64,000 nt of DNA from an uncultured Eubacterium sp. (GTDB taxonomy: Bacteria > Bacillota > Clostridia > Peptostreptococcales > Anaerovoracaceae): positions 1-64,000 of the forward strand of contig CAMNSS010000011.1 in the NCBI GenBank assembly GCA_946555345.1, given 5' to 3'. The notes beneath the pieces were generated by a model, which was given only the letters and a program-made list of their open reading frames with translations, made no database searches and was not told the origin of the DNA. Both the position numbers and the translations under genes were made by a program. Positions 1 through 64,000 of the stretch are shown piece by piece. Position 1 is the first letter of the stretch. Each line of letters begins with the position of its first letter.

Positions 1-115
1 ATAGGGAATATCGGGGGAGATATTCCCGTATGCTTCAAAGAAAGCACAATGCGGAACGCCGCCCTGAAAAGGGCGGCATCCGTGCAAAGGAATCCCAGAT
101 TCCGTCTTGCACACT
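1..115. other. Non-coding edge segment with two hairpins
   Basis: I see no gene here. Two perfect inverted repeats are visible: a 9-bp stem (GGGAATATC / GATATTCCC) at about 4-27, and an 8-bp GC-rich stem (GCCGCCCT-GAAA-AGGGCGGC) at about 59-78. Neither has a convincing T-run on either strand. They could be the 3' end of a transcript that starts left of the window, or a structured RNA. Nothing decides between these. Confidence 0.35.
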
Positions 116-127
116 TTTTTTATTATA

Positions 128-160
128 CAAAAAAGATGCGGCGTGCACCACATCTTTTTG
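128..160 (-). terminator. Rho-independent terminator of the lipoprotein gene
   Basis: A 12-bp stem (AAAAAGATGCGG with CCACATCTTTTT, one mismatch) closes a 6-nt loop. Read on the minus strand it ends in a run of T. It lies about 43 nt past the stop codon of the leftward lipoprotein gene, the normal place for an intrinsic terminator. Confidence 0.7.
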
Positions 161-202
161 AAATTCCTTTTTGATTTTCTGGATAAAAACCGTAAAAGCT
201 GC

Positions 203-697
203 CTATTCTTCATCAGTGAGCAAATCTTCCGGATCTACCAGCAGAATCAGCTCGGCAGAATCCCCCATGAGGTAAACGGTATACAAGTCCTCAGAGCCGT
301 CAGGATGGTTTTCGATGAAATCATCGGCGCTAGAAACGATCCGCTCATTCTCATGCGCACAAACGATCCTGGCTTCGTCGCCAAAAGCAACGTCTTTGTT
401 TATGTTGGTATCCGCAATGTAGTAGCCTTCATCGTATGAACTGCTTGGAACGACTTCCTTTTCAATGATATGTACCATGTAAGAATCATCTGTTTTTTCA
501 ATGGAGACATCTCCGGTGATCGTTTCCGCTCCATCCGTCATAAGCTGCTGCGCATAATCCTCTGTTAAATACTCCGGCGTGATTTCCGGCTCGTCAATGG
601 TATTTCCCGATTGATTGCTGTTACAACTTGCTAGAACCAATGCGCACCCCATGCAGACAAAGAGCGCTAAAAATCTCGTTTTCCCAAATTTTTCCAT
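203..697 (-). CDS. Small secreted lipoprotein of unknown function
   Basis: This 164-residue protein has a lysine-containing N-terminus, a hydrophobic stretch and a clear lipobox (LASC, Cys at about residue 24). It should therefore be lipidated and anchored outside the cytoplasmic membrane. A short polar Asn/Ser linker follows, then a compact acidic domain without cysteines or motifs I recognise. The start is supported by an AGGAG site 8-9 nt upstream and by a good promoter at 742-770. It is a single-gene unit ending at the terminator at 128-160 and is transcribed away from the dcw cluster, so no functional link to division genes is implied. I assign no function beyond lipoprotein. Confidence 0.8.
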   Translation of the reverse strand: MEKFGKTRFLALFVCMGCALVLASCNSNQSGNTIDEPEITPEYLTEDYAQQLMTDGAETITGDVSIEKTDDSYMVHIIEKEVVPSSSYDEGYYIADTNINKDVAFGDEARIVCAHENERIVSSADDFIENHPDGSEDLYTVYLMGDSAELILLVDPEDLLTDEE

Positions 698-741
698 TTT
701 CTAATCTCCTGTTAATTATCTGTCAATATTTGCTATAATGT

Positions 742-770
742 ATTTTACACTTAAAAAATCGGCCTGACAA
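742..770 (-). promoter_or_regulatory. Sigma-A-type promoter of the lipoprotein gene
   Basis: On the minus strand a TTGTCA -35 box (765-770) and a TAAAAT -10 box (742-747) are separated by exactly 17 bp. They sit about 45 nt upstream of the lipoprotein start codon. Confidence 0.6.
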
Positions 771-1364
771 GCGTTTTCATAAGGAATCAAGCGATTATTA
801 CAATATTTTTAAGAAAATTGTAAAATCTACTGCGGCGTGCGGGCGCAGGGACGATGAAATGTTGCGAAAATGAGAGGATTTTGCATTGGAAAGGGCGGGG
901 CGTCATTTCGGGCGGAGGTTCGGGACGTATGCCAGGATGCCGTGCGCTTGCGGGCATTTGGGAAAGGATTCCGGGCGGCGGTTCCCTGGATTTTTTAGAA
1001 AATCGTTTTTCCAGGGAAGCTAAAAGGCTTTTCTCCGTTATTTCGTGGGCGGCAGAACGCATTTCTCTTATTTTGTGCAGGTTTCTTTCCAAAGAAGGGA
1101 AAAACAGGATCGTTTTCCCTGCAAAATCGTTATTCTGGAAATTTAAGGGTGGTTTCCTTGCCGTGGCGTAATTTCCGCTCATTTCCGAATCGGATTATCG
1201 CATAAATTCTCTTAAAATGGTGATTTTCGTATCTTTAGGGAAATATGCGCGTCTGCCGCCCTCCGAACCGCTCCCCATCCCTCCACCAATTCCCCAAATC
1301 CATATATGGTTCGCAGAAGGAAAATAAAATACCATATGTAGCGATTCAAAATAAAACATCGTAT
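771..1364. other. Long intergenic region before the dcw cluster
   Basis: About 600 bp separate the divergent lipoprotein gene from the dcw regulatory region. Open frames on both strands (about 105 and 131 codons) have no ribosome binding site and no recognisable protein character, so I regard them as chance. An inverted repeat TTCCCTGG / CCAGGGAA (982-989 and 1011-1018) spans a T-rich loop. I see no RNA family I can name. Confidence 0.4.
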
Positions 1365-1409
1365 TTGGGTTACCGCTTTTTTTGATTTTAATGTGAAAAA
1401 GCACCCTTT

Positions 1410-1454
1410 GTGGAGTGAAGTTGTTGCAGAGTGGTTTAAAGTGGTTTAAAATGG
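1410..1454 (+). promoter_or_regulatory. MraZ operator: phased GTGG repeats upstream of mraZ
   Basis: Boxes of the form GTGGNNNNNN start at 1410, 1431 and 1441, with degenerate copies at 1420 (GTTG) and 1451 (ATGG), all on a 10-11 bp period. The two central copies are identical (GTGGTTTAAA). MraZ binds tandem G-rich repeats of this spacing in front of its own operon, so this is its likely autoregulatory site. A weak promoter candidate (TTGGGT at 1365-1370, TTTAAT at 1387-1392) lies just upstream. The operator assignment is stronger than the promoter. Confidence 0.65.
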
Positions 1455-1480
1455 AGATTACCGAAACGAGAGGAATCGAT

Positions 1481-1924
1481 ATGTTTGTAGGCAAATTTTA
1501 CAATTCAATAGATAGCAAATCGAGAATGATTGTGCCTGCAAAATTTCGGGACGGGCTCGGGGGGAAGTGCGTGATCGTGAAATCGATCGACCCGTGTTTG
1601 AATGTTTATCCAGAAGAGGAGTGGGAAATTTTCGTTAAAGAAAAGCTGAGCAAACTATCGGACTTTAAGAAAGACACGCGAATGATCAAACGGTATTTCC
1701 ATGCATCGGCTGCCGTGTGTGATGTGGACAAGCAGGGGAGGGTAACGATTCCGCAGGAGCTGAAACAACACGCTGGAATCGAAAAAGACCTGGTCACGAT
1801 CGGAACGGATGCGATCATCGAGGTGTGGAGCAAGGAACACTGGGAGGACAGGCTCGACCCGGATTCCGGCGAGGTAATGGATATCAGCCAGTTGGCAGAA
1901 AGCATGGAGCTGTATGGACTTTAA
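1481..1924 (+). CDS. mraZ: Transcriptional regulator MraZ
   Basis: MraZ is the first gene of the dcw cluster. It is a ring-forming DNA-binding protein of the AbrB/SpoVT fold that binds repeats in front of its own operon. This 147-residue protein shows the two tandem MraZ half-domains, each with the D-x-K-x-R signature (DSKSRM near residue 10 and DKQGRV near residue 83). The start chosen is the ATG at 1481, which follows an AGAGG site and gives the conserved MFVGKF beginning. An in-frame ATG at 1415 would read through the operator. The 3' end overlaps rsmH by 11 nt, indicating translational coupling. Confidence 0.95.
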
Positions 1925-2852
1925 TCATGTTCCCGTTTTATACGAGGAATGCATTTCAAATCTTAACATAAAGCCGGAGGGCGTTTATGTGGATGGCACG
2001 CTGGGGGGCGGCGGCCATGCGCAAGGGATCGGCAGCCGCCTTGGTAAAGATGGTTTGCTGATCGGAATCGACCGGGACATGGATGCGATCGATGCGGCAG
2101 CGGAGCGGCTTGCGGCATTAACGTGCCGGAAGGCCTTGATGCATGACAATTATGCCAATATCAAGGATGTCCTGCATTCCCTGGGGATTTCCGGAATCGA
2201 CGGTGCGCTTTTGGATCTCGGCGTGTCGTCCTTCCAACTGGATAACGGGGAGCGGGGATTTTCCTATATGCAGGATGCGCCCCTCGATATGCGGATGAAC
2301 CAGGAGGACGATTTTACCGCTTATGACATTGTGAACGGATATGACAAGAAACAGCTTTCGGATGTCATCCGAAAGTACGGGGAAGAAAAATGGGCGTCCC
2401 GCATCAGCAGCTTCATTGTGAAAGCGCGGCAGCAGCAAGCCATAAAAACAACAGGGCAATTAGTGGATATCATCAAAGCGGCGATCCCGGCATCTGCCAG
2501 GCGCGATGGCCCGCATCCTGCCAAAAGGACGTTCCAGGCCATCCGGATAGAGGTCAATAGCGAGCTTGAGCAGCTGGCGCAGGCCGTGGATGCGTTCTGC
2601 GACGTATTGCTGCCGGGCGGCAGGCTCTGCATCATCACCTTTCACTCCCTGGAGGATCGGATCGTGAAAGAGGCGTTCACAAGAAGGCTTAATCCATGCA
2701 CTTGCCCGAAGGAATTACCGGTATGCGTTTGCGGCAAGGTGGCCGATGTGGCTAAGGTGACGGGCAAGCCTGTCACAGCAGGGGAAATGGAATTAGAGGA
2801 GAACCCGCGGGCAAGAAGCGCCAAATTGCGGGTGATAGAAAAGAAGAGGTAA
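1914..2852 (+). CDS. rsmH: 16S rRNA m4C1402 methyltransferase RsmH
   Basis: RsmH (MraW) uses S-adenosylmethionine to N4-methylate cytidine 1402 in the ribosomal P site. The 312-residue protein matches the usual family length. It begins with the typical NHVPVL segment, followed by the SAM-binding glycine-rich loop [10 protein letters not shown] (residues about 28-37), [12 protein letters not shown] (about 100) and the [10 protein letters not shown] motif (about 244). The reading frame opens inside the 3' end of mraZ, and the ftsL-like gene follows after 4 nt, so it belongs to the same transcript. Confidence 0.97.
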
Positions 2853-2856
2853 CAAT

Positions 2857-3309
2857 ATGATTGCACCTGAAAGATGGTATGAGCATCAGAAAAATTATCA
2901 GCGTTATGGCTTTGACATGAAGCCGGAGCCGGAACGTAAGCTTCGTACCGAAAGGAAACGGGCTGCAAGAAGACGGGTGGTGCCAACAGGCGATGGAAAA
3001 AAGCTGGCTTTTTCCACGGTTTTGGTTGTGGGAATCGCGATGATCATGCTGATCATCATAACGGCATATTCCGCCGGAATCCGCTACGATGTTAACAGCA
3101 TGATAAAGGAAAACCAGGCGCTCATGGGAGAGATCGAAAACCTTGAGGTCAAGGTTTTCAGCGCTAATAATGTAGATTATGTGGAAGGCAAGGCGATTGG
3201 GGAACTGGCGATGATCTATCCTGCAGATGAAAACAGGGTGCATTTATCGAGCGATGATATCCCTGAGCCGGGCTTTGCCGATATCATCCGGGAAAAGGCA
3301 TATAATTGA
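2857..3309 (+). CDS. ftsL: FtsL/DivIC-type cell division protein
   Basis: This 150-residue protein has a strongly basic cytoplasmic N-terminus, one transmembrane helix (about residues 50-70) and an extracytoplasmic heptad-rich segment (KENQALMGEIENLEVK). That is the bitopic architecture of FtsL, which pairs with DivIC and DivIB/FtsQ in the septal complex. Sequence identity is low, as is normal for FtsL, so the name rests on architecture and position between rsmH and the class B PBP. An AGAGG site overlaps the end of rsmH. The acidic C-terminal tail after the coiled coil is longer than in many FtsL proteins. Confidence 0.75.
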   Translation: MIAPERWYEHQKNYQRYGFDMKPEPERKLRTERKRAARRRVVPTGDGKKLAFSTVLVVGIAMIMLIIITAYSAGIRYDVNSMIKENQALMGEIENLEVKVFSANNVDYVEGKAIGELAMIYPADENRVHLSSDDIPEPGFADIIREKAYN

Positions 3310-3312
3310 TTT

Positions 3313-3341
3313 TTTACAATATAATATGTCGTAGTTAATAT
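3313..3341 (+). promoter_or_regulatory. Internal promoter before the class B PBP gene
   Basis: TTTACA (3313-3318) and TAATAT (3336-3341) are separated by 17 bp in the 108-nt gap between the ftsL-like gene and the PBP gene. An internal dcw promoter here would let septal transpeptidase expression be set apart from mraZ-rsmH. Confidence 0.45.
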
Positions 3342-3361
3342 GCGATAAGTGCAAGCAAAAT

Positions 3362-3404
3362 ACCCGGACCGGAGAGACAGACAGGCGAAGTCCGGGTTGT
3401 TTTT
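3362..3404 (+). terminator. Leader hairpin with T-run (possible attenuator)
   Basis: ACCCGGAC (3362-3369) pairs perfectly with GTCCGGGT (3390-3397) across a 20-nt purine-rich loop, followed by TGTTTTT. It lies just downstream of the predicted start of the internal promoter and 14 nt before the PBP start codon. It may be a weak terminator or attenuator in the PBP leader. The long loop lowers confidence. Confidence 0.35.
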
Positions 3405-3417
3405 AAAGAGGAATATC

Positions 3418-5409
3418 ATGGTTACGTCCAACAAGAGCAAAAAAAACCTGATCGTGATCCTGTTGTTGGTGTTCATCTGTATGCTGGTTCTCTGTCTGCG
3501 GCTGGGGTGGCTGCAGATCGTCCGGGGGGATGAGCTTTCAGGCAAGGCAATCGAACAGCAGACCAGGGATACCCCGATCGAAGCGGAGCGGGGCGTCATA
3601 TACGATACCAATGGAAAGGAATTGGCAGTCAGCGTAACGTGCTATACGATCTGGGTGCGGCCGACGGATATTACCTCGGCAAAGACGAAGGAGAAAAACG
3701 AAGCGAATATAGAAAAGGTGACGAATACGCTCTCCCAGGCGCTGGGGATGGAATACGAGGAAGTGAAAGGTCTCGTCACAAAAGAGCAGAGCATCGTCAG
3801 GATCAAAAAAGGCGTGAACAAGGATGTTGCGGATACCATAAGGGAAGCGAAGCTTCCAGGCGTGGAAATCGCAGAGGACTCCAAGAGAAGCTATCCGCTG
3901 GGCGCTTTTGCCTCGCATACGCTGGGAACGGTAACGGACGATAATTCAGGCTTGTCCGGGCTGGAGCTGCAATACAATACATACCTGAGCGGCGTCGCGG
4001 GAAGGTGGATCAACTATACCGATACCAGCGGCAACAGGCTTTCGTATGGCGAAGAAAAATATTACCAGGCAGAGGATGGATACAGCCTGGTGACGACGCT
4101 CGACCAGGTGATCCAGCACTATACGGAAAAGGCGATTGCGCAGGTCATGGAGAAGACAAGCGCGAAAAAAGTGATGGCAATCGTCATGGACCCGAAAAGC
4201 GGCGATATATTGGCTATGGCGCAGACGCCGGAATTTGACCTGAACGATCCGAAAACGCCGCTATCGACGAAAGAGCAGCAGGCGCTAGAAGCTATGTCCG
4301 ATGCGGAAAAGGTGGCGTACTGGAATCAAATGTGGAGAAATTCCTTGATTTCCGATGTGTACGAACCGGGCTCGACCTTTAAGCTGATTACCACCTCCAT
4401 CGCATTGGAGGAAGGTTTGACGAGCATGGATGCGACCTTTAACTGTAGCGGTTCGATCAAGGTGGCGGGCGAAACGATCCACTGCTGGCGGTCGAGCAAT
4501 CCGCATGGCACGCAGAGCTTGAAGCAGGCAGTGGGCAATTCCTGCAACCCCGTTTTCGTGAAGCTGGCGACGGATATCGGAATCGATACGTTTTACAGCC
4601 ATCTGGATACCTTTGGGATCACGGGAACGACCGGGGTTGATTTTCCGGGCGAGACGACTGCGATCCTCCAATCCCGCGATACGGCAGGCCCGGTCGGCCT
4701 GGCTACGATCGGTTTCGGGCAGGGGATTGCAGTGACCCCGATTCAGCTCATCACAGCGATCAGTTCCTTCGGCAATGACGGAAAGCTGATGAAGCCGAGG
4801 ATTGTGAAGGAACTCAAGGATGCGGATGGCAATACGGTGAAGGAATTTGATACGGAGGTCGTCAGGCAGGTCGTATCACAGGAAACTGCTTCCGAGATGC
4901 GTGAGATCATGGAATTTGTAGTCGCAGAAGGCGGCGGCGGAACTGCGGCGGTCGAAGGTTACCGGGTCGGCGGCAAGACGGGAACGGCGAACAAGGCGAA
5001 TGAAGGCGGAGGCGGCTACAGCAACGATACGTATTCATCCTGTATTGCCATGGCGCCGATGGATGATCCGCAGGTGACTGTCCTCGTGATCGTAGACAGC
5101 CCGCAAGGCGTGCATTTCGGCAGCGTCACGGCGGCGCCTGGCGTGCAGCAGATCATGTCCGATACATTGCGGTATCTCAACATATCGCCTGATGCACAGG
5201 CGGTCAAGGAAGCCGAGGTAGAAAAAGTGGCAGTACCCGACGTTGTGGGGCAGAATATCAGTGAAGCCATTGGAATTTTGGGCGGTGCGTCGCTGTCATA
5301 TGATATGGACAAAGCGGCGGCGGAGCAGGAAGATTTTATCGTGATGCGGCAGTATCCTGCTGCGGGAACGAAGGTAAAAAAGGACAGCAAAATATACCTG
5401 TATAAATAG
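3418..5409 (+). CDS. ftsI: Class B penicillin-binding protein (FtsI/SpoVD-like)
   Basis: This septal transpeptidase cross-links peptidoglycan at the division site. The 663-residue product has a short basic N-terminus, one signal-anchor helix (about residues 10-32), a PBP dimerisation domain and a transpeptidase domain. The catalytic motifs are all present: STFK with the active serine, SCN, and KTGT near residue 525. One C-terminal PASTA domain (VPDVVGQ onward, about residues 604-663) gives it SpoVD/PBP2x-like architecture. I chose ATG 3418, which has an AGAGG site, over an upstream in-frame GTG at 3349. Its position in dcw next to the ftsL-like gene favours vegetative FtsI over a sporulation-specific SpoVD. 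Confidence 0.92.
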   Translation: MVTSNKSKKNLIVILLLVFICMLVLCLRLGWLQIVRGDELSGKAIEQQTRDTPIEAERGVIYDTNGKELAVSVTCYTIWVRPTDITSAKTKEKNEANIEKVTNTLSQALGMEYEEVKGLVTKEQSIVRIKKGVNKDVADTIREAKLPGVEIAEDSKRSYPLGAFASHTLGTVTDDNSGLSGLELQYNTYLSGVAGRWINYTDTSGNRLSYGEEKYYQAEDGYSLVTTLDQVIQHYTEKAIAQVMEKTSAKKVMAIVMDPKSGDILAMAQTPEFDLNDPKTPLSTKEQQALEAMSDAEKVAYWNQMWRNSLISDVYEPGSTFKLITTSIALEEGLTSMDATFNCSGSIKVAGETIHCWRSSNPHGTQSLKQAVGNSCNPVFVKLATDIGIDTFYSHLDTFGITGTTGVDFPGETTAILQSRDTAGPVGLATIGFGQGIAVTPIQLITAISSFGNDGKLMKPRIVKELKDADGNTVKEFDTEVVRQVVSQETASEMREIMEFVVAEGGGGTAAVEGYRVGGKTGTANKANEGGGGYSNDTYSSCIAMAPMDDPQVTVLVIVDSPQGVHFGSVTAAPGVQQIMSDTLRYLNISPDAQAVKEAEVEKVAVPDVVGQNISEAIGILGGASLSYDMDKAAAEQEDFIVMRQYPAAGTKVKKDSKIYLYK

Positions 5410-5419
5410 GTAGGTGACT

Positions 5420-6817
5420 ATGGATAAAATAGCGGTAACGGATGTTGTTAAGGCTGTTGATGGGGCTTTAATACGCAAGGGCGGAGACAATTTCATAAGC
5501 GGCGTGAAACACGATTCCAGGCAGTGCGGGGAAGGCGACCTGTTCGTTGCGATCATCGGGGAGAATATGGATGGGCATCAATTCATTCCGCAAGTGGCAG
5601 AAAAGGGCTGCCGCACCGTCCTGGTATCCCATGAGGAGGGTTGGGCGGAAGCGGTATGCGATACGGCGCTCAATGTCATTTTGGTGGAGGATACGGTCTA
5701 CGCGCTGGGCGAGCTGGCGAAGTATTACCTGCAAACGCTCGGCGTGTTGAAAATCGCCGTGACGGGAAGCGTGGGCAAGACCTCCGTCAGGGACATGATT
5801 TATTATGTCCTGCGTGAGAAGTACGTGTGCGGGCGCAACTTGAAAAACTTCAACAACCTGATCGGCGTGCCGCTTTCCATTTTTCAATTTGACAGCAGCT
5901 TCCAGGCTGTCGTTTTGGAGCTGGGCATGAACCGGTTCGGGGAAATCGACCGGCTGGCGGAAATCGTAAAACCGCATATTGCGGTCATTACCAACATCGG
6001 CATATCCCATATCGAAAACTTAGGCAGCCGGGACGGAATTTTTCAGGCGAAAATGGAAATAACAAATCATATAACGGGATACGGCGCCATGAAGGGCGGC
6101 GCCTTGGTATTCCCATTTGATGATGAGTATTTGACAAAAGAAAATACAGCGGGGGCTTATCAGCAAACCGTCATCGGCGAAGACGGCAGGAGCGAATATA
6201 TCATTTCTTCTGTTGACGATTTTGGGCTTTCCGGCATACAGTTTACGTTGGAGCATCAGCAGGAAAGCTATCGGGTTGCTCTTTCCGTGCCGGGACGGCA
6301 CAATGCGGTAAATGCGGCGCTCGCAATCGCAGCAGGGGGGCTTGCCGGCGTTACGGCAGCGCAGGCGCAGCAAGGGCTTTCCAAGGCAGAACTGACCGGC
6401 AGCAGGCTAAAACAGCTTACGAATGGCAAGATCAGCGTGATCGACGACACGTATAACGCAAGCCCAGACTCTGTGAAAAGCGCGATGAAAGTGCTGGAAA
6501 TCAGTGAAAGCAAGGGACGCAAGATTGCGATCCTGGGCGATATGTATGAGCTTGGAGCGGAAAGCAAACGCCAGCATTTCGGCATCGGGCTTTTTGCGAG
6601 AAACCTCCGCATCGACACGGTGATTGCGATCGGGGAGGATGCCGCGCAGATTGCAGAAGGTGCGGAAGGCGGACAGGTAGACGTCGCTTATTTCAAAAAT
6701 AAAGAAGATTTTTATGCGAAAATAGGTCAATTTATCGGGATTGGGGATATAATCTTAGTTAAGGGTTCCAGAGGAATGAAAATGGAGAAAATAGTTGAGA
6801 AGCTTTTAGAATTTTAG
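5420..6817 (+). CDS. murF: UDP-MurNAc-tripeptide-D-alanyl-D-alanine ligase MurF
   Basis: MurF completes the cytoplasmic peptidoglycan precursor by adding D-Ala-D-Ala to UDP-MurNAc-tripeptide at the expense of ATP. The 465-residue protein has an N-terminal substrate-binding domain, the central ATP-binding loop TGSVGKTS (near residue 114), the conserved NFNN segment and the late signature DDTYNASPDS in the C-terminal ligase domain. ATG 5420 follows a GGTAGGTG site. A GTG six bases earlier would overlap that site. MurE, which normally precedes MurF in this cluster, is absent here. Confidence 0.95.
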   Translation: MDKIAVTDVVKAVDGALIRKGGDNFISGVKHDSRQCGEGDLFVAIIGENMDGHQFIPQVAEKGCRTVLVSHEEGWAEAVCDTALNVILVEDTVYALGELAKYYLQTLGVLKIAVTGSVGKTSVRDMIYYVLREKYVCGRNLKNFNNLIGVPLSIFQFDSSFQAVVLELGMNRFGEIDRLAEIVKPHIAVITNIGISHIENLGSRDGIFQAKMEITNHITGYGAMKGGALVFPFDDEYLTKENTAGAYQQTVIGEDGRSEYIISSVDDFGLSGIQFTLEHQQESYRVALSVPGRHNAVNAALAIAAGGLAGVTAAQAQQGLSKAELTGSRLKQLTNGKISVIDDTYNASPDSVKSAMKVLEISESKGRKIAILGDMYELGAESKRQHFGIGLFARNLRIDTVIAIGEDAAQIAEGAEGGQVDVAYFKNKEDFYAKIGQFIGIGDIILVKGSRGMKMEKIVEKLLEF

Positions 6818-6825
6818 GAGTTGTC

Positions 6826-7794
6826 ATGCGTTATACTAATATCGGAATCATCATTTTAATCGCATTTTTGGTTTCAGTCGTTGTAACGAAGCTCGAAATA
6901 CCCGTTTTGCGGGCGAAGGCGGGACAGAATATCAGGGAAGACGGGCCGCAGTCGCATCTGTCTAAAGCAGGAACGCCTAGCATGGGCGGGATCGCCATCA
7001 TCCTGGCGGCGGCGCTGGCAGCTTTGCTGGCGGGTTCGCTTTGGGGGAGCAGGCTGTCGGATGTATTCGTCATTCTGTTCGTGTTTGTGGGCTTCGGCTT
7101 GATCGGCTTTTTTGACGATTACTTGAAGGTGATCAAGAAAAACAATTTAGGCCTTAGGGCGTATCAGAAATTTGGGCTACAGATCGTGATATCTGTGGCA
7201 TTGGCTGTTTTTTTGGCAAATTATACCGACAGCAGCACTTATGTATATATTCCCATAGCGGAGGTCTATCTCGATTTTGGGATCTGGTATATCCCGTTCA
7301 TCGTTTTCGTGATGCTGGCGATGACGAATGCGGTGAACTTAACCGACGGGCTGGATGGCCTGGCGTCGGGCGTGACGGCGTTTGTCAGCCTCTTTTTCTC
7401 GGTGGCGGGGATTACCTACGGGCTTTCGTCAGGCGCTTATTTTTGCGCCGCCTTGTGCGGGGGATGCCTCGGATTTTTGGTTTTCAATAAAAACCCCGCT
7501 AAAATATTCATGGGGGATACGGGATCGCTTGCGCTTGGCGGCGGGCTGGCTGCGGCGGCGATCGTGATGAAGCTCGAACTGCTTCTTCCGGTCGTGGGGC
7601 TGATCTATGTGATCGAGGCGCTGTCCGTGATCCTGCAAGTCGGTTATTTTAAATTGACGAAGGGGAAACGGATCTTCAAGATGGCGCCGATCCATCATCA
7701 TTTTGAAAAATGCGGCTTCCACGAAGTGCAGGTCGTGATCGCATTTTGGATTTTTGCCATCGTATGTTGTTTGGCTGGATTTGCCATGCTTTAA
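6826..7794 (+). CDS. mraY: Phospho-MurNAc-pentapeptide transferase MraY
   Basis: MraY transfers phospho-MurNAc-pentapeptide from UDP to undecaprenyl phosphate on the inner face of the membrane, forming lipid I. The 322-residue protein has about ten hydrophobic segments. It contains the family signatures FFDDYLK (Asp-rich, magnesium site), NAVNLTDGLDGLA and the MAPIHHHFE histidine motif near residue 285. The length is typical. An AGGAG site precedes ATG 6826, and only 8 nt separate it from murF. Confidence 0.97.
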   Translation: MRYTNIGIIILIAFLVSVVVTKLEIPVLRAKAGQNIREDGPQSHLSKAGTPSMGGIAIILAAALAALLAGSLWGSRLSDVFVILFVFVGFGLIGFFDDYLKVIKKNNLGLRAYQKFGLQIVISVALAVFLANYTDSSTYVYIPIAEVYLDFGIWYIPFIVFVMLAMTNAVNLTDGLDGLASGVTAFVSLFFSVAGITYGLSSGAYFCAALCGGCLGFLVFNKNPAKIFMGDTGSLALGGGLAAAAIVMKLELLLPVVGLIYVIEALSVILQVGYFKLTKGKRIFKMAPIHHHFEKCGFHEVQVVIAFWIFAIVCCLAGFAML

Positions 7795-7833
7795 CGGATC
7801 ATTCATGTATTTATCAGGCGAGGAGAAAATATC

Positions 7834-9213
7834 ATGTCACAGGGCAATTTTGCGGAAATGGAAAATAAGCGGGTTTTGGTTGTGGGAATGGGAAACTCCG
7901 GAAAAGCAGCAGCACAAGCGATGCTTGCGTTAAAGGCCGTTGTTTCCGTGCAGGACAGCAAGGCGGAGGACTCCATCGACCCGCAGTTTTTGGCCTTTTT
8001 AAAAGATAAAAATGTAATGTGCTATTTCGGAAGGCAGCCGGAGGATATGGGGCAGTTTGACTTACTGGTCATAAGCCCGGGGGTGTCCCCTGAATTGGCG
8101 TTCATCCAAAAAGCGCGCCAGGCAGGCGTGGAAATCATCGGCGAGCTGGAACTGGCTTATCGGATTGGCGGCGGCAATTACGTCGCCATTACCGGGACGA
8201 ACGGAAAAACCACGACGACGACACTGGTCGGCGAGATATACAAGGCGGCGGGAAAAAAGACTTATGTCGTGGGAAACATCGGCGTTGCCGTCGTTTCCAA
8301 GGCGCTCTCTGCGGAGGAGGATAGCTGGCTGGTGACGGAGGCCAGCAGCTTCCAGCTCGAAACGATCAAGGAATTTCAGCCGGCCGTTTCTGCTATCCTG
8401 AATTTAACGCCTGACCATTTGGATCGTCACAAGACGATGGAAAACTATGGCGGGGCAAAAGCGCGGATCTTTGAAAACCAAACGGCTGGGCAGTACTGCA
8501 TCATCAATTACGACGATAAGGACTGTTACAGGCTGGCGGAGCGGTGCAATGCAAAGGTCGTGCCGTTCAGCAGGAAAGAAGAACTGGACTTTGGCGCATT
8601 CGTTCAGGGCGGCCGCATCGTGATCAAAGCGGAAGATGGGCGTTTGGTTGAATTTTGCAAGGCGGATGAGCTGCATATACCGGGCGGGCATAACCTGGAA
8701 AATGCGCTGGCCGCTTGTGCCATCGCTTATTTCGGCGGCATAGGGCCGGATGTGATCACGCAGGTTTTAAGGAGCTTCATGGGCGTGGAACACAGGATCG
8801 AATTTTGCGGAGAAACCAGAGGCGTACGGTTTATCAACGATTCCAAGGGGACGAATCCCGATGCGGCGATCAAGGCGATCGAAGCGATGAAGGAGAATAT
8901 CATCCTCATTGCGGGAGGGTACGATAAGAATGCTTCCTTTGATGAGTTTGTAGCGTCGTTTGACGGCCGGGTAAAAGCGCTGATGCTGCTGGGAAAGACG
9001 GCGACGAAAATCAAAGAAGCTGCGGAACGGGCGCATTTCGGCAATTCCATCATTTTAAAGGATATGGACGCTTGCGTAAAGGAGGCTTTCCGGATCGCAG
9101 AGCCAGGCGATGTGGTGCTTTTGTCCCCTGCGTGCGCAAGCTGGGATATGTATACGAGCTTTGAACAGAGGGGGCGGCATTTCAAGGAATGCGTCAGGGC
9201 TTTGGGAAGGTAA
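7834..9213 (+). CDS. murD: UDP-MurNAc-L-alanine:D-glutamate ligase MurD
   Basis: MurD adds D-glutamate to UDP-MurNAc-L-alanine using ATP. The 459-residue protein shows a Rossmann-like N-terminal domain (VLVVGMGNSGKA near residue 14), the ATP-binding loop ITGTNGKTTTT (about residue 118), the LTPDHLDRH segment (about residue 190) and the C-terminal DSKGTNPDA motif. The length is normal. A GAGGAG site precedes ATG 7834. The next gene, ftsW, starts within about 20 nt of the murD stop. Confidence 0.97.
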   Translation: MSQGNFAEMENKRVLVVGMGNSGKAAAQAMLALKAVVSVQDSKAEDSIDPQFLAFLKDKNVMCYFGRQPEDMGQFDLLVISPGVSPELAFIQKARQAGVEIIGELELAYRIGGGNYVAITGTNGKTTTTTLVGEIYKAAGKKTYVVGNIGVAVVSKALSAEEDSWLVTEASSFQLETIKEFQPAVSAILNLTPDHLDRHKTMENYGGAKARIFENQTAGQYCIINYDDKDCYRLAERCNAKVVPFSRKEELDFGAFVQGGRIVIKAEDGRLVEFCKADELHIPGGHNLENALAACAIAYFGGIGPDVITQVLRSFMGVEHRIEFCGETRGVRFINDSKGTNPDAAIKAIEAMKENIILIAGGYDKNASFDEFVASFDGRVKALMLLGKTATKIKEAAERAHFGNSIILKDMDACVKEAFRIAEPGDVVLLSPACASWDMYTSFEQRGRHFKECVRALGR

Positions 9214-9232
9214 TGAGATTAAATTGAAAGAG

Positions 9233-10369
9233 ATGATGAAAAAGAAAGGTAAAAATACAAACTTGCGTTCAGGGGATTTCCTGTTGATGCTTTTTACGCT
9301 GATACTGGTCATCTTCGGGGTGATCATGGTGTTCAGCGCGAGCTACTATTATTCCATCAGCCAGGATGGCTCGGCTTACAGCTATTTGCGGCGGCATGGC
9401 CTGTGGGCGGTCTTCGGGTTTGCCGCGCTGATGTTCGGCGCGATGGTGGATTACAGGAAGTACAAGAAGTGGGCGATTCCGGTCCTCATCGGCAGCGTGG
9501 TGCTTTTGGTGCTGATTTTCACGCCGCTGGGACATACGGCTAATTTTGCCACCAGGTGGATCGTGGTAGGCCCGATCACTTTGATGCCGGGAGAGCTGGC
9601 AAAGCTGGCGGCTATCTTGTTCACCGCATGGTATCTCAGCGAGGATATGAGCAGGATCGGTTCGTTTACCAGGGGCATTTTGCCGTTGCTTGCGATCATG
9701 GGCGTATTGGCAGGGCTGATCATCAAACAGCCGAACTTATCTACTGCGATCACGGTGTGCGGGATTATCGTATCGATGATGCTGGTGGCCGGGATGCGGT
9801 GGATCTATTTCTGGGGGGCTGCTGGAGCAGGCGCTGCGGGCATTGCGGGCATCGTGGTTTTCATGAAGGACAGCTACTGGTATACTAGGCTTACGAGCTT
9901 CCGCGATCCGTTTGCCGACCCGCTGAATGAGGGCTACCAGGCGGTGCAATCCCTGTTAGCGCTGGGCTCAGGCGGGCTTACGGGCGTAGGCCTTGGGAAA
10001 AGCGTGCAGAAAAACCTCTATTTGCCAGAACCGCAGAACGATTTTATTCTCGCCATCATCGGCGAAGAATTAGGATTCCTTGGGCTTTTGCTCTTGATTG
10101 CCGTGTATTGCCTTTTTATCTGGCGGGGCATTCATATTGCGATCAATGCGCCGGATCAGTTCGGCCTTTTGCTCGCATCGGGAATCGTACTCATGGTAGC
10201 GATACAGGTCATATTGAATATTGCAGTCGTTACATCTTCCATGCCTGCGACGGGGATCAACCTGCCGTTCATCAGTTATGGCGGCAATGCGCTTCTCATA
10301 TTTATGTTTTCAGCAGGTGTTTTGGTGAATATATCACGGCATGAAGCAAAGAATACAGGAGTCAGTTAA
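9233..10369 (+). CDS. ftsW: Septal peptidoglycan polymerase FtsW (SEDS family)
   Basis: FtsW is a multi-spanning SEDS glycosyltransferase that polymerises lipid II together with the class B PBP at the septum. The 378-residue protein has about ten transmembrane helices. It has the SEDS signatures: VFSASYYYS after the first helix, GGLTGVGLGKSVQK (loop), PEPQNDFILAIIGEELG, and LPFISYGGNALL near the end. The start is uncertain. ATG 9233 is chosen, but an in-frame TTG at 9224 and an ATG at 9236 are also possible, and no site has an ideal ribosome binding sequence. The stop codon abuts the murG start. Confidence 0.93.
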   Translation: MMKKKGKNTNLRSGDFLLMLFTLILVIFGVIMVFSASYYYSISQDGSAYSYLRRHGLWAVFGFAALMFGAMVDYRKYKKWAIPVLIGSVVLLVLIFTPLGHTANFATRWIVVGPITLMPGELAKLAAILFTAWYLSEDMSRIGSFTRGILPLLAIMGVLAGLIIKQPNLSTAITVCGIIVSMMLVAGMRWIYFWGAAGAGAAGIAGIVVFMKDSYWYTRLTSFRDPFADPLNEGYQAVQSLLALGSGGLTGVGLGKSVQKNLYLPEPQNDFILAIIGEELGFLGLLLLIAVYCLFIWRGIHIAINAPDQFGLLLASGIVLMVAIQVILNIAVVTSSMPATGINLPFISYGGNALLIFMFSAGVLVNISRHEAKNTGVS

Positions 10370-11476
10370 ATGAGGGTAATCATGACAGGCGGCGGGACAG
10401 GCGGACATATTTATCCGGCGATCGCCATTGCAGACGAAATCAGAAAACGCGATGAGAATGCCGAAATCTTATTCGTGGGGGCGGAAACGGGACTTGAGAG
10501 AAAGCTCGTGCCCGAAAACGGCTATGAAGTGAAGCTGATTACGGTAAAAGGCTTTAACCGCAAGCACTTGCTCCAGAATATTGACGTGTTGAAAAAGCTG
10601 CGCAAGGGAAGCAAGCGTGCAAAGGAGCTTATCAAGGAGTTCAAGCCTGATGTGGTGATCGGAACGGGCGGGTATGTCAGTGCGCCCGTCGTAAAGACAG
10701 CGCAGAAAATGAAGATTCCGACCTATATTCACGAACAGAACGCCTTTCCGGGCGTGACGAACAAGATGTTGGAACGGCACGTGGAAAAGGTGTTTCTGGG
10801 CTTTGCAGAAGGCGCGGAGCATTTTAAGCATCCGAAAAAGCACATCATCGCAGGCAATCCCGTGCGGGAAAATTTTTTGCGGCAGGAAAAAGGCGCGGCG
10901 CGGGCGCAACTGGGGTTTGCCCCGCAGGATTTCGTGCTTTTGGCATTTGGGGGAAGCCAGGGCGCCGGGCGGATCAACAAGGCGATGATCAAAGTGATCG
11001 AGGCTTTTAACGGCGTGGCAGGCTTTCAGATCTGCCTGGCGACTGGGAGTTATTATTACCAGGCGATCATGAATGAGCTTCAGGAAAACGGAATTGCGCT
11101 TTCTGACAATATCAGGGTGATGGAGTATATTAAGGACATGCCTAAATATTTGGCTGCATCGGATCTGGTCATCAGCAGAAGCGGCGCGCTCACTGTGGCG
11201 GAAGTCACCGTGTGCGGAAGACCCGCTATTTTTGTGCCGTCGCCAAACGTGACGGGAAACCATCAGTATTTCAATGCGAAGGCAGTATCCGAGCGGGGCG
11301 GGGCGATGGTCATCGAAGAAAAGGATCTGGATAATGACCGGCTGATCTCGGCTATCTTGAATTTGAAGAACAATCCTGAAATATTGAAGGATATGTCGGA
11401 AAAGAGCAAGGCGTGCGCATCGCCTGATGCGGTAAAAATCATCTGCAGCAATATAATCCTTTCCGGGATTCGGTAA
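10370..11476 (+). CDS. murG: Lipid II synthase MurG
   Basis: MurG transfers GlcNAc from UDP-GlcNAc to lipid I, giving lipid II on the cytoplasmic membrane face. The 368-residue GT28 enzyme starts with the glycine-rich TGGGTGGHIYPA loop, has the second G loop GTGGYVSAPV near residue 100, the third (FGGSQGAGRIN) near residue 195, and the nucleotide-sugar site SRSGALTVAE in the C-terminal domain. It begins immediately after the ftsW stop. It ends about 50 nt before murA, in a gap that contains a hairpin over the murA ribosome binding site. Confidence 0.97.
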   Translation: MRVIMTGGGTGGHIYPAIAIADEIRKRDENAEILFVGAETGLERKLVPENGYEVKLITVKGFNRKHLLQNIDVLKKLRKGSKRAKELIKEFKPDVVIGTGGYVSAPVVKTAQKMKIPTYIHEQNAFPGVTNKMLERHVEKVFLGFAEGAEHFKHPKKHIIAGNPVRENFLRQEKGAARAQLGFAPQDFVLLAFGGSQGAGRINKAMIKVIEAFNGVAGFQICLATGSYYYQAIMNELQENGIALSDNIRVMEYIKDMPKYLAASDLVISRSGALTVAEVTVCGRPAIFVPSPNVTGNHQYFNAKAVSERGGAMVIEEKDLDNDRLISAILNLKNNPEILKDMSEKSKACASPDAVKIICSNIILSGIR

Positions 11477-11488
11477 CGATTTAAGGCT

Positions 11489-11518
11489 CTCCGACATATT
11501 ATGAACTATATTTCGGAG
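11489..11518 (+). promoter_or_regulatory. Hairpin covering the murA Shine-Dalgarno sequence
   Basis: CTCCGA (11489-11494) is complementary to TCGGAG (11513-11518), and inner ATAT/ATAT arms can extend the stem. The 3' arm contains most of the GGAGG ribosome binding site of murA, whose start codon is the weak TTG. The structure could limit murA translation. This is inference from base pairing only. Confidence 0.4.
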
Positions 11519-11526
11519 GTGTTTTT

Positions 11527-12783
11527 TTGAAAAGTTATCACATAAAGGGCGGCAATGTGCTTTCGGGAAAGATCGAGGTTTCCGGCGCAAAGAATGCCGC
11601 ATTGCCGATCCTTGCCGCATCGGTCGTGACGAAAGGCCAGAACACATTGCTGTCATGCCCGCAGATCTCTGATGTGGACAGCATGATAAATATATTAAAA
11701 GCCCTGGGCTGCAAGGTTAGGCGGCAAGGCGGGGCGCTATCTATCCAGGCTGATGGGATACGAGACTGCCGGATTCCCGACCATATGATGAAGGAAATGC
11801 GTTCGAGCGTTTTCCTGGCGGGTTCTCTCCTCGGCAGATGCGGGGAAGCCGTGATCAGCAATCCTGGCGGGTGCGACATCGGAAAGCGGCCGATCGATAT
11901 TCATATCGACGGTTTGCGCAGGCTGGGGGCTTGCATCCGGCAGACGGATGAAAACATCGTCATCAAAGCGGACAGATTGCGGGGCGCTAAAATCAGGCTT
12001 GCTTATCCCAGTGTCGGCGCGACCGAAAACCTGATGCTGGCAGCCATTGCCGCTGAGGGCATTACGGAAATCAACAACAGCGCAAAAGAGCCGGAGATCG
12101 TGGATCTGCAAAATTACATAAACTGTTGCGGCGGATGCGTTGCGGGCGCTGGCAGCGGGACGATCACGGTAGAGGGCGGCCATGCGCTGCACGGCTGCCA
12201 GTACAGAATCCTTCCCGACCGGATTGAAGCGGGAACGTATTTGCTGATGGCGCTCGCCACAGGCGGTGAAATCATGCTGGAGGGAATCGGGCGGGATTTT
12301 CTCGATTCGTTGGTCTGCATTTTGGAAGATGGCGGTTACCGCATCAGATGCAGCGAATCGGGAATCTGGGCAAAGGCCTGCGGACGGGAACGGATCTGCG
12401 GCATGATCCGCACTGCGCCGTATCCGGGATTTCCAACGGATTTGCAGCCGCAGATGACAGCGTTCCTCACAAAAAACGGCAAAGGTTCGGTTATCGAGGA
12501 AAACATCTTCGAGAAGCGCCTGGAATATGCAAAAGAATTGAAAAAAATGGGAGCAGATATTGAAATATCTGAAAAACAAGTTATAATAAAGAATAACCAT
12601 ATCTTGTGTGGCGCCCCTGTGGAAGCGAAAGATTTAAGGGGCGGCGCAGCCCTGATGATTGCAGGACTTATGGCGGACGGCTATACCGATATCGCAGATA
12701 CTAAATATATCAAACGGGGATACGATAGGCCGGTCGATAAAATCAGGGCGCTAGGCGGGGAAATCATAGAATATGACTGTTGA
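11527..12783 (+). CDS. murA: UDP-GlcNAc enolpyruvyl transferase MurA
   Basis: MurA catalyses the first committed step of peptidoglycan synthesis: transfer of enolpyruvate from PEP to UDP-GlcNAc. The 418-residue protein has the SGAKNAALPIL beginning, the active-site loop NPGGCDIGKRPIDIH with the catalytic cysteine (near residue 116) that fosfomycin alkylates, and the FPTDLQPQM motif near residue 302. It starts at TTG 11527, 8 nt after GGAGG, and overlaps the ftsQ start by 11 nt. Bacillota often carry two MurA copies. This is the dcw copy. Confidence 0.95.
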   Translation: MKSYHIKGGNVLSGKIEVSGAKNAALPILAASVVTKGQNTLLSCPQISDVDSMINILKALGCKVRRQGGALSIQADGIRDCRIPDHMMKEMRSSVFLAGSLLGRCGEAVISNPGGCDIGKRPIDIHIDGLRRLGACIRQTDENIVIKADRLRGAKIRLAYPSVGATENLMLAAIAAEGITEINNSAKEPEIVDLQNYINCCGGCVAGAGSGTITVEGGHALHGCQYRILPDRIEAGTYLLMALATGGEIMLEGIGRDFLDSLVCILEDGGYRIRCSESGIWAKACGRERICGMIRTAPYPGFPTDLQPQMTAFLTKNGKGSVIEENIFEKRLEYAKELKKMGADIEISEKQVIIKNNHILCGAPVEAKDLRGGAALMIAGLMADGYTDIADTKYIKRGYDRPVDKIRALGGEIIEYDC

Positions 12784-13525
12784 GAATCGCACGGAAAAAC
12801 ATATCAGGAAAAAGAGGCGGCGGAAAAAGCGATATTTGCTCCGCTTCATCCTGTTCGTTTTAGCCTGTGTGGGGATCTATTTTACGCTTCATATCGATTA
12901 TTTTACCGTCGATGGAATTACCGTCGCAGGAAATAAAGAAATAACAGACGCAGAAATCGCAGCACTTTCTGAAATTAAGACAGGCGATAATATTTTCGAT
13001 GTGCATCCGTGGCTTGCGCAGCGGCGGATCAAGAAAAACCTGTATGTCGAAAATGTCAATGTCAACAGAAAACTTCCCAATAAAATCGAAATACTGGTGA
13101 CAGAACGGAGCGGCAAAGCCCAGTTCGCCATGGGCAGCAAATTCGTGATTACCGATAACGGCGGAAAGGTTCTTGAAATTGCCAAGGAGGAACGCAAAGC
13201 GACGCTGGTAGACGGCGTGCGGGTTACGGAGGCAGAGCCGGGCAAGGAGATCAAAGTAAAGAATGCCGGCATGTACGAGAAAGCGATGGCGCTCGTTGCG
13301 GTTACGGAGGAAAACGATCTTTACTTCAAAAGGATCAAAATAGCGGGCAATGATATGGAAGGTTATGTGTATGATGGGCTGGTGTGCAAGGGAAAGTATG
13401 ACCACGTAATGCAATGCATTGAATCGGGCGCGCTGAAGGCAGTGGTTTTCGATCTGTACCAAAAAGGCGTTGAAAGCGGCGTTATCAACATCAGCAGCAA
13501 TAATTATTGTTCCTTTACGCCGTAA
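12773..13525 (+). CDS. ftsQ: Cell division protein FtsQ/DivIB
   Basis: FtsQ/DivIB is a bitopic member of the divisome that forms a complex with FtsL and DivIC. The 250-residue protein has a highly basic cytoplasmic N-terminus (KKRRRKKRY), one transmembrane helix (about residues 23-40), then an extracytoplasmic POTRA domain beginning with YFTVDGITVAGNKEIT and a following beta domain. The start codon overlaps the end of murA. No ftsA follows. The next gene is ftsZ, with its own promoter in the gap. Confidence 0.88.
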   Translation: MTVENRTEKHIRKKRRRKKRYLLRFILFVLACVGIYFTLHIDYFTVDGITVAGNKEITDAEIAALSEIKTGDNIFDVHPWLAQRRIKKNLYVENVNVNRKLPNKIEILVTERSGKAQFAMGSKFVITDNGGKVLEIAKEERKATLVDGVRVTEAEPGKEIKVKNAGMYEKAMALVAVTEENDLYFKRIKIAGNDMEGYVYDGLVCKGKYDHVMQCIESGALKAVVFDLYQKGVESGVINISSNNYCSFTP

Positions 13526-13542
13526 AAAATGTATGTTATAAT
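13514..13542 (+). promoter_or_regulatory. Promoter of ftsZ
   Basis: TTTACG (13514-13519) and a perfect TATAAT (13537-13542) are 17 bp apart. The -35 box lies within the last codons of ftsQ, and the predicted transcript starts about 30 nt before the ftsZ ATG. This would allow ftsZ expression independent of the upstream wall genes. Confidence 0.6.
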
Positions 13543-13580
13543 TATAAGGTGAATTTTAAAATTATGGGAGGTATTTCTGA

Positions 13581-14693
13581 ATGTTACAGTTTGAGATGAA
13601 CGAATCAACGCTGCAGGAAATAAAAGTCATCGGTGTTGGCGGCGGCGGATGTAACGCAGTTAACAGAATGATAGAGGGGGGCATGAAAGGGGTTACTTTC
13701 ATCGCCGTAAATACGGACAAGCAGGCGCTTGCGAAGAGCAAGGCGGAAACGAAAATCCAGATCGGGGAGAAGCTAACCAAGGGTCTTGGCGCAGGCGGTA
13801 ATCCTGAAGTTGGCCAGAAGTCGGCGGAGGAAAACCTGGAAGATTTGGAAAAGTTCATCGCAGGTTCGGACATGGTGTTCGTTACGTGCGGGATGGGCGG
13901 CGGCACGGGTACCGGCGCTGCGCCGATCATCGCCAAAATTGCCAAGGATATGGGCATCCTTACGGTAGGCGTTGTGACCCGGCCGTTTAAATTTGAAGGC
14001 AAGAAAAGAAGCGAACACGCTGAGCTGGGCATTAAATTCCTCAAGAAGTACGTAGACTCCCTCGTCGTAGTACCGAATGATAAACTGCTGGCAACCGTTC
14101 AAGAACAGACCTCCCTGCTGGAAGCGTTCGCCATGGCGGACGACGTACTCAAGCAAGGCGTTCAGGGTATTTCCGATATTATAGTAGACGACGCATTGAT
14201 CAATCTGGACTTCGCCGATGTAACGACGATCATGAAGGACAGGGGAATCGTACATATGGGCGTCGGTACGGGCAAAGGCGAGAGCAAGCTGGAAGACGCT
14301 GTGCGGGGCGCAGTTGACAGCCCGCTTCTCGAAACGGAGATTTCAGGCGCGAAGGCAGTCTTGATCAATATTACCGGCGGCAGAAACCTGACGATGTTCG
14401 ATGTGGACAAGGTGGCGACGCAGATCGATGAAGAGGCGGATAAGAATGCGATCATCATCCTCGGCGCTTCCATCAAGGAGGAAATGCAGGATGAGATTTC
14501 AGTCACCGTGATCGCCGCAGGCTTTGAAAAGGCTTCGAGCGTTGACCTTTTGAACAGTTCTGTCATTCCAGGAAACGACCCGGTAGAAAGCAGCATTGCC
14601 GCAGATGCGGGACAGGCGCCAAGCGAAACGGCTGCTGATGGCGTTTACAGGGGAACATCCCCTATCGATATCCCGACTTTCTTACAGAGATAA
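13581..14693 (+). CDS. ftsZ: Cell division GTPase FtsZ
   Basis: FtsZ is the tubulin homologue that polymerises into the Z ring. The 370-residue protein contains the GTP-binding tubulin signature [10 protein letters not shown] (near residue 105), the T7-loop NLDFADV that completes the catalytic site of the next subunit, and a C-terminal linker ending in the conserved peptide DIPTFLQR, which docks FtsA, SepF or similar partners. GGGAGG precedes the ATG. The C-terminal docking peptide is intact even though ftsA is not nearby, so SepF or a distant FtsA is the expected membrane tether. Confidence 0.98.
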
Positions 14694-14713
14694 CAGGAAG
14701 GAAAGATTCATGC

Positions 14714-14740
14714 AATAGCCGGTCGCAAGCCGGCTATTTT
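14714..14740 (+). terminator. Terminator after ftsZ
   Basis: AATAGCCGG and CCGGCTATT form a perfect 9-bp stem with a 7-nt loop, followed by TT. It closes the dcw transcript but lies only 8 nt before the next start codon. Partial read-through, or a role in regulating the downstream gene, is therefore possible. Confidence 0.65.
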
Positions 14741-14747
14741 CCAGTTT

Positions 14748-15524
14748 ATGAAAACAATCAAATCGAAGGATAATGCGACATATAAAGCGGCGGTTAAACT
14801 GACGAAAAAGAAATACCGGGACAGGAGCGGCCTGTATTTGCTGGAAGGCGTTAAGCCGATCCGGGATGCCTTTTTGACAGGAGTAAAGATCAGGAATGTT
14901 TTCTTGTGCGAGGGGACGGAAACGCCTGCAGGGCTTTGTGATGCTTTTTTGATAGAACTTCCCGAACCGCTTTTTCAGGCGCTTTCCGCTACAGAAACTT
15001 CCCAGGGCGTGATTGCCGTAGCGGAAAAAAGATTGTACAGCGCGGAAGCTTTTGAACGGGAGCTATCGGCTGGCGATGATAATATCATCATCATGGACCG
15101 GGTGCAAGACCCGGGCAATATCGGTACGATCATCAGGACCGCTGAAGCTGCCGGATATGGCGGGGTCATCATGATTTGCGGAAGCGGCGATGTGTATGCG
15201 CCCAAGGTAGTCCGGGCGGCAGCAGGTTCTTTGTTTCGTATGCCGGTTACAGAAGCTTGCGATGCGGCCTGTGCGGTGCGGATTGCCAAGCGGGCGGGAA
15301 AACGGCTGGTGGTTACGGACCTGCGGGCAGAGATGGATTGTTTTACGGCGGATTTAACGGAGAACATCGCCTTGGTGATCGGCAACGAAGGATGCGGCGT
15401 CAGCCAGGCGCTGTTGGAATGTTCCGACATAAAGGTAAGAATCCCCATGGCGGGTTCGATCGAATCGTTGAATGCGGCAGTGGCTGCCGGAATACTGATG
15501 TATCAATCGCAGAAGATAAAATAG
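14748..15524 (+). CDS. TrmH/SpoU-family RNA 2'-O-methyltransferase
   Basis: This 258-residue SPOUT-class enzyme transfers a methyl group from SAM to a ribose 2'-OH, probably in 23S rRNA. The N-terminal substrate-binding domain contains the usual LEGVKPI segment. The C-terminal knotted domain has motif 1 (NIGTIIRTAEAAGYGG, near residue 125), motif 2 (VIGNEGCGVS) and motif 3 (SIESLNAAVAAGI). Such a gene directly before pheS is common in Clostridia and Bacilli (ysgA-like). It starts 8 nt after the ftsZ terminator with no clear ribosome binding site. The exact target nucleotide cannot be read from the sequence. Confidence 0.88.
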   Translation: MKTIKSKDNATYKAAVKLTKKKYRDRSGLYLLEGVKPIRDAFLTGVKIRNVFLCEGTETPAGLCDAFLIELPEPLFQALSATETSQGVIAVAEKRLYSAEAFERELSAGDDNIIIMDRVQDPGNIGTIIRTAEAAGYGGVIMICGSGDVYAPKVVRAAAGSLFRMPVTEACDAACAVRIAKRAGKRLVVTDLRAEMDCFTADLTENIALVIGNEGCGVSQALLECSDIKVRIPMAGSIESLNAAVAAGILMYQSQKIK

Positions 15525-15540
15525 ATGAGAGGTAGAGAGA

Positions 15541-16563
15541 ATGCAAGCGCAGTTAAACAAAATATTGGAAGAAGTGAAGGAACAACTGGGGTCTGCTGAA
15601 ACCTTGGCGCAGGCAGATGAAATCAGGGTAAAGACGCTGGGCAAAAAAGGACGGCTTACTGAAATTCTGCGGGGCATGGGCAAACTGCCGCCGGAAGAGC
15701 GAAAAGAAACCGGGCAGATGGCAAACAAGGTCAGGAGCGCGATCGAACAGCTTTTGGAAGAAAAATTCGCAGCGGTGAAAGCGGCGGCGAAGGAAGCGCA
15801 GTTTAAGGCGGAAAAAATCGATGTTACCGAACCGGGAAGGGATGCCAGCATAGGCGTGAAGCATCCGCTGACCATCACGATGGAGGAAATTTCCAGGATC
15901 TTCATGAACATGGGATTTTCCATCGTGGAAGGACCGGAAGTGGAGACCGTTTTCAATAATTTCGATGCGCTGAATGCAGGACCGAATCATCCGGCGCGCG
16001 ATATGACGGATACCTTTTACATTACGGAAGATATTTTGTTGCGGACGCAGACTTCCCCGGTACAGGTGCGGACGCTGATGAAGCAAGAGCCGCCGATCAA
16101 GGTGATCTCGCCGGGCAGGTGCTTCCGCTGCGATACCCCCGATGCGACGCATTCGCCGATGTTCCATCAGATCGAAGGTTTGCTGGTGGATGAAGGCATT
16201 ACCATGGCTGATTTGAAAGGAACGCTGGACAGCTTCGCCAAGCAGCTCTTCGGCACGAGTACGAAGACGAAGTTCAGGCCGCATCATTTCCCATTTACAG
16301 AACCGAGCGCTGAAATGGACGTTTCCTGTTTCAAATGCGGGGGCAAGGGATGCCGGGTATGCAAGGGCAGCGGCTGGATCGAGATCCTGGGCTGCGGCAT
16401 GGTGCATCCGAACGTGCTCAAGGTAGGCAATATCGATACTGAAAAATACACGGGCTTTGCCTTCGGCATGGGCGTGGAACGGGCAGCTATGCTGAAATAC
16501 GGCGTTGATGATATCAGGCTGTTCTATGAAAACGATATGCGTTTCATCAATCAGTTCAAATAG
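15541..16563 (+). CDS. pheS: Phenylalanyl-tRNA synthetase alpha subunit
   Basis: PheS is the catalytic subunit of the alpha2-beta2 enzyme that charges tRNA-Phe. The 340-residue protein has an N-terminal coiled-coil tRNA-binding region (residues 1-90), then the class II core with TSPVQVRTL, motif 2 ([16 protein letters not shown]) and motif 3 ([14 protein letters not shown]) near the end. A four-cysteine insertion ([12 protein letters not shown]) precedes motif 3, as in many Bacillota enzymes. The gene follows the methyltransferase by 16 nt. That leaves no room for a T-box leader, so no tRNA-sensing control is visible here. Confidence 0.97.
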
Positions 16564-16575
16564 GAGGTTTAATAG

Positions 16576-19050
16576 ATGTTAGTTCCAGTTGAATGGCTCA
16601 ATGATTATATAGATTTAAAGGATATTGATACGGATACGTTCTGCGACAGGATGATCATGTCAGGCTCGAACCTGGAAACGTGCGAGCATTTCTGCGAGGG
16701 CATTGAAAACGTGGTCGTGGGGCGGATCGACAAAATCGAAAAGCACCCGGACGCCGATAAGCTCGTCGTATGCCGGCTTAACGTGGGAAAGGACGAGCCG
16801 GTGCAGATCGTGACTGGTGCGCCGAACGTCTTCGAAGGCGCTTACGTTCCCGTTGCCCTGCATAAGAGCAGGATTCCGGGACCTCTGCACGGACAGCCGA
16901 AGCAGGAGGGCGGCGTTAAAATCACCAAGGGGAAATTGCGGGGCGTTGAATCCTTCGGCATGCTCTGCTCGGCTGAGGAACTGGGCTTTGAGGATAAGGT
17001 TGTTCCCGTTGCCCATAAGGATGGCATCTGGATTTTGGAAGAAGAATATCCGTTGGGAATGGATTTCGCGGAGGCTCTGGGGCTAAAGCAGGCTGTGGTG
17101 GATTTTGAAATCACGCCGAATAGGCCGGACTGCCTGGCGATGGTGGGAATGGCAAGGGAAGCGTCGGCGACCTTCCAAAAACCGTTTTCCTATCCCGACA
17201 CCGACTTAGAGGAAGCGGGCGAAAAGGAATCGAAGGATTTCGTTTCCGTGGAAATTAAAAACCCGGAAAGCTGCAAACGCTATGTAGCGAGGATCGTCAC
17301 GGATGTAAAGGTCGCACAGTCGCCTTGGTGGCTGCAAAAGCGGCTGATGTATGCAGGCATGAGGCCGATCAACAACATCGTGGACATCACGAATTTCGTC
17401 ATGCTGGAATACGGCCAGCCGATTCACGCTTTTGATATCAATCAGGTGAAGGGCGGCACGATCATCGTAGAGAATGCGGCGGAGGGGGAAACCTTCGTGA
17501 CGCTCGATAATAACGAAAGAAAACTGACTGGGGATATGCTGTTGATCAAGGACGCCGAGCGGGGCATTGCGATTGCGGGCGTGATGGGCGGACTCAATTC
17601 GGAGATCGAGGACGATACGACGACGATCATCGTGGAATCGGCGAACTTTAACGGCGACAGCGTGCGGGCGACTTCGAAGAAGCTGGGGCTTCGGACAGAA
17701 GCGTCCTCGCGGTTTGAAAAAGGCATTGACCCGAATTTATGTGAAGCCGCAGCCGACAGGGTTTGCAGGCTGATCGAATTGATTGGTGCAGGGAAGGTGT
17801 GCAAGGGCAGCGTCGATGCATATCCTGCGCTGGAAATGGCGAAGACCATCGATATCAGGGCAAGCCGCATCAACCATGTGCTGGGCATTGAGCTGTCCCG
17901 CGAGCAGATGGTGGATATCTTGGAAGGCCTTGAAATCAGCGTATCGGGCAGCGGCAATATCATGACGGTAACGCCGCCTACGATCCGGCAGGATCTGTTG
18001 GAGGAAGAAGATTATATCGAAGAAATCGCTAGGATTTACGGCTATGACAAGCTTCCTGTGACGCTTCCGAAGGGAAATAACGAAGCGGGCAGATCTTACG
18101 AAAGGACCCTCCGCGATACGGCGCGCGATGCGCTTTGCAGCATGGGGTTCAACGAAGTGCAGACGTACTCCTTCGTAAGCCCGAAGGGCGTCGACCAGGT
18201 GAGAATCGATGAAGATTCGTGGGAGCGGGCATTCGTGCGGCTGCTCAATCCGCTCGGCGAGGAAAATTCCGTCATGCGGACGATTCTCACGCCGAACATG
18301 ATGGAGGTTTTGGCGCGGAACTATTCGCGGAACATCGAAACCGTGAAGGCGTTTGAAATCGGCAACACTTTCATGGAAAACATATACAATCAGGACAAGC
18401 TGCCTGACGAGCAGTATTCCCTGTGCATTGGCATGTATGGCAAAGAAGAGGATTTCTATAGTTTGAAGGGGGTTATCGTTGAGCTTCTGCGCATATTGGG
18501 CATTCAAGAGCTTGCCTTTTTCGCAGAATCCGAATACGGGGTATATCATCCGGGCAGGTGCGCGCGGATCGCTGTGCCGTCCTTGCGGGGAGCTGATGAA
18601 GATGGCGCAGCCGAGTATGACGAGCTTGGGATCATGGGTGAAATTCATCCGGATGTTGCCGAGAATTACGGGCTGGATGGCTTGCGGATCTATTGCTGTG
18701 AGCTGATGTTCGATTCGGTGATCCGGCATGCGGATACGGAGATGGCATATACGCCGCTTCCGAAATATCCATCGACGTCCCGGGATATTGCGCTTTTGGT
18801 GGATGAGGATATGGAGGTAGGCAAGATCGAAGCCGTCATCCGCAAGGAAGGCAAAAAGATCCTGGAAGGCGTGAAGCTGTTTGACGTATACAGGGGAAAG
18901 CAAGTAGAGGAAGGCAAGAAGAGCGTGGCTTTCGCACTGACCTATCGGGACAAGGATAAGACGTTGACGGACGAGGAAGTCGCAGAAGTCCATGGAAAAG
19001 TACTGGATGCCCTGAAAGAAAAGCTGAATGCAGTTTTGAGAGAAATGTAG
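16576..19050 (+). CDS. pheT: Phenylalanyl-tRNA synthetase beta subunit
   Basis: PheT (824 residues, the usual bacterial length) carries, in order: an N-terminal tRNA-binding OB domain (about residues 40-150), the B3/B4 editing domain, B5, the catalytically inactive class II-like core, and a C-terminal ferredoxin-like anticodon-binding domain (PLPKYPSTSRDIALLVDED onward). It forms the heterotetramer with PheS and hydrolyses Tyr-tRNA-Phe. AGGAGG precedes ATG 16576, and 12 nt separate it from pheS, consistent with co-translation. Confidence 0.97.
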   Translation: MLVPVEWLNDYIDLKDIDTDTFCDRMIMSGSNLETCEHFCEGIENVVVGRIDKIEKHPDADKLVVCRLNVGKDEPVQIVTGAPNVFEGAYVPVALHKSRIPGPLHGQPKQEGGVKITKGKLRGVESFGMLCSAEELGFEDKVVPVAHKDGIWILEEEYPLGMDFAEALGLKQAVVDFEITPNRPDCLAMVGMAREASATFQKPFSYPDTDLEEAGEKESKDFVSVEIKNPESCKRYVARIVTDVKVAQSPWWLQKRLMYAGMRPINNIVDITNFVMLEYGQPIHAFDINQVKGGTIIVENAAEGETFVTLDNNERKLTGDMLLIKDAERGIAIAGVMGGLNSEIEDDTTTIIVESANFNGDSVRATSKKLGLRTEASSRFEKGIDPNLCEAAADRVCRLIELIGAGKVCKGSVDAYPALEMAKTIDIRASRINHVLGIELSREQMVDILEGLEISVSGSGNIMTVTPPTIRQDLLEEEDYIEEIARIYGYDKLPVTLPKGNNEAGRSYERTLRDTARDALCSMGFNEVQTYSFVSPKGVDQVRIDEDSWERAFVRLLNPLGEENSVMRTILTPNMMEVLARNYSRNIETVKAFEIGNTFMENIYNQDKLPDEQYSLCIGMYGKEEDFYSLKGVIVELLRILGIQELAFFAESEYGVYHPGRCARIAVPSLRGADEDGAAEYDELGIMGEIHPDVAENYGLDGLRIYCCELMFDSVIRHADTEMAYTPLPKYPSTSRDIALLVDEDMEVGKIEAVIRKEGKKILEGVKLFDVYRGKQVEEGKKSVAFALTYRDKDKTLTDEEVAEVHGKVLDALKEKLNAVLREM

Positions 19051-19060
19051 GAGAGGTTCA

Positions 19061-19621
19061 ATGGAAAACAACAAAGTAAAGGTGAAAATCTACGGACAGG
19101 AGTACGTTATTGCGGGAGAGATGCCGCGGGAGGATATCATAAAGGTCGCCGCATACGTCGATACGAAGATGATGGAGATCACCGACGTGGCAAAAGCAAC
19201 AGGCGCTACCGCATCCAATATCGCAGTGCTTTCCGCAGTAAACATCACGAGCGAGTTTTTTAAGACGATGGAGGAAATGGATGAGCTGAAACGCATGAAC
19301 ATCCAGCTCGAGAAGGATGCGCAGCATTATGTACAGCTCTGGGATGAATCCAAGAAAAACTACATAGATTACAAGGAAGAGACGCAGGCGATCGTCGTGC
19401 AGAAGGATGAACTGACGGCGCAGCTGAAACAGAAGGACGCCGAGATCCAGAACCTCAAGGATGCCGCCGAGGTTGCAAAGCTCCAGGCGCAAAACAGCAT
19501 GGAGGGCGTCGTGAAGGAAATCGAGGATAAATGCAGGGAGCTGGAGAACAGCTTCTTCGACCTCCAGATGGAAAACCTCCAGCTTAAAAAAGAATTGGAG
19601 AAGTATAAAAATAACGGATAG
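19061..19621 (+). CDS. zapA: Cell division protein ZapA with extended coiled coil
   Basis: ZapA bundles FtsZ filaments. The first about 90 residues form the ZapA domain (KVKIYGQEYVI..., then the helix with INITSEF-like spacing). The remaining half is a long charged heptad region rich in Glu, Lys and Gln. At 186 residues it is roughly twice the length of minimal ZapA proteins, as seen in other Clostridia with an extended C-terminus. The gene lies 10 nt after pheT and 6 nt before mutS2, the conserved Bacillota order. Confidence 0.88.
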   Translation: MENNKVKVKIYGQEYVIAGEMPREDIIKVAAYVDTKMMEITDVAKATGATASNIAVLSAVNITSEFFKTMEEMDELKRMNIQLEKDAQHYVQLWDESKKNYIDYKEETQAIVVQKDELTAQLKQKDAEIQNLKDAAEVAKLQAQNSMEGVVKEIEDKCRELENSFFDLQMENLQLKKELEKYKNNG

Positions 19622-19627
19622 TATTGC

Positions 19628-21997
19628 ATGAAAGAGAAGACATTAAGCGTTTTAGAATACGATAAAATAATCGGACAGCTTATGGAGCAGGCTGGCTCTG
19701 AGTTGACGAAACAAGCCATCTCAGAGCTAAAGCCTTCTATAGATGTGTCCGAAATACGGGAAAGTCAGGCGGAAACCACAGAAGCGGTAAGGCTCATCAA
19801 TTACAAGGGACCATTACCCGTCGGTGGTTTTTATGATATAGAGGAGAGTGTGACGTTCGCCAGAAAAGGCGGCGTTTTGACGATGGCGCAGCTTCTTCGG
19901 GTTCTTTACAATATGAAGACGGCGGAGCGGACTGCGGCTTTCCTAAAGGGCGATCTCCCTGAGCTTCCGATCATCTGCGCCGCCGCGGAGCTTCTGGCAA
20001 TCCCGAAAAACCTGATTGCGGAAATCGACAGGTGCATCCTTTCCGAGGATGAAATGGCAGACAATGCCAGCCCGGAATTGCGCAGCATCAGGCGCGCCAT
20101 GGTGCGGCAGAACGAAGCATTGAAGGCGAAGATGAATCATATATTGAATTCTGCGGACAATAAATCTATCCTGCAGGATTCGATCGTCACGATGCGGAAC
20201 GGGCGTTATGTGATTCCGGTGAAACAGGAGCATAGGGCCAGCGTTCCCGGAATCGTCCATGACCAGAGCGGGACGGGCGCGACGCTGTTCATCGAGCCGC
20301 AGGCGATCGTCAACTTAAACAACGAGCTGCGGCAGCTGGAGCTGGATGAGAAGGCGGAGATCAACAGGATACTGGGCGAGCTTTCCAGCGGCGTATCGGA
20401 GTGTTATCACGACCTGCATAACAATCAGAAGCTGCTGCTTGCCCTCGACCTGTTCATGGCGAAGGGGAAACTGAGCCTTATGATGGACGGGGCGGAGCCA
20501 AAGATCGACGAAGCGGGGCGATTAGAGCTGAACGCGGCCAGGCATCCGCTTTTGGAACGCGATAAGGCCGTGCCGGTCAATCTATCGGCGGGAGAGCATT
20601 ATCGCACCCTCGTCATTACAGGCCCGAATACGGGCGGGAAGACGGTTACGCTCAAAACGGCAGGATTGTTGTCCTTGATGGCGCAGACAGGGCTTCACAT
20701 CCCGGCGGCGGAGGGAAGCAAAGTCCCCGTGTACCAAAATATCTTTGCCGATATCGGGGATGAGCAGAGCATCGAGCAGAGCTTGTCGACGTTTTCCTCC
20801 CACATGAAAAACATCGTCGGGATCGTATCGGATGCCGGAGCGGGAAGCCTTGTGCTGCTCGATGAGCTGGGAGCGGGGACCGATCCGACGGAAGGGGCGG
20901 CGCTTGCGATCGCTATTTTGGAACAGTTATCGGCAGCGGGGGCGTGCTGTATCGCCACGACGCATTATACGGAGCTGAAAAAATATGCGATTTCCACCGA
21001 TGGCGTCCAGAATGCGTCGATGGAATTTGATGTGGAGACCTTGAGCCCGACGTACCGGTTGATTACGGGCATTCCCGGGAAATCCAACGCTTTTGAAATA
21101 TCGCACAAGCTGGGCCTTTCCCGGGAAATAACGGATCGGGCGCGGACGCTCCTGGAAGCGGGCGATATCGCTTTTGAGGATGTAATCACTTCGTTGGAAG
21201 CGGATAAAAAGAGGGCGGAGGAGGAACGGGACGAAGCCATCCTGCTCCATATCGAGATGAAGCGGCAGAAAGATGCGCTGGCGGAAGAAGCCCGGAAGTT
21301 TGAAAAGCAGAAGGAACGCGAACTGGAAAAGGCAAGGGAGCAGGCGCGGGCGATCGTGCGGGAAGCTAAGGAGACGGTCAGCGAGGTGCAGGAAGAGCTG
21401 AAGGCGCTATCAAAGCTCGAAAGCATGGGCGAACGCAATTTAAGGTTTGACCAGGGCAGGAAGCGCCTGCGGGAAATCGAGCGGAAAAACAAGAGCATGA
21501 TTAGGCGCGAGACGAATGAAAACCCAGTTTCACCGAGCAAGCTTAGGCTTGGCGGCCGGGTAAAAATCCTCACGCTGGATCAAAACGGCGAGATCGTCAG
21601 CCTGCCGGACGGCAAGGGCAATTTGCAGGTGCAGGTGGGGATGATGAAGGTTGGTGTCAACATCAAGGATATCATGCTGATCGACCAGCCCAAACCGAAA
21701 AAAAAGCCGAAAGCATCCGGATACGGTAGCCTTTACAAGAAAAAAACGGGAAATGTTTCGATTTCCATCGACGTGCGGGGAAAAAACCTTGACGATGCGG
21801 TGATGGATGTGGAAAAATATATAGATGACGCTTTTATATCGGGACTTGAGGAAGTGACGGTGATCCACGGGCGCGGGGAAGGCATCCTGCGCAAGGGATT
21901 GCAGGAGATGTTCAAACGACACAGGAACGTCAAAAGCTTCCGCAAGGGCGGCTATAACGAAGGCGGCGACGGCGTCACGGTGCTGAAATTGAAGTGA
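19628..21997 (+). CDS. mutS2: Endonuclease MutS2
   Basis: MutS2 is a MutS-like ATPase with a C-terminal Smr nuclease domain. In related Bacillota it acts in rescue of collided ribosomes and in suppressing recombination. The 789-residue protein has the core and lever domains, the Walker A loop GPNTGGKT near residue 335, LLDELGAGTDPTEGAAL (Walker B), a long charged coiled coil (about residues 515-630) and the Smr domain (IDVRGKNLDDA ... VIHGRGEGILRKG) at the end. The mismatch-binding N-terminal domain of MutS is absent, as expected for MutS2. Confidence 0.95.
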   Translation: MKEKTLSVLEYDKIIGQLMEQAGSELTKQAISELKPSIDVSEIRESQAETTEAVRLINYKGPLPVGGFYDIEESVTFARKGGVLTMAQLLRVLYNMKTAERTAAFLKGDLPELPIICAAAELLAIPKNLIAEIDRCILSEDEMADNASPELRSIRRAMVRQNEALKAKMNHILNSADNKSILQDSIVTMRNGRYVIPVKQEHRASVPGIVHDQSGTGATLFIEPQAIVNLNNELRQLELDEKAEINRILGELSSGVSECYHDLHNNQKLLLALDLFMAKGKLSLMMDGAEPKIDEAGRLELNAARHPLLERDKAVPVNLSAGEHYRTLVITGPNTGGKTVTLKTAGLLSLMAQTGLHIPAAEGSKVPVYQNIFADIGDEQSIEQSLSTFSSHMKNIVGIVSDAGAGSLVLLDELGAGTDPTEGAALAIAILEQLSAAGACCIATTHYTELKKYAISTDGVQNASMEFDVETLSPTYRLITGIPGKSNAFEISHKLGLSREITDRARTLLEAGDIAFEDVITSLEADKKRAEEERDEAILLHIEMKRQKDALAEEARKFEKQKERELEKAREQARAIVREAKETVSEVQEELKALSKLESMGERNLRFDQGRKRLREIERKNKSMIRRETNENPVSPSKLRLGGRVKILTLDQNGEIVSLPDGKGNLQVQVGMMKVGVNIKDIMLIDQPKPKKKPKASGYGSLYKKKTGNVSISIDVRGKNLDDAVMDVEKYIDDAFISGLEEVTVIHGRGEGILRKGLQEMFKRHRNVKSFRKGGYNEGGDGVTVLKLK

Positions 21998-22031
21998 AGT
22001 TTTAGATAAACCAAGGATAAGGAGAAAAACG

Positions 22032-23744
22032 ATGATCAGCTACAAAGAAAAGATTGCGGAAATTCTCGCTCCGCAGATCGAAGGCTTAGAGAAAGATGAG
22101 ATAATGGCAATGGTAGAAACGCCGGCGGACAGCAAGATGGGGGATTATGCATTCCCTTGCTTTAAGCTGGCTAAGATATTGCGGAAAGCGCCCCCGCTGA
22201 TTGCAAAATCCATCGCGGAGGGCATCGCAGAAAACGCTGTTTTTGAAAAGGTGGAAAGCGTCAACGCCTATGTGAATATGTTCGTTTCCAAGGCGGATCT
22301 GGCGAAGGCCGTAGTGTCGGAGGCTGTTTCCAAGGGTGCGGATTATGGCAGGAGCGATATCGGCGCAGGCAGGAAGGTCATCGTCGAGTATTCGTCCCCG
22401 AATATCGCCAAGCCGTTTCATATCGGCCATATCAGAAGCACGGTGATCGGCAACTCCATCTATAAGCTCTATGATTTTCTCGGCTACGACGTGGTGCGGA
22501 TCAATCACCTGGGCGATTACGGGACGCAGTTCGGCAAGATGATCTGCGCTTACAGGAGATGGGGAAACAAGGAAGACGTCATCCGCGAGCCGATCAAGAC
22601 GTTGCTGTCATATTATACGAAATTCCATGAGGAAGCGGAAAAAGATCCAAGCCTTGAGGACGAGGCGCGGGCTATTTTCACGAAGCTGGAGCATGGCGAG
22701 CCGGAGGAAACGCAGCTGTGGCAGTGGTTTCGGGATGAAAGCCTCAAGGAGTTCAACCGGGTGTACGATATGCTGGGCATTACGTTCGACTCCTATAACG
22801 GCGAAAGCTTTTATTCCGACAGGATGCCGCGCTTTGTCAATGAACTGCGGGAAAAAGGCATCATGGAGGAGGACAACGGCGCAAACATCGTGAGGCTCGA
22901 CGAATACAACCTGCCGCCTGCGCTGATTACGAAGTCCGACGGCTCGACGCTTTATATCACGAGGGATATTGCAGCGGCCGTGTACCGCAAGGAGACGTAT
23001 GATTTCTATAAGAACATCTATGTCGTTGCCTCTCAGCAGAACCTTCACTTCCAGCAGTGGATACAGATCGTGGAGATGCTGGGCTACGACTGGGCAAGAA
23101 GCTGCGTGCATATCCCGTTCGGGCTGGTGAGCCTGGAGGATGGCGTGATGTCCACGCGGGAAGGGCGCGTCGTATTTCTGGAGGACGTACTCAACAGGGC
23201 GGTCGAGCAGACCCGCCAGATCATCAAGGAAAAGAACGTCAATACGGAAAACATCGAGCAGACGGCAAAGGATGTCGGCATTGGCGCAGTTATTTTCAAC
23301 GAGTTGTCCAACTACAGGATCAAGGACTATGTGTTCTCCTGGGATAAGGTTCTCAATTTTGAAGGCGAAACAGGACCTTATGTGCAGTACACCCATGCCA
23401 GGGCGTGCAGCATCCTGCGGAATGCGGGCGAGGATGTTGTCCGCAAGGCGCATGAAGAGTTTGATGCGCGGTATATCACAGGTGAGAGCGCACACAGCTT
23501 GATTAAATTGATTTATGAGCTTCCCGATGTTATTCTTGAGGCCAGCGAAAAATACGAACCATCCATCGTGACGCGGCATATCGTGGATATTGCGCAGAGC
23601 TTCAACAAGTTCTATCACGACGAGCATATTTTGGTGGATAACGAGGATGAAAAGATCGCTAAGGTCGCACTGGTGCTGGCGGCAAGGAATGCGATTCGGA
23701 ATGGCTTAGGGCTTCTGGGCATGAATGCGCCGAAAAAGATGTAA
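22032..23744 (+). CDS. argS: Arginyl-tRNA synthetase
   Basis: ArgS is the class I enzyme that charges tRNA-Arg. The 570-residue protein has the N-terminal Add-1 domain, the HIGH signature inside SSPNIAKPFHIGHIRS (near residue 125), the MSTREG variant in place of KMSKS (near residue 370), and a C-terminal DALR anticodon-binding domain ending in LGLLGMNAPKKM. GGATAAGGAG precedes the ATG. It closes the series of plus-strand core genes before a repeat-bearing gap. Confidence 0.96.
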   Translation: MISYKEKIAEILAPQIEGLEKDEIMAMVETPADSKMGDYAFPCFKLAKILRKAPPLIAKSIAEGIAENAVFEKVESVNAYVNMFVSKADLAKAVVSEAVSKGADYGRSDIGAGRKVIVEYSSPNIAKPFHIGHIRSTVIGNSIYKLYDFLGYDVVRINHLGDYGTQFGKMICAYRRWGNKEDVIREPIKTLLSYYTKFHEEAEKDPSLEDEARAIFTKLEHGEPEETQLWQWFRDESLKEFNRVYDMLGITFDSYNGESFYSDRMPRFVNELREKGIMEEDNGANIVRLDEYNLPPALITKSDGSTLYITRDIAAAVYRKETYDFYKNIYVVASQQNLHFQQWIQIVEMLGYDWARSCVHIPFGLVSLEDGVMSTREGRVVFLEDVLNRAVEQTRQIIKEKNVNTENIEQTAKDVGIGAVIFNELSNYRIKDYVFSWDKVLNFEGETGPYVQYTHARACSILRNAGEDVVRKAHEEFDARYITGESAHSLIKLIYELPDVILEASEKYEPSIVTRHIVDIAQSFNKFYHDEHILVDNEDEKIAKVALVLAARNAIRNGLGLLGMNAPKKM

Positions 23745-24074
23745 AGAGCGGGCCGGGCGCGAAAGCTCGTTGCTAGATGAGCTGGCCGGGCGCAGGCGGA
23801 ACGCCGGAGCGTGGGAATGAGCAAGCGGGTCAGGCGTGAAAGCTAGCCGCACAGCAGGAAAACGCAAAATAGGCCGAATGGCGAAAACGAGACAGCCACA
23901 GCAGGAAAACGCAAATCGTGAAAGCTAGCAAAATAGCGGTCTGTGGGACAAAACGGGCTGCAGGACAAGAAGCGGGGACGGTTTTCTGCGCATAGCCGGA
24001 GCTTTCACGATTAGAGAATTTACCCGATATAGTATTTATGAAATAAGAAATGCGAAAAATCAAAGGAGGCATTT
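23745..24074. repeat. Intergenic repeat cluster between argS and the radical SAM gene
   Basis: This 330-bp gap has no gene but is built from short repeated words. GTGAAAGCTAGC occurs at about 23836-23847 and 23919-23930, with a related GCGAAAGCTCG at the start. ACAGCAGGAAAACGCAAA occurs twice (about 23851 and 23898). A perfect 13-bp inverted repeat, AATCGTGAAAGCT (23914-23926) and AGCTTTCACGATT (24000-24012), encloses about 73 nt. It may be a degenerate intergenic element or a large hairpin at the end of the argS transcript. I do not recognise a named family. Confidence 0.45.
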
Positions 24075-24947
24075 ATGCGATACGAAGGAGATATTTACAG
24101 GCCGCCCAGCGAAGCGTACAGCTTGCTGGTGCAGGCGACGATCGGATGTACACACAATAAATGTACATTTTGCAAGATGTTCAAGGATAAAAAGTTCAGG
24201 GTGCGAAAGCTTTCGGAGGTTATCGAAGACCTGGAATGGGCAAGGAAGACGTACCGCAGGGTGGAGCGGATTTTCCTTTGCGACGCCGATGCACTGGCGC
24301 TTTCCAATAGCCGCCTGATGCCGATTCTCGCCCATATTAAGGAAAATTTCCCCGAATGCGAGCGGACGACGATTTACGGTCGTGCGACCGATGTTTTGCA
24401 TAAGACGGATGAAGAGATGCGCGAGCTTTACGAAGCGGGGCTTACCATGGTATACCTGGGCGCGGAGTCGGGCAACGATAAGGTGCTGAAGGATATCTGC
24501 AAGGGTGAAACGAGGGCAGAGCTGATCGAGGGCGTGCAGCGGATTGAAGCGTGCGGGATGCAGGCTTCCGTAACGTTTATTTCCGGCCTTGCAGGCAAGG
24601 ACGGCTGGGAAGCGCATGCGATCGATACGGGAACGATGATCAGCGAGATGGAGCCTTCTTATGTGGGGCTTTTGACGCTGCTTGTTGATCCGAGCGTGCC
24701 GATGGCAAAAGAGATCGAGGAAGGCAGGCTGCGGCTTCTTTCCCCGGAAGAGGTGATGGCGGAGACGCTTCTGATGCTGGAGCATACCAATGTTTCAAAG
24801 AAGTGCGTATTCCGCAGCAACCATGCTTCCAACTACGTTTCGCTACGGGGCGATTTGCCGCGGGATAAGGAAAAGATGATGAACACGCTCCGAAGGGCGA
24901 TGGAAAATCACGATATGTTTAAGGATGAACGGTTCAGGGCGTTATAG
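24075..24947 (+). CDS. Radical SAM protein
   Basis: This 290-residue radical SAM enzyme binds a 4Fe-4S cluster through GCTHNKCTFC (residues about 28-37). The spacing is Cys-x4-Cys-x2-Cys rather than the commonest x3/x2, a variant seen in a widespread Bacillota family of unknown substrate. A SAM-contact segment (YLGAESGNDKVLK, near residue 132) and the barrel strands typical of the COG1032 type follow. There is no B12-binding or TRAM domain. An AAGGAGG site precedes the ATG. The product and reaction cannot be inferred from neighbours. Confidence 0.82.
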   Translation: MRYEGDIYRPPSEAYSLLVQATIGCTHNKCTFCKMFKDKKFRVRKLSEVIEDLEWARKTYRRVERIFLCDADALALSNSRLMPILAHIKENFPECERTTIYGRATDVLHKTDEEMRELYEAGLTMVYLGAESGNDKVLKDICKGETRAELIEGVQRIEACGMQASVTFISGLAGKDGWEAHAIDTGTMISEMEPSYVGLLTLLVDPSVPMAKEIEEGRLRLLSPEEVMAETLLMLEHTNVSKKCVFRSNHASNYVSLRGDLPRDKEKMMNTLRRAMENHDMFKDERFRAL

Positions 24948-24968
24948 GATAGGCTATGGGACGCTAAA

Positions 24969-25036
24969 GTGTAGGACCACAGGGCGTTTAGTATAGGACT
25001 ACAGGATATTGTAGTATAAGAACACAGGGCGTTGTA
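24969..25036. repeat. Three imperfect 22-23 bp tandem repeats
   Basis: Units start at 24969 (GTGTAGGACCACAGGGCGTT), 24991 (GTATAGGACTACAGGATATT) and 25014 (GTATAAGAACACAGGGCGTT). A fainter relative lies just upstream. They fill most of the gap before the TPR gene. The length of about two helical turns per unit would suit a tandem protein-binding site, but slippage-born repeats are equally possible. Confidence 0.55.
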
Positions 25037-25069
25037 AAGCGTTAAAGCACTAAACAAGAGGAAACAGAT

Positions 25070-26602
25070 ATGGGCAATGCATTGAAAACGATATCCCAGA
25101 ATATGGGTATCACGAGGACGGTAGTAAGGCCGGAGGAAGAGTATAATATCCAGCTCCGGGAGGACAGGATCGGCAAGTATTTCAGGAAGTACCTCAATAA
25201 ATTCGTTTTTGTTGAGTTTTCAGAAGACTTTATGGCGAAGTCCAAGGCTGGGGAGTTGATGCGCGGCGTACCGATTCCACTGCGAAAGAAGGAAGTGAAG
25301 GATTTCGCTGGCGGCGGGGGCATTCCCTTTCTGGTCTTGGCGGAAAATATGGCGTGGGTCATGGGCTGCGACCCGCATTTTAAGCACACGAAGGATTACG
25401 TGGCAATCCTGACGAAGCTATACAATAAGAAGCTGGATGAAGGCATACTGAAAAAGGGCAGGGATGCGGCAGAGATGGGTGAGCTTGATACGGCATGCAT
25501 CCTGTTCCGGGCGACGCTTTGCATCCAGCCGGAGTATCTTCATGGGATGTATAGCTATGCCAGGGCGTGCAGGGCGATGTACCTTGCCAGCAGGAATGAG
25601 GAGTATGTGGGGCGTTTTAAAGCCGAAGCGCTTGACTGGTTTGAGCTTTTGACGCAGGCGCACCCGCGGTTTGCCCAAGGGTATTATTATTTGGGCTATG
25701 CATATCTCAACCTGGGGCTATATGCTAAGGCGGATATTTCGTGGCGGAGCTTCCTGAAATTCAGCAGGAATGGGAAGGACAAGAAGGAAATCCGGACAAG
25801 GCTGTCCCAGATCGAAGAGCCGCTTAAAATCGAAGCAGGCTGTAACCATGTGATGGCGGGAAGGTACGAGGAGGGGATCATGGCATTAGAGCCGTTCGCA
25901 TCCTCCAGGTTTCATGATTGGTGGCCGCTGCATTATTATCTGGGCGTGGCTTATGAGATGACCGGGGAGCGGTCTGCTGCGGTGAATTCCTTTAAGCGGA
26001 CGTTGCAGCTGAACGGAAGCCATCTCGAGACGATGAAAGAGCTGCTGGCGATTTATGAGGATGAGAAAGACAAGGCGAATATCAAGAAGTATGCGGAAAA
26101 AATCAAGCTGATCGAGGCGGCGATGGAAGAGGAACAGCAGAAGAACCTCGTTGCAATCGAGAAGGAAGATAGAAGGCTGCAGGCCGCTGAGCCGAAGAAG
26201 ATCGCGCCGGAACATATCGAAGTGGAGGAAAGCGCAGAGGAGGAATCGGGATGCTTGGCACAGGGCGGTGCGGCGGATGCGGCGAAAACTACTGAGACAG
26301 AAAATACGGATGGAACCGCCGAGACGGGAAATGCAGCTGATAATGCGAAAGCTTCCGGCACATTCGGCGCAAGAAATGAAAGAAAGGCTGCGGCGGAAAA
26401 GAATGCTGCTGCAACCGGCGCAAAGACCGCAGGCGATAAGACGGCTGGCAAGAAAGTTTCCGGTGCAAAGAAAGCAGGAACTTCTCCTGCTGTAAAGAAA
26501 ACAGGCGCGGTGGAAGATGAAGCGGATGACGGCGAGGAAGCGCGGAAGCAGGGGCAGACGGAAAAGAAGCGGCTGGTGAAGAGGCTGGGAAACCAAAAAT
26601 GA
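25070..26602 (+). CDS. TPR-repeat protein with Ala/Lys-rich tail
   Basis: This 510-residue protein has three parts. An N-terminal region (about 1-125) matches nothing I recognise. Several tetratricopeptide-like helical repeats follow (about 125-350, for example FAQGYYYLGYAYLNLGLYAKADISW and WWPLHYYLGVAYEMTGERSAAVNSFKRTLQLN). The low-complexity tail from about residue 365 changes from Glu-rich to Ala/Lys-rich, with KKxxGxKK motifs like histone H1-type tails. It is probably a cytoplasmic scaffold, and the basic tail could bind nucleic acid. No signal peptide is seen. AGAGG precedes the ATG. Function unknown. Confidence 0.75.
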   Translation: MGNALKTISQNMGITRTVVRPEEEYNIQLREDRIGKYFRKYLNKFVFVEFSEDFMAKSKAGELMRGVPIPLRKKEVKDFAGGGGIPFLVLAENMAWVMGCDPHFKHTKDYVAILTKLYNKKLDEGILKKGRDAAEMGELDTACILFRATLCIQPEYLHGMYSYARACRAMYLASRNEEYVGRFKAEALDWFELLTQAHPRFAQGYYYLGYAYLNLGLYAKADISWRSFLKFSRNGKDKKEIRTRLSQIEEPLKIEAGCNHVMAGRYEEGIMALEPFASSRFHDWWPLHYYLGVAYEMTGERSAAVNSFKRTLQLNGSHLETMKELLAIYEDEKDKANIKKYAEKIKLIEAAMEEEQQKNLVAIEKEDRRLQAAEPKKIAPEHIEVEESAEEESGCLAQGGAADAAKTTETENTDGTAETGNAADNAKASGTFGARNERKAAAEKNAAATGAKTAGDKTAGKKVSGAKKAGTSPAVKKTGAVEDEADDGEEARKQGQTEKKRLVKRLGNQK

Positions 26603-26751
26603 TGTTAATCACAGAAGCCATTGTTTACGTGATCACTTTTTTGATTGGCAGCATGGGCAGCACACTGGCGGTTATAAATGCAGTGAAGCATAGAAGCACA
26701 GGGAAAAAGATTGATGGAGGAAATGCGTGCAATGCCATGATCATATATTGA
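26599..26751 (+). CDS. Possible 50-residue single-span membrane protein
   Basis: An ATG at 26599 overlaps the TPR gene stop (ATGA) and opens 50 codons. The predicted peptide has one hydrophobic helix (IVYVITFLIGSMGSTLAV, about residues 8-26) followed by a basic KHRSTGKK turn and a short tail. Overlap with the TPR gene suggests coupling. No strong ribosome binding site is seen and I recognise no family. It could equally be chance. Confidence 0.3.
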   Translation: MMLITEAIVYVITFLIGSMGSTLAVINAVKHRSTGKKIDGGNACNAMIIY

Positions 26752-26933
26752 TTTCTGTGGTGGTCTTGTATCGCTGAATGCCGCCACAGGGATATTTTGA
26801 ATAAAAAAACGGATTGGTGTGTACAATATATGTGTAAAACCGTATTGAAAAGGCAACCATGTTCCCGAAAGCGGATTGGAAAAGAAAACTAAGTATTTGC
26901 GGAAAATAATTGAAAAAAATCGGCAAAATTAGA

Positions 26934-26962
26934 TTGACTGTAGCGGCAAAGTGATGTATAAT
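26934..26962 (+). promoter_or_regulatory. Promoter of the tRNA operon
   Basis: TTGACT (26934-26939) and TATAAT (26957-26962) are exactly 17 bp apart and end 32 nt before tRNA-Asn. This is the best consensus promoter in the chromosomal part of the window and serves all three tRNAs. Confidence 0.8.
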
Positions 26963-26994
26963 TCTATTTGTTGTCACAGGAAACAACCTAACAT

Positions 26995-27069
26995 TCCAAG
27001 GTAGCTCAATGGTGGAGCACTCGGCTGTTAACCGATAGGTTGTGGGTTCGAGCCCCACCCTTGGAGCCA
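26995..27069 (+). tRNA. tRNA-Asn (GTT)
   Basis: The acceptor stem TCCAAGG/CCTTGGA, a D arm (GCTC...GAGC), an anticodon loop CTGTTAA giving GTT, and a T arm GTGGG-TTCGAGC-CCCAC are all visible. A GCCA 3' end is encoded. It is first in the three-gene tRNA operon. Confidence 0.97.
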
Positions 27070-27075
27070 ACTATG

Positions 27076-27105
27076 AATAATCTGAAGGTAATACTTCAGA
27101 TTATT
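27076..27105 (+). other. Hairpin in the tRNA-Asn to tRNA-Leu spacer
   Basis: A perfect 12-bp stem (AATAATCTGAAG / CTTCAGATTATT) with a 6-nt loop fills the spacer. It lacks a true T-run. It is probably a processing structure or a leaky terminator between the tRNAs. Confidence 0.5.
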
Positions 27106-27109
27106 ATTT

Positions 27110-27198
27110 GCCGGAGTGGCGGAATTGGCAGACGCACAGGACTTAAAATCCTGCGATCCTTATCGATCGTACCGGTTCGACCCCGGTCTCCGGCACCA
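27110..27198 (+). tRNA. tRNA-Leu (TAA)
   Basis: GCCGGAG/CTCCGGC acceptor stem with encoded ACCA end, and anticodon loop CTTAAAA giving TAA. A long variable arm (GATCCTTATCGATC) marks a class II tRNA. The D loop and the T arm CCGG-TTCGACC-CCGG are normal. Confidence 0.97.
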
Positions 27199-27254
27199 GT
27201 TTACGGAGACCAGCCGTAAGTTCTGTGCTGCTGCACAATACAATTAAATGATGA

Positions 27255-27330
<76 letters not shown>

Positions 27331-27338
27331 AAGAAAAC

Positions 27339-27379
27339 GAAAGACCCTTTGAAATTTAAATGTTTCAGAGGGTCTTTTC
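27339..27379 (+). terminator. Terminator of the tRNA operon
   Basis: AAAGACCCTTTGAAA pairs with TTTCAGAGGGTCTTT (one wobble) around an 8-nt loop and is followed by TTTTC. The A-rich 5' flank makes it potentially bidirectional, so it may also stop the leftward integrase transcript. Confidence 0.75.
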
Positions 27380-27431
27380 ATGCGTTGCCTTATTGTCGGT
27401 TCATGTTAACTGATGCCCATTTTCTCCTATA

Positions 27432-27465
27432 CTTTTGTGCAAAAGTTGTAAAAAAGTTGTAAAAA
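27432..27465. repeat. Putative integrase arm or core sites near attL
   Basis: Two copies of AAAAGTTGTAAAAA (27441-27454 and 27452-27465, period 11 bp) directly follow a CTTTTG-TG-CAAAAG palindrome (27432-27445). They lie between the tRNA terminator and the 3' end of the integrase gene, where attL is expected. The exact core cannot be fixed because attR is outside the window. Confidence 0.4.
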
Positions 27466-27468
27466 ATT

Positions 27469-28665
27469 TTATCGCTTGATTTTTTTTAACCGCTTTGCTG
27501 TGCGGACCGGGTGGAATTTGTTTGCAGGTTCGAGGCTGATCCCAGGCAGTTTATTGATCGCTTCAATTTGCACATCCTGTTTTATGAGCGCATAATGCCT
27601 GGCTGTGACTTCGACGGATTTATGCCCCATGAGCTTGGATGCCACTTCCAGGGGGACTCCCGCCCGGCAAAGTTCCGTGCAGAACGTAGCCCTGTATGCG
27701 TGGGGATTTTTTTCAGGGATTTCATTTCTTTTATAGAACCGGGTAAGTGACCGTCGGACATTCCCATATTCCAGGAGCTTCCCTGTAGAAGATGTGAATA
27801 CAAAATCCGTCTTATATTTATTCCGCTGTGCTTCCGCAGTGAATCTTTCCCTGTGAGCGTTAAATGCTTTCTGGAGTTCCGGGTGGATGGGGATTTTGCG
27901 GAACGACTTATGTTTTGGCGGTGACAGCTCGCCTTGGTAGTACTGCCTGTTCACATGGACAAACCCGTTGGATATGTCCATGTATTTTATCCCCAGGCAC
28001 TCGGAAATCCGCAGCCCTGCATAATTCATCAGGAACATCATAAAACGCAGCCTGTGGGAAGATGCGTTGGCGAGGATGGAGGTTATTTCCCCGGGTTCCC
28101 ATACTACGATGCCCGTGTGCCGTTTATTGTCTGGCTTGTCCGGCAGGGTGACGGCGGAAAGCACGTTATTTGAATATTCGTTTAATGAAAGCCATTTATA
28201 GAATGCGGACATCCATTTGCTGATTGCTTTGAGCGATTGGCGGGATACGTCAAGGGAAATGTAAAAGTCCTGTATCGTGCGGGCTTTTACGTCACCGAGC
28301 GGGATGCTTGCGAGCAATGAATCTTTGACGTGAACGCGGTAGCTTTGCTCATAACGCCGCTTTGTGCCATGTGCATAACTGCTTTTCATCAGAATGCCAT
28401 ATGTGTATTCTTCTGCATAATCGCCGAATGCTCTGCGCTGCTGTGAAGATTGCAGATGTTCTTTTTCATATTTTATGCGTATCTGCTCTTCTTGGTATTT
28501 TTTGAATTTCTGTTCTGCATTCCCTTTGGAAGCGCCTACAAACTGTTTCTTGACAGGTACTTTTTTCCCATCCTTCCATTCATGCCCTATGGTTCTGGTG
28601 ATCCGGTAATAAGCGTATTCTTTTCCGCCTTTGGCAGTGACGGTGGTATTCTTTTTTGCCGCCAT
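27469..28665 (-). CDS. int: Prophage tyrosine recombinase (integrase)
   Basis: This 398-residue enzyme catalyses site-specific integration and excision. It has an N-terminal arm-binding region, a core-binding SAM-like domain (about residues 90-185) and a C-terminal catalytic domain. The catalytic residues visible are the Arg in NYAGLRISECLG, the HAYR (HxxR) box, the LMGHK His and the nucleophile Tyr in RHYALI. ATG at 28665 follows GGGAGGAGG. A longer in-frame start at 28725 has no such site. The 3' end points at the tRNA cluster, as expected for a gene beside its attachment site. Confidence 0.93.
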   Translation of the reverse strand: MAAKKNTTVTAKGGKEYAYYRITRTIGHEWKDGKKVPVKKQFVGASKGNAEQKFKKYQEEQIRIKYEKEHLQSSQQRRAFGDYAEEYTYGILMKSSYAHGTKRRYEQSYRVHVKDSLLASIPLGDVKARTIQDFYISLDVSRQSLKAISKWMSAFYKWLSLNEYSNNVLSAVTLPDKPDNKRHTGIVVWEPGEITSILANASSHRLRFMMFLMNYAGLRISECLGIKYMDISNGFVHVNRQYYQGELSPPKHKSFRKIPIHPELQKAFNAHRERFTAEAQRNKYKTDFVFTSSTGKLLEYGNVRRSLTRFYKRNEIPEKNPHAYRATFCTELCRAGVPLEVASKLMGHKSVEVTARHYALIKQDVQIEAINKLPGISLEPANKFHPVRTAKRLKKIKR

Positions 28666-28775
28666 ACAGTCCTCCTCCCTGGTTTTGGGCATAAAAATAC
28701 CCGCTTGAAAAATCACGGGCTGCATGGTAAACTTAATTTGTCAAAACAGAGAACCGCATGACCCGTGGTTCGAAA

Positions 28776-28805
28776 GCAGCCTTGTTGGCGCAGGGCTGTT
28801 TTTTT
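28776..28805 (+). terminator. Plus-strand terminator-like hairpin behind the integrase
   Basis: GCAGCC (28776-28781) and GGCTGT (28794-28799) flank a 12-nt loop followed by a seven-T run, so the signal works on the plus strand. No annotated plus-strand gene ends here. It may stop transcripts entering the lysogeny region or end an antisense RNA to int. Confidence 0.4.
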
Positions 28806-28826
28806 ATTGGTTGTTTTTTGCAATCG

Positions 28827-29750
28827 TTAAAAATTCTCGATGATATATGTATCGATGTCATCCTGAAAACATATAGGGCATTTTGAATAGTTTTCGCTTT
28901 CAGCTGTTATATCATTGGTCGTGATGTATGAGTATTCATCATCGAAAGTTGGGCAATTTATACGATGATAGTACGTTTTATCATTATCTGCATCTATGAT
29001 AACGGTAGCTTCATCGTAATATGCGGCAGCTTCTTTATATGACGCTAGGTTTGAATCATTTTCATGCGCTAATTCATATATATGGATGAGTGATGCAGTC
29101 GTTATAAAAAGAAGGATTACGCATAAACAGCCTAAGATAACGGTTATTTTATCTGTGCTTTTTCTTTTGGGGTTATCGGTAATGTTTTTATCAGGGCGTA
29201 CATTGCCAGCAACCGTATTTTTGCCAGCAATGATGGCTTCGTTTGTGGTGTTCATGGCTGGATCTTGCGCATTTTTTTCTGTCTGTTCTTCTTCCTGTTG
29301 GTTCGTGTCGTTGTTTCCAGTGTCTTTGTGTAAAGCGCTGCTTGCTGTTTGATTGGCGCCTGGCGCAGCGTTTGAAGCCGGGTTGTTGTTATAAACACGG
29401 ACATAATTAGGGGCTTGCTTTGCTGTGGGATTATGGTATTTATTATTGCCGGATGATAGTATCCAGTAATTCACGAAAGCATATAGCAGCATGGGCGTAG
29501 CAGAATTATTGTCATCAGAAGAAGGTCCGTATATTATAAAATCGGCGGTAAAAATAGCTAGAAATACGATAATTGAGTTTGTAATTGCGATTCCTATTAA
29601 TGCTCTCTTGGATAATTTTTTTCTTTTTATCAAAGTGAATCGGAGAATAACAGGGACGGTGCAATAACACAAAATGGCTAAAAGGAGCGCTGTGGCAATG
29701 ACAAAAATAAGTTCACCAGCACTCATGCTTGAAAATTCGCTATAACTCAT
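28827..29750 (-). CDS. Membrane protein with C-terminal Ada-like Cys motif
   Basis: The 307-residue protein has hydrophobic helices near residues 12-35, 48-70 and 85-98. A low-complexity Asn/Ala/Gln/Thr/Lys linker follows, then another helix (about 205-228) and a soluble C-terminal domain. That domain contains YHRINCPTF and KCPICF, a His-x4-Cys ... Cys-x2-Cys arrangement like the zinc-binding module of Ada and related phage proteins. It lies between integrase and the ImmA-type gene, the usual place for lysogenic conversion or superinfection-exclusion genes. That role is inference. GGAG precedes the ATG. Confidence 0.6.
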   Translation of the reverse strand: MSYSEFSSMSAGELIFVIATALLLAILCYCTVPVILRFTLIKRKKLSKRALIGIAITNSIIVFLAIFTADFIIYGPSSDDNNSATPMLLYAFVNYWILSSGNNKYHNPTAKQAPNYVRVYNNNPASNAAPGANQTASSALHKDTGNNDTNQQEEEQTEKNAQDPAMNTTNEAIIAGKNTVAGNVRPDKNITDNPKRKSTDKITVILGCLCVILLFITTASLIHIYELAHENDSNLASYKEAAAYYDEATVIIDADNDKTYYHRINCPTFDDEYSYITTNDITAESENYSKCPICFQDDIDTYIIENF

Positions 29751-29785
29751 AACTTCTTCTCCTTCTCAAATGAAAACCACTAAAC

Positions 29786-30169
29786 TTATATATCCAAAAT
29801 TCTATAATAAATAAGCGCTTCCTTTAAAAATGCTTCATCCACGTCCAGGTATTCCGCCATTTCCCAGAGCTGGGTATATCCGTCGGATGCGGCAAAATGG
29901 ATGTTTTCTATGGGAATCAGTTTTTCGTATGCCCATTGCCTTGCAAGGCGTTCCTGTTTTCGGTTGCTGGCATCGCTCTGGTCGAGGATATCGCCGCAGC
30001 TCGTCTCATAATGCCCGATTTCCTCTGCCAGCGTGCAATATTTCCTGCTCGATGTCATGTTCTTATTTATCCATACGCAGTCATCGGCATAAAGGCCGTC
30101 GTTTTTCATCGGGCGTTCTTCTATATGCAGATGTTCATATTCCGCCATAAGCTCTTCGTACTTTGTCAT
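29786..30169 (-). CDS. ImmA/IrrE-type metallopeptidase-like protein
   Basis: The 127-residue protein belongs to the ImmA/IrrE (DUF955) group that often sits beside phage repressors and can cleave or inactivate them. The metal-site helix reads LAEEIGHYET, so the first His of HExxH is Glu, a variant found in a phage subgroup. GDILDQSDASNRKQERLARQWAYEKL is the characteristic second region. ATG 30169 follows GAGGTGG. It lies just downstream of the CI-like gene on the same leftward transcript, fitting a repressor-antirepressor pair. Catalytic activity is uncertain given the altered motif. Confidence 0.8.
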   Translation of the reverse strand: MTKYEELMAEYEHLHIEERPMKNDGLYADDCVWINKNMTSSRKYCTLAEEIGHYETSCGDILDQSDASNRKQERLARQWAYEKLIPIENIHFAASDGYTQLWEMAEYLDVDEAFLKEALIYYRILDI

Positions 30170-30241
30170 GGTGCCACCTCGCTTTATAAAGGTTTTCATG
30201 GACAGTATACTGGGTTCAGTGTCCTAAAATCTGGACAGTGC

Positions 30242-30565
30242 TTATTTGTTCCGCTTTGACAGCACGAATTTTTTGAACTCCTCTATTTCGTCAAGCTCCT
30301 CGTCAGTCCATTCCTCGCCTTCGTGGTGGGCGGCGATGGTCTCTATGGTCTGGGTGCGTTCTGGAATATCGTCGTCTGCAAGATAATCCAAAGAACACCC
30401 GAAGTATTGCGCCAGCTTTTTGAGCGTTGAAAGCTTGATGTTTTCAGTTCCTTTTTTGTAGAAGCCATCAATGGTGGTATAAGGAACACCGGACTCTTTA
30501 GAAAGTTGGCTTTTATTGATATTTCTATCGTTCATCAGCCCGTCTAGTTTTGTAAGGAAACTCAT
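30242..30565 (-). CDS. CI-type phage repressor (XRE family HTH)
   Basis: The 107-residue protein has an N-terminal helix-turn-helix of the Cro/CI family (INKSQLSKESGVPYTTIDGFYKKG, residues 16-39; LSTLKKLAQYFGCSLDYL following) and an acidic C-terminal helix. There is no LexA-type peptidase domain, so induction may depend on the neighbouring ImmA-like protein. It is transcribed leftward from a promoter at 30596-30624. An AAAGGAGG site lies just before the ATG. Confidence 0.9.
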   Translation of the reverse strand: MSFLTKLDGLMNDRNINKSQLSKESGVPYTTIDGFYKKGTENIKLSTLKKLAQYFGCSLDYLADDDIPERTQTIETIAAHHEGEEWTDEELDEIEEFKKFVLSKRNK

Positions 30566-30595
30566 ATAAAAACCTCCTTTGTTTTCTATGTTTAT

Positions 30596-30624
30596 ATTCT
30601 AACGCAAAATAATTCTTCTGTAAA
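30596..30624 (-). promoter_or_regulatory. Leftward repressor promoter
   Basis: On the minus strand TTTACA (30619-30624) and TAGAAT (30596-30601) are 17 bp apart, about 30 nt before the repressor ATG. It faces the rightward early promoter, giving the usual divergent lysogeny switch. Confidence 0.6.
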
Positions 30625-30677
30625 GTAAAAAAAATACCCTGCACAAAAATAATTTACGCCATAAAGTAAAAATAGGG

Positions 30678-30732
30678 TTGACAAATACCTTATAGGGTAG
30701 TATGATGACAACATAAAATACCCCATAAGGTA
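30678..30732 (+). promoter_or_regulatory. Rightward early promoter with paired operators
   Basis: TTGACA (30678-30683) and TATGAT (30701-30706) are 17 bp apart. The spacer is filled by TACCTTATAGGGTA (30686-30699). A second site, TACCCCATAAGGTA (30719-30732), is nearly its reverse complement and lies 33 bp away, about three helical turns. Repressor bound to the first site would block RNA polymerase directly. Half-sites (TACCCT, TAGGGT) further left suggest weaker operators near the leftward promoter. Confidence 0.75.
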
Positions 30733-30743
30733 GAAAGGAGGGA

Positions 30744-30947
30744 ATGATGCTTAAAAATTTGGTTGCTGAAATGGCACGGGAAGGGGTTCTTTATAAAGAT
30801 CTGGCAGAAATGCTTGGGCGGGATGAAAAATCTATTTCAAATAAGATTTCCTGTAAGACAGAATTTACAAGAAAGGAGATGGTGCAAATCAGAAAACAGC
30901 TTTTCCCGGAGTGTTCGTTAGATTACCTGTTTGAGCAGGCAGAATAG
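30744..30947 (+). CDS. Cro-like small HTH protein
   Basis: The 67-residue protein is mostly one helix-turn-helix domain (LYKDLAEMLGRDEKSISNKI, about residues 17-36). It ends with SLDYLFEQAE, similar to the repressor segment SLDYLADD. It is the first rightward gene, starting 12 nt after the second operator with an AAAGGAGGG site. By position it is the Cro equivalent that would favour lytic growth. Confidence 0.75.
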   Translation: MMLKNLVAEMAREGVLYKDLAEMLGRDEKSISNKISCKTEFTRKEMVQIRKQLFPECSLDYLFEQAE

Positions 30948-31033
30948 GGGAAGCGGCAGTAATGCAAGAAACAGATGTTGTCCGATATTGTGCCGGGAGG
31001 GCGGCAAATCAGTGAACAAAGGAGGAACGCAAC

Positions 31034-31213
31034 ATGAAGTATGCAGTAGAAGCAAGGATTTTTAGCAACGGGAAAATCGTGGCAAAGGTAAGGGAAGCAG
31101 AGGAATGGGAAAAGGATGCCCATAAGGAAACGAGGTCATGTGACATCTATGTAGACATCTTTGGTTCGGAGGAAGAAGCCAGGGCATTCCTGCGGGATTA
31201 CAGGAATGCATAG
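31034..31213 (+). CDS. Small phage protein (59 residues)
   Basis: ATG 31034 has a perfect AAAGGAGG site and opens 59 codons, ending 27 nt before the next gene. The product begins MKYAVEARIFSNGKIVAKVREAEE and ends with an acidic DIYVDIFGSEEEARAFLRDY segment, giving a predicted beta-beta-alpha fold. It resembles small early proteins of Bacillota prophages, but I cannot name a function. Confidence 0.65.
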   Translation: MKYAVEARIFSNGKIVAKVREAEEWEKDAHKETRSCDIYVDIFGSEEEARAFLRDYRNA

Positions 31214-31240
31214 GGACGCCAGGAGGGAAAGGGAGGAAAG

Positions 31241-31549
31241 ATGGAAAAGGAAGCATTATTGCGGATGCTGGAAAATGCCAGCAGGGACAGGCCCGTCACC
31301 AGGCTGCGGATACGGGCGGCGTTCCGCGTGGGCGACCGGGGTGCGCGGAGGCTCGTGGAGGAGCTGCGGGACGCAGGCTACCCGGTAGTCGGCACGTCAG
31401 ACCACAAGGGGTATTGGATTGCGGGTTCAGAGGAAGAATTGAAGCTGTTCATGCGGAATTATACCGCAAAGGCAAGGACGATACAGAGAAGGGCTTTGCG
31501 GATGTGCGGCAGGTTTTACGAGCAGTACCAGGAAAGGCGGGTTCAATAA
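31241..31549 (+). CDS. Phage winged-helix-like protein
   Basis: The 102-residue protein has a probable winged-helix DNA-binding fold. It contains helices with RLRIRAAFRVGDRGARRLVEELRDAGYPVVGT, then a wing (HKGYWIAGSEEELK), resembling regulatory HTH domains of small Bacillota phage proteins. GGGAGGAAAG precedes the ATG. The stop codon shares a base with the next start. It is likely an early regulator or replication accessory. The target is unknown. Confidence 0.6.
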   Translation: MEKEALLRMLENASRDRPVTRLRIRAAFRVGDRGARRLVEELRDAGYPVVGTSDHKGYWIAGSEEELKLFMRNYTAKARTIQRRALRMCGRFYEQYQERRVQ

Positions 31550-31770
31550 TGGATGTTTTGATTTATTCGGCGAACGAAGCGGCAAAAGCATTGCGGACAG
31601 ATCCAAGCACGATTTACAAAAAGCTGGAACGAGGGGACATCCCGGCGTATAGAGAGGGCGCAAACTGGAAAATCCCAAAGGCTCTTCTCGCCGCTTACAT
31701 TGAGAATATGGCATTGGCGGAGGCGAAGGGAAGGAGGGAAATCCATGAAATGGGATTTGAGAAAGGTTAA
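31549..31770 (+). CDS. Excisionase-type helix-turn-helix protein
   Basis: The 73-residue protein reads as a MerR/excisionase-like domain: IYSANEAAKALRTDPSTIYKKLERGDIPAYREGANWKIPK is the standard fold of HTH_17-type proteins, with the wing at the Trp-Lys-Ile-Pro segment. ATG 31549 overlaps the previous stop. It could be the directionality factor for the integrase, or an early regulator. Distance from int argues for caution. Confidence 0.65.
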   Translation: MDVLIYSANEAAKALRTDPSTIYKKLERGDIPAYREGANWKIPKALLAAYIENMALAEAKGRREIHEMGFEKG

Positions 31771-31837
31771 AGAGACTATCATAGAGCCGATAGGCGGGAT
31801 GTTGTTTTTCATTAGCATGGGAATCGTATGGTTTTAA
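31745..31837 (+). CDS. Possible 30-residue phage membrane peptide
   Basis: ATG 31745 lies behind a strong GGAGGG site and overlaps the previous gene by 26 nt. The 30-residue product has an amphipathic, charged first half and a hydrophobic end (GGMLFFISMGIVWF). Small peptides of this kind are common in early regions of Bacillota prophages. It is supported only by its ribosome binding site and composition. Confidence 0.4.
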   Translation: MKWDLRKVKETIIEPIGGMLFFISMGIVWF

Positions 31838-31848
31838 GGGAGGGGAAA

Positions 31849-32163
31849 ATGTACAAATGCAAATGCGGATGCCGTTTCGCCGAACCGGACGGGATTTACC
31901 ACGATGAATGGGGATGGGAATATGCCTGCCCTGAATGCGGCGGCGATGAATATGAGGAAACTGGCACGTGCGGGCTGTGCTATGGCGAAATGGAAGGGGA
32001 TGGCATGATCTGCGGGGTATGCATGGATAATATCAAACATGGGTTAAAAGAGGCGATCAAGCCCTTGACTGAAAAGAAGTTTCCTGCTGTTGATATTGAC
32101 GAACTGGCAGGCGGGATGCTGGAAAAGATCCTGGATGAATACGAAGGGAAGCCGCCAGCATAA
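31849..32163 (+). CDS. Zinc-ribbon-like phage protein
   Basis: The 104-residue protein is rich in paired cysteines in its first half: YKCKCGCRF, YACPECGGD, TCGLCYGE and ICGVCMD. These could hold two zinc ions. The C-terminal half is helical (LKEAIKPLTEKKFP ... MLEKILDEYEGK). ATG 31849 follows AGGGAGGGG. The role is unknown. Its position before the recombination genes suggests an early nucleic-acid-related function. Confidence 0.6.
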   Translation: MYKCKCGCRFAEPDGIYHDEWGWEYACPECGGDEYEETGTCGLCYGEMEGDGMICGVCMDNIKHGLKEAIKPLTEKKFPAVDIDELAGGMLEKILDEYEGKPPA

Positions 32164-32223
32164 AGCGAGACAGCTTCCAAAAACAATCAAATTAATTATA
32201 ACACGGAGAGGAAGGAAAAAGCA

Positions 32224-32883
32224 ATGCTGAAACCGTATGGGGAACTGCGGAAAGTGGACGTGCTGCCTTACTGCGAGAAGCGGGCGGCAAAGGATGAGGC
32301 AGGGAGGAAAATGGAAGTGCCGTACCTGAACTGGGCGAAATGCAAGGATCTCCTGCATGAGCATGGCGCAGGGGAAGTGTACTTCGAGCCGCTGCTGGCG
32401 GCAAACGGTTCGTCGGTGTTCATGACGCAGGAAGCGTTCGTGGACGGTAAGGGAAACCGCAATCGCTGTTTTGAGGTGCGGGTGAAAATCGTCATTGACG
32501 AGCTGGAGTTTACCCAGAACTACCCATTGCTCAACGGCGTGTACGTGGTCAGGGAGGACACGATCAACCAACTGCGGGTGTCCAATGCGCAGGCAAGGGC
32601 ATTCGTCAAGGGGGTCGCAATCCGCACGGGGCTGGGATTTGGACTGTGGATCAAGGATGATGAGACGGCGCGGCCTCTGGCGGCGGAAGACGACCTGGCG
32701 GCGCATGACCTGGGCAAGTGCCGCCAGAGGCTGTCGGAGCTGATTACCATGAAAATGCAGGACGGCGTGACGATGGAGCAGATGGCGGATGCCGTCGGCA
32801 TGGAAATGGCGGAGTTCCGGGCGGTCTTCACGTATTACGGGAAATTGGAAAAGATTGAGAACATAATCAAGGGGATGCAATGA
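32224..32883 (+). CDS. Single-strand annealing protein, Sak3/DUF1071 type
   Basis: The 219-residue protein fits the DUF1071 family, a Rad52-like group (Sak3) of phage recombinases that anneal single strands. The family core appears as VPYLNWAKCKDLLHEH near residue 39, the beta strands CFEVRVKIVIDE ... NYPLLNGVYVV, and the QLRVSNAQARAFVKGVAIRTGLG segment near residue 120. It is followed, with a 4-nt overlap, by a YqaJ-like nuclease. A nuclease and an annealing protein together form the usual phage recombination pair. Confidence 0.75.
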   Translation: MLKPYGELRKVDVLPYCEKRAAKDEAGRKMEVPYLNWAKCKDLLHEHGAGEVYFEPLLAANGSSVFMTQEAFVDGKGNRNRCFEVRVKIVIDELEFTQNYPLLNGVYVVREDTINQLRVSNAQARAFVKGVAIRTGLGFGLWIKDDETARPLAAEDDLAAHDLGKCRQRLSELITMKMQDGVTMEQMADAVGMEMAEFRAVFTYYGKLEKIENIIKGMQ

Positions 32884-33500
32884 TAAGGAGCAGGGACAGG
32901 AGCGGGTGGTTCGGCGCATCGGATACAAGCCATGTCGTGGGGGACTGGGGGACGGCCACGTTCCGCTGCTGGTGGATGGAAAAGCTGGGCATAAGCTACA
33001 AGCCGAAGTTCCAAAACAAGTACACCCTGGCGGGGACATATTACGAACACGCTATACTGGACACGGTTCCGTCCTGTGAAAAGGACAGGCAGATCTGTAT
33101 TCCGGAACTGGGGCTGCGGGTCAATTACGACGGCATGGCAGGGAAATCAATCAAGGAAGTGAAGACCTACAAGGAAGGAAACGGGTTCAGGGTAACGAAA
33201 GCATACTGGCGGCAGGCGCAGGCAGAGATGTTCGCGGCGGGATCGCGCGATCTGGAAATACTGGCGTACCCGTTCACGGAGGAGCATTACAAAAATTATT
33301 TTATCCCGGTGGACAAGGACAAGGTCAGGCATTTCCCAGTTGAATACGACGGGGAATTTGTTGAATGCGAATGGCTGCCGAGGCTTGCGTACCTGAAACA
33401 CTGCCTCGACGCGGGCGCATGGCCGGGGAAGGAGGACTTTGAAAGATGGGAAAATACAAAAGCAGGCGGGCGAAGGCAACGGACATACCCCGGAAAGTAA
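32880..33500 (+). CDS. YqaJ-like (lambda exonuclease fold) nuclease
   Basis: The 206-residue protein has PD-(D/E)xK nuclease features. RSGWFGASDT at the N-terminus is typical of YqaJ/lambda-exo proteins, and LRVNYDGMAGKSIKEVKTYK (near residues 79-98) supplies the Asp and the E-x-K active-site residues. A Gln-Ala-Gln-containing helix (YWRQAQAEMFAAG) follows, as in that family. The start overlaps the annealing protein stop (ATGA), so the two are probably made together to resect and anneal phage DNA. The polarity of digestion cannot be told. Confidence 0.75.
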   Translation: MIRSRDRSGWFGASDTSHVVGDWGTATFRCWWMEKLGISYKPKFQNKYTLAGTYYEHAILDTVPSCEKDRQICIPELGLRVNYDGMAGKSIKEVKTYKEGNGFRVTKAYWRQAQAEMFAAGSRDLEILAYPFTEEHYKNYFIPVDKDKVRHFPVEYDGEFVECEWLPRLAYLKHCLDAGAWPGKEDFERWENTKAGGRRQRTYPGK

Positions 33501-33796
33501 AGCAGGAGGTGTGGGAACGCGACGGCGGCAGGTGCGTTGTCTGCGGCAATGCTGTGAACGTGATGCCCAATGCGCACATCGTGCCGCGGTCACGGGGCGG
33601 GCTGGGGGTTGCGGCAAACGTCGTCACCCTCTGCACGAATTTCACGGAGAACAAATGCCATTTTAAATACGATTTTGGGACGAAGGAAGAAAAAGCGGCA
33701 ATCGATAAAATAATCGTGGCATACATGAAATCGGTTTACGGCGAGGGGTGGCGCAAGAAAGACCAGGTATACAGGAAAGGCGGGAAAACATCATGA
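33446..33796 (+). CDS. HNH endonuclease
   Basis: The 116-residue protein has the HNH/beta-beta-alpha-metal signature. A zinc pair CVVCG (near residue 30) is followed by NAHIVPRSRGG with the catalytic His, then NVVTLCTN and a late CHF that completes the Cys set. The gene overlaps the nuclease gene by 55 nt. An HNH protein among recombination genes, rather than beside terminase, suggests a role in DNA processing or a free-standing homing-like nuclease. Neither is proven. Confidence 0.8.
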   Translation: MGKYKSRRAKATDIPRKVKQEVWERDGGRCVVCGNAVNVMPNAHIVPRSRGGLGVAANVVTLCTNFTENKCHFKYDFGTKEEKAAIDKIIVAYMKSVYGEGWRKKDQVYRKGGKTS

Positions 33797-34062
33797 GGGT
33801 ACGGCTGGGCAAGGCGCATATCATGTGCGGCGATGAGCATTGCTGCTGGATCATGCAGGCAGCGAAGCCAAAGGAAGGAAAACCCGATGGGAGGCGCATG
33901 GGCGGCTATGTGCCGGTTTTTCGGATGGCGGCAGGGGGTTATGCCAGCAAAGAAATAAACCCGCCAGGGGTAAAAGGAATAAGCCGTCTGGCAGGCGGGG
34001 CTGCCGGGCCGGTGGAGGAGGTGAGGCCGTGGAAGCCAGGATTTCCAGGTGCAAAGCAGTGA
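33793..34062 (+). CDS. Small phage protein of unknown function
   Basis: The 89-residue product starts at an ATG overlapping the HNH stop (ATGA). It begins MRVRLGKAHIMCGDEHCCWIMQ, with closely spaced Cys/His residues that might bind metal. The remainder is Gly/Pro-rich and probably disordered. The end overlaps the next gene by 34 nt. I do not recognise a family. Tight packing is the main support. Confidence 0.45.
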   Translation: MRVRLGKAHIMCGDEHCCWIMQAAKPKEGKPDGRRMGGYVPVFRMAAGGYASKEINPPGVKGISRLAGGAAGPVEEVRPWKPGFPGAKQ

Positions 34063-34568
34063 ACCGGCCAGGGAAACTGCCCGCCGTGTGGTTTGAGCTT
34101 CCGGGGCGCGAACTCCTGGACAGGTTCAGGGGGCTGGAAGGAAAAAGCCTTGAAGGATATGTCATGACAATCAAAAAGCCCCGCGCAAAGTCGCTTAATG
34201 CCAATGCGTACATGTGGCTGCTCTGTGATAAAATCGCAAGGAAAACAGGAGCGGCAAAAGAGGACGTGTACAGGAAGGCAGTGCGGGAGGCGGGCGCTTT
34301 TACGGACGCCGTCGTGAAGAAGGAAGACGCAGGGCGGATCTGCGCCGCATGGGAAAGCAATGGCGTGGGATGGTTTGCGGAAACGCATGGAAGCCAGGGC
34401 GCAGCCGCCCTCATCAGGCTTTACCAGGGATCTTCGATATATGACGGGGAGCAGATGGGGCGGCTGGTTGATTACATTGTCGATGAGGCGAAATATTTGA
34501 ACATAGAAACGATGACGTCAAAGGAAACGGAAAGGCTGAAACAATTATGGGGCGGAAAGGATACATAA
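34029..34568 (+). CDS. Phage recombination/replication accessory protein (NinB-like?)
   Basis: The 179-residue protein starts at GTG 34029 behind a long GGAGGAGGTGAGG ribosome binding region. The segment KPRAKSLNANAYMWLLCDKIA (near residues 50-70) is typical of a family of Bacillota phage proteins in replication modules and resembles the R-x-x-K-S-x-x-Q-N-A-Y box of lambda NinB. The C-terminal half is helical (GRLVDYIVDEAKYLNIETMT). NinB-like DNA binding is a tentative reading. It ends inside the start of the replication initiator gene. Confidence 0.5.
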   Translation: MEARISRCKAVNRPGKLPAVWFELPGRELLDRFRGLEGKSLEGYVMTIKKPRAKSLNANAYMWLLCDKIARKTGAAKEDVYRKAVREAGAFTDAVVKKEDAGRICAAWESNGVGWFAETHGSQGAAALIRLYQGSSIYDGEQMGRLVDYIVDEAKYLNIETMTSKETERLKQLWGGKDT

Positions 34569-35200
34569 AACTGTTCCGCAAGTTTGAGGAATGGGAATGG
34601 TACAAAAATCCTGACACAAAATCTGTCTTCCTGCACTTGCTCATCAAAGCCGAGTGGCGGGATGCGCCAAGGTATGGGCTGGACATAAAAAGGGGACAGA
34701 TGATTACAACGGAAAGCATGCTCATGGATGAGCTGGGAATGACCAGGCAGAGGGTCAGGACTGCGCTTGCGCATTTGGTGTCAACCAACGAGATAACCAA
34801 GGCGGCAACCAACATTAAAACCAATGGGAGAACCAGCCGCATGACGCTGATAACGCTTGAAAAATACGAAATATACCAGTCTGAAAACCACAGGGCAGCC
34901 AAGGCGGCAGCCAGGCAGGCCGCCAGCAATGCAACCGGCGTGCAACCAAGCATTAACCAGCCTGCCATTATTAAAAAAAAGATAAAAAACATTAATAATA
35001 ATATAAATAATATACGCGCGCATGCGCGCAGGGACCTGCCGACTGTGGATAAAAACGAACAGGCATTTGATTTTATCGGGTGGCTGAAAACCCTGCCAGC
35101 GGACAAGCGCCGGGAGGCACAGCAGCTGAGGCTTGCGGGTCGTCATAGCTGGGAAGAGATCGCCCGTGCGATTGGGAAAGGAGGAGGCGATGAGGGCTAA
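34547..35200 (+). CDS. Phage replisome organiser / replication initiator
   Basis: The 217-residue protein has an N-terminal winged helix (residues about 1-110: GYIKLFRKFEEWEWYKNPDTKSVFLHLLIKA, then the MTRQRVRTALAHL recognition helix) like many Bacillota phage initiators of the DnaD-N type. A linker of Ala/Asn/Lys residues is encoded by very AT-rich DNA. The C-terminal helical part (FDFIGWLKTLPADKRREAQQL) may contact the helicase loader. The gene contains a candidate origin at 34967-35052, matching the lambda O arrangement in which the initiator gene carries its own origin. Confidence 0.7.
   Translation: MGRKGYIKLFRKFEEWEWYKNPDTKSVFLHLLIKAEWRDAPRYGLDIKRGQMITTESMLMDELGMTRQRVRTALAHLVSTNEITKAATNIKTNGRTSRMTLITLEKYEIYQSENHRAAKAAARQAASNATGVQPSINQPAIIKKKIKNINNNINNIRAHARRDLPTVDKNEQAFDFIGWLKTLPADKRREAQQLRLAGRHSWEEIARAIGKGGGDEG
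34967..35052. other. Putative phage replication origin inside the initiator gene
   Basis: A strongly AT-rich stretch (34967-35014) is followed by a perfect 14-bp palindrome GCGCGCATGCGCGC (35016-35029) and then TGTGGATAA (35044-35052), which is an exact consensus DnaA box on the minus strand. An unwinding element, palindrome and DnaA box inside an initiator gene together make an origin plausible. No iterons are obvious. Confidence 0.5.
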
Positions 35201-35453
35201 ACTGCTGGCAAAGCCTGAACGGGTCAGGCTGGCCGGGATTGCCGGGTATGCGGAAAGCTGCGGGATTTACACCGTGGAAAGCGAAAGGCGCGGGATCATG
35301 TATTTCTACAGCGATGGGGAATATGCCATAGTGACTGCAAGTAAAGGGGTATTGCGGATGAGCGCCGATGAAGCAGAGGCCATCTTGTCGGAGCTTGCGG
35401 GGATTAAAGATGACATTGAGGACATCAGGAGGACAGGGAGGCAGAAAAAATGA
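35190..35453 (+). CDS. Small phage protein of unknown function
   Basis: The 87-residue protein starts at ATG 35190 after GGAGGAGG, overlapping the initiator gene by 11 nt. It shows a small alpha/beta pattern (GIYTVESERRGIMYFYSDGEYAIVTAS) and an acidic C-terminal helix (SADEAEAILSELAGIKDDIEDI). There are no catalytic motifs or cysteines of note. It travels with replication genes, and I cannot assign a role. Confidence 0.55.
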   Translation: MRAKLLAKPERVRLAGIAGYAESCGIYTVESERRGIMYFYSDGEYAIVTASKGVLRMSADEAEAILSELAGIKDDIEDIRRTGRQKK

Positions 35454-35555
35454 TGGCAGGCAGGTATTGCAAAGGATGCAGGAGAAGATCCCCCGAATGC
35501 CATCACGTTAGCGGGGGTCATCCTGGCAGAATGATGAGGCATGGAGGGGGAATTG

Positions 35556-36236
35556 ATGCCGAACAACGGAAGGATTGCGGTATGCCCGTATTACCGGGAC
35601 GAAAAAAACCTCAGCATATCATGCGAGGATACGTACAGGCGTTTCAGGTGGCCGGTGCAGAAATCAAGGTGGATGGATGCATATTGCGATAAAGGCTGGG
35701 AAGGATGCCCGTTTGCACAGGCATTGAACAGGCTTTACGAAAGGATGGGGGAAGGATCAATGGATGGCAGGGAACTTGAGATGGAACACAGGCTGAAAGC
35801 ATCCGAAAGAGAAAAGCGGAAGCTGTCGTCGCTCCTTGGGAAAGCGGAAAAGCGCGAGAAGGAAAAAGATGCGGAGATCCGAAAGCTGCGGAAACGCAAC
35901 CGCGCCCTGGAGGCATTTTATGTCAAAAATAGGGCGGCAATGGATGGTATCAGGGAGCAGAAAGAGCGGATGCGGGCCGAGCTGGAGCTGCTGGCTGAAA
36001 TCTACGAGGGCAGGATTGCGTACCTGATGGCAAATTTTGCTGGCGGGCGGCTGGATGAGGCGGCAATGAAAACATGGCTTGCGGAATTTGAGTACAGGAT
36101 AGAGATGGAATGTATTGCGGACGGTTTGCAGGGGGAAAGCGTGGCTTGCGTGTGGAGCGTCCGCACGAAGGCAAAGGACAAGGAGGATGGGAATGAATCA
36201 TGTGGCGCTGATCGGGCGGCTGACAAAGAAACCTGA
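35556..36236 (+). CDS. Phage protein with Cys motif and long coiled coil
   Basis: The 226-residue protein begins with a Cys-containing module (IAVCPYYRDEKNLSISCED ... DAYCDKGWEGCPFAQAL) typical of small Bacillota phage proteins and possibly metal-binding. A long charged coiled coil (about residues 80-140) and a helical tail follow. ATG 35556 lies after GGAGGGGG. Its 3' end overlaps the SSB gene by 44 nt. Function unknown. The Cys module recurs in replication regions of related prophages. Confidence 0.6.
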   Translation: MPNNGRIAVCPYYRDEKNLSISCEDTYRRFRWPVQKSRWMDAYCDKGWEGCPFAQALNRLYERMGEGSMDGRELEMEHRLKASEREKRKLSSLLGKAEKREKEKDAEIRKLRKRNRALEAFYVKNRAAMDGIREQKERMRAELELLAEIYEGRIAYLMANFAGGRLDEAAMKTWLAEFEYRIEMECIADGLQGESVACVWSVRTKAKDKEDGNESCGADRAADKET

Positions 36237-36588
36237 AATAAGGTACATAGCGGAGAGCCAGACGGCTGTGGCAAGCTTTGCGCTGGCAATCGACAGGCCG
36301 GCGAGGGCAGGGGAGGAAAAGAAGGCAGACTTCCCCAGGGTGGCCGTTTTCGGCAGGCAGGCGGAAAATTGCGAAAGGTTCCTGGAAAAAGGGATGCGCA
36401 TTGCAGTCCAGGGGCGGATACAGACGGGCAGCTACAGGGACAAGGACGGCAGGACGGTTTATACGACGGACGTAATTGCCGACAGGGTGGAGTTCCTGGA
36501 ATGGGGGAGCAGGAAGAAAGAAGGACTGCAAGACCTCGGCATACCATCGGGGTTCCAGGCGGCAAGCGATGATGAAATACCGTTTTAG
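36193..36588 (+). CDS. ssb: Single-stranded DNA-binding protein
   Basis: The 131-residue phage SSB has a standard OB fold. It opens MNHVALIGRLTKKPEIRY, continues with VASFALAIDRP and FPRVAVFGRQAENCERFLEKGMRIAVQGRIQTGSYRDKDGRTVY, and ends in the acidic peptide DDEIPF that recruits partner proteins. ATG 36193 follows AGGAGGATGG. It would coat single strands for both replication and the Sak3-type annealing protein upstream. Confidence 0.95.
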   Translation: MNHVALIGRLTKKPEIRYIAESQTAVASFALAIDRPARAGEEKKADFPRVAVFGRQAENCERFLEKGMRIAVQGRIQTGSYRDKDGRTVYTTDVIADRVEFLEWGSRKKEGLQDLGIPSGFQAASDDEIPF

Positions 36589-36601
36589 GGGGCGGCGGGA
36601 A

Positions 36602-36823
36602 ATGGCAGGCAGGACAATATCATGCCGCTACTGTGATGAGCCTATGGCACGTTCCAAGGGGATTATCGGCAGGAAGCGGACAAGCCTCCCGAGGTGCGGG
36701 AAGGAATGCCGGAACTGCATCGCCTGCATGGAGGTGGATGCGGATGGGAAGAAGGAGCATATGAACGTTGAAAGGGGCAGGATGAATGGACAGCAGGGAA
36801 AAGGGAAAAAGGGGCGAGCGTGA
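36602..36823 (+). CDS. Small Cys-rich zinc-finger-like protein
   Basis: The 73-residue protein has CRYC (residues 9-12), then CGKECRNCIAC (near residues 33-43), enough cysteines for one or two zinc sites. A basic tail (QQGKGKKGRA) follows and may touch nucleic acid. It starts 14 nt after ssb with a GC-rich GGCGGG site and overlaps the nuclease gene that follows. Role unknown. Confidence 0.5.
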   Translation: MAGRTISCRYCDEPMARSKGIIGRKRTSLPRCGKECRNCIACMEVDADGKKEHMNVERGRMNGQQGKGKKGRA

Positions 36824-37112
36824 GCTTGCCCGCAAGCTGAAAGAACTGGGTTTTGAAGCAAGGAGGGGGCAGCAGTACTGCGGGGCGGCCGGGGATGCGG
36901 ACGTCGTGGGCATACCGGGCGTCCACATTGAGTGCAAGCGCGTCGAAAACCTCAACATACATAAGGCGATGGCACAGGCACAAAGTGACGCAAGGGAGGG
37001 GGAAGCGCCGATGGTATTCCACAGGAAAAACGGCGGGGAATGGCTGGTCACGGTGCGCCTTGCCGACTGGGCGGTGCGGGAGCGGTGTTACAGAAAGGAG
37101 TGGGAGGAATAG
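36786..37112 (+). CDS. Hjc-like Holliday junction resolvase / PD-(D/E)xK nuclease
   Basis: The 108-residue protein has the archaeal-type resolvase layout. An N-terminal helix contains KRGERELARKLKELGFEARR, then the active site GDADVVGIPGVHIECKRVE supplies Asp and E-x-K. The following helix (HKAMAQAQSDAREG) and strand (PMVFHRKNGGEWLVTV) are typical of that fold and of phage VRR-type nucleases. It may resolve branched replication intermediates before packaging. It is the last early gene before terminase. Confidence 0.75.
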   Translation: MDSREKGKRGERELARKLKELGFEARRGQQYCGAAGDADVVGIPGVHIECKRVENLNIHKAMAQAQSDAREGEAPMVFHRKNGGEWLVTVRLADWAVRERCYRKEWEE

Positions 37113-37178
37113 CCTGGGGGGAGAACCAAAAGGTCTTTCTTTTGTATCATTAGGGTATGGAAGGGAGGCCGTTTTTTT

Positions 37179-37811
37179 ATGGCTGAATCGAAACGGAAAA
37201 CAGGATATGGGATGGCGGAAGGACTCAGCTTATTGGAACTGGCAAAAAAACACGGAGGCAGGCGGCCAACGCCAAAGCAGCAGAGGTTCTGTGATGAATA
37301 TTTGATTGATTTCAATGGAACCCAGGCGGCAATCAGGGCAGGATATTCGAAAAAGTCTGCGCGGGCGATTGCATCAGAAACCTTGACAAAACCATACATC
37401 CAGGAATATATACAATTCCGGCTGGAACAGAAGGAAAAAGACCTGATTGCAGACCAGGATGAAGTGATGAAATATTTGACTGCCGTCATGCGGCGGGAGA
37501 AGATGGAATATGTGGTCGTCACGGTCATGGAGGAGCAGTCGTGTTACAAGCCGGATGAGAAGGGCATGATGAGGAAGGTCTCCGTGAAGAAGGAAACCCC
37601 GCAGGTTGTCGAAATACCGGCGATGCTGCGGGATGCAAACAAAGCGGCGGAACTGCTTGGCAAAGCGTATGGGGCATATACGGACAAACAGAAACTTGCC
37701 ATCGACGAAAAGCGCCTGGAACTGGAAGAGAAGAAAACGATGGCATCCGTCCATTATGATAAGGACATACGGGTGACAATCACAGGCTATGAAAAGGAGT
37801 GGAGCGAATGA
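37179..37811 (+). CDS. terS: Terminase small subunit
   Basis: The 210-residue protein is of the Terminase_2 type. LTPKQQRFCDEYLID-like sequence (PTPKQQRFCDEYLIDFNGTQAAIRAGYSKKSARAIASETL, about residues 29-68) is the DNA-binding HTH that selects the packaging site. A helical oligomerisation part and a charged C-terminus follow, the latter contacting the large subunit. It starts the late region after a 66-nt gap. Its stop overlaps the large subunit start (ATGA). Confidence 0.93.
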   Translation: MAESKRKTGYGMAEGLSLLELAKKHGGRRPTPKQQRFCDEYLIDFNGTQAAIRAGYSKKSARAIASETLTKPYIQEYIQFRLEQKEKDLIADQDEVMKYLTAVMRREKMEYVVVTVMEEQSCYKPDEKGMMRKVSVKKETPQVVEIPAMLRDANKAAELLGKAYGAYTDKQKLAIDEKRLELEEKKTMASVHYDKDIRVTITGYEKEWSE

Positions 37812-39217
37812 TACATCTGCATATTCCAGAGCCAAACAGCAAGCAGAAACGGTTTCTTTCTGCAAAGGCAAAGCATATAGGCTATGGCGGCGCAAGGGGC
37901 GGAGGAAAATCATGGGGAATCAGGACGAAAGCCAAGCTCCTGGCTGTGAACTATGCCGGAATCAAAATCCTGGTTGTAAGGCGGACCTACAAAGAATTGA
38001 CGGGAAACCACATCAATATACTTAGGGCGGAGACACAGAAAATCGCTGCCTATAACAGCACTGATAAAATCCTTAAATTTGTAAATGGAAGCGCTATTGA
38101 GTTTATGTACTGTGCGAGGGATGCAGACCTTGACAGCCTGCAAGGGCAGGAGTACGACGTGATTTTCCTGGATGAAGCAACCCAGCTATCCGAATACCAG
38201 ATGAAAGCAATCGCTGCGTGTTGCAGGGGCGTCAATGCTTTTCCCAAGAGGATTTATTACACGTGCAATCCCGGAGGGCAGGGGCATGCGTACATTAAAA
38301 GGGTTTTTATTGACAGGCAGTTCACCAGCAAGGAAACCCCGGAGGATTATGTGTTTATCCAGGCTCTGGTGGATGACAATGTGGCGCTGATGGAAGCACA
38401 GCCGGAATATGTGGATTTTTTGGAAGCGCTTCCCGAAAAGCTGCGGGAGGCATGGAGGCACGGAAGGTGGGATGTATTTGAAGGACAGGTATTTGGCGAG
38501 TTTGTGGATGACCCGCAGCACTATTATGACAGGAAGGGTTCCCATGTGACCGAGCCGTTCGACATTCCTGCTGGCTGGATGGTTTACCGAAGTTTTGACT
38601 GGGGTTATGCGAAGCCTTTTTCGGTAGGATGGTATGCGATTAATAAGGATGGCACGATGTTCCGCTTCCGGGAACTGTATGGATGCACGGGGGAGGCCGA
38701 CCGGGGCGTTGAGTGGACTGTGGAGCGTGTCGCGGAGGCGATACGGGAAGTTGAGGCGACAGATCCGCAGCTGCGGGGCAGGAAGGTGATCGGGGTTGCA
38801 GACCCTGCAATATGGCAGGAAAACGGCGGCCCGTCCATTGCGGAAACCATGAGCAGGTACAGAATCTATTTTGATAAAGCGGACCATAAGCGGATTCCGG
38901 GAAAGATGCAGTGCCATTACAGGCTGGCAATGGATGATGACGGAAGGAGCATGTTTTATGTGTTCAAAACGTGCAGGCATTTTATCAGGACGATTCCGGC
39001 GCTGGTTTATTCGGAAACCGACGTGGAAGACGTGGATACCAAAATGGAAGACCATATTTACGATGAATGGCGGTATGTGTGCATGGCAAGGCCGATCAAG
39101 CCAAGGATGAGGGTGCAGAAGAAGGCGGTTGATTACAGGAATGCAGGCGACCCGCTGAATATGCTGAAAGATATGTACGGCTCACGACAGGGGAGCGGGT
39201 ACAGGAACGTATTGTAG
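37808..39217 (+). CDS. terL: Terminase large subunit
   Basis: The 469-residue packaging motor has an N-terminal ATPase domain with Walker A GGARGGGKS (near residue 30) and Walker B VIFLDEAT (near residue 122), coupling motif CNPGG, and a C-terminal RNase H-like nuclease domain. RSFDWGYAKP (near residue 260) and GVADPAIW (near residue 338) supply catalytic aspartates. The protein drives DNA into proheads and cuts the concatemer. ATG 37808 is preferred to a GTG at 37799. Confidence 0.95.
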   Translation: MIHLHIPEPNSKQKRFLSAKAKHIGYGGARGGGKSWGIRTKAKLLAVNYAGIKILVVRRTYKELTGNHINILRAETQKIAAYNSTDKILKFVNGSAIEFMYCARDADLDSLQGQEYDVIFLDEATQLSEYQMKAIAACCRGVNAFPKRIYYTCNPGGQGHAYIKRVFIDRQFTSKETPEDYVFIQALVDDNVALMEAQPEYVDFLEALPEKLREAWRHGRWDVFEGQVFGEFVDDPQHYYDRKGSHVTEPFDIPAGWMVYRSFDWGYAKPFSVGWYAINKDGTMFRFRELYGCTGEADRGVEWTVERVAEAIREVEATDPQLRGRKVIGVADPAIWQENGGPSIAETMSRYRIYFDKADHKRIPGKMQCHYRLAMDDDGRSMFYVFKTCRHFIRTIPALVYSETDVEDVDTKMEDHIYDEWRYVCMARPIKPRMRVQKKAVDYRNAGDPLNMLKDMYGSRQGSGYRNVL

Positions 39218-39227
39218 GAGGATTTGA

Positions 39228-41108
39228 ATGGATAACGGCATGAGGAAAACGAGGACGGATACGGAAGCTGCGATAACCAACGAGGATGTGCAGGGGTTTG
39301 AAACATTGCTCAGGGAGTATCAGCAAGGAAAGCAAGTCATTGACCAGAAAGCCACGGCAAACTGGGAGTGGTGGAGGATGCGGCACTGGGAACAGATGGG
39401 ATCTAAAGATGCTGGCGATGAGGAGAATGCAACGTCCGCATGGCTGTTCAATTCCATCATCAATAAGCACGCCGATATCATGGATAATTTTCCGAAACCG
39501 AACGTGTTGCCAAGGGAGCAGCAGGACGAAGCGGAAGCAAAAGCCTTGTCGCAAATCCTCCCCGTCATCTCTGAACGCAATGATTATGAGCAGGTGTACA
39601 GCGATAAGTCGCTGGATCTTCTCGTCGATGGGGGATGCGTCACGAGCGTGCTTTGGGATAACACGCTGAATAACGGTTTGGGTGATATTTCCATAAAACG
39701 GGTTGATGTGCATAATATCTTTTGGCAGCCGGGCATAGAGGACATACAGGAATCGGAAGCGGTCTTTGTATCGAGGCTGGTGGACAATGATAAGCTGGCC
39801 GCAATGTACCCGCAGATGAAAGGAAAGGAAGGCGGGGGCAGGACGACGCAGGAATACGTCAACCGGGACGAGCAGGCAGATGAACAGAAGAAGAGCGAAG
39901 TGTGGGATATGTACTATAAGACCACCGTCCAGGAAGAAGTGGCGTCCGATCCCAGGACGGGGGATGCCGTGAAGCGGCCGAGAACTGTGCTGCATTTTGT
40001 AAAGTTCTGCAATGGAGAGCTGCTTTATGCATCGGAAAATGATCCCGGCATGGAAGGTGGCTGGTATCAGCATGGGCAGTACCCGTTTGTGGTGGCTTCC
40101 CTTTTTCAGATCAAGGACAGCCCTTGGGGATTCGGTTACGTGGACGTTATGAAATCCCCGCAAGCCCAGATCGACAAGCTGGATCAGATGATCTTAAAAA
40201 ATGCGTCTATGGTAGGAACGAAACGGTGGGCTGTGCGGGAAAATGCGGAAATAAATGCAGATGATTTCGCAGATTGGGGCAAGGTCATGGTGAGGGTTTC
40301 CGGTTCTGCGCCGCTCGACGACATCATGAAGGAAATTTCTGCAAGCCCTATTCCTGCGTTTGTGGTGCAACATAAGGCGAACATGATCGAACAGCTCAAG
40401 GAAACCTCCGGCAACCGTGATGTTTCGCAGGGAAGCGCGCAGGGCGGGGTCACGGCGGCAACGGCGATCGCTGCATTGCAGGAAGCGGGCAGCAAGCTGT
40501 CAAGGAGCGTCAACAGGACGCTTTACCGGGCAAAGCGGCAGGAAGATTACCTTCAAGTGGAATTAATCAGGCAGTTTTACACAGAACCCCGTTCGTTTCG
40601 GATAGACAACGAAGACGGGTCGTGGGATTTCATAGAATATGGCGGCGATGCCGCAATGCGGCGCAGGGAGGCGCGCGGAGCTGTGTTTGACATTCAGATC
40701 ACGGCGGAAAAACAGTCTCCGTTCAGCAGGGCAGCCCAGAATGAGACGATGAAGGAAATGTATGGGCTTGGACTGTTTGCCCCGAATAATGCGGAACCAG
40801 CCCTTGTGTGCATAGAGGGAATGGAGTTCGAGGGCAAGGAAAAAATCAAGCAGCAGATTCAGCAGAATAGTGTTTTCATGCAACAGTTCCAAGCGATGCA
40901 GCAAGCGATCATGTCGGCGGAAACGCAGTATCCTGGGCTTGGCATTGCAGCGATGGCAGGGCTTGCGCCGATGCCGGCGCCAGATAGCGGGCGGGCAATG
41001 CAGGCGGAGGAAGGAACGCCGGAGGAACGCGCGGCTAAGACGGAAACCGACAGCACAAGGACGGCAAAGGCCAGGGTAAGCGCAGCAAAACAGGCAAGGA
41101 TCGGATAG
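39228..41108 (+). CDS. Portal protein (P22-like)
   Basis: The 626-residue protein occupies the portal position directly after terminase and has the length and composition of P22/T7-type portals. The N-terminal region contains WEWWRMRHWEQMG and the wing. The GYVDVMKSPQAQIDKLDQMILKNA helix (near residue 305) is the stem-crown signature of the family. A Gln-rich segment (IKQQIQQNSVFMQQFQAMQQA) and a disordered acidic/basic tail end it. It forms the dodecameric DNA entry ring. The class supports a podovirus-like virion. Confidence 0.85.
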   Translation: MDNGMRKTRTDTEAAITNEDVQGFETLLREYQQGKQVIDQKATANWEWWRMRHWEQMGSKDAGDEENATSAWLFNSIINKHADIMDNFPKPNVLPREQQDEAEAKALSQILPVISERNDYEQVYSDKSLDLLVDGGCVTSVLWDNTLNNGLGDISIKRVDVHNIFWQPGIEDIQESEAVFVSRLVDNDKLAAMYPQMKGKEGGGRTTQEYVNRDEQADEQKKSEVWDMYYKTTVQEEVASDPRTGDAVKRPRTVLHFVKFCNGELLYASENDPGMEGGWYQHGQYPFVVASLFQIKDSPWGFGYVDVMKSPQAQIDKLDQMILKNASMVGTKRWAVRENAEINADDFADWGKVMVRVSGSAPLDDIMKEISASPIPAFVVQHKANMIEQLKETSGNRDVSQGSAQGGVTAATAIAALQEAGSKLSRSVNRTLYRAKRQEDYLQVELIRQFYTEPRSFRIDNEDGSWDFIEYGGDAAMRRREARGAVFDIQITAEKQSPFSRAAQNETMKEMYGLGLFAPNNAEPALVCIEGMEFEGKEKIKQQIQQNSVFMQQFQAMQQAIMSAETQYPGLGIAAMAGLAPMPAPDSGRAMQAEEGTPEERAAKTETDSTRTAKARVSAAKQARIG

Positions 41109-41118
41109 GGGGGGCAGC

Positions 41119-41442
41119 ATGACAAGGGTAGTATGTTCAATAGCAGGATATGGCGCTCCGCTTTCCTTTGAATGTGCAGGCCATGCGGGCAGCAGGGCGG
41201 TATGCGCGGAATGTTCGGCTTTATGCGCAATGCTCGTCAGGTATGCGGATGAAAAGGGTCATGCCCCGGCGGTGTGCGAAGATGGGCATATAAAGATTGA
41301 AATAAGCCGTTCCAGCACGGAAATAAATGCGGTGTTTCATGCTGCGATGCTTGAATTTAAGGCGCTTGCGCAGCGGTTTGGGGAACATATAGAAGTTTGC
41401 TGGTTACGTGGGGGGAGAAATGATTTTTGGCATTCCCTATAA
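41119..41442 (+). CDS. Prp-like cysteine protease (candidate prohead protease)
   Basis: The 107-residue protein resembles Prp, the bacterial cysteine protease that removes the N-terminal extension of ribosomal protein L27 and, in staphylococcal phages, also trims capsid and scaffold proteins. FECAGHAGSRAVCAECSALC places the catalytic pair at His22 and Cys29. The loop between them is shorter than in host Prp. The C-terminal helix AMLEFKALAQRFGEHIEV matches the family end. It lies between portal and scaffold, where prohead proteases are found, and both downstream head proteins carry Prp-like N-terminal motifs. Confidence 0.75.
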   Translation: MTRVVCSIAGYGAPLSFECAGHAGSRAVCAECSALCAMLVRYADEKGHAPAVCEDGHIKIEISRSSTEINAVFHAAMLEFKALAQRFGEHIEVCWLRGGRNDFWHSL

Positions 41443-41492
41443 TTTAAACAGAAAATACGGGGTCGTGTCCCAAACCACAGGAAGGAAGCAAA

Positions 41493-42395
41493 ATGAACAA
41501 AGAGTATTTAAAAAGGCTGCATACATTCATGTTTGATGAGGGTGCGGCAGATGCCAGTTCCCCCGGAGAAGGGGATTCCGGTTCGGATGCAGAGCCAGCC
41601 GTCGTTTACGGGAAAGCCGAGGCAGGGGAAGCGGAAGGTCAGATCGGCGCTGACACAGAAGGGGAAGGCTTGCAGGACGAGCCAGACCCAGAGGCAGAGT
41701 TTGAGGAACTTATCAAAGGGCAATATGCAGACCAGTTCAACAGCCGTGTCCGGGGAATCATGCAGCAAAGGTTTAAAAATGCGGAAAATTACCAGGACAA
41801 GATCGCAAGCTATGACAAGGCGGTATCCCCGCTTTACATGATTTATGGTTTAAAGCCCGGAGATGTCCAGGGACTCGAAGATGCGATTAAAAATGACGAG
41901 GGTTTGTATGCGGCACGGGCTGACGAAGCCGGGATTACCGCAAAGCAGTACAAAGAAAACCTGCGTCTCAGGATGGAAGCCGCGCAGGGGCGCAGCATGA
42001 GGGAGGAAATGCAGCGCCAGGCGGAACGGCAGCGGACATTTAACAGGTGGGAGCAAGAAGCGCGGGAGCTACAGGAAACGTTTCCGGCATTTGACTTCAC
42101 GATGGAGCTGGAGAATCCTGATTTTGCACAGAGGCTTAATACCGGGTATTCCGTGCGGGATGCGTTTATGGCAACGCATATGAGCGAGATATTAAACGGG
42201 ATGAAAGGCGAGGTAAAAACGGATACGGCAAGGCAAATGGTGGATAATTTCCGTTTGCGGCAGTCGAGGCCTGCGGAAAACGCAGCATCGTATGCCCCGG
42301 CAGTAGTACGCAAGGCAGACCCGTCGAAATGGACAGATGAAGATTTTGACGAGGTGGAAAGGCGGGTTGAGGCGGGAGAAATCATCCGGCTGTAA
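41493..42395 (+). CDS. Capsid scaffolding protein
   Basis: The 300-residue protein directly precedes the capsid gene. It has an acidic, low-complexity N-terminal part (residues 15-80), a helical, Gln/Glu/Arg-rich middle and a short charged C-terminus, the usual scaffold composition. Its first residues (MNKEYLKRLHTFMF) closely match those of the capsid protein (MSKDYLKKLHPYMF), suggesting a shared N-terminal processing signal for the Prp-like protease. A GGAAGGAAG site precedes the ATG. Confidence 0.8.
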   Translation: MNKEYLKRLHTFMFDEGAADASSPGEGDSGSDAEPAVVYGKAEAGEAEGQIGADTEGEGLQDEPDPEAEFEELIKGQYADQFNSRVRGIMQQRFKNAENYQDKIASYDKAVSPLYMIYGLKPGDVQGLEDAIKNDEGLYAARADEAGITAKQYKENLRLRMEAAQGRSMREEMQRQAERQRTFNRWEQEARELQETFPAFDFTMELENPDFAQRLNTGYSVRDAFMATHMSEILNGMKGEVKTDTARQMVDNFRLRQSRPAENAASYAPAVVRKADPSKWTDEDFDEVERRVEAGEIIRL

Positions 42396-42434
42396 CATGG
42401 CTTTCACCCGTCATATGAGAAGGGAGAAAGAGAA

Positions 42435-43421
42435 ATGTCAAAAGATTACCTAAAGAAACTGCATCCATATATGTTTTTTGCGGAATTGAATACCAATACG
42501 ACGATGCAGGCGGGGGAAGGAAAAGACCTGTCTCCTGAAATGAAAACATATTATGATAGGATGCTCGTAAGATATGCAGAGCCGGAGCTGGTGCATGACC
42601 AGTTCGGGCAGAAGAGGCCGATTCCTTTACGGGCAGGAAAGACCATCGAGTTTAGAAGGTTTCCGGCGCTGGCCAAGCAGATGACGCCGCTTACGGAAGG
42701 CGTTACGCCTGACGGGCAGAGCTTGTCTGCGGTATCCATGACGGCCACGCTGGCGCAGTATGGCGGTTACATCGTATCTTCTGATATGCTGGAGCTGACC
42801 GCCATCGATAACGTGTTGCAGGAAACCACGAAGATCCTGGGGTCGCAGGCAGGAAGGACTTCCGACGGAATTACCAGGGAGGTATTGGCCGGCGGCACGA
42901 ACGTAAGGTACGCTGGAGGGAAAAGCTCCAGGGAGAACCTTGCGGATACGGATGTGCTTACCGTTAAGGACATCAAGAAGGCTGTCAGGGATTTAAAGGC
43001 AAAAAATGCGCCGAGAATTAACGGCTATTATATTGCGATCGTGCATCCCGATACTGTTTATGACCTGTGGGAGGATGCAGAATGGATTGAAGCGTCCAAA
43101 TATGCTGGATCCGAACAGATTTTTAAAGGCGAGGTTGGAAAGCTCTACGGCGTGCGGTTCGTGGAATCCACGGAAGCCAAGATCTGGGATGGCGAGGTTT
43201 ACGGTACGCTCGTGTTGGGCGCAAATGCGTTTGGCATAACGACCCTTGCAGGGAGGGGGATCGAGCATATCGTGAAGCAGAAAGGGTCGGCAGGCACGGG
43301 CGATCCGCTGAACCAGAGATCGTCGGTAGGGTGGAAGCTGACTAAGACGGCAAGGATTCTCGTCGATGAGTACATGGTGAGGATTGAGCATAAGGTTACG
43401 CTGCCATCCGCCGCAAACTAA
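42435..43421 (+). CDS. Major capsid protein, N4-gp56 family
   Basis: The 328-residue protein has the N4-gp56-type HK97-fold capsid pattern. It contains an N-terminal segment ending MFFAELNTNTT, the KTYYDRMLVRYAEPELVHDQFGQ helix, GKTIEFRRF, LTEGVTPDGQSLS, and later YYIAIVHPDTVYDLWED and GEVGKLYGVRFVESTEA, all typical of the family. Hundreds of copies form the icosahedral shell. The N-terminus resembles a Prp cleavage site with the predicted cut after Phe15, so the mature protein may start at Ala16. Confidence 0.92.
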   Translation: MSKDYLKKLHPYMFFAELNTNTTMQAGEGKDLSPEMKTYYDRMLVRYAEPELVHDQFGQKRPIPLRAGKTIEFRRFPALAKQMTPLTEGVTPDGQSLSAVSMTATLAQYGGYIVSSDMLELTAIDNVLQETTKILGSQAGRTSDGITREVLAGGTNVRYAGGKSSRENLADTDVLTVKDIKKAVRDLKAKNAPRINGYYIAIVHPDTVYDLWEDAEWIEASKYAGSEQIFKGEVGKLYGVRFVESTEAKIWDGEVYGTLVLGANAFGITTLAGRGIEHIVKQKGSAGTGDPLNQRSSVGWKLTKTARILVDEYMVRIEHKVTLPSAAN

Positions 43422-43435
43422 GGAAGGAGACAGGA

Positions 43436-43846
43436 ATGGCAAGCAAAAAGAATGAACAGGCAGGGATACCGGCAGAAGAGAGGGAAATGCTCAAAGCCGA
43501 ATTAAAAGCAGAAATCGAAGCGGAAGCAAGGGCTGAAATCGAAGCGGAGACAAGGGCGGAAATGAAAGCGCGGCTTGAAGCGGAAGCTTCTGCGCCGTCT
43601 TCGGGGGAGACCGGGGAACAGAAAAAGCGGGCGGAGGAAAAAATCCCCTATATGCTGCCGCTCATCGAAGGAGAGCCGGAAGAAGTCAACGTAACGGTTA
43701 ATGGAAGGACCATCCAAATCCTCCGGGGCGAGCAGGTGAAGATTCCGAGGATGTTTGCGGAGGTTTTGGACAACCAGGCCATGCAGATGAAGTATCTGCG
43801 GAAATACCAGCAAGAAAAGAAAGAGCAGGTAACGATAGTCGAATGA
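43436..43846 (+). CDS. Head-associated protein with helical repeats
   Basis: The 136-residue protein follows the capsid gene by 14 nt. Residues about 15-50 are a run of near-repeats of the type AEIEAEARAEIEAETRAE, forming one long charged helix. The C-terminal half has a compact domain (VNVTVNGRTIQILRGEQVKIPRMFAEVLDNQ). Proteins of this shape regularly follow N4-gp56 capsids in Clostridia prophages. A role as a head decoration or completion protein is inferred from position only. Confidence 0.55.
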   Translation: MASKKNEQAGIPAEEREMLKAELKAEIEAEARAEIEAETRAEMKARLEAEASAPSSGETGEQKKRAEEKIPYMLPLIEGEPEEVNVTVNGRTIQILRGEQVKIPRMFAEVLDNQAMQMKYLRKYQQEKKEQVTIVE

Positions 43847-43889
43847 TGTATGTCAAGAACTACTAACCATACGATCAATTTCACGGAGG

Positions 43890-43913
43890 GAGCGGCGGAT
43901 TGCCTGCTCTTTT
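43890..43913 (+). terminator. Terminator between head and adhesion genes
   Basis: GAGCGGC (43890-43896) pairs with GCC and GCTC (43902-43909, one bulged T) around a 5-nt loop and is followed by TTTT. It would lower transcription from the head genes into the receptor-binding genes. Confidence 0.4.
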
Positions 43914-43931
43914 CGTATTCAGGAGGGAAGC

Positions 43932-44990
43932 ATGAACTATAAGGAATTTAATATATCATTGCCGGTCAACACGAACAACGTAGCCGTGGTGGATGGAATC
44001 GTGCAGTATGATACGGCAAATATCGTAAATATACGCCTTATGGACGGCGTGAAGCCGTTTGACTTTACAGGGTATACGGAGGTTTTTATCGAGATATGCA
44101 AGCCTGATGGAAACCATATCCAGGCCTGCGTTACGGACGATCCGAAGGTGAATGGGGACAATAACCCATATACGATTCATGTGGCAGATCCAAAGGAGGG
44201 CAGGATATCTTTTAACCTGCATGGGCAGGCGACGGTTCTTGCTGGCACGCATTTCGGTCAGATCATGATTGCTTCCGGCGGCAAGGTTCTCACGACGGCG
44301 AGGGTAAATTATTATGTCGGGGACACGTTGCAGAGCGACGCTGATCCGGGCGGCATTACATCTTCCGGGGAATATTCATCCCTGCGGACGCTGATTGCCA
44401 GAAACTCTGCCATCGCTACGGCGGAAAGAGACCGGGTAGATGCGGAAACTTTGCGGAAGCTGGCGGAGCTGGCAAGGGAAAACCGGATTGATGCGCTTGC
44501 GGATGAAATAAGGGATTACCTTAACAATGCCGTGGGGTATGTAGAGCAGACGGAGGATTATATGGAGCGGGCGCAGCGGTTCGCTGAATTGGCGCAGAAT
44601 CCTTCGGCAGAAATCATGGAAAGCTTGATCGCAGAACTTAACCTTGCATCGGAAACTTACGTGGATGGCTCGATTGCCACGGCTACGAAGAATTTTGATG
44701 CAGGGAATTATACGGATAATGCGGAGGCAAAGAAGCTGCTCAAGGTCCGCAGGGGAAACGAAGCGGATTTGCCGCCGCTTGAGGCTGGCGAGCTTGGCTT
44801 TTCCGTGGATGCAGGGACGGCATACATCGGGGGGAGTTCCGGGAATATACCGCTTAACGGTGCATATGCGGCGGGAACGACAGCCCCGCAGAGGAAAGAT
44901 TTGCTCTGGATAGACACGTCGGCTGGCGGCGCGGTTAAATATTGGGATGGAAGCGCATGGCAGCCTGCGGCAACGGCTGTGTTCGCATAG
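43932..44990 (+). CDS. BppU-like receptor-binding or baseplate protein
   Basis: The 352-residue protein has an N-terminal domain (1-140) like the BppU/Orf48 upper-baseplate module. It starts MNYKEFNISLPVNTNNVAVVDGIVQYDTANIVNIRLMDG and includes GRISFNLHGQATVLAGTHFGQIMI. A coiled-coil shaft (about 150-225) and a small C-terminal tip domain (ADLPPLEAGELGFSVDAGTAYIGGSSGNIPL) follow. This tip is common in phage fibres. It probably forms a trimeric adhesion device. GGAGGGAAG precedes the ATG. Confidence 0.7.
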   Translation: MNYKEFNISLPVNTNNVAVVDGIVQYDTANIVNIRLMDGVKPFDFTGYTEVFIEICKPDGNHIQACVTDDPKVNGDNNPYTIHVADPKEGRISFNLHGQATVLAGTHFGQIMIASGGKVLTTARVNYYVGDTLQSDADPGGITSSGEYSSLRTLIARNSAIATAERDRVDAETLRKLAELARENRIDALADEIRDYLNNAVGYVEQTEDYMERAQRFAELAQNPSAEIMESLIAELNLASETYVDGSIATATKNFDAGNYTDNAEAKKLLKVRRGNEADLPPLEAGELGFSVDAGTAYIGGSSGNIPLNGAYAAGTTAPQRKDLLWIDTSAGGAVKYWDGSAWQPAATAVFA

Positions 44991-45000
44991 GAGGAATGTG

Positions 45001-46563
45001 ATGGGAAGGTTATTGACGGCGAAAAAATCCACGTATGGAAGCCCGTACGCATATTATACGGTGGACGTATCGGTAGAGCGCAGGACTCCTGCGGCAGTGA
45101 AGCTTTTGGTAACGGTAACAGCGAGGCTTCAATATTCCAACAGTTGGCTCGGCACAGGCAGGGGATATGGCCTTGTAGCTAGTATTTATGCAGGCGGATC
45201 ATGGCATTCGTTTACGATTAAGAGCGAAAGTGTTACGTGGAGGGGGACGGCAGGCCATGTGGCGAGCGCAAGGATAACGATTCCTGCCAGCGTGTCAGCA
45301 GCATCGCTTTCAGGAGTTTATTTCATGGTGGAGCGGACGCCAGGCGGAGGAAATGCGGCGCGGCTTTTGCAGGTGGGCGTGGGCGGCATTAGCATCGGCA
45401 GCGTGTCGGCGGCATATGGCAATGTGAAGCTTACGGCCGAAAACATAGACCAGGCGAAATCGATGCTGCGGCTTTCCGGGATTCCTGTGTCCGCAGGGTA
45501 TGCAAGGACGATTCAATGGTACAACGGGGGTTCTTTGATCGGCACGACGTCCATAAGCGCTTCATCGGCTGCTGCCTCTTTTTCCTATCCGCTTACAGGT
45601 CTGTTGCCGAATACGGATTACACGGTGAAGGCTGTCGTTTACAGCGGGAGTACGAAGCTTGCGGAAAGGTCTGTGGTGGTATCAACGCCACAGGAGACGG
45701 GATCGCTTTCTCTTTCGGCGGCGGCTACATACCTTATCGCCGATGTGAGCGGTATGTTTCATCTGCCGAATTATGCGAGGGATGTAGAATTTTATATTAA
45801 AAAATCCACGGATGATGATTATGTGCTGGCCAGCATGAAGAAGACGCAGGCAGAGGGCGTGGGTGCAAGCCTTACAGGGTTGATTTCTAATGTAAAGTAT
45901 GACGTGATGGTCCGCATCAAGAATGGAAGCATGACGCTAAAAACGCTGTATGGCACGATGCTGACTGAAAAGGATACATCCCTGCTTCCGACGGCGAGAA
46001 TTGAAAACATCACGCAGAGGCTGGGGACAAGGAACTGTACCATTTCATGGATTGCGGATAAGGCGGTAGCCGGGACTGCGTATGCGGTACAGGCGAAGAT
46101 GGATGGGGCGTCTGATTGGGTTACGCTGAAAAACTTAACGAACGTGGATTCCCCTGTGGTTGTTACAGCCAAGGCGGGGAATGCAGACACGTTGTTCCGA
46201 ATCTCTTCCGCGAATGATTTGGTTGTGGCGGGCGCAGTAAATTACAGCAATGTGTTTGCGCTGTATGTGCGGGATGATTTTGCGTGGGATGTTGCCAAAA
46301 CGGAAGGTGTGCCGCTTGTCATTACGGCGGGCGAGTGGAACCGGCTGCGCGAGTATGCCATATCACGAAACCGTGAGCTGGGCAATACGGTGAACCTGCC
46401 CTTAGTGAAGCAGGGCGACGCCATAACGGCAGGGCTTTACAACATCATGAAGGATGCGGTATCGCAGGTGGCCGTTGTCGGTGTTTCGGATAAGGCGCGG
46501 GGCGATATTATAACTGCTGCGGATATCGACAGCCTTAGGATTGCGATCAATAAAACAGCATAG
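45001..46563 (+). CDS. Tail/adhesin protein with Ig-like or Fn3 domains
   Basis: The 520-residue protein starts at ATG 45001 after GGAGG. The N-terminal about 150 residues form a beta-rich virion-binding part. At least two fibronectin type III/Ig-like modules follow (for example YPLTGLLPNTDYTVKAVVYSGSTK near residue 200 and LTGLISNVKYDVMVRIKNG near residue 300). The C-terminal region (GVPLVITAGEWNRLREYAISRNRELG) is shared with other phage tail proteins. Its likely role is carbohydrate binding or spacing in the tail fibre. No enzyme motifs are seen. Confidence 0.6.
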   Translation: MGRLLTAKKSTYGSPYAYYTVDVSVERRTPAAVKLLVTVTARLQYSNSWLGTGRGYGLVASIYAGGSWHSFTIKSESVTWRGTAGHVASARITIPASVSAASLSGVYFMVERTPGGGNAARLLQVGVGGISIGSVSAAYGNVKLTAENIDQAKSMLRLSGIPVSAGYARTIQWYNGGSLIGTTSISASSAAASFSYPLTGLLPNTDYTVKAVVYSGSTKLAERSVVVSTPQETGSLSLSAAATYLIADVSGMFHLPNYARDVEFYIKKSTDDDYVLASMKKTQAEGVGASLTGLISNVKYDVMVRIKNGSMTLKTLYGTMLTEKDTSLLPTARIENITQRLGTRNCTISWIADKAVAGTAYAVQAKMDGASDWVTLKNLTNVDSPVVVTAKAGNADTLFRISSANDLVVAGAVNYSNVFALYVRDDFAWDVAKTEGVPLVITAGEWNRLREYAISRNRELGNTVNLPLVKQGDAITAGLYNIMKDAVSQVAVVGVSDKARGDIITAADIDSLRIAINKTA

Positions 46564-46623
46564 GGGAGAAACTTTGCCGTTCTTTTTTTTATACTTATGA
46601 TAAAAGCAGGGAGGAGGCAGGGC

Positions 46624-46992
46624 ATGAGGCTGTCAGAGGCGATAGAGCAGGTTAAGAAGGAAAAACCGCATTCGTTCAGCATGGATCACTGCACGTTATT
46701 CATAAATGAGGCGGAAGCATCCGTGCAGGAATATCTGGGCGTGCCAGCGGGCGAGTGGACGAAGTATGACTGGAAAGAGGATGGCAATAAAGCCCTTATT
46801 GCGCCAGAGCCGTACAGTGCGCTGTATCTTTCGTGGCTCAAGGCGAAGATTGATTATGTCAATGAAGAATATGAGTCTTATGCCACGAACCAGGCGCAAT
46901 TTGAGTCTGATTTTGCGGCGTTTGCGGCATGGGCTGTGCGGGAGAAGAAGGTGCGCAAAGCGCTTCCAACGGAAGTTAAGAATTGGTGGTGA
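46624..46992 (+). CDS. Head-completion/connector-like protein
   Basis: The 122-residue helical protein starts at ATG 46624 with GGGAGGAGG. It begins MRLSEAIEQVKKEKPHSFSMDHCTLFINEAEASVQEYLG and is followed by a gp10-like protein. Its size and place recall the P22 gp4 type connector or small head-tail adaptors that seal the portal. I see no peptidoglycan-hydrolase motif, unlike P22 gp4. The assignment is inference from order and helix pattern. Confidence 0.5.
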   Translation: MRLSEAIEQVKKEKPHSFSMDHCTLFINEAEASVQEYLGVPAGEWTKYDWKEDGNKALIAPEPYSALYLSWLKAKIDYVNEEYESYATNQAQFESDFAAFAAWAVREKKVRKALPTEVKNWW

Positions 46993-46996
46993 TGTG

Positions 46997-48595
46997 ATGA
47001 GGCTTGTAGCGCCAGTATACAAATTTAACCCGCGGCAGGAGCGGATCTTGGAATTTAAAGGATATAATAAAAAGTCCGTGATCGAGGATGGGGAGATGCG
47101 GGATATGTACAACCTTTCCTCGGACGAATATCCCTGCCTTGCGCAGAGGAGGCCGAGGGTGGTATACACTGAAAGTTTTGAACGGCCAACGGCGATGATC
47201 ACGAAGAATAAGAAACTCGCCGTGATATCGGACGGGCAGTTTTGTTATGACGGAATTATATATCCGTCCCTTAAACTTGGGGATGCGGCCAGGATGGTGG
47301 CGATCAACTCGAAGATATGCTTTTTCCCGGAAAAGAAATATTTTGACGTGGTAATCGAAGACATTGGGGACATGGAGGCGGAAACAAGGCTGGAAGATGT
47401 TGAAGTCGTTGTTACCGCATCAACGGTTACGTTTTCGTCAGGCGGCTTTGCGGCGAAGTTTTCCGTCGGGGACGCCGTGCAGGTAAAGGCGGAAGGGGAA
47501 GGCGCGGAAGCCCTGAACCTGTCGGCCGTCATCCAGGCGGTAACGGATACGGCAATTACATTTCCGGAGGAGACGTTTATTTCCCTTATTGCAGAGGGAG
47601 AGACGGAAAAGCGGATTACTGTTGCGGAAATATCCGTTACAAGGAGCTGTCCTGACCTGGATTTTGTCATGGAATCCAACAACAGGCTATGGGGCGTATC
47701 GAATAAGGACAACACGATCTATGCCTGCAAGCTGGGCGATCCCACGAACTGGGCGTATTACCAGAACACTTCGTTGGATTCTTATTACGCCCAGCAGGGA
47801 ACGGACGGGGAATGGACGGGTTGTGCTGCTTACAGCAAGCACCTTCTCTTTTTTAAAGAGGATTATATACACAAGGTATACGGCTCTAGCCCGGCCAGCT
47901 ACCAGATCGAGACAGCGCAGTGCCACGCTTTGGAAAAGGGGAGCAGCAAGTCCGTGGCGATTATCAATGAAACCGTGCTGTATAAGTCACAGCTTGGGAT
48001 CATGGCGTATTCCGGCGGCGTGCCGATGTTGATATCGGAAAATTTCGGAACGGACAGGTATACGGATGCTATTGCTGGCACGGACGGGATCAAGTATGTC
48101 GTTTCTGTTCTTGAAGGCGGCAGGCCGAGGCTTCTCGTTTACGATATGGAGCGGTTTCTCTGGCATAAGGAAGACCATATGCGGGTAAGGGATTTTTGCT
48201 ATCATGACGGGCGGCTTCTTGCGATCAATGAGGATGACAATAAGATATATGACATGATGCCCACGGGCGTGGCGGAAGAAAAGATGCCGATCGAGTGGAT
48301 GGCGGAGCTGGGACCGTTTGATGAATTTATCGAAGATAAGAAGGTTTATTCGAGGCTCAAGATGCGGCTTAGCCTGGCAGACTTGGCGGAGCTTACGGTC
48401 ATGGTTAGCGCCGATGGCGGGGATTGGGAGCGGATTGAGCATCTCAATGCGGAATATGACAGGGCAATCGTGCTTCCCATCGTGCCGCGCAGGTGCGATA
48501 AGTTTGCGATAAGGCTTGAGGGCAAAGGCAGATGCCGAATCGAGTCCCTTGTGCGGGAGTACAGGCAGGGGACGATAAACGGAAGTGTAAAATAA
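46997..48595 (+). CDS. Tail stabilisation protein, P22 gp10-like
   Basis: The 532-residue protein has repeated beta-propeller-like segments: MYNLSSDEYPCLAQRRPR, LWGVSNKDNTIYACKLGDPTNW, AAYSKHLLFFKEDYIHKVYG and FCYHDGRLLAINEDDNKIYDM. This is the pattern of the packaged-DNA stabilisation proteins of short-tailed phages. It would form part of the tail hub below the portal and connector. ATG 46997 lies 4 nt after the previous stop. Absence of tube and tape-measure genes nearby supports this short-tail reading. Confidence 0.6.
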   Translation: MRLVAPVYKFNPRQERILEFKGYNKKSVIEDGEMRDMYNLSSDEYPCLAQRRPRVVYTESFERPTAMITKNKKLAVISDGQFCYDGIIYPSLKLGDAARMVAINSKICFFPEKKYFDVVIEDIGDMEAETRLEDVEVVVTASTVTFSSGGFAAKFSVGDAVQVKAEGEGAEALNLSAVIQAVTDTAITFPEETFISLIAEGETEKRITVAEISVTRSCPDLDFVMESNNRLWGVSNKDNTIYACKLGDPTNWAYYQNTSLDSYYAQQGTDGEWTGCAAYSKHLLFFKEDYIHKVYGSSPASYQIETAQCHALEKGSSKSVAIINETVLYKSQLGIMAYSGGVPMLISENFGTDRYTDAIAGTDGIKYVVSVLEGGRPRLLVYDMERFLWHKEDHMRVRDFCYHDGRLLAINEDDNKIYDMMPTGVAEEKMPIEWMAELGPFDEFIEDKKVYSRLKMRLSLADLAELTVMVSADGGDWERIEHLNAEYDRAIVLPIVPRRCDKFAIRLEGKGRCRIESLVREYRQGTINGSVK

Positions 48596-50460
48596 TGGGA
48601 ATGATTCTCGAATATGACCAAAGCCCGAACGCAACGGTCGACCAGAAGGTAGGGACGCTCAAAGATTCCGTTCAAAGGGCTTTGGAGGATGTCGAACAAA
48701 ATACCGAGGGGAAACCGGGAACTCCGGGTGTGGGAATCGAAGAGATTGTGGAGCAATGGTGCCTTTCAACATCAAGTTTTTCCCCTGTGGGGGCATGGGG
48801 TTATGAACAGGCTGAATGGAAGCCGGGAAATTATCTGTGGACGCGGAATGAAGTCCGTTATACGGACGGGCATATAAAATACACGACGCCGGGAATTGCC
48901 GGCGCCTTAAACAAGGCTTATGAGGCGGCGTATGCGGCAGGTGCGTGGCAAGGCGAGATTGAAGGCGTTGTTTCCACCATCGAAAAAACGGTTGAATCGA
49001 TTAAAGGTTTAGCGGATGAAACGAAAGCGCTTGCTGAATTTGCAAACGAAAGCGCTGAAAGTGCAAAGTTGCAAGCTGGGCAGGCGGCGTCGGAAATCAA
49101 TGTTGCGAACCAGCAGATCGAAACGCTTGCGCAAGAACTTGAAACATTGGATAGCGCCATGAAAGCCGATTATGCAACAAAGGGGGAATTGACGGAGGTG
49201 GATACTGCGCTTGGCACGCAGATTTCACAAAATGCGGCGCAGATTTCTTTGGCGGCTGAAAAAGTGCAGCAGGTGGAGATCGATGCGGGAAAGGCCATAT
49301 CGGATGCGGAAGCTGCCAGAAATGCAGCGGATGCGGCAAGGGAAGCGGCTTGCAAGGCGCAGGATGATTATGAGGCATTGCAGCAGCAGGCAGACGCCAC
49401 GGACGCACAGCTTGCAGCGGCAAAACAGGCAGTATCAAAAGCGCAGGCAGACGCCACGGCTGCGGGTGATGCAGCGGCGGCGGCACAGGAAGCGGCAAGC
49501 TCCCTTGCGGACAGGGTAAGCGTAGCGGAGACACACATCGACCAGAACGCAGAAAGCATTTCGCTTGTGGCAGCTTCCGTTTCTGATATGCGGGTTGGCG
49601 GCAGGAATTATATTTTGGAATCCAGGGATGCCCGTGATGGAGAAGGTTCTAAGATCGCAGAGTTCGCACTTTCGGAGCAGTGGGAAGAAGGCAAGTCCTA
49701 TGCGCTTTCTTTTGAAGGGGGGAAAGCATCGGGCGCCTTTGCGGCATACCGTGATGATGGCATCACGTTAGTTAAAAGCGGCATATCGCTTAACGAGGCA
49801 ACAGGAAGGTATGAATGCACGTTTATCTGTCCTGCCCAGGCTGCGGCAGATGTGGAGGGAAATACGTTAACGATATACAATTTACCTTCTGATGCATCAG
49901 CGGGCGGGAGCGTGGGGTTCGTGAAGCTTGAGAAAGGAAACAGGGCGACGGACTGGACGCCTGCGCCCGAGGATGGCGTCAATTATACAAATGATACGGT
50001 AGCCAGCGCTACGACTAAAATCTTGCAGACTGCGGAAGAAGTGACGATAGGAATCATGTCTGGATATACGTCCGGCAGCGATTTTGAAAAATACAAGCAG
50101 GAAATAGAAAACCTGTTCAAGGCAAATGAAGATGGCTTCGCTTTTGAGTTTTCGCAGCTTGAAGAGCGGATTGCGGCTGTGGGGGATGAAATCGTGCAAA
50201 GAAACCAGTTTATCCGGCTTGAGGCAGGCAATATCATCATTGGGCGGTCTGATAGTCCGGTGCAAGCAAGGTTTACCAACGATGCACTTGAATTTACATA
50301 TAATGGGCAGGTGGTGGCGAAATTCACCAACGAGGTTCTGGAAGTGCGGAACATCGCCGTGGAAAACCAGGTGCAGTTCGGCATGGGCTGGGCAATAAGG
50401 CCGGGCGGATACCTTGAAGGAAAAGGCTACAACCTGGATGACGTGTGGATAGGGGGTTAA
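48595..50460 (+). CDS. Tail fibre protein with long coiled-coil shaft
   Basis: The 621-residue protein starts at ATG 48595, overlapping the previous stop by one base. An in-frame ATG at 48601 is an alternative. After a short virion-binding part and a small GKPGTPG collagen-like turn comes a coiled coil very rich in Ala, Glu and Gln (about 150-315). A carbohydrate-binding-like beta domain (GGRNYILESRDARDGEG, about 345-455) and a C-terminal segment (RLEAGNIIIGRSDSPVQARFTNDALEF) follow, as in siphophage and podophage fibre proteins. It is a trimeric fibre. The receptor is unknown. Confidence 0.7.
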   Translation: MGMILEYDQSPNATVDQKVGTLKDSVQRALEDVEQNTEGKPGTPGVGIEEIVEQWCLSTSSFSPVGAWGYEQAEWKPGNYLWTRNEVRYTDGHIKYTTPGIAGALNKAYEAAYAAGAWQGEIEGVVSTIEKTVESIKGLADETKALAEFANESAESAKLQAGQAASEINVANQQIETLAQELETLDSAMKADYATKGELTEVDTALGTQISQNAAQISLAAEKVQQVEIDAGKAISDAEAARNAADAAREAACKAQDDYEALQQQADATDAQLAAAKQAVSKAQADATAAGDAAAAAQEAASSLADRVSVAETHIDQNAESISLVAASVSDMRVGGRNYILESRDARDGEGSKIAEFALSEQWEEGKSYALSFEGGKASGAFAAYRDDGITLVKSGISLNEATGRYECTFICPAQAAADVEGNTLTIYNLPSDASAGGSVGFVKLEKGNRATDWTPAPEDGVNYTNDTVASATTKILQTAEEVTIGIMSGYTSGSDFEKYKQEIENLFKANEDGFAFEFSQLEERIAAVGDEIVQRNQFIRLEAGNIIIGRSDSPVQARFTNDALEFTYNGQVVAKFTNEVLEVRNIAVENQVQFGMGWAIRPGGYLEGKGYNLDDVWIGG

Positions 50461-50463
50461 AGC

Positions 50464-51849
50464 ATGGCAGTATCTTTATCGCTTACGATTGCGCAGGGGT
50501 CGCAGAGCGTAGCTAATAACCAGACGTATGTCACGGTGTCGGTTTATGCGCATTCGACAAATGGTTCGTATAACAACAACAGCAAGCCGGGGTCCGTGGT
50601 GATTGATGGCACGTCGTACAGTTTCTCTTCCTCTTTTGCAAAGAATACGACGACCTGCGTGGCTACGGCGTCAAAATGGGTCAGCCATGCGGCAAACGGG
50701 ACAAAGACTGTTTCTGCCAGTGCATCGTATGTGACCGGGGTGTCATCGGGGACGGTCTATGCATCCGGCTCGAAGGTGTTGTCCACGATCCCGCGCGTAT
50801 CGGATTTGTCGGTAAGCAAGTCCAGCGTCCCCGCTGACGGGCAGGCCACGGTCACTGCGATGGCAGCCAAGAAGAGCAGCAGTTTTACGGACACCATCAC
50901 GGTGAAGCTGGGCAGCTACAGCAAAACAGTGGCATCCGGGGCGGCGTTTGTGATCCCTGCGGAGTGGATGAATGCCATTTCCGGCACGTCTGCCGTGGCC
51001 ACGGTGACGGTTGTCACGAAGTCTGGCAGCGCCACGATAGGAAGCAAGTCTGTTAACCTTACGGTGACTGTGCCTGCGGACGTTGTGCCGTCTATAAGCG
51101 GGATCACGGCGACGGAAGCGGTCGCAGCGGTTACAAGCAAATTCGGCAGCAGGTTCGTGAGGACATTGTCACGGATTAATGTGAAAGTCAGCGCTGGCGG
51201 GGCATATGGTTCTACGGTTAAGTCATGTTCTGTGGTGATTGATGGCGTTACATACCAGCAGGCGGAATTTCAGTCAAATGTTTTGAATACGGCAGGGAAC
51301 GTGGAAATCAAGGCAACGGTAACGGATAGCAGGGGAAGGACGGCAACGTATGCGAAGGCGATTGCCGTGGCCGATTACTCGCCTCCCGTTATCACGTCCC
51401 TGGTGCAGTATCCGTGCAATGCGGATGGCACAAGGAATGCTAGCGGGACGCATACGAAAGTGACGATCAAGGGGAAGGTCTCCCCGGTGGAGGAGCAGAA
51501 CATAAAATCCCTGGTTTTAAAATATAAGGCGCTGAATGCGGATAGCTATACGGTACGGACACTCACGGCGGAGGGATGGGATTTTGAAACCTCGGTAGTC
51601 GTGTCTGGGACTGACCCCACATCGACGTGGGAGTTCATCGCTGAAATAACGGATAAAGTGTCGATGGCAAGCCTTAGCGTGGTGACGGGCGTCCCGGTGA
51701 TCTCCCGTCTTGCGGGCGGCAGGGGCGTGCGGCTGTTCGGGGAGGCGGAAAACGAGGGATTCTGGGTCGGAAATGTGGACTACACCATCACGGATGCGGA
51801 ATTTGATGAACTCGTTAATTTGCTGGGGGGTGAAAAAAATAGCATTTAA
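50464..51849 (+). CDS. DUF859-like phage minor structural protein
   Basis: The 461-residue protein is Ser/Thr/Val-rich with repeated beta-sandwich (Ig-like) character. It opens MAVSLSLTIAQGSQSVANNQTYVTVSVY and has the YSPPVITSLVQYPCNADGT...SGTHTKVTIKG segment near residue 305 that is typical of the DUF859 tail protein family. The end includes SRLAGGRGVRLFGEAENEGFWVGNVDYTI. It is probably part of a tail fibre or receptor-binding complex. It overlaps the collar gene by 20 nt. Confidence 0.65.
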   Translation: MAVSLSLTIAQGSQSVANNQTYVTVSVYAHSTNGSYNNNSKPGSVVIDGTSYSFSSSFAKNTTTCVATASKWVSHAANGTKTVSASASYVTGVSSGTVYASGSKVLSTIPRVSDLSVSKSSVPADGQATVTAMAAKKSSSFTDTITVKLGSYSKTVASGAAFVIPAEWMNAISGTSAVATVTVVTKSGSATIGSKSVNLTVTVPADVVPSISGITATEAVAAVTSKFGSRFVRTLSRINVKVSAGGAYGSTVKSCSVVIDGVTYQQAEFQSNVLNTAGNVEIKATVTDSRGRTATYAKAIAVADYSPPVITSLVQYPCNADGTRNASGTHTKVTIKGKVSPVEEQNIKSLVLKYKALNADSYTVRTLTAEGWDFETSVVVSGTDPTSTWEFIAEITDKVSMASLSVVTGVPVISRLAGGRGVRLFGEAENEGFWVGNVDYTITDAEFDELVNLLGGEKNSI

Positions 51850-52236
51850 ATTGATTGATTTTATTTACCCTATTGGCAGCGTGATCGCATCCGTGAACGG
51901 AGCGTTTGATCCCAACAGGCTGTACAGCAGCCAGACATGGGTACGGTTTGCAAACGGGCGGGTGCTGGCCGGCGTGGACGAAGAGGACACAGCGTTCTCT
52001 ACGGCGGAAAAAACGGGCGGGAGAAGGCGCATAAGCTGGAGGTAAATGAAATGCCAAGGCATACCCATAGTATGGTTTATTTGACAAATTGGGATGGCAC
52101 AAAGGGCAGCGGGTATATCATATCAAGCACAGCAAGCGGAAGTAGTAACCAAACTGTAAATTATGTGGGCGGAAATGCCGCACACAACAACCTACAGCCG
52201 TACATTGCAGTGTATTACTGGAAACGTACGGCATGA
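51830..52236 (+). pseudogene. Tail-collar domain protein with a one-base frameshift
   Basis: From GTG 51830 the frame encodes the start of a small collar-type fibre protein (KIAFKLIDFIYPIGSVIAS ... GRVLAGVDEEDTAFSTAEKTGG) and then stops early at 52042. The missing end (EKAHKLEVNEMPRHTHS ... PYIAVYYWKRTA) is intact in the -1 frame and ends at 52236. Adding one G to the GGG at 52019-52021 restores a standard protein of about 135 residues. It is either a true mutation, a sequencing error, or a low-probability programmed -1 slip at the A6 run (52008-52013). Confidence 0.75.
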
Positions 52237-52268
52237 TATGCGCCCTGCGGGGCGGGAAAGAAGGAGCG

Positions 52269-52742
52269 ATGGAAGAAAGGCAGGCTTTGGATGAAAGGAA
52301 AATCAGGGAGCTGTTCAAACAGACGGGAGACAGCATCCAGGCGATACTGGATTATTTCAGGCTGAAAAACAAGGTGCTGTGGGAAGGGGATGCCTGGACG
52401 TCCGGGACAAAGACAATCCTTGGCATAAGCAAATACCAGAGGATAAAGGTTTACCCGTGGAATAATCATGAAGGGGTAGAACTGGAACGGTACAATGCTG
52501 ATAATTTTGGTGGGGAAGGGTTTGTCCAAGGGGTGAGCAGTGCCAGCCATTATCATACTGAAATAGCGGTTAGGTTAAAATTGAGCGGAGAGACGGTTGC
52601 TATTTCACGTGGCAATTACATACAGCATATAGGCGGCGGTAACCATGCAGCATTGGAGAACATAGGAGGCATAATAAAGGTTGTTGGTACAGAACCCCTG
52701 CTCCCGGAATCCCTCAAAAAAATCACAGAGGGGAGAGGGTAG
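52269..52742 (+). CDS. Phage tail tip/fibre protein
   Basis: The 157-residue protein starts at ATG 52269 with AAGGAG. An upstream ATG at 52233 overlaps the collar stop. A short helix (LDERKIRELFKQTGDSIQAILDYF) that could trimerise leads into a beta domain (VLWEGDAWTSGTKTILGISKYQRIKVYPW) typical of the C-terminal receptor-contact modules in Bacillota phages. It belongs to the set of small adhesin genes between the collar gene and the ejection genes. Its end (ITEGRG) resembles that of the next gene in sequence and spacing. Confidence 0.6.
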   Translation: MEERQALDERKIRELFKQTGDSIQAILDYFRLKNKVLWEGDAWTSGTKTILGISKYQRIKVYPWNNHEGVELERYNADNFGGEGFVQGVSSASHYHTEIAVRLKLSGETVAISRGNYIQHIGGGNHAALENIGGIIKVVGTEPLLPESLKKITEGRG

Positions 52743-52785
52743 CTCTTAGAAGCGTTAAATCCTTCTTTGGAAAGGGGTGTGCAAC

Positions 52786-53199
52786 GTGAAGATATTCACA
52801 ATCCTGAAGAAAATGGCACAGAAGCTGGGAATGGTATCGGATTACGTCGTAGAATCCGGTAAAAGCGGGATGTGGGCTTACCAAAAATGGGATTCCAGGA
52901 TTGTACGGCTCTGGGGGACGTACACGGGGAGTATTGCGGCCTATGCGCAAAGTACCTTCCTTGTACCTGTGCAGAAGTATCCATTTAAGGTATACGATGC
53001 CCATGACGTTGCTTGTGCAAGGGTGGACACTGGCAGTGGGATATTCATTTATGGATATGACGATAAGATAGCAGGCTGGAGCGGCGTAATTGCTACAATG
53101 AATACATACCCTGCGGGGACAAAGGCAAGAATTGTCGCTAAAATCCAGGTAACCGGGTGGTGGAAGGAGTTTACCGCTGGGGAAGAGGGTAGTACATAG
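52786..53199 (+). CDS. Tandem tail-tip paralogue A
   Basis: The 137-residue product starts at GTG 52786 after GGAAAGGGG. The start is fixed by comparison with the next gene, which has the same layout and an ATG. The first about 35 residues (VKIFTILKKMAQKLGMVSDYVVESGKSGMWAYQKWDS) are almost the same as in the neighbour, while the rest has diverged completely. A conserved N-terminal anchor with a variable C-terminal tip is expected for exchangeable receptor-binding proteins. No enzyme motif is seen. Confidence 0.65.
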   Translation: MKIFTILKKMAQKLGMVSDYVVESGKSGMWAYQKWDSRIVRLWGTYTGSIAAYAQSTFLVPVQKYPFKVYDAHDVACARVDTGSGIFIYGYDDKIAGWSGVIATMNTYPAGTKARIVAKIQVTGWWKEFTAGEEGST

Positions 53200-53230
53200 A
53201 TTTATTAACATTTTCAAGGGGGTGTGCAGT

Positions 53231-53629
53231 ATGAGAATATTCACAATACTAAAGAAAATGGCGCAAAAGCTGGGGCTGATATCGGACTACGTAGTGGAAA
53301 CCGGCACGTCCGGCATCTGGGCGTACAGGAAGTGGGCGTCAGGGACGGCGGAGTGCTGGGGGAGGTGGAGCGGGAACTTAAACCATTATGCAGGTCCATA
53401 TGGAATGGATTTTTTCGGATATAAAACCGGGACACTGGCATTCCCTTTTGCGTTTCAGGAAGTGCCAATCTGCATACAGTATTCCTGCAACATTGGAAAC
53501 GGGTTTTCCATCGGCGCACAGGGCAGGCTTAGCACGACTAAAAGTAGCATGGTATGCTATATGCTGGCAAACATTTCGGGCAGGCAACCGGTATATGCAG
53601 ATATATGCGCCATAGGCAGGTGGAAATAA
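53231..53629 (+). CDS. Tandem tail-tip paralogue B
   Basis: The 132-residue product starts at ATG 53231 with AAGGGGGTG. Its N-terminus (RIFTILKKMAQKLGLISDYVVETGTSGIWAYRKWAS) matches paralogue A, including the upstream GGGGTGTGCA leader. The C-terminal beta domain (FFGYKTGTLAFPFAFQEVPICIQYSCNIGNG) is unrelated in sequence to A and resembles common phage fibre tips. The gene ends just before a strong terminator. Confidence 0.7.
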   Translation: MRIFTILKKMAQKLGLISDYVVETGTSGIWAYRKWASGTAECWGRWSGNLNHYAGPYGMDFFGYKTGTLAFPFAFQEVPICIQYSCNIGNGFSIGAQGRLSTTKSSMVCYMLANISGRQPVYADICAIGRWK

Positions 53630-53633
53630 CATG

Positions 53634-53660
53634 GGGGCGAAAAAACGCCCCTGTTTTTTT
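53634..53660 (+). terminator. Strong terminator after the tail-tip genes
   Basis: GGGGCG-AAAAAA-CGCCCC (53634-53651) is followed by TG and seven T residues. It separates the adhesin genes from the two ejection-type genes. Confidence 0.85.
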
Positions 53661-53696
53661 ATACTTTTTTCAGAGTTTTAAAGGAGGAAACGGCAT

Positions 53697-54524
53697 ATGG
53701 CAGAAAAACCAAAATATGAACAGCCCACAGAATACAAGAGCGATTACCAGGGGCAGATAGATAATACGTTAAAAAATATAACCAACAAGGAAGCCTTTAC
53801 ATATGACCCTTTGAAGGACGCCAGCTACCAGGGGCTGGCGAAGCTGTACCAGAGGCAGGGGGAGCAGGCGGCAAAGAACACGATGGGGGATGCGGCTGCC
53901 CTCAACGGGGGCTATGGGTCGTCTTATGCGGTGACGGCAAGCCAGCAGGCGAGGAATGATTATAACCAGCAGCTTGCATCACAGATCCCGGCGCTCCAGG
54001 AGGCGGCGTATAACCGTTATCTGAATGATTATAACATGAACCTCTCGGCGTTCAATGCTTTGCAGGCGGCGGATGATTCAGCATATGGGAGGCACAGGGA
54101 CACCGTAGCGGACTCCCAGTGGAAATACGGGATGGACTATCAAGGATACAGGGATGATGTGTCGGATTCCCAGTGGCAGAAGTCATATGATCGGGGCGTG
54201 TATGAGTCAGACCGGAATTACGAATATCAAAAATCCAGGGATGCCGTCACGGATAGCCAGTGGGCGCAGGAGTTTGCACTACAAAAAAAAGCAGCGGCCT
54301 CTAGCGGGAGGGGTTCTTCTTCTAGGGGCGGGTATGGTTCTGTGAGATCTGGCCGTTCAGGCAGTGATGTTGACAGGCTGGTTGCGGCTGCGACTGATGC
54401 TGTTGGAAAAGGAATAAATGCATTAAGCTCGGCGGTTAATTCTGGAGCGTTAAGATCGAATAAGAAACCGAAAAAAGGGCTTGCGGTTCCAATCGGCACG
54501 AGTCCAAGAGCTTTGCTTAGATAG
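53697..54524 (+). CDS. Internal virion/ejection-type protein with DSQW repeats
   Basis: The 275-residue protein is helical and Gln/Tyr/Asp-rich. Three copies of R-D-x-V-x-DSQW (about residues 134, 152 and 182) are spaced by Tyr-rich linkers. Before them is a region with small-residue helices (AAALNGGYGSSYAVTASQQARNDYNQQLASQ). The C-terminus has a Ser/Gly-rich stretch. It has no signal peptide. Proteins with this repeat precede giant polyvalent proteins in related prophages. A role in the DNA ejection apparatus is inferred from that pairing. AAAGGAGG precedes the ATG. Confidence 0.55.
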   Translation: MAEKPKYEQPTEYKSDYQGQIDNTLKNITNKEAFTYDPLKDASYQGLAKLYQRQGEQAAKNTMGDAAALNGGYGSSYAVTASQQARNDYNQQLASQIPALQEAAYNRYLNDYNMNLSAFNALQAADDSAYGRHRDTVADSQWKYGMDYQGYRDDVSDSQWQKSYDRGVYESDRNYEYQKSRDAVTDSQWAQEFALQKKAAASSGRGSSSRGGYGSVRSGRSGSDVDRLVAAATDAVGKGINALSSAVNSGALRSNKKPKKGLAVPIGTSPRALLR

Positions 54525-54533
54525 GAGATCATA

Positions 54534-57500
54534 ATGGCAGGGAAAAGGAACATAGGCAGATTAAGGAAGGCAGTGCGGAAGGAAAATACAGCCGAAGCAA
54601 TCAAAAATGCGGGGCAGGCAGCAGTACGCGCAGGGAAAAGCGCAGTCGTGGCTAATACGGTAAAGCAAGGATCTTCTGCTGTACGGCAGGTTGCACAAAA
54701 CGAAGGGAAAAAATATGCAGGAACAGGGCGTTCTGGCAAACAGAGCATCCCTGAAGACAGTGCAAACAGAGTGCGGAATCCCAGGCTGGATGCTCTCTTG
54801 GAGAAATATGAGAAAACAAAGAAGGATCAAGGTTTTCTGTCCGCAATGGAAAAGTATAGGAACAAGGATTTCCTTTTTATGAGAAACGGAGAGAATGGTT
54901 CAGAACGGAATAAGCCCATCAGTATAGCGGAAATCCGGGAAACTACTAAAAAAATGCGGGAGGAGATGGCAAAGGCACAGACAAGTACGGATTCGGAAGA
55001 AGGCAGGCTCAGGAATCTGACGGAGGGAAACCTGCGCCAAATTGCAGGAAGCCATGTCAAAACGCTGGGTGCGATTGTCGAAGGCAGCGAAACGAACATC
55101 GTCCCTGCTTCGGCTGGGAGTATCGCTTCTCCCCTTGTCGGGTTAAAGTATAGCCAGGTGGAAGAGTCGAGGAAAAATGCCCAGAAGGAAAGCGGCAAGG
55201 CAATGTCCGAATTTGGGTCAAGCCAGATTGACAAAGGCGCAGAAAAAATCAAGAAAGGCAAGGAAGGACTAAACTGGGCGGAAGCGTTTTTGGCAGATCT
55301 TTATGGTGAAGCGCTTGGGCTTGGCGCTGATGCGCTTGCAGGTCCGCTTTCAGGGGCAGCGATGTTTTCGCGTTCATTTGGCTCTGCGTATGATAGGGCT
55401 GAAAAGGAAGGCGCAACCCCTTTGCAGGCGGGGATTTATGGCATATCAATGGGTGGGGTGGATGCAGGACTGGGGAAATTGACTAAAGTGGCAAAACCCT
55501 TGCGGAAGCTTTATGGCAAAGACGCTGGCGATGATGTCATTGATACGCTTTTGAACAAAGTGTCAGGGAAGATGGTATCGCAGAAGGGAAAGGACATCGT
55601 TTGGCATGGGGGCAAGGCGGGGGTTTCAGCGCTTACCGAAGCGCTTGAGGAAATGGTTGCGGAGGGACTTGAGCCTTCGATCGCAAACCAGATTTATGCA
55701 GAGGCGGCGGGAATCCCGCATGAGACAAGCGCAAAGGACATCCTTTATGCAGGGCTTCTTGGCAGCGCACTGGGAGGAAGCCACAGCGGCGTCACGCAGG
55801 CCTGGGGATATTCCCAGGGACGGAAAGTGCGGGACGTGTTCGGCGAGGAAGGAACAAAAGAGCTTGCAAAAAAAGCGGCCGCAGCGGATGAAGACTCTGG
55901 CACGGGGCTTGTTGCAACAGCGATGGAAAAGATGATCGAAACTGGGCAGGGGATCGCCGCCGGGCAGGCCAAGGAATTGTACAAGGCGGCATACCAGCAG
56001 GAGGTGAAAGACCTTGAGCGGGCGGAGCTTGCAAGAAGATCATCTGAACGCATTATTCGCGGTGAAAACCTTGTGCCGCCAACCATAACAGACAGGGAGA
56101 CGGGAAAGGAAATACTTAACGTGAATACCGCCCGCCTTTTTGATGAAAAAAAGATGCAGGCGGCCGAAGCGGTGAAAGCGATGCAGCTGCCGGGAGCAAA
56201 GGCAGGACAGATTGTGGAATCCGTGGCGCGGATTGAGACGGGCGTTGCGGGCGTAGATGACGTGAATCTTTTTACGGTGCCAAATCAGGAGGCGAGGGAG
56301 GCTTATACCGCTGTGACGGGAAAAACGCTTCCAGGGACGAATAAGGGAACGAGGGAGGCGTTATATGAAACAATCGCTGTTAACCGCGTCAATTCGGCAA
56401 GAATGGAAACGGAAAACCATATTGACCGTATGCGCGGGGTGATCGAGCAGAACATGACGCAGGATTATGAATCCGCCGGGCAGGAAACATTTGCGCAGGT
56501 GTTTGGCAAAGTGGACGTAAGGGACGTGCCGCAGGTGGAGGATGCAGCGGTCACCTTTGATGGCTTTTACCGTGCGGGAAGGAACGGCATTGATTACGTG
56601 GATGTAGCATCAATAGAAAATCCGGCATATCAGAACGTGTCTCCAGGGGTAAAGCAGGCGGCATGGGATGCCGGGCGGCAGGATGCATTCATTGCTTCCG
56701 ACACGGCGAAAGGACTTCAATTAAAGCTTGGGCAGTCCCTTCGGGAAAACCGTGTACAAACGGGGACACAAGGCACACAGGGCAGGGTTACGGCGGAACT
56801 GCCCCCGGAAGGCAAGGCATTGTTAAAGGCAAGCGACCAAGGAATGTTCCGCGCACTGGCAAGGACTTTTGGCCTCGACATCCACATTGTGGAGGAGGAA
56901 GGGGTCGACGGGGTTTACCGTGACGGGGAAGCCTGGCTGTCCGTCGATGCTGACAGAGGTCTTTCTTCTGTGCTTGCACATGAGATTACTCGTCAGATGG
57001 AAGTTTACGCACCGGAGGAATACGATAAACTGAAAGATCTTGTGCAGGCGGATTGGGCTAAGAGGGACGACATGGACGAAACCGCAGGCGAAAAGAAAAG
57101 CCAGTATGCGGAAAGTGGCGTGGAGCAGCCCCATAAGGGGGATTTTGATGATATCATCGCTAATTCCGTATATGAGATGATTCAGGATAAAGCGTTTGCT
57201 AATGAGATGTGCAGGCATCACAGGGATATTGCACAGCCTGTCTTAGATGCTGTTAAGACCGTCCAAAAAAAGCTCCGCATAGTGCTGGCAGAAGGAGAAA
57301 GATTCACGCAGAAGCAGAATGCGGCGCTCTTTTCAAATCTTGATATTCTAAAAGATTCTGAAAGCATATGGGCTGACGGGCTTATGCGGACGGCACAGAA
57401 TTGGGATGCGGCAGGGCAGGCCGGTGTTTTCGGCAATGTGAAAAGATACCCTGCGAATATGAGCAAGGACAGCCCAATCAAAAGACAGATACAAGAAAAT

Positions 57501-60500
57501 TTGGAAAAAATCAATGCCATCGGCGTTGTTGCAGACATAAAGAGCGATAGATTTAAAGGCATGACAGATGAACAAATTATTGATGAAGTTATGCCGGAGT
57601 TTAGAAAAAGAGGAGCAGGCGTTGACAGAACGGGGCTTGGATTTATCAGTTTGAAGGAAACGTTCGTTAATAACAGCCTGAATTATTTAGGCGGAGAGGC
57701 AGAGTATGCCGCATTTGCTGCAATTCCAAACGTTTTAAAAAAAGGTATGGAGATTAGGGATGCAGGATATGAAGCCAGCGGGCATAATGCTGCACTTGCT
57801 GCACCAGTGGTGATAGATGGTAAAACGGGGATTATCGGGGCCGCAGTAAAAGAAACAAAAGAAAATGAATATAAGGTCCACAGGATTCTTATGCCGGATG
57901 GCACGGAATATGTTTTTCATGATAGTATATTCGATCCCGATGGAAATGACAGGGAACAGTTTTCCCTCCCAGCTCCCGACGCCGTGAACGACTACATCAA
58001 TGCACATGAAACGGAATTCGTGGAAGCGCCGCCGGTGAGGGATTATGAGCGGGAAGGCGCAGAGCTGAGGGAGCAGTCCATAGGGGAGCTGCAGGAGCAG
58101 GTGAAGAAGCTGCGGCAGGGTAAGCGCTTAACGCACGGCAAGGTTTTTGACAAGGCTTCCGTGGAAGAGGAACTGAACAGCCTGGTGCGTACGCTCATGA
58201 GCCACAGCGAAGGGACGGCGAACAAAACAGACCACAGGCTGGTGAAGATGCTTGCCGAAAACGCTTCCTCCGTTTATACGGCGATGAAGGACGGGGACAT
58301 TGCGGGGGCGGCGAATACCGCATGGTATGCGGCACGGGATGCAGTGGAAAACCTGCGGCTCGTGGATGATTGGGCTTTCCGTGAATACAAGGAACTGCGG
58401 GACGTGATGCGGACGACCGCTGTCACGGTATCGGAAGCAGGCAGGGGCGATATTCCGGACTTTGCGGATTTCAGGCGCAAGAACATGGGGCGGCTGCGGC
58501 TCGTCGACCGGGGAGGGATTCCCGTGGACACGCTTTACATGGAGCTTTGTGAGGCGTACCCGGAATTATTTTCAAAAGACGTTACCCATTCGGCAAGCCA
58601 GCTCGTGGCAATGGCAGACATAAGGGCGCAGCTAGAGCCTTATGACATCATGCTCTCTGCGGAGGAGACAGGACAACTTGTGAAGGAAGCCGCACACGAT
58701 CTCCTGGACATAGCTGCCAGGGGAAAGCCGTGGAAGTCATGGGCGGACAGGAAAACGGAATGCTATGACGGGAAACTGAAAGCCATGAAAGTGCGGCAGG
58801 CAGAGGCATTGCGGAACGTGAAAATCAGGGAACGCATGGGGGCGGTGCGCATGGTGGACAGGCAGAACCTAAAGCATCGGGAATGCAAGCAGAAGGACAG
58901 GAAGGAGCATATCAGGCAGTTTGGGAGCATACAGGAAAATTATGAGTGGCTTTCGGGAAGGCTCTTGAATCCTGCGGACGACAAGCACATCCCGGAGGGG
59001 TTCAGGACAACTGTGGCACGTCTTTTGCAGCAGACCGGCCTCCGGACGGAATGGTCGAAGAGCCTTGAAAAAAAGTACGGGAAAGCACAGAAAACGCTGC
59101 AGATGGGCGAGCTAAAGCGGCAGTTTGCCGAAATTGCCAAAGAGGACGGCAGCGGGATATTTGAGTACGACAGGCAAATATTTGAGCTGATGGACGTTCT
59201 TTCCGAAAAACTGGAAGGGAAGCCCATTGAACAGGCGACAAATGAAGAACTGGCATCCATTGACACGCTGCTAAAGGCAATCGCAAGCAATGTGAGGAAT
59301 TATAACCGTGCATTCACTGATGGGATCAAGGAGGAAATTTCAGGGCTTGCGGGCAGGTCGATTGACGCTGCAAAGAAACATATTGAAAAACATGGAAACC
59401 GCAGTGAACGTTCCGGCGCGATGGGAGGGATGGACATATTCCCGAATGAATCGATGGTCACGCCGAGGGACTTCTTTGAGCAGATCGGCGGGATGGAGGA
59501 GATCTTTCTTGCCATGAGGAAGGGCATGGACAAGCACGTTGACAACCTCACGAAAGCGAGGGGTTTTTTCGATGAAATTTTCACGCCATACCATAAAGGA
59601 ACAGCGTTAAGGAAACAGGCAAAGCCGGGGAGCAGGATAGAGGGATGGCGGGATGGCTCGCAGATGCACAGAATCGAACTTGCATCCGGGCGGAGCATCA
59701 GCCTAAGCCCAGCGCAGGTGATGTCGTTTTACTGCCTTTCCAAAAGGGAACAGGCGCAGGGTCATATCCTGGGTTCGGGCGTGGTGGCAAGCCGGGTGGA
59801 CAATGCATCAAAATTAAAGCAGTTCTTCGGCGCAAAAGTGCAAACCGCGGGTTCTGCCGTGATGGTAAGCCCTGCTGATGTGGAGAAAATCATCGCCCTT
59901 CTGACGCCGGAACAGCGGCAAATGGCGGACAGGCTGCAAGGCTACCTGGACAGCGAGTGCGCAGGGTGGGGCAACGAAGCATCCATGAGGCTTTACGGGT
60001 ACAGGAAGTTCACGGAAAAGGACTGCTTCCCGCTCAAGTCCGCTGACCAGTACCTTGACAGCAGTTTTGAGGGAAGGCGGGCCGCAGAACGGATAAAGGA
60101 TTTTGGGTTTACGAAGGGGACTGCCGTAAATGCGAATAACCCGGTTGTAATCGATGACATATTCTGCGTGGTTTCCGATCACATAAATAAAATGAGCCTG
60201 TATAATGCCTTTGCCGCCCCGATATCTGATTTCACAAGGGTATACAATCATAAAACAAGGGATGGCGAGGGGCATATGACGGGGTCTGTCAAATCATCCA
60301 TTGAAGACGCTTACGGAAGGAAGGCGGTAAGCTACATCGACAACTTTTTAGCTGATGTCAATGGTATTGCGCAGATGAGGACGGAAGATATGATGCGGTT
60401 TGCCAGTAAGCCGCTGGCAAACAACAAGAAGGCAACCATCGGCGGAAACATTTGGGCCGCTTCACAGCAGCCTGCGGCAATCATGCGGGCGTTCATGCTG

Positions 60501-62507
60501 ATCAGCCCGCGCTATTTTGCCAATGGGAAAATAAACACTGCAAAGAACCTCCAGGACATGAAGGCGCATTGCCAGATCGCCCGCTGGAAGTCATGGGGAC
60601 ACAACCAGGCGGATATGGCAAGGGACATTGGCGACATTATGATGAACAATGCGTGGATGCGCCTTGATGCGTTGGCGATGGAGCTTTACGGGAAACTGGA
60701 TGACCTTACCTGGCCGGCCATTTGGGCGGCAGTCAGGAGTGAGACGGAAGCCAAGCATCCAGATGTCGCAGTTGATTCGGAAGAATTTTATGCGATTTGC
60801 AATGACAGGGCTTCTGAGATTTTCGACAAAACGCAGGCCGTCGATTCAGTTTTTCACCGCTCGCAGGCAATGCGGAACACGGATACCATGAACGGGGCAA
60901 TGGCCTCTTTTATGGCAGAACCGATGCGCACTTTTAATATGGTGCGTATGGAATTTGTCCAGGCAAGGGAGCTGTGGAAAGATGGCGAGGCGGGGAAAGC
61001 TGCGCAGAAAGCCAGCAGGGCGATGACGGTATTCACGATGAATGTTGCGTTATGCGCTGTCGCTGCTGCCATTGTGGATGCGCTCCGCAGCAGGACTGCG
61101 GGCGATGATGGGAAAGAAGACGGCTGTCTTGAAAATTTCATCGAAAACTTCGAGGACAGCATGAACCCGCTGAATATGATTCCGCTGGCAGAGAAATTTT
61201 CGGGGGTTACCGGCGGGTGGGATTCACAGAACATGGAGCTGGAAGGGTATGCATCTCTCGTACAGTCGGCAATCGGGCTTGTCAAGGCGGACGACCCGGC
61301 GAAAGCCTTTCGGGAGCTTGCGGAAAGCATGGGGCTGGTGTTCGGCATTCCTGTAAAGAACGTCCTGCGGGATGCGAAAGCGGTCTTCAATGCGTTTGGG
61401 CTCAATGCCTTTGCCGCAGAAGCAGGCTGCGGGGAAACGCTTTCCAGGGAGAAAGAACCGCTCATGGATAAATGGGCTGCTTTGTTTGGCGGGAAGGCTT
61501 CCGGAAGGGACGGGGAAACTGGCGGGGAAAACAGGGATGAATCAGATTCGGAATACTATGGGATTTATGCTGGCAGCAAAGAAAGCTTGTGGGATAAAAT
61601 CACTGACAAGACTTATTCAGAACGGAAACAGGAGGACAGGGAAAAACGGGTTTCGGATATTGAAAAGAACGTCAAAGGGCTTTCCGGCGGTGAGCGGGAT
61701 GAGGCCATATGGAAGGCGGTCACGAAAAATTACATCCGCTATGTGGAGGATGGCGAAATGGATGTCTTGCGGGAGATGCGATGGACGCTCGATAGATTAG
61801 GCGGGAACGTGGACAAGTTTGACGAGAGCATCCTTAGCAAAGTGAAAACAGCGTACAAGAAGAACATCGGGGGCGACCTTGGGATGCTGGCCATGTATGC
61901 TGAATACCTTCTTGGGCAGGGATTTACGGAGGAGAAGATCAGTAGCGGGATCATTGCCAACAGCGAGACGGCGAAGAAGTTCCAGAAACAGGTGTGCTTA
62001 AATGACTGTAATGCCGCCGCAGATGCGTTGGCGGATTTGATTTCTGCCGGGATTATGGAAAACGACATCTATGCGTTGTATGATAACAGGACCAAGGCTA
62101 TTGATGCTTCGGATTATTCCAGCGGAACGTTCCTTGCGCCCGTGTCGGGCAGGATTTCGTCGGGGTACGGATACCGGGATGCGCCGTCGGCCAGGGCTTC
62201 TTCTTTGCGTCAGGCAATCGATATTGCCGCACCTGCTGGAGCGGATGTCGTTGCTGCGGATGGCGGTCAGGTGACGAAGGCAGGCTGGAGCAGCGGGTAT
62301 GGCTGGACGGTGGAAATCCTCCACGGCAACGGTCGTTACACCAAGTACAGCCATTTGCAGGGTTACGCCGTGCAGAAGGGTGATGTTGTCAGACGAGGGC
62401 AGCTCATCGGCTATGTGGGAAGCACCGGGGTTTCAATGGAGCCGCATCTCGATTTCAAGGTCAAGGAAGGCGGGCAGTGGGTGAATCCGATGGATTATTT
62501 GCAGTAA
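54534..62507 (+). CDS. Giant polyvalent virion protein with degenerate M23 domain
   Basis: This 2657-residue protein is the largest gene. Order of parts: helical N-terminus; small-residue-rich hydrophobic region (about 258-316); zincin-like helix HEITR at 816-820 (third ligand Arg instead of His); a domain like those in phage polyvalent proteins (LPD3/PBECR type, about 970-1145); long helical stretches; an LPD38-like part (about 1965-2290) with a possible transmembrane helix near 2163; and a C-terminal M23 lysostaphin-like fold (about 2533-2657). In M23 the metal ligands read Arg2559, Asp2563, His2607, His2638, Asp2640, so two canonical histidines are lost. It is probably ejected with the DNA, as in other short-tailed phages. 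Domain names are from pattern memory. Confidence 0.75.
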   Translation: MAGKRNIGRLRKAVRKENTAEAIKNAGQAAVRAGKSAVVANTVKQGSSAVRQVAQNEGKKYAGTGRSGKQSIPEDSANRVRNPRLDALLEKYEKTKKDQGFLSAMEKYRNKDFLFMRNGENGSERNKPISIAEIRETTKKMREEMAKAQTSTDSEEGRLRNLTEGNLRQIAGSHVKTLGAIVEGSETNIVPASAGSIASPLVGLKYSQVEESRKNAQKESGKAMSEFGSSQIDKGAEKIKKGKEGLNWAEAFLADLYGEALGLGADALAGPLSGAAMFSRSFGSAYDRAEKEGATPLQAGIYGISMGGVDAGLGKLTKVAKPLRKLYGKDAGDDVIDTLLNKVSGKMVSQKGKDIVWHGGKAGVSALTEALEEMVAEGLEPSIANQIYAEAAGIPHETSAKDILYAGLLGSALGGSHSGVTQAWGYSQGRKVRDVFGEEGTKELAKKAAAADEDSGTGLVATAMEKMIETGQGIAAGQAKELYKAAYQQEVKDLERAELARRSSERIIRGENLVPPTITDRETGKEILNVNTARLFDEKKMQAAEAVKAMQLPGAKAGQIVESVARIETGVAGVDDVNLFTVPNQEAREAYTAVTGKTLPGTNKGTREALYETIAVNRVNSARMETENHIDRMRGVIEQNMTQDYESAGQETFAQVFGKVDVRDVPQVEDAAVTFDGFYRAGRNGIDYVDVASIENPAYQNVSPGVKQAAWDAGRQDAFIASDTAKGLQLKLGQSLRENRVQTGTQGTQGRVTAELPPEGKALLKASDQGMFRALARTFGLDIHIVEEEGVDGVYRDGEAWLSVDADRGLSSVLAHEITRQMEVYAPEEYDKLKDLVQADWAKRDDMDETAGEKKSQYAESGVEQPHKGDFDDIIANSVYEMIQDKAFANEMCRHHRDIAQPVLDAVKTVQKKLRIVLAEGERFTQKQNAALFSNLDILKDSESIWADGLMRTAQNWDAAGQAGVFGNVKRYPANMSKDSPIKRQIQENLEKINAIGVVADIKSDRFKGMTDEQIIDEVMPEFRKRGAGVDRTGLGFISLKETFVNNSLNYLGGEAEYAAFAAIPNVLKKGMEIRDAGYEASGHNAALAAPVVIDGKTGIIGAAVKETKENEYKVHRILMPDGTEYVFHDSIFDPDGNDREQFSLPAPDAVNDYINAHETEFVEAPPVRDYEREGAELREQSIGELQEQVKKLRQGKRLTHGKVFDKASVEEELNSLVRTLMSHSEGTANKTDHRLVKMLAENASSVYTAMKDGDIAGAANTAWYAARDAVENLRLVDDWAFREYKELRDVMRTTAVTVSEAGRGDIPDFADFRRKNMGRLRLVDRGGIPVDTLYMELCEAYPELFSKDVTHSASQLVAMADIRAQLEPYDIMLSAEETGQLVKEAAHDLLDIAARGKPWKSWADRKTECYDGKLKAMKVRQAEALRNVKIRERMGAVRMVDRQNLKHRECKQKDRKEHIRQFGSIQENYEWLSGRLLNPADDKHIPEGFRTTVARLLQQTGLRTEWSKSLEKKYGKAQKTLQMGELKRQFAEIAKEDGSGIFEYDRQIFELMDVLSEKLEGKPIEQATNEELASIDTLLKAIASNVRNYNRAFTDGIKEEISGLAGRSIDAAKKHIEKHGNRSERSGAMGGMDIFPNESMVTPRDFFEQIGGMEEIFLAMRKGMDKHVDNLTKARGFFDEIFTPYHKGTALRKQAKPGSRIEGWRDGSQMHRIELASGRSISLSPAQVMSFYCLSKREQAQGHILGSGVVASRVDNASKLKQFFGAKVQTAGSAVMVSPADVEKIIALLTPEQRQMADRLQGYLDSECAGWGNEASMRLYGYRKFTEKDCFPLKSADQYLDSSFEGRRAAERIKDFGFTKGTAVNANNPVVIDDIFCVVSDHINKMSLYNAFAAPISDFTRVYNHKTRDGEGHMTGSVKSSIEDAYGRKAVSYIDNFLADVNGIAQMRTEDMMRFASKPLANNKKATIGGNIWAASQQPAAIMRAFMLISPRYFANGKINTAKNLQDMKAHCQIARWKSWGHNQADMARDIGDIMMNNAWMRLDALAMELYGKLDDLTWPAIWAAVRSETEAKHPDVAVDSEEFYAICNDRASEIFDKTQAVDSVFHRSQAMRNTDTMNGAMASFMAEPMRTFNMVRMEFVQARELWKDGEAGKAAQKASRAMTVFTMNVALCAVAAAIVDALRSRTAGDDGKEDGCLENFIENFEDSMNPLNMIPLAEKFSGVTGGWDSQNMELEGYASLVQSAIGLVKADDPAKAFRELAESMGLVFGIPVKNVLRDAKAVFNAFGLNAFAAEAGCGETLSREKEPLMDKWAALFGGKASGRDGETGGENRDESDSEYYGIYAGSKESLWDKITDKTYSERKQEDREKRVSDIEKNVKGLSGGERDEAIWKAVTKNYIRYVEDGEMDVLREMRWTLDRLGGNVDKFDESILSKVKTAYKKNIGGDLGMLAMYAEYLLGQGFTEEKISSGIIANSETAKKFQKQVCLNDCNAAADALADLISAGIMENDIYALYDNRTKAIDASDYSSGTFLAPVSGRISSGYGYRDAPSARASSLRQAIDIAAPAGADVVAADGGQVTKAGWSSGYGWTVEILHGNGRYTKYSHLQGYAVQKGDVVRRGQLIGYVGSTGVSMEPHLDFKVKEGGQWVNPMDYLQ

Positions 62508-62611
62508 GGGCTGGCATATGGGGGCGGATGATAATATCATGAGCGAGCGAAAGCGGCTTGCCGCGGACTTCCTAAAGGCTCTGTTGGGGTTAGCGGAAAG
62601 GCGTGGTGCGC

Positions 62612-62680
62612 ATGGCGGAATACATATTTGGTGTAATCTGCCTTGTAATTCTTTACAGGATTGTGAAGGAAATAAAATAG
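62612..62680 (+). CDS. Possible 22-residue phage membrane peptide
   Basis: ATG 62612 lies behind GGAAAGGCGTGG and opens 22 codons: MAEYIFGVICLVILYRIVKEIK, a hydrophobic helix with a basic end. A longer frame (from 62518) overlaps it in another phase and looks less protein-like. Tiny peptides of this sort are often found near phage lysis genes. Evidence is limited to the start site and composition. Confidence 0.3.
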   Translation: MAEYIFGVICLVILYRIVKEIK

Positions 62681-62710
62681 CCGCCCTTGCTTGATGCCCA
62701 TCGGCGGCTA
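62678..62710. other. Hairpin downstream of the giant gene
   Basis: TAGCCGCC (62678-62685) and GGCGGCTA (62703-62710) form a perfect 8-bp stem with a 17-nt loop. There is no T-run, so it is not a standard terminator. A second short stem (AAGCCG/CGGCTT) follows near 62727-62746. The stretch from here to 62809 holds no convincing gene. Confidence 0.4.
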
Positions 62711-62809
62711 TATGCTTATGATGTGGAAGCCGTTCTCACCGGCTTTCCTCTTGATGCCATTATAGCAGACAAGGGGATAGCGTTCAACGTGAACTATAAT
62801 AAGAAAATG

Positions 62810-62838
62810 CCTTGGGGGCGAAAGCTCCCAGGTTTTTT
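62810..62838 (+). terminator. Terminator after the ejection-protein unit
   Basis: CCTTGGGGGC and GCTCCCAGG flank a GAAA-type loop, with one bulge and one wobble, and are followed by six T residues. It ends the transcript carrying the giant gene and precedes the fibre unit at the right edge. Confidence 0.65.
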
Positions 62839-62873
62839 GTTATTGTGGGGGAAATGGAAAGGAGGGGCAAGGG

Positions 62874-62990
62874 ATGTTTAAATTTGCTGAAAAAATGGTG
62901 GAAGACCGCATCAGTGCGGGCAGCCAGGACAGTTGCATAGGCGGCGAAAGTATGGATTGGCATATCCATGCCGCAGACAGGCAGAAGTAA
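62874..62990 (+). CDS. Small phage protein (38 residues)
   Basis: ATG 62874 follows AAAGGAGGGG at good spacing and opens 38 codons (MFKFAEKMVEDRISAG ... WHIHAADRQK). The product is soluble and His/Asp-containing. I recognise no family. The strong ribosome binding site right after a terminator is its main support. Confidence 0.35.
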   Translation: MFKFAEKMVEDRISAGSQDSCIGGESMDWHIHAADRQK

Positions 62991-63109
62991 TGCAGGACGT
63001 TAGATATCAACTTTACAATTTGTAAAAGGCTGAGCCAAAACATAACCGGCTAAAAGGGCGGATGGCTTTGCCAAAATGCGATGGAGGAAATGAAAACAGG
63101 AGGTAAGGA

Positions 63110-64000
63110 ATGGTAATAGATTTTAAGGTAAGAAATCAGGCGATATATTGCGACAGCCACCGTTTCGTGGCGGCGGATTCCGTGGGGTTCTTGAAAGCGA
63201 GGTTTGCTTTTGATGGGGACTGGACGGGGTATACGATAACCGCAACGTTTACAAACCTGGACACAAAGGTAAGCAAAAGAACATTGCTTGATGAAACATA
63301 TGCCTGCGAAGTCCCGCATGAAGTGCTGGCAGGGAAAGGAAGGCTGAACGTCTATGCCGAGGGGACGCGCGGCGGATCGGTAGCCACCACGGCAATGATG
63401 AAGCGCCCGCTCCCGATTAAAGAAAGCGGGAGGCGGGAAGCGGGGGGAAGCATCCCGCCGACGTCGGACATTTACCAACAGGTCATGGACAAGCTGAACG
63501 GCTTTGAGGAGGGCGAAGGGCTGAAGGGGAAAATCGCGGAAGCCGTAGAACTGTATTTCATGGAGCATCCCCCTTCAGGCGGCGGCACGGGGATACAGTC
63601 CGTCGGGATAGATGAAGGCGGGCATTTAATCGTAACGCTGGCCAGCGGCGAAACAATCGACGCAGGGATTCTGCCGAAAGGCGAACCGGGAGCAGACGGG
63701 TACACGCCGTCCATAGAAGTGGAAACCGACACGGATGTGGAATACAGGCTGAACATCGTGAACAAAGACGAAACAATCACCACGCCGAACCTGCGGAATG
63801 ACAGCACGCCGGTGGGGACTATCATAAGCTATATGGGAATGACCGCTCCTTCTGGGTATCTGGCCTGCGACGGCGCACAGCATCCGATGGCGGACTATCC
63901 CGTTTTGGCGGAACACTTCAAGGCGCAGTTTGGTTCTGCGAACTATTTTGGCGGTGACGGCGCTGAAACGTTTGCCGTCCCTGACCTGCGCGGCGAGTTC
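63110..64000 (+). CDS. Tail fibre protein with collar domain (partial, runs off the edge)
   Basis: From ATG 63110, behind AGGAGGTAAGG, the frame stays open for 297 codons to the end of the window. The N-terminal part (MVIDFKVRNQAIYCDSHRFVAADSVGFLKARF) is a BppU-like baseplate domain. A coiled-coil/linker, then a short collagen-like GEPGADGYTP, leads to a phage tail-collar domain (VGTIISYMGMTAPSGYLACDGAQHP ... FAVPDLRGEF) that is cut by the window edge. It is a second receptor-binding protein and an intact counterpart to the broken collar gene at 51830-52236. Confidence 0.85.
   Translation, partial: MVIDFKVRNQAIYCDSHRFVAADSVGFLKARFAFDGDWTGYTITATFTNLDTKVSKRTLLDETYACEVPHEVLAGKGRLNVYAEGTRGGSVATTAMMKRPLPIKESGRREAGGSIPPTSDIYQQVMDKLNGFEEGEGLKGKIAEAVELYFMEHPPSGGGTGIQSVGIDEGGHLIVTLASGETIDAGILPKGEPGADGYTPSIEVETDTDVEYRLNIVNKDETITTPNLRNDSTPVGTIISYMGMTAPSGYLACDGAQHPMADYPVLAEHFKAQFGSANYFGGDGAETFAVPDLRGEF

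Follow-up and report, generated by a model that had tools for sequence, protein, structure and literature searches.

A gene lying between the portal and scaffold genes of a gut-bacterial prophage, within the stretch of DNA that we analyzed (64,000 nucleotides, hereafter the window), encodes a phage-owned Prp that probably serves as the head-maturation protease of the prophage and co-evolves with its two putative substrates, the scaffold and the major capsid protein. Work on Prp has treated it as an enzyme of ribosome maturation, as a drug target and as something that phages borrow. Since the gene stands here beside shell proteins carrying matching tags, and the host has neither a Prp match nor an extended ribosomal protein L27, we consider it the phage's own shell-maturation tool and not one borrowed from the cell. 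The features of the locus are as follows:

27289..27327, no strand assigned, left attachment core of 39 bp, within the 3' part of tRNA-Met (27255-27330)
27469..28725, minus strand, prophage integrase (PF00589)
37179..37811, plus strand, small terminase subunit (PF03592)
37799..39217, plus strand, large terminase subunit
39228..41108, plus strand, P22-like portal protein, immediately 5' of prp
41119..41442, plus strand, prp, Prp-family cysteine protease of 107 aa with predicted dyad His22/Cys29 and conserved Ser33 and Gly56
41493..42395, plus strand, scaffold-like protein of 300 aa (PHROG 13908, no function given there), its probable role read from position and composition
41493..41534, plus strand, scaffold N-terminal tag MNKEYLKRLHTFMF, predicted cut after Phe14 (F/DEG)
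42435..43421, plus strand, major capsid protein of 328 aa (PHROG 1357; PF13252/PF25209)
42435..42479, plus strand, capsid N-terminal tag MSKDYLKKLHPYMFF, predicted cut between Phe14 and Phe15 or, alternatively, between Phe15 and Ala16
43436..43846, plus strand, small protein 3' of the capsid gene (PHROG 15239, no function assigned)

Two copies of the prophage occur in the host genome, each with one Prp; copy 1 spans 27289-67448 and extends past the window end. Among 16 phage proteins scanned, Prp included and the whole terminase-to-capsid run covered, no other protease of the head-maturation type, such as a serine/ClpP-like or herpes-type prohead protease, was found. An M23 domain was the only other protease-type domain in this set.

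The assignment of the gene product to the Prp-type proteases with a His22/Cys29 dyad, proposed from the sequence alone, was corroborated by its profile score, by the alignment and by the predicted fold. The protein scored 29.4 bits against PF04327 (29 bits in the genome search), the curated cut-off being 27; the score is thus near the Pfam cut-off. Structure prediction and comparison with Prp, suggested at the outset as a check, returned the Prp fold with confidence, and the fold was matched by structure alignment. His22 and Cys29 align with those of solved Prps. In an alignment of 41 phage Prps, five of which had been chosen by the His-Cys pattern, these residues formed the sole invariant columns, and each of three further residues (Ser33, Gly56 and the Pro of column 88) was kept in at least 90% of the sequences. 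In a wider set of 113 Prp ORFs, 110 had the dyad, and contig ends truncate two of the other three. The substrate-contact and loop residues Gly21, Ser38 and Gly65 of Staphylococcus aureus Prp correspond to Gly21, Ser33 and Gly56 of the window protein, the last pairing resting on the alignment.

Some features of the protein speak against a head-maturation role. Asp31, which is essential and near the active site in S. aureus Prp, has no counterpart in the window protein, which has Arg26/Ala27 at that place; since this residue also varies in other short-loop phage Prps and in Thermotoga maritima TM1457, we did not take it as defining. Moreover, Gly88 stands where a near-invariant Pro stands elsewhere, and the C-terminus is about 13 residues longer than in relatives. 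Direct scans of viral_contigs and genome_contigs returned no close relatives of the Prp protein. With respect to the phages L084 and L085, dN was 0.352 (window-L084), 0.450 (window-L085) and 0.356 (L084-L085), so that only the window-L085 value exceeded that between the two sister phages. There is no clear relaxation of selection on the window Prp; dS values are high and imprecise.

The near-identical N-terminal segments noticed on the scaffold and capsid proteins proved robust. MNKEYLKRLHTFMF and MSKDYLKKLHPYMF are identical at 9 of 14 places, and their pair score is 56. The highest score among 1652 other pairs of ORF starts was 35, and 2000 shuffles gave at most 37, so the likeness is not due to chance. 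Different codons are used at three of the seven identical non-Met residues, and at the threshold used none of the other ORF starts, among 58, was tag-like. The common form is a hydrophobic N-terminal peptide ending in Phe (LHxxMF), and the anchor, a Phe followed mostly by a small or acidic residue, resembles the known Prp cut. The capsid starts of the window and its closest relatives are in register, reading LHPYMF-FAELNT in the window, LHTQMF-DVELNT in L084 and LHTHMF-DAALNT in L085, and the window scaffold reads MF-DEG at the tag end. The sequence-only reading expected a mature capsid starting at or near residue 16; a start at residue 16 is not the best guess, since this register together with the scaffold MF-DEG makes a cut between Phe14 and Phe15 at least as likely as one between Phe15 and Ala16. 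The candidate sites would thus be Phe14/Asp15 in the scaffold and Phe14/Phe15 (or Phe15/Ala16) in the capsid. Taken separately, the FFA string of the capsid favours Phe15 and the L084/L085 register favours Phe14.

The precedent for such a system is phage 80alpha. As described in PMC5744158 and PMC9405229, the S. aureus host Prp cuts L27 and the 80alpha capsid and scaffold proteins after Phe (between Phe and Ala in 80alpha), removing 13-14 residues from the head proteins; the scaffold N-terminus is essential for assembly, its cleavage is not, and mutants in which capsid or scaffold stays uncut survive. The window shares with this type the matching N-terminal Phe tags on scaffold and capsid. In S. 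aureus/80alpha the enzyme is host-encoded, L27 is extended, the tag is LKxNLQxF, the His-Cys spacing is 12 and Asp31 is present, whereas the window shows a phage-encoded enzyme, a host without Prp match or L27 extension, an LHxxMF tag, a spacing of 7 and no Asp31 counterpart.

In the mechanism that we propose, scaffold and capsid would be synthesised with the common hydrophobic peptide ending in Phe (LHxxMF), which would sit in the Prp cleft like the L27 peptide in S. aureus Prp. Cys29 and His22 would then cut the scaffold behind Phe14 and the capsid behind Phe14 or Phe15, with both head proteins shedding their first 14-15 residues around procapsid assembly. That cleavage occurs, as well as its position and timing, is what we infer from these comparisons. 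The uncut tag may also serve assembly, as in 80alpha, and its removal may be dispensable, given the viability of the 80alpha mutants with uncut capsid or scaffold.

We then considered the host. The host genome, 96% complete, was matched by PF04327 twice, once in each prophage copy, and showed no match to a chromosomal Prp outside them. Among the control genomes of this search, Lactococcus lactis had a Prp and E. coli gave no match. Its L27 starts with MASKKG directly after the ribosome-binding site and has no extension; no in-frame start occurs upstream before a stop. Within the host family, PF04327 was matched in 7 of 119 genomes (E 0.001) and in none of the other 112. Six of these genomes (G000, G079, G101, G109, G137 and G146) carry the Prp within phage head modules. 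The seventh match (G176) is a fragment of 25 positions, and G137 corresponds to Gallibacter intestinalis DSM 108706, a Eubacteriales species whose genome carries L087. L27 was short in 27 of 28 host-family loci, one family L27 (L245) having been left out for an in-frame stop in the search output.

The hosts of related phages were searched for L27 as well, and 51 of 60 were matched, plus the window's own. The 49 readable starts comprised 15 short and 34 extended forms. Prp lay beside L27 in none of the 15 short-L27 hosts and in 32 of the 34 extended-L27 hosts, the other two loci being truncated by contig ends. In fourteen of the short-L27 hosts the resident phage of this lineage brings its own Prp. 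The remaining host, G052, has no PF04327 match and carries phage L138, which is without Prp or tags. In the 14 of these 15 hosts searched for PF04327, the matches fall in phage head modules by coordinates. Host lineages without Prp and the L27 extension still meet phages with enzyme and tag.

Related head modules were collected with the capsid as bait (best 80 of 152 viral contigs, plus 77 genome loci); 14 loci without the capsid core motif were dropped. A first profile detected Prp in 105 of the 110 modules that had portal, scaffold and capsid genes, and in 95 of the 110 the gene lay strictly within the portal-scaffold interval. Better profiles recovered a Prp-like ORF in 106 of 112 modules with portal and readable capsid start, the window included and loci without a portal in view falling outside the 112. 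A Phe tag on capsid or scaffold was called in all 106 modules with a Prp-like ORF and in none of the six without (L130, L132, L133, L136, L138 and L141), by a permissive rule that 188 of 853 other ORF starts also pass. The Prp-less modules have plain starts, such as MANHVNATTD for capsid and MEEEKSVLQP for scaffold. A narrower motif was present in 88 of 103 capsid and 61 of 116 scaffold ORFs, as compared with 34 of the 853 other ORF starts. Scaffold ORF starts are often misplaced in this last count, and under the permissive rule the scaffold tag was uncalled in 12 of the 106 Prp modules, partly from wrong start codons.

On the capsid tree (70 rows, L136 being merged with a near-twin), the six Prp-less modules correspond to three losses, each coinciding with loss of the tag; two lie on well supported branches and the other, L141, is a long branch of unsure placement. 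The raw Fisher p of 4e-10 takes no account of shared ancestry, and since there are about three independent losses (sign test p 0.5) the association of enzyme and tag is not significant by itself. In L140, one of the 106 modules, both dyad residues are missing from the Prp-like ORF. The capsid tag of this phage, KLNIQLFA, equals the start of the host L27, MLKLNIQLFAH, and Prp adjoins L27 in that host. Plausibly this phage borrows the host enzyme, like 80alpha. A scheme in which divergent tags occur only in Prp-bearing phages, with LQLFA and the host enzyme elsewhere, was dropped because the profile had missed long-loop Prps.

The covariation of the tags was evaluated in 47 phages dereplicated at 85% capsid identity, drawn from the 94 of 112 with both tags called by a rule made without use of the partner protein (a few calls, such as the L144 scaffold, are still doubtful). 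At positions P6-P2 scaffold and capsid tags shared on average 3.34 of 5 residues within a phage and 1.53 between phages. The own-pair similarity of 16.4 compares with 5.33 +/- 0.80 in shuffled pairs and was reached in 0 of 20000 shuffles; the scaffold tag resembled its own capsid tag better than the nearest relative's in 33 cases, equally in 5 and less in 9 (p 2.7e-4). With both protein bodies controlled, the scaffold-capsid partial Mantel correlation was 0.527 (0/1000 permutations), and Prp distance followed tag distance with a partial Mantel of 0.257 (0/1000). A cruder tag rule gave weaker values (own 11.9, shuffled 3.9, 0/20000; partial Mantel 0.256, 3/1000), with a Prp-tag partial Mantel of 0.229 (0/1000). 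Scaffold and capsid tags thus covary within a phage beyond relatedness. The proposal of a dedicated phage Prp with two matched putative substrates gained from this covariation, from the joint losses and from the host lacking a Prp match and an L27 extension; the idea that the enzyme was a special acquisition of this phage did not hold, Prp being the rule in this head module and occurring also in several cultured siphophages.

The His-Cys spacing is 7 residues in the window protein and 12 in S. aureus Prp; among 110 phage Prps it was 12 in 63, 7 in 37 and of other length in 10. The short loop had been read as a possible mark of altered specificity, and it does go with tags other than LQLFA, Gln at tag position P3 being found in 0 of 21 short-loop and 23 of 26 long-loop phages. 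However, the sister phages L084 and L085 have a 13-residue spacing and yet LHTxMF tags like the window, and the capsid tree holds only four loop and two tag changes, which on average agree in direction in 1.4 out of 4 independent pairs. The association is mostly shared descent with few independent changes, and we do not claim loop length as the cause of tag choice.

Tags occur in further phages, partly beyond the shell. Among phages of the host family, with protein roles read from gene position, L247 has KLQLFA on scaffold, capsid and tail protein, L248 bears the tag on a single tail protein and on none of its head proteins, and L249 has NLQLF on a head protein. A tail protein is tagged in phage L261 too, in addition to the head proteins.

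These data also bear on other readings of the locus. The shared peptide might be an assembly or recruitment tag that pairs scaffold with capsid or delivers both to a common partner, trimming by Prp being incidental. The 80alpha scaffold, whose N-terminus is needed for assembly and its cleavage not, and the close match of the two tags inside each phage are consistent with this; yet the six Prp-less modules (three events) have no tags, tail proteins of other Prp phages are tagged, once (L248) without any tagged head protein, Prp distance tracks tag distance beyond relatedness, and the Phe anchor precedes a mostly small or acidic residue as in the known Prp cut. We consider this explanation unlikely. 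The window Prp may be decaying or inactive, with the head proteins uncut or cut by something else, and we regard this as improbable. It would fit the weak score, the missing Asp31 counterpart, the lost loop, Gly88 in place of Pro, the C-terminal extension and the dN of 0.450 to L085, and L140 offers a clear precedent, since its gene has no dyad while the host has retained both its own Prp and an L27 whose start is identical to the capsid tag. Against decay, the dyad, Ser33, Gly21 and Gly56 are retained in a confidently predicted Prp fold, dN to L084 is not above that between the sister phages, the 7-residue spacing recurs in TM1457 and in 37 of 110 phage Prps, and no host Prp match is there to take over. 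It is highly improbable that the target of the phage enzyme is the ribosome or some other protein of the host, and not the head: known cellular Prps do cut L27, and FlhB has been proposed as well, but the host L27 has no extension to cut, prp sits inside the head operon (in the portal-scaffold slot in 95 of 110 modules) and the tags are on virion proteins.

A phage-owned head-maturation Prp is also consistent with what was found in cultured phages, since all seven examined with a Prp-like gene had a tagged scaffold and capsid: Enterococcus phiFL3A (gp45, record note DUF464), Brochothrix BL3 (gp6), Lactococcus TP712 and PLgT-1, Oenococcus Krappator27, Dorea DO134P1 and Latilactobacillus TMW 1.1447 P1. 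As TP712 and PLgT-1 are close kin, they amount to about six cases. The seven came from 19 records matching the L247 Prp, the rest being second records or close kin, six faecal records without annotation and a record from Staphylococcus (H53). Like the window, these siphophage-type phages have the Prp-like gene after the portal region and N-terminal Phe tags on scaffold and capsid; unlike it, they have another head type (Portal_SPP1 note in phiFL3A) and LQxF tags. Their records label the protein as peptidase, hypothetical protein, unknown, gp6 or, in three records, ribosomal protein, and the DO134P1 record has no gene annotated at the Prp match.

Other known systems are related in part. T. maritima TM1457 (PDB 1s12) is a cellular Prp with no known substrate and the same 7-residue spacing as the window. 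FpGTA of Faecalibacterium prausnitzii, likened to the window by its description in PMC12946183, likewise has podovirus-like TerS, TerL, portal, scaffold and capsid genes in gut Clostridia, arranged as two separate operons; it is domesticated, and the words Prp, protease and peptidase are absent from the main text of that paper. Shewanella phage ORF22, discussed beside Prps in PMC10846135, shows no visible Prp motif. Already on record are the Prp family, the use of a host enzyme by phages and database entries for homologous phage genes; in the open-access literature we found no paper on a phage-owned Prp as head-maturation protease or on its matched tags, nor any N-terminal data for phage BL3.

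If phages commonly own a Prp, and if two or three of their virion proteins share a tag that can be exchanged, head-maturation proteases of about 100 residues would form a class of their own, one that annotation misses under labels such as peptidase, ribosomal protein or unknown. The natural variation of enzyme and tag offers material at hand for working out what determines Prp specificity, and hosts lacking Prp or the L27 extension would allow the viral function to be separated from the effect on the ribosome for which Prp is essential in S. aureus.

Finally, we considered the origin of the family. An unrooted tree of 114 Prps was built on 115 columns, all of its chromosomal rows coming from these Clostridia. 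In it the 23 chromosomal L27-linked Prps need one change and lie beside siphophage Prps, and phage Prps span the rest of the tree; 22 of the 23 fall on a supported branch, the branch with all 23 being unsupported. Prp might tentatively be seen as a viral particle-maturation protease at root, with the ribosomal enzyme of the Firmicutes and the L27 extension as one captured branch, a possibility that we consider doubtful. In split, seemingly domesticated head modules of Clostridia, Prp and tags are kept under purifying selection.

At least eight genomes of Clostridia have the head module of this phage type divided between two chromosomal sites, amid housekeeping genes. The two halves were located in the following loci:

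L284, L286-L290, L293 and L294: portal-Prp half, some truncated by contig ends
L151, L152, L148, L116, L158 and others: scaffold-capsid half, at a separate site

Where the contig extends far enough, the portal-Prp half also contains the genes for both TerL and TerS, and in six loci it is adjoined by a cysteine desulfurase gene. The scaffold half shows the order scaffold, capsid, PHROG 12105, internal virion protein and LysM. The eight portals share 60-86% identity with conserved gene order; a portal was detected at 62% identity or more in 10 of the 16 genomes of split-module type and at any identity level in 15 of them, some within ordinary prophages. Comparison of two species returned dN/dS values of 0.05 for Prp, 0.04 for the capsid and 0.24 for the scaffold, with dS above 1. 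The divided module resembles a gene transfer agent that has been domesticated, with Prp and the tags retained, and is perhaps related to FpGTA, the gene transfer agent of Faecalibacterium prausnitzii.

The C-terminus of the window Prp (41398-41439) extends about 13 residues beyond the end of its sisters, reading CWLRGGRNDFWHSL after IEV; this extension was modelled poorly in the predicted structure, and residue 88 is Gly, at a position where Pro is near-invariant. Three further loci are of note:

L140, 4819-5124: Prp-like reading frame lacking the catalytic His and Cys, between portal and scaffold
L250, 5963-9560, minus strand: TerL, portal and Prp as a single run
L106, genome titled Candidatus Treponema caballi: module of the window's lineage, with IQHF tags and Prp

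The L140 host has its own Prp and an L27 whose start is identical to the L140 capsid tag; a switch from the phage's own enzyme to the borrowed host one is possible. Behind the L250 run no scaffold or capsid was recognisable; the locus may belong to a satellite or to a split module, or its head genes may be divergent. The L106 bin carries a spirochaete name, and spirochaetes reportedly possess Prp without the long L27; the presence of the module there may reflect bin contamination.

Tags of Prp type were also seen at the N-termini of putative tail proteins of phages with Prp, that of L248 being the sole tagged protein seen in its locus:

L247, 1839-2630, minus strand
L248, 2154-2651, minus strand
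L261, 8210-8761, plus strand

The window prophage occurs in two identical tandem copies of 40,160 bp each, and a 39-bp core at tRNA-Met is present three times. The arrangement may be a lysogen with the phage integrated in tandem, or it may have arisen during assembly from circular phage DNA.

Window 27289-64000: part of copy 1 inside the window
Contig C11 67449-107608: copy 2
Window 54534-62507: late-region protein of 2657 residues, perhaps a wall-piercing virion protein, ending in an M23 peptidase domain
L003, 933-1439: host ribosomal protein L21 (168 aa), adjoining the short L27

The C-terminus of the host L21 extends past the usual L21 length.
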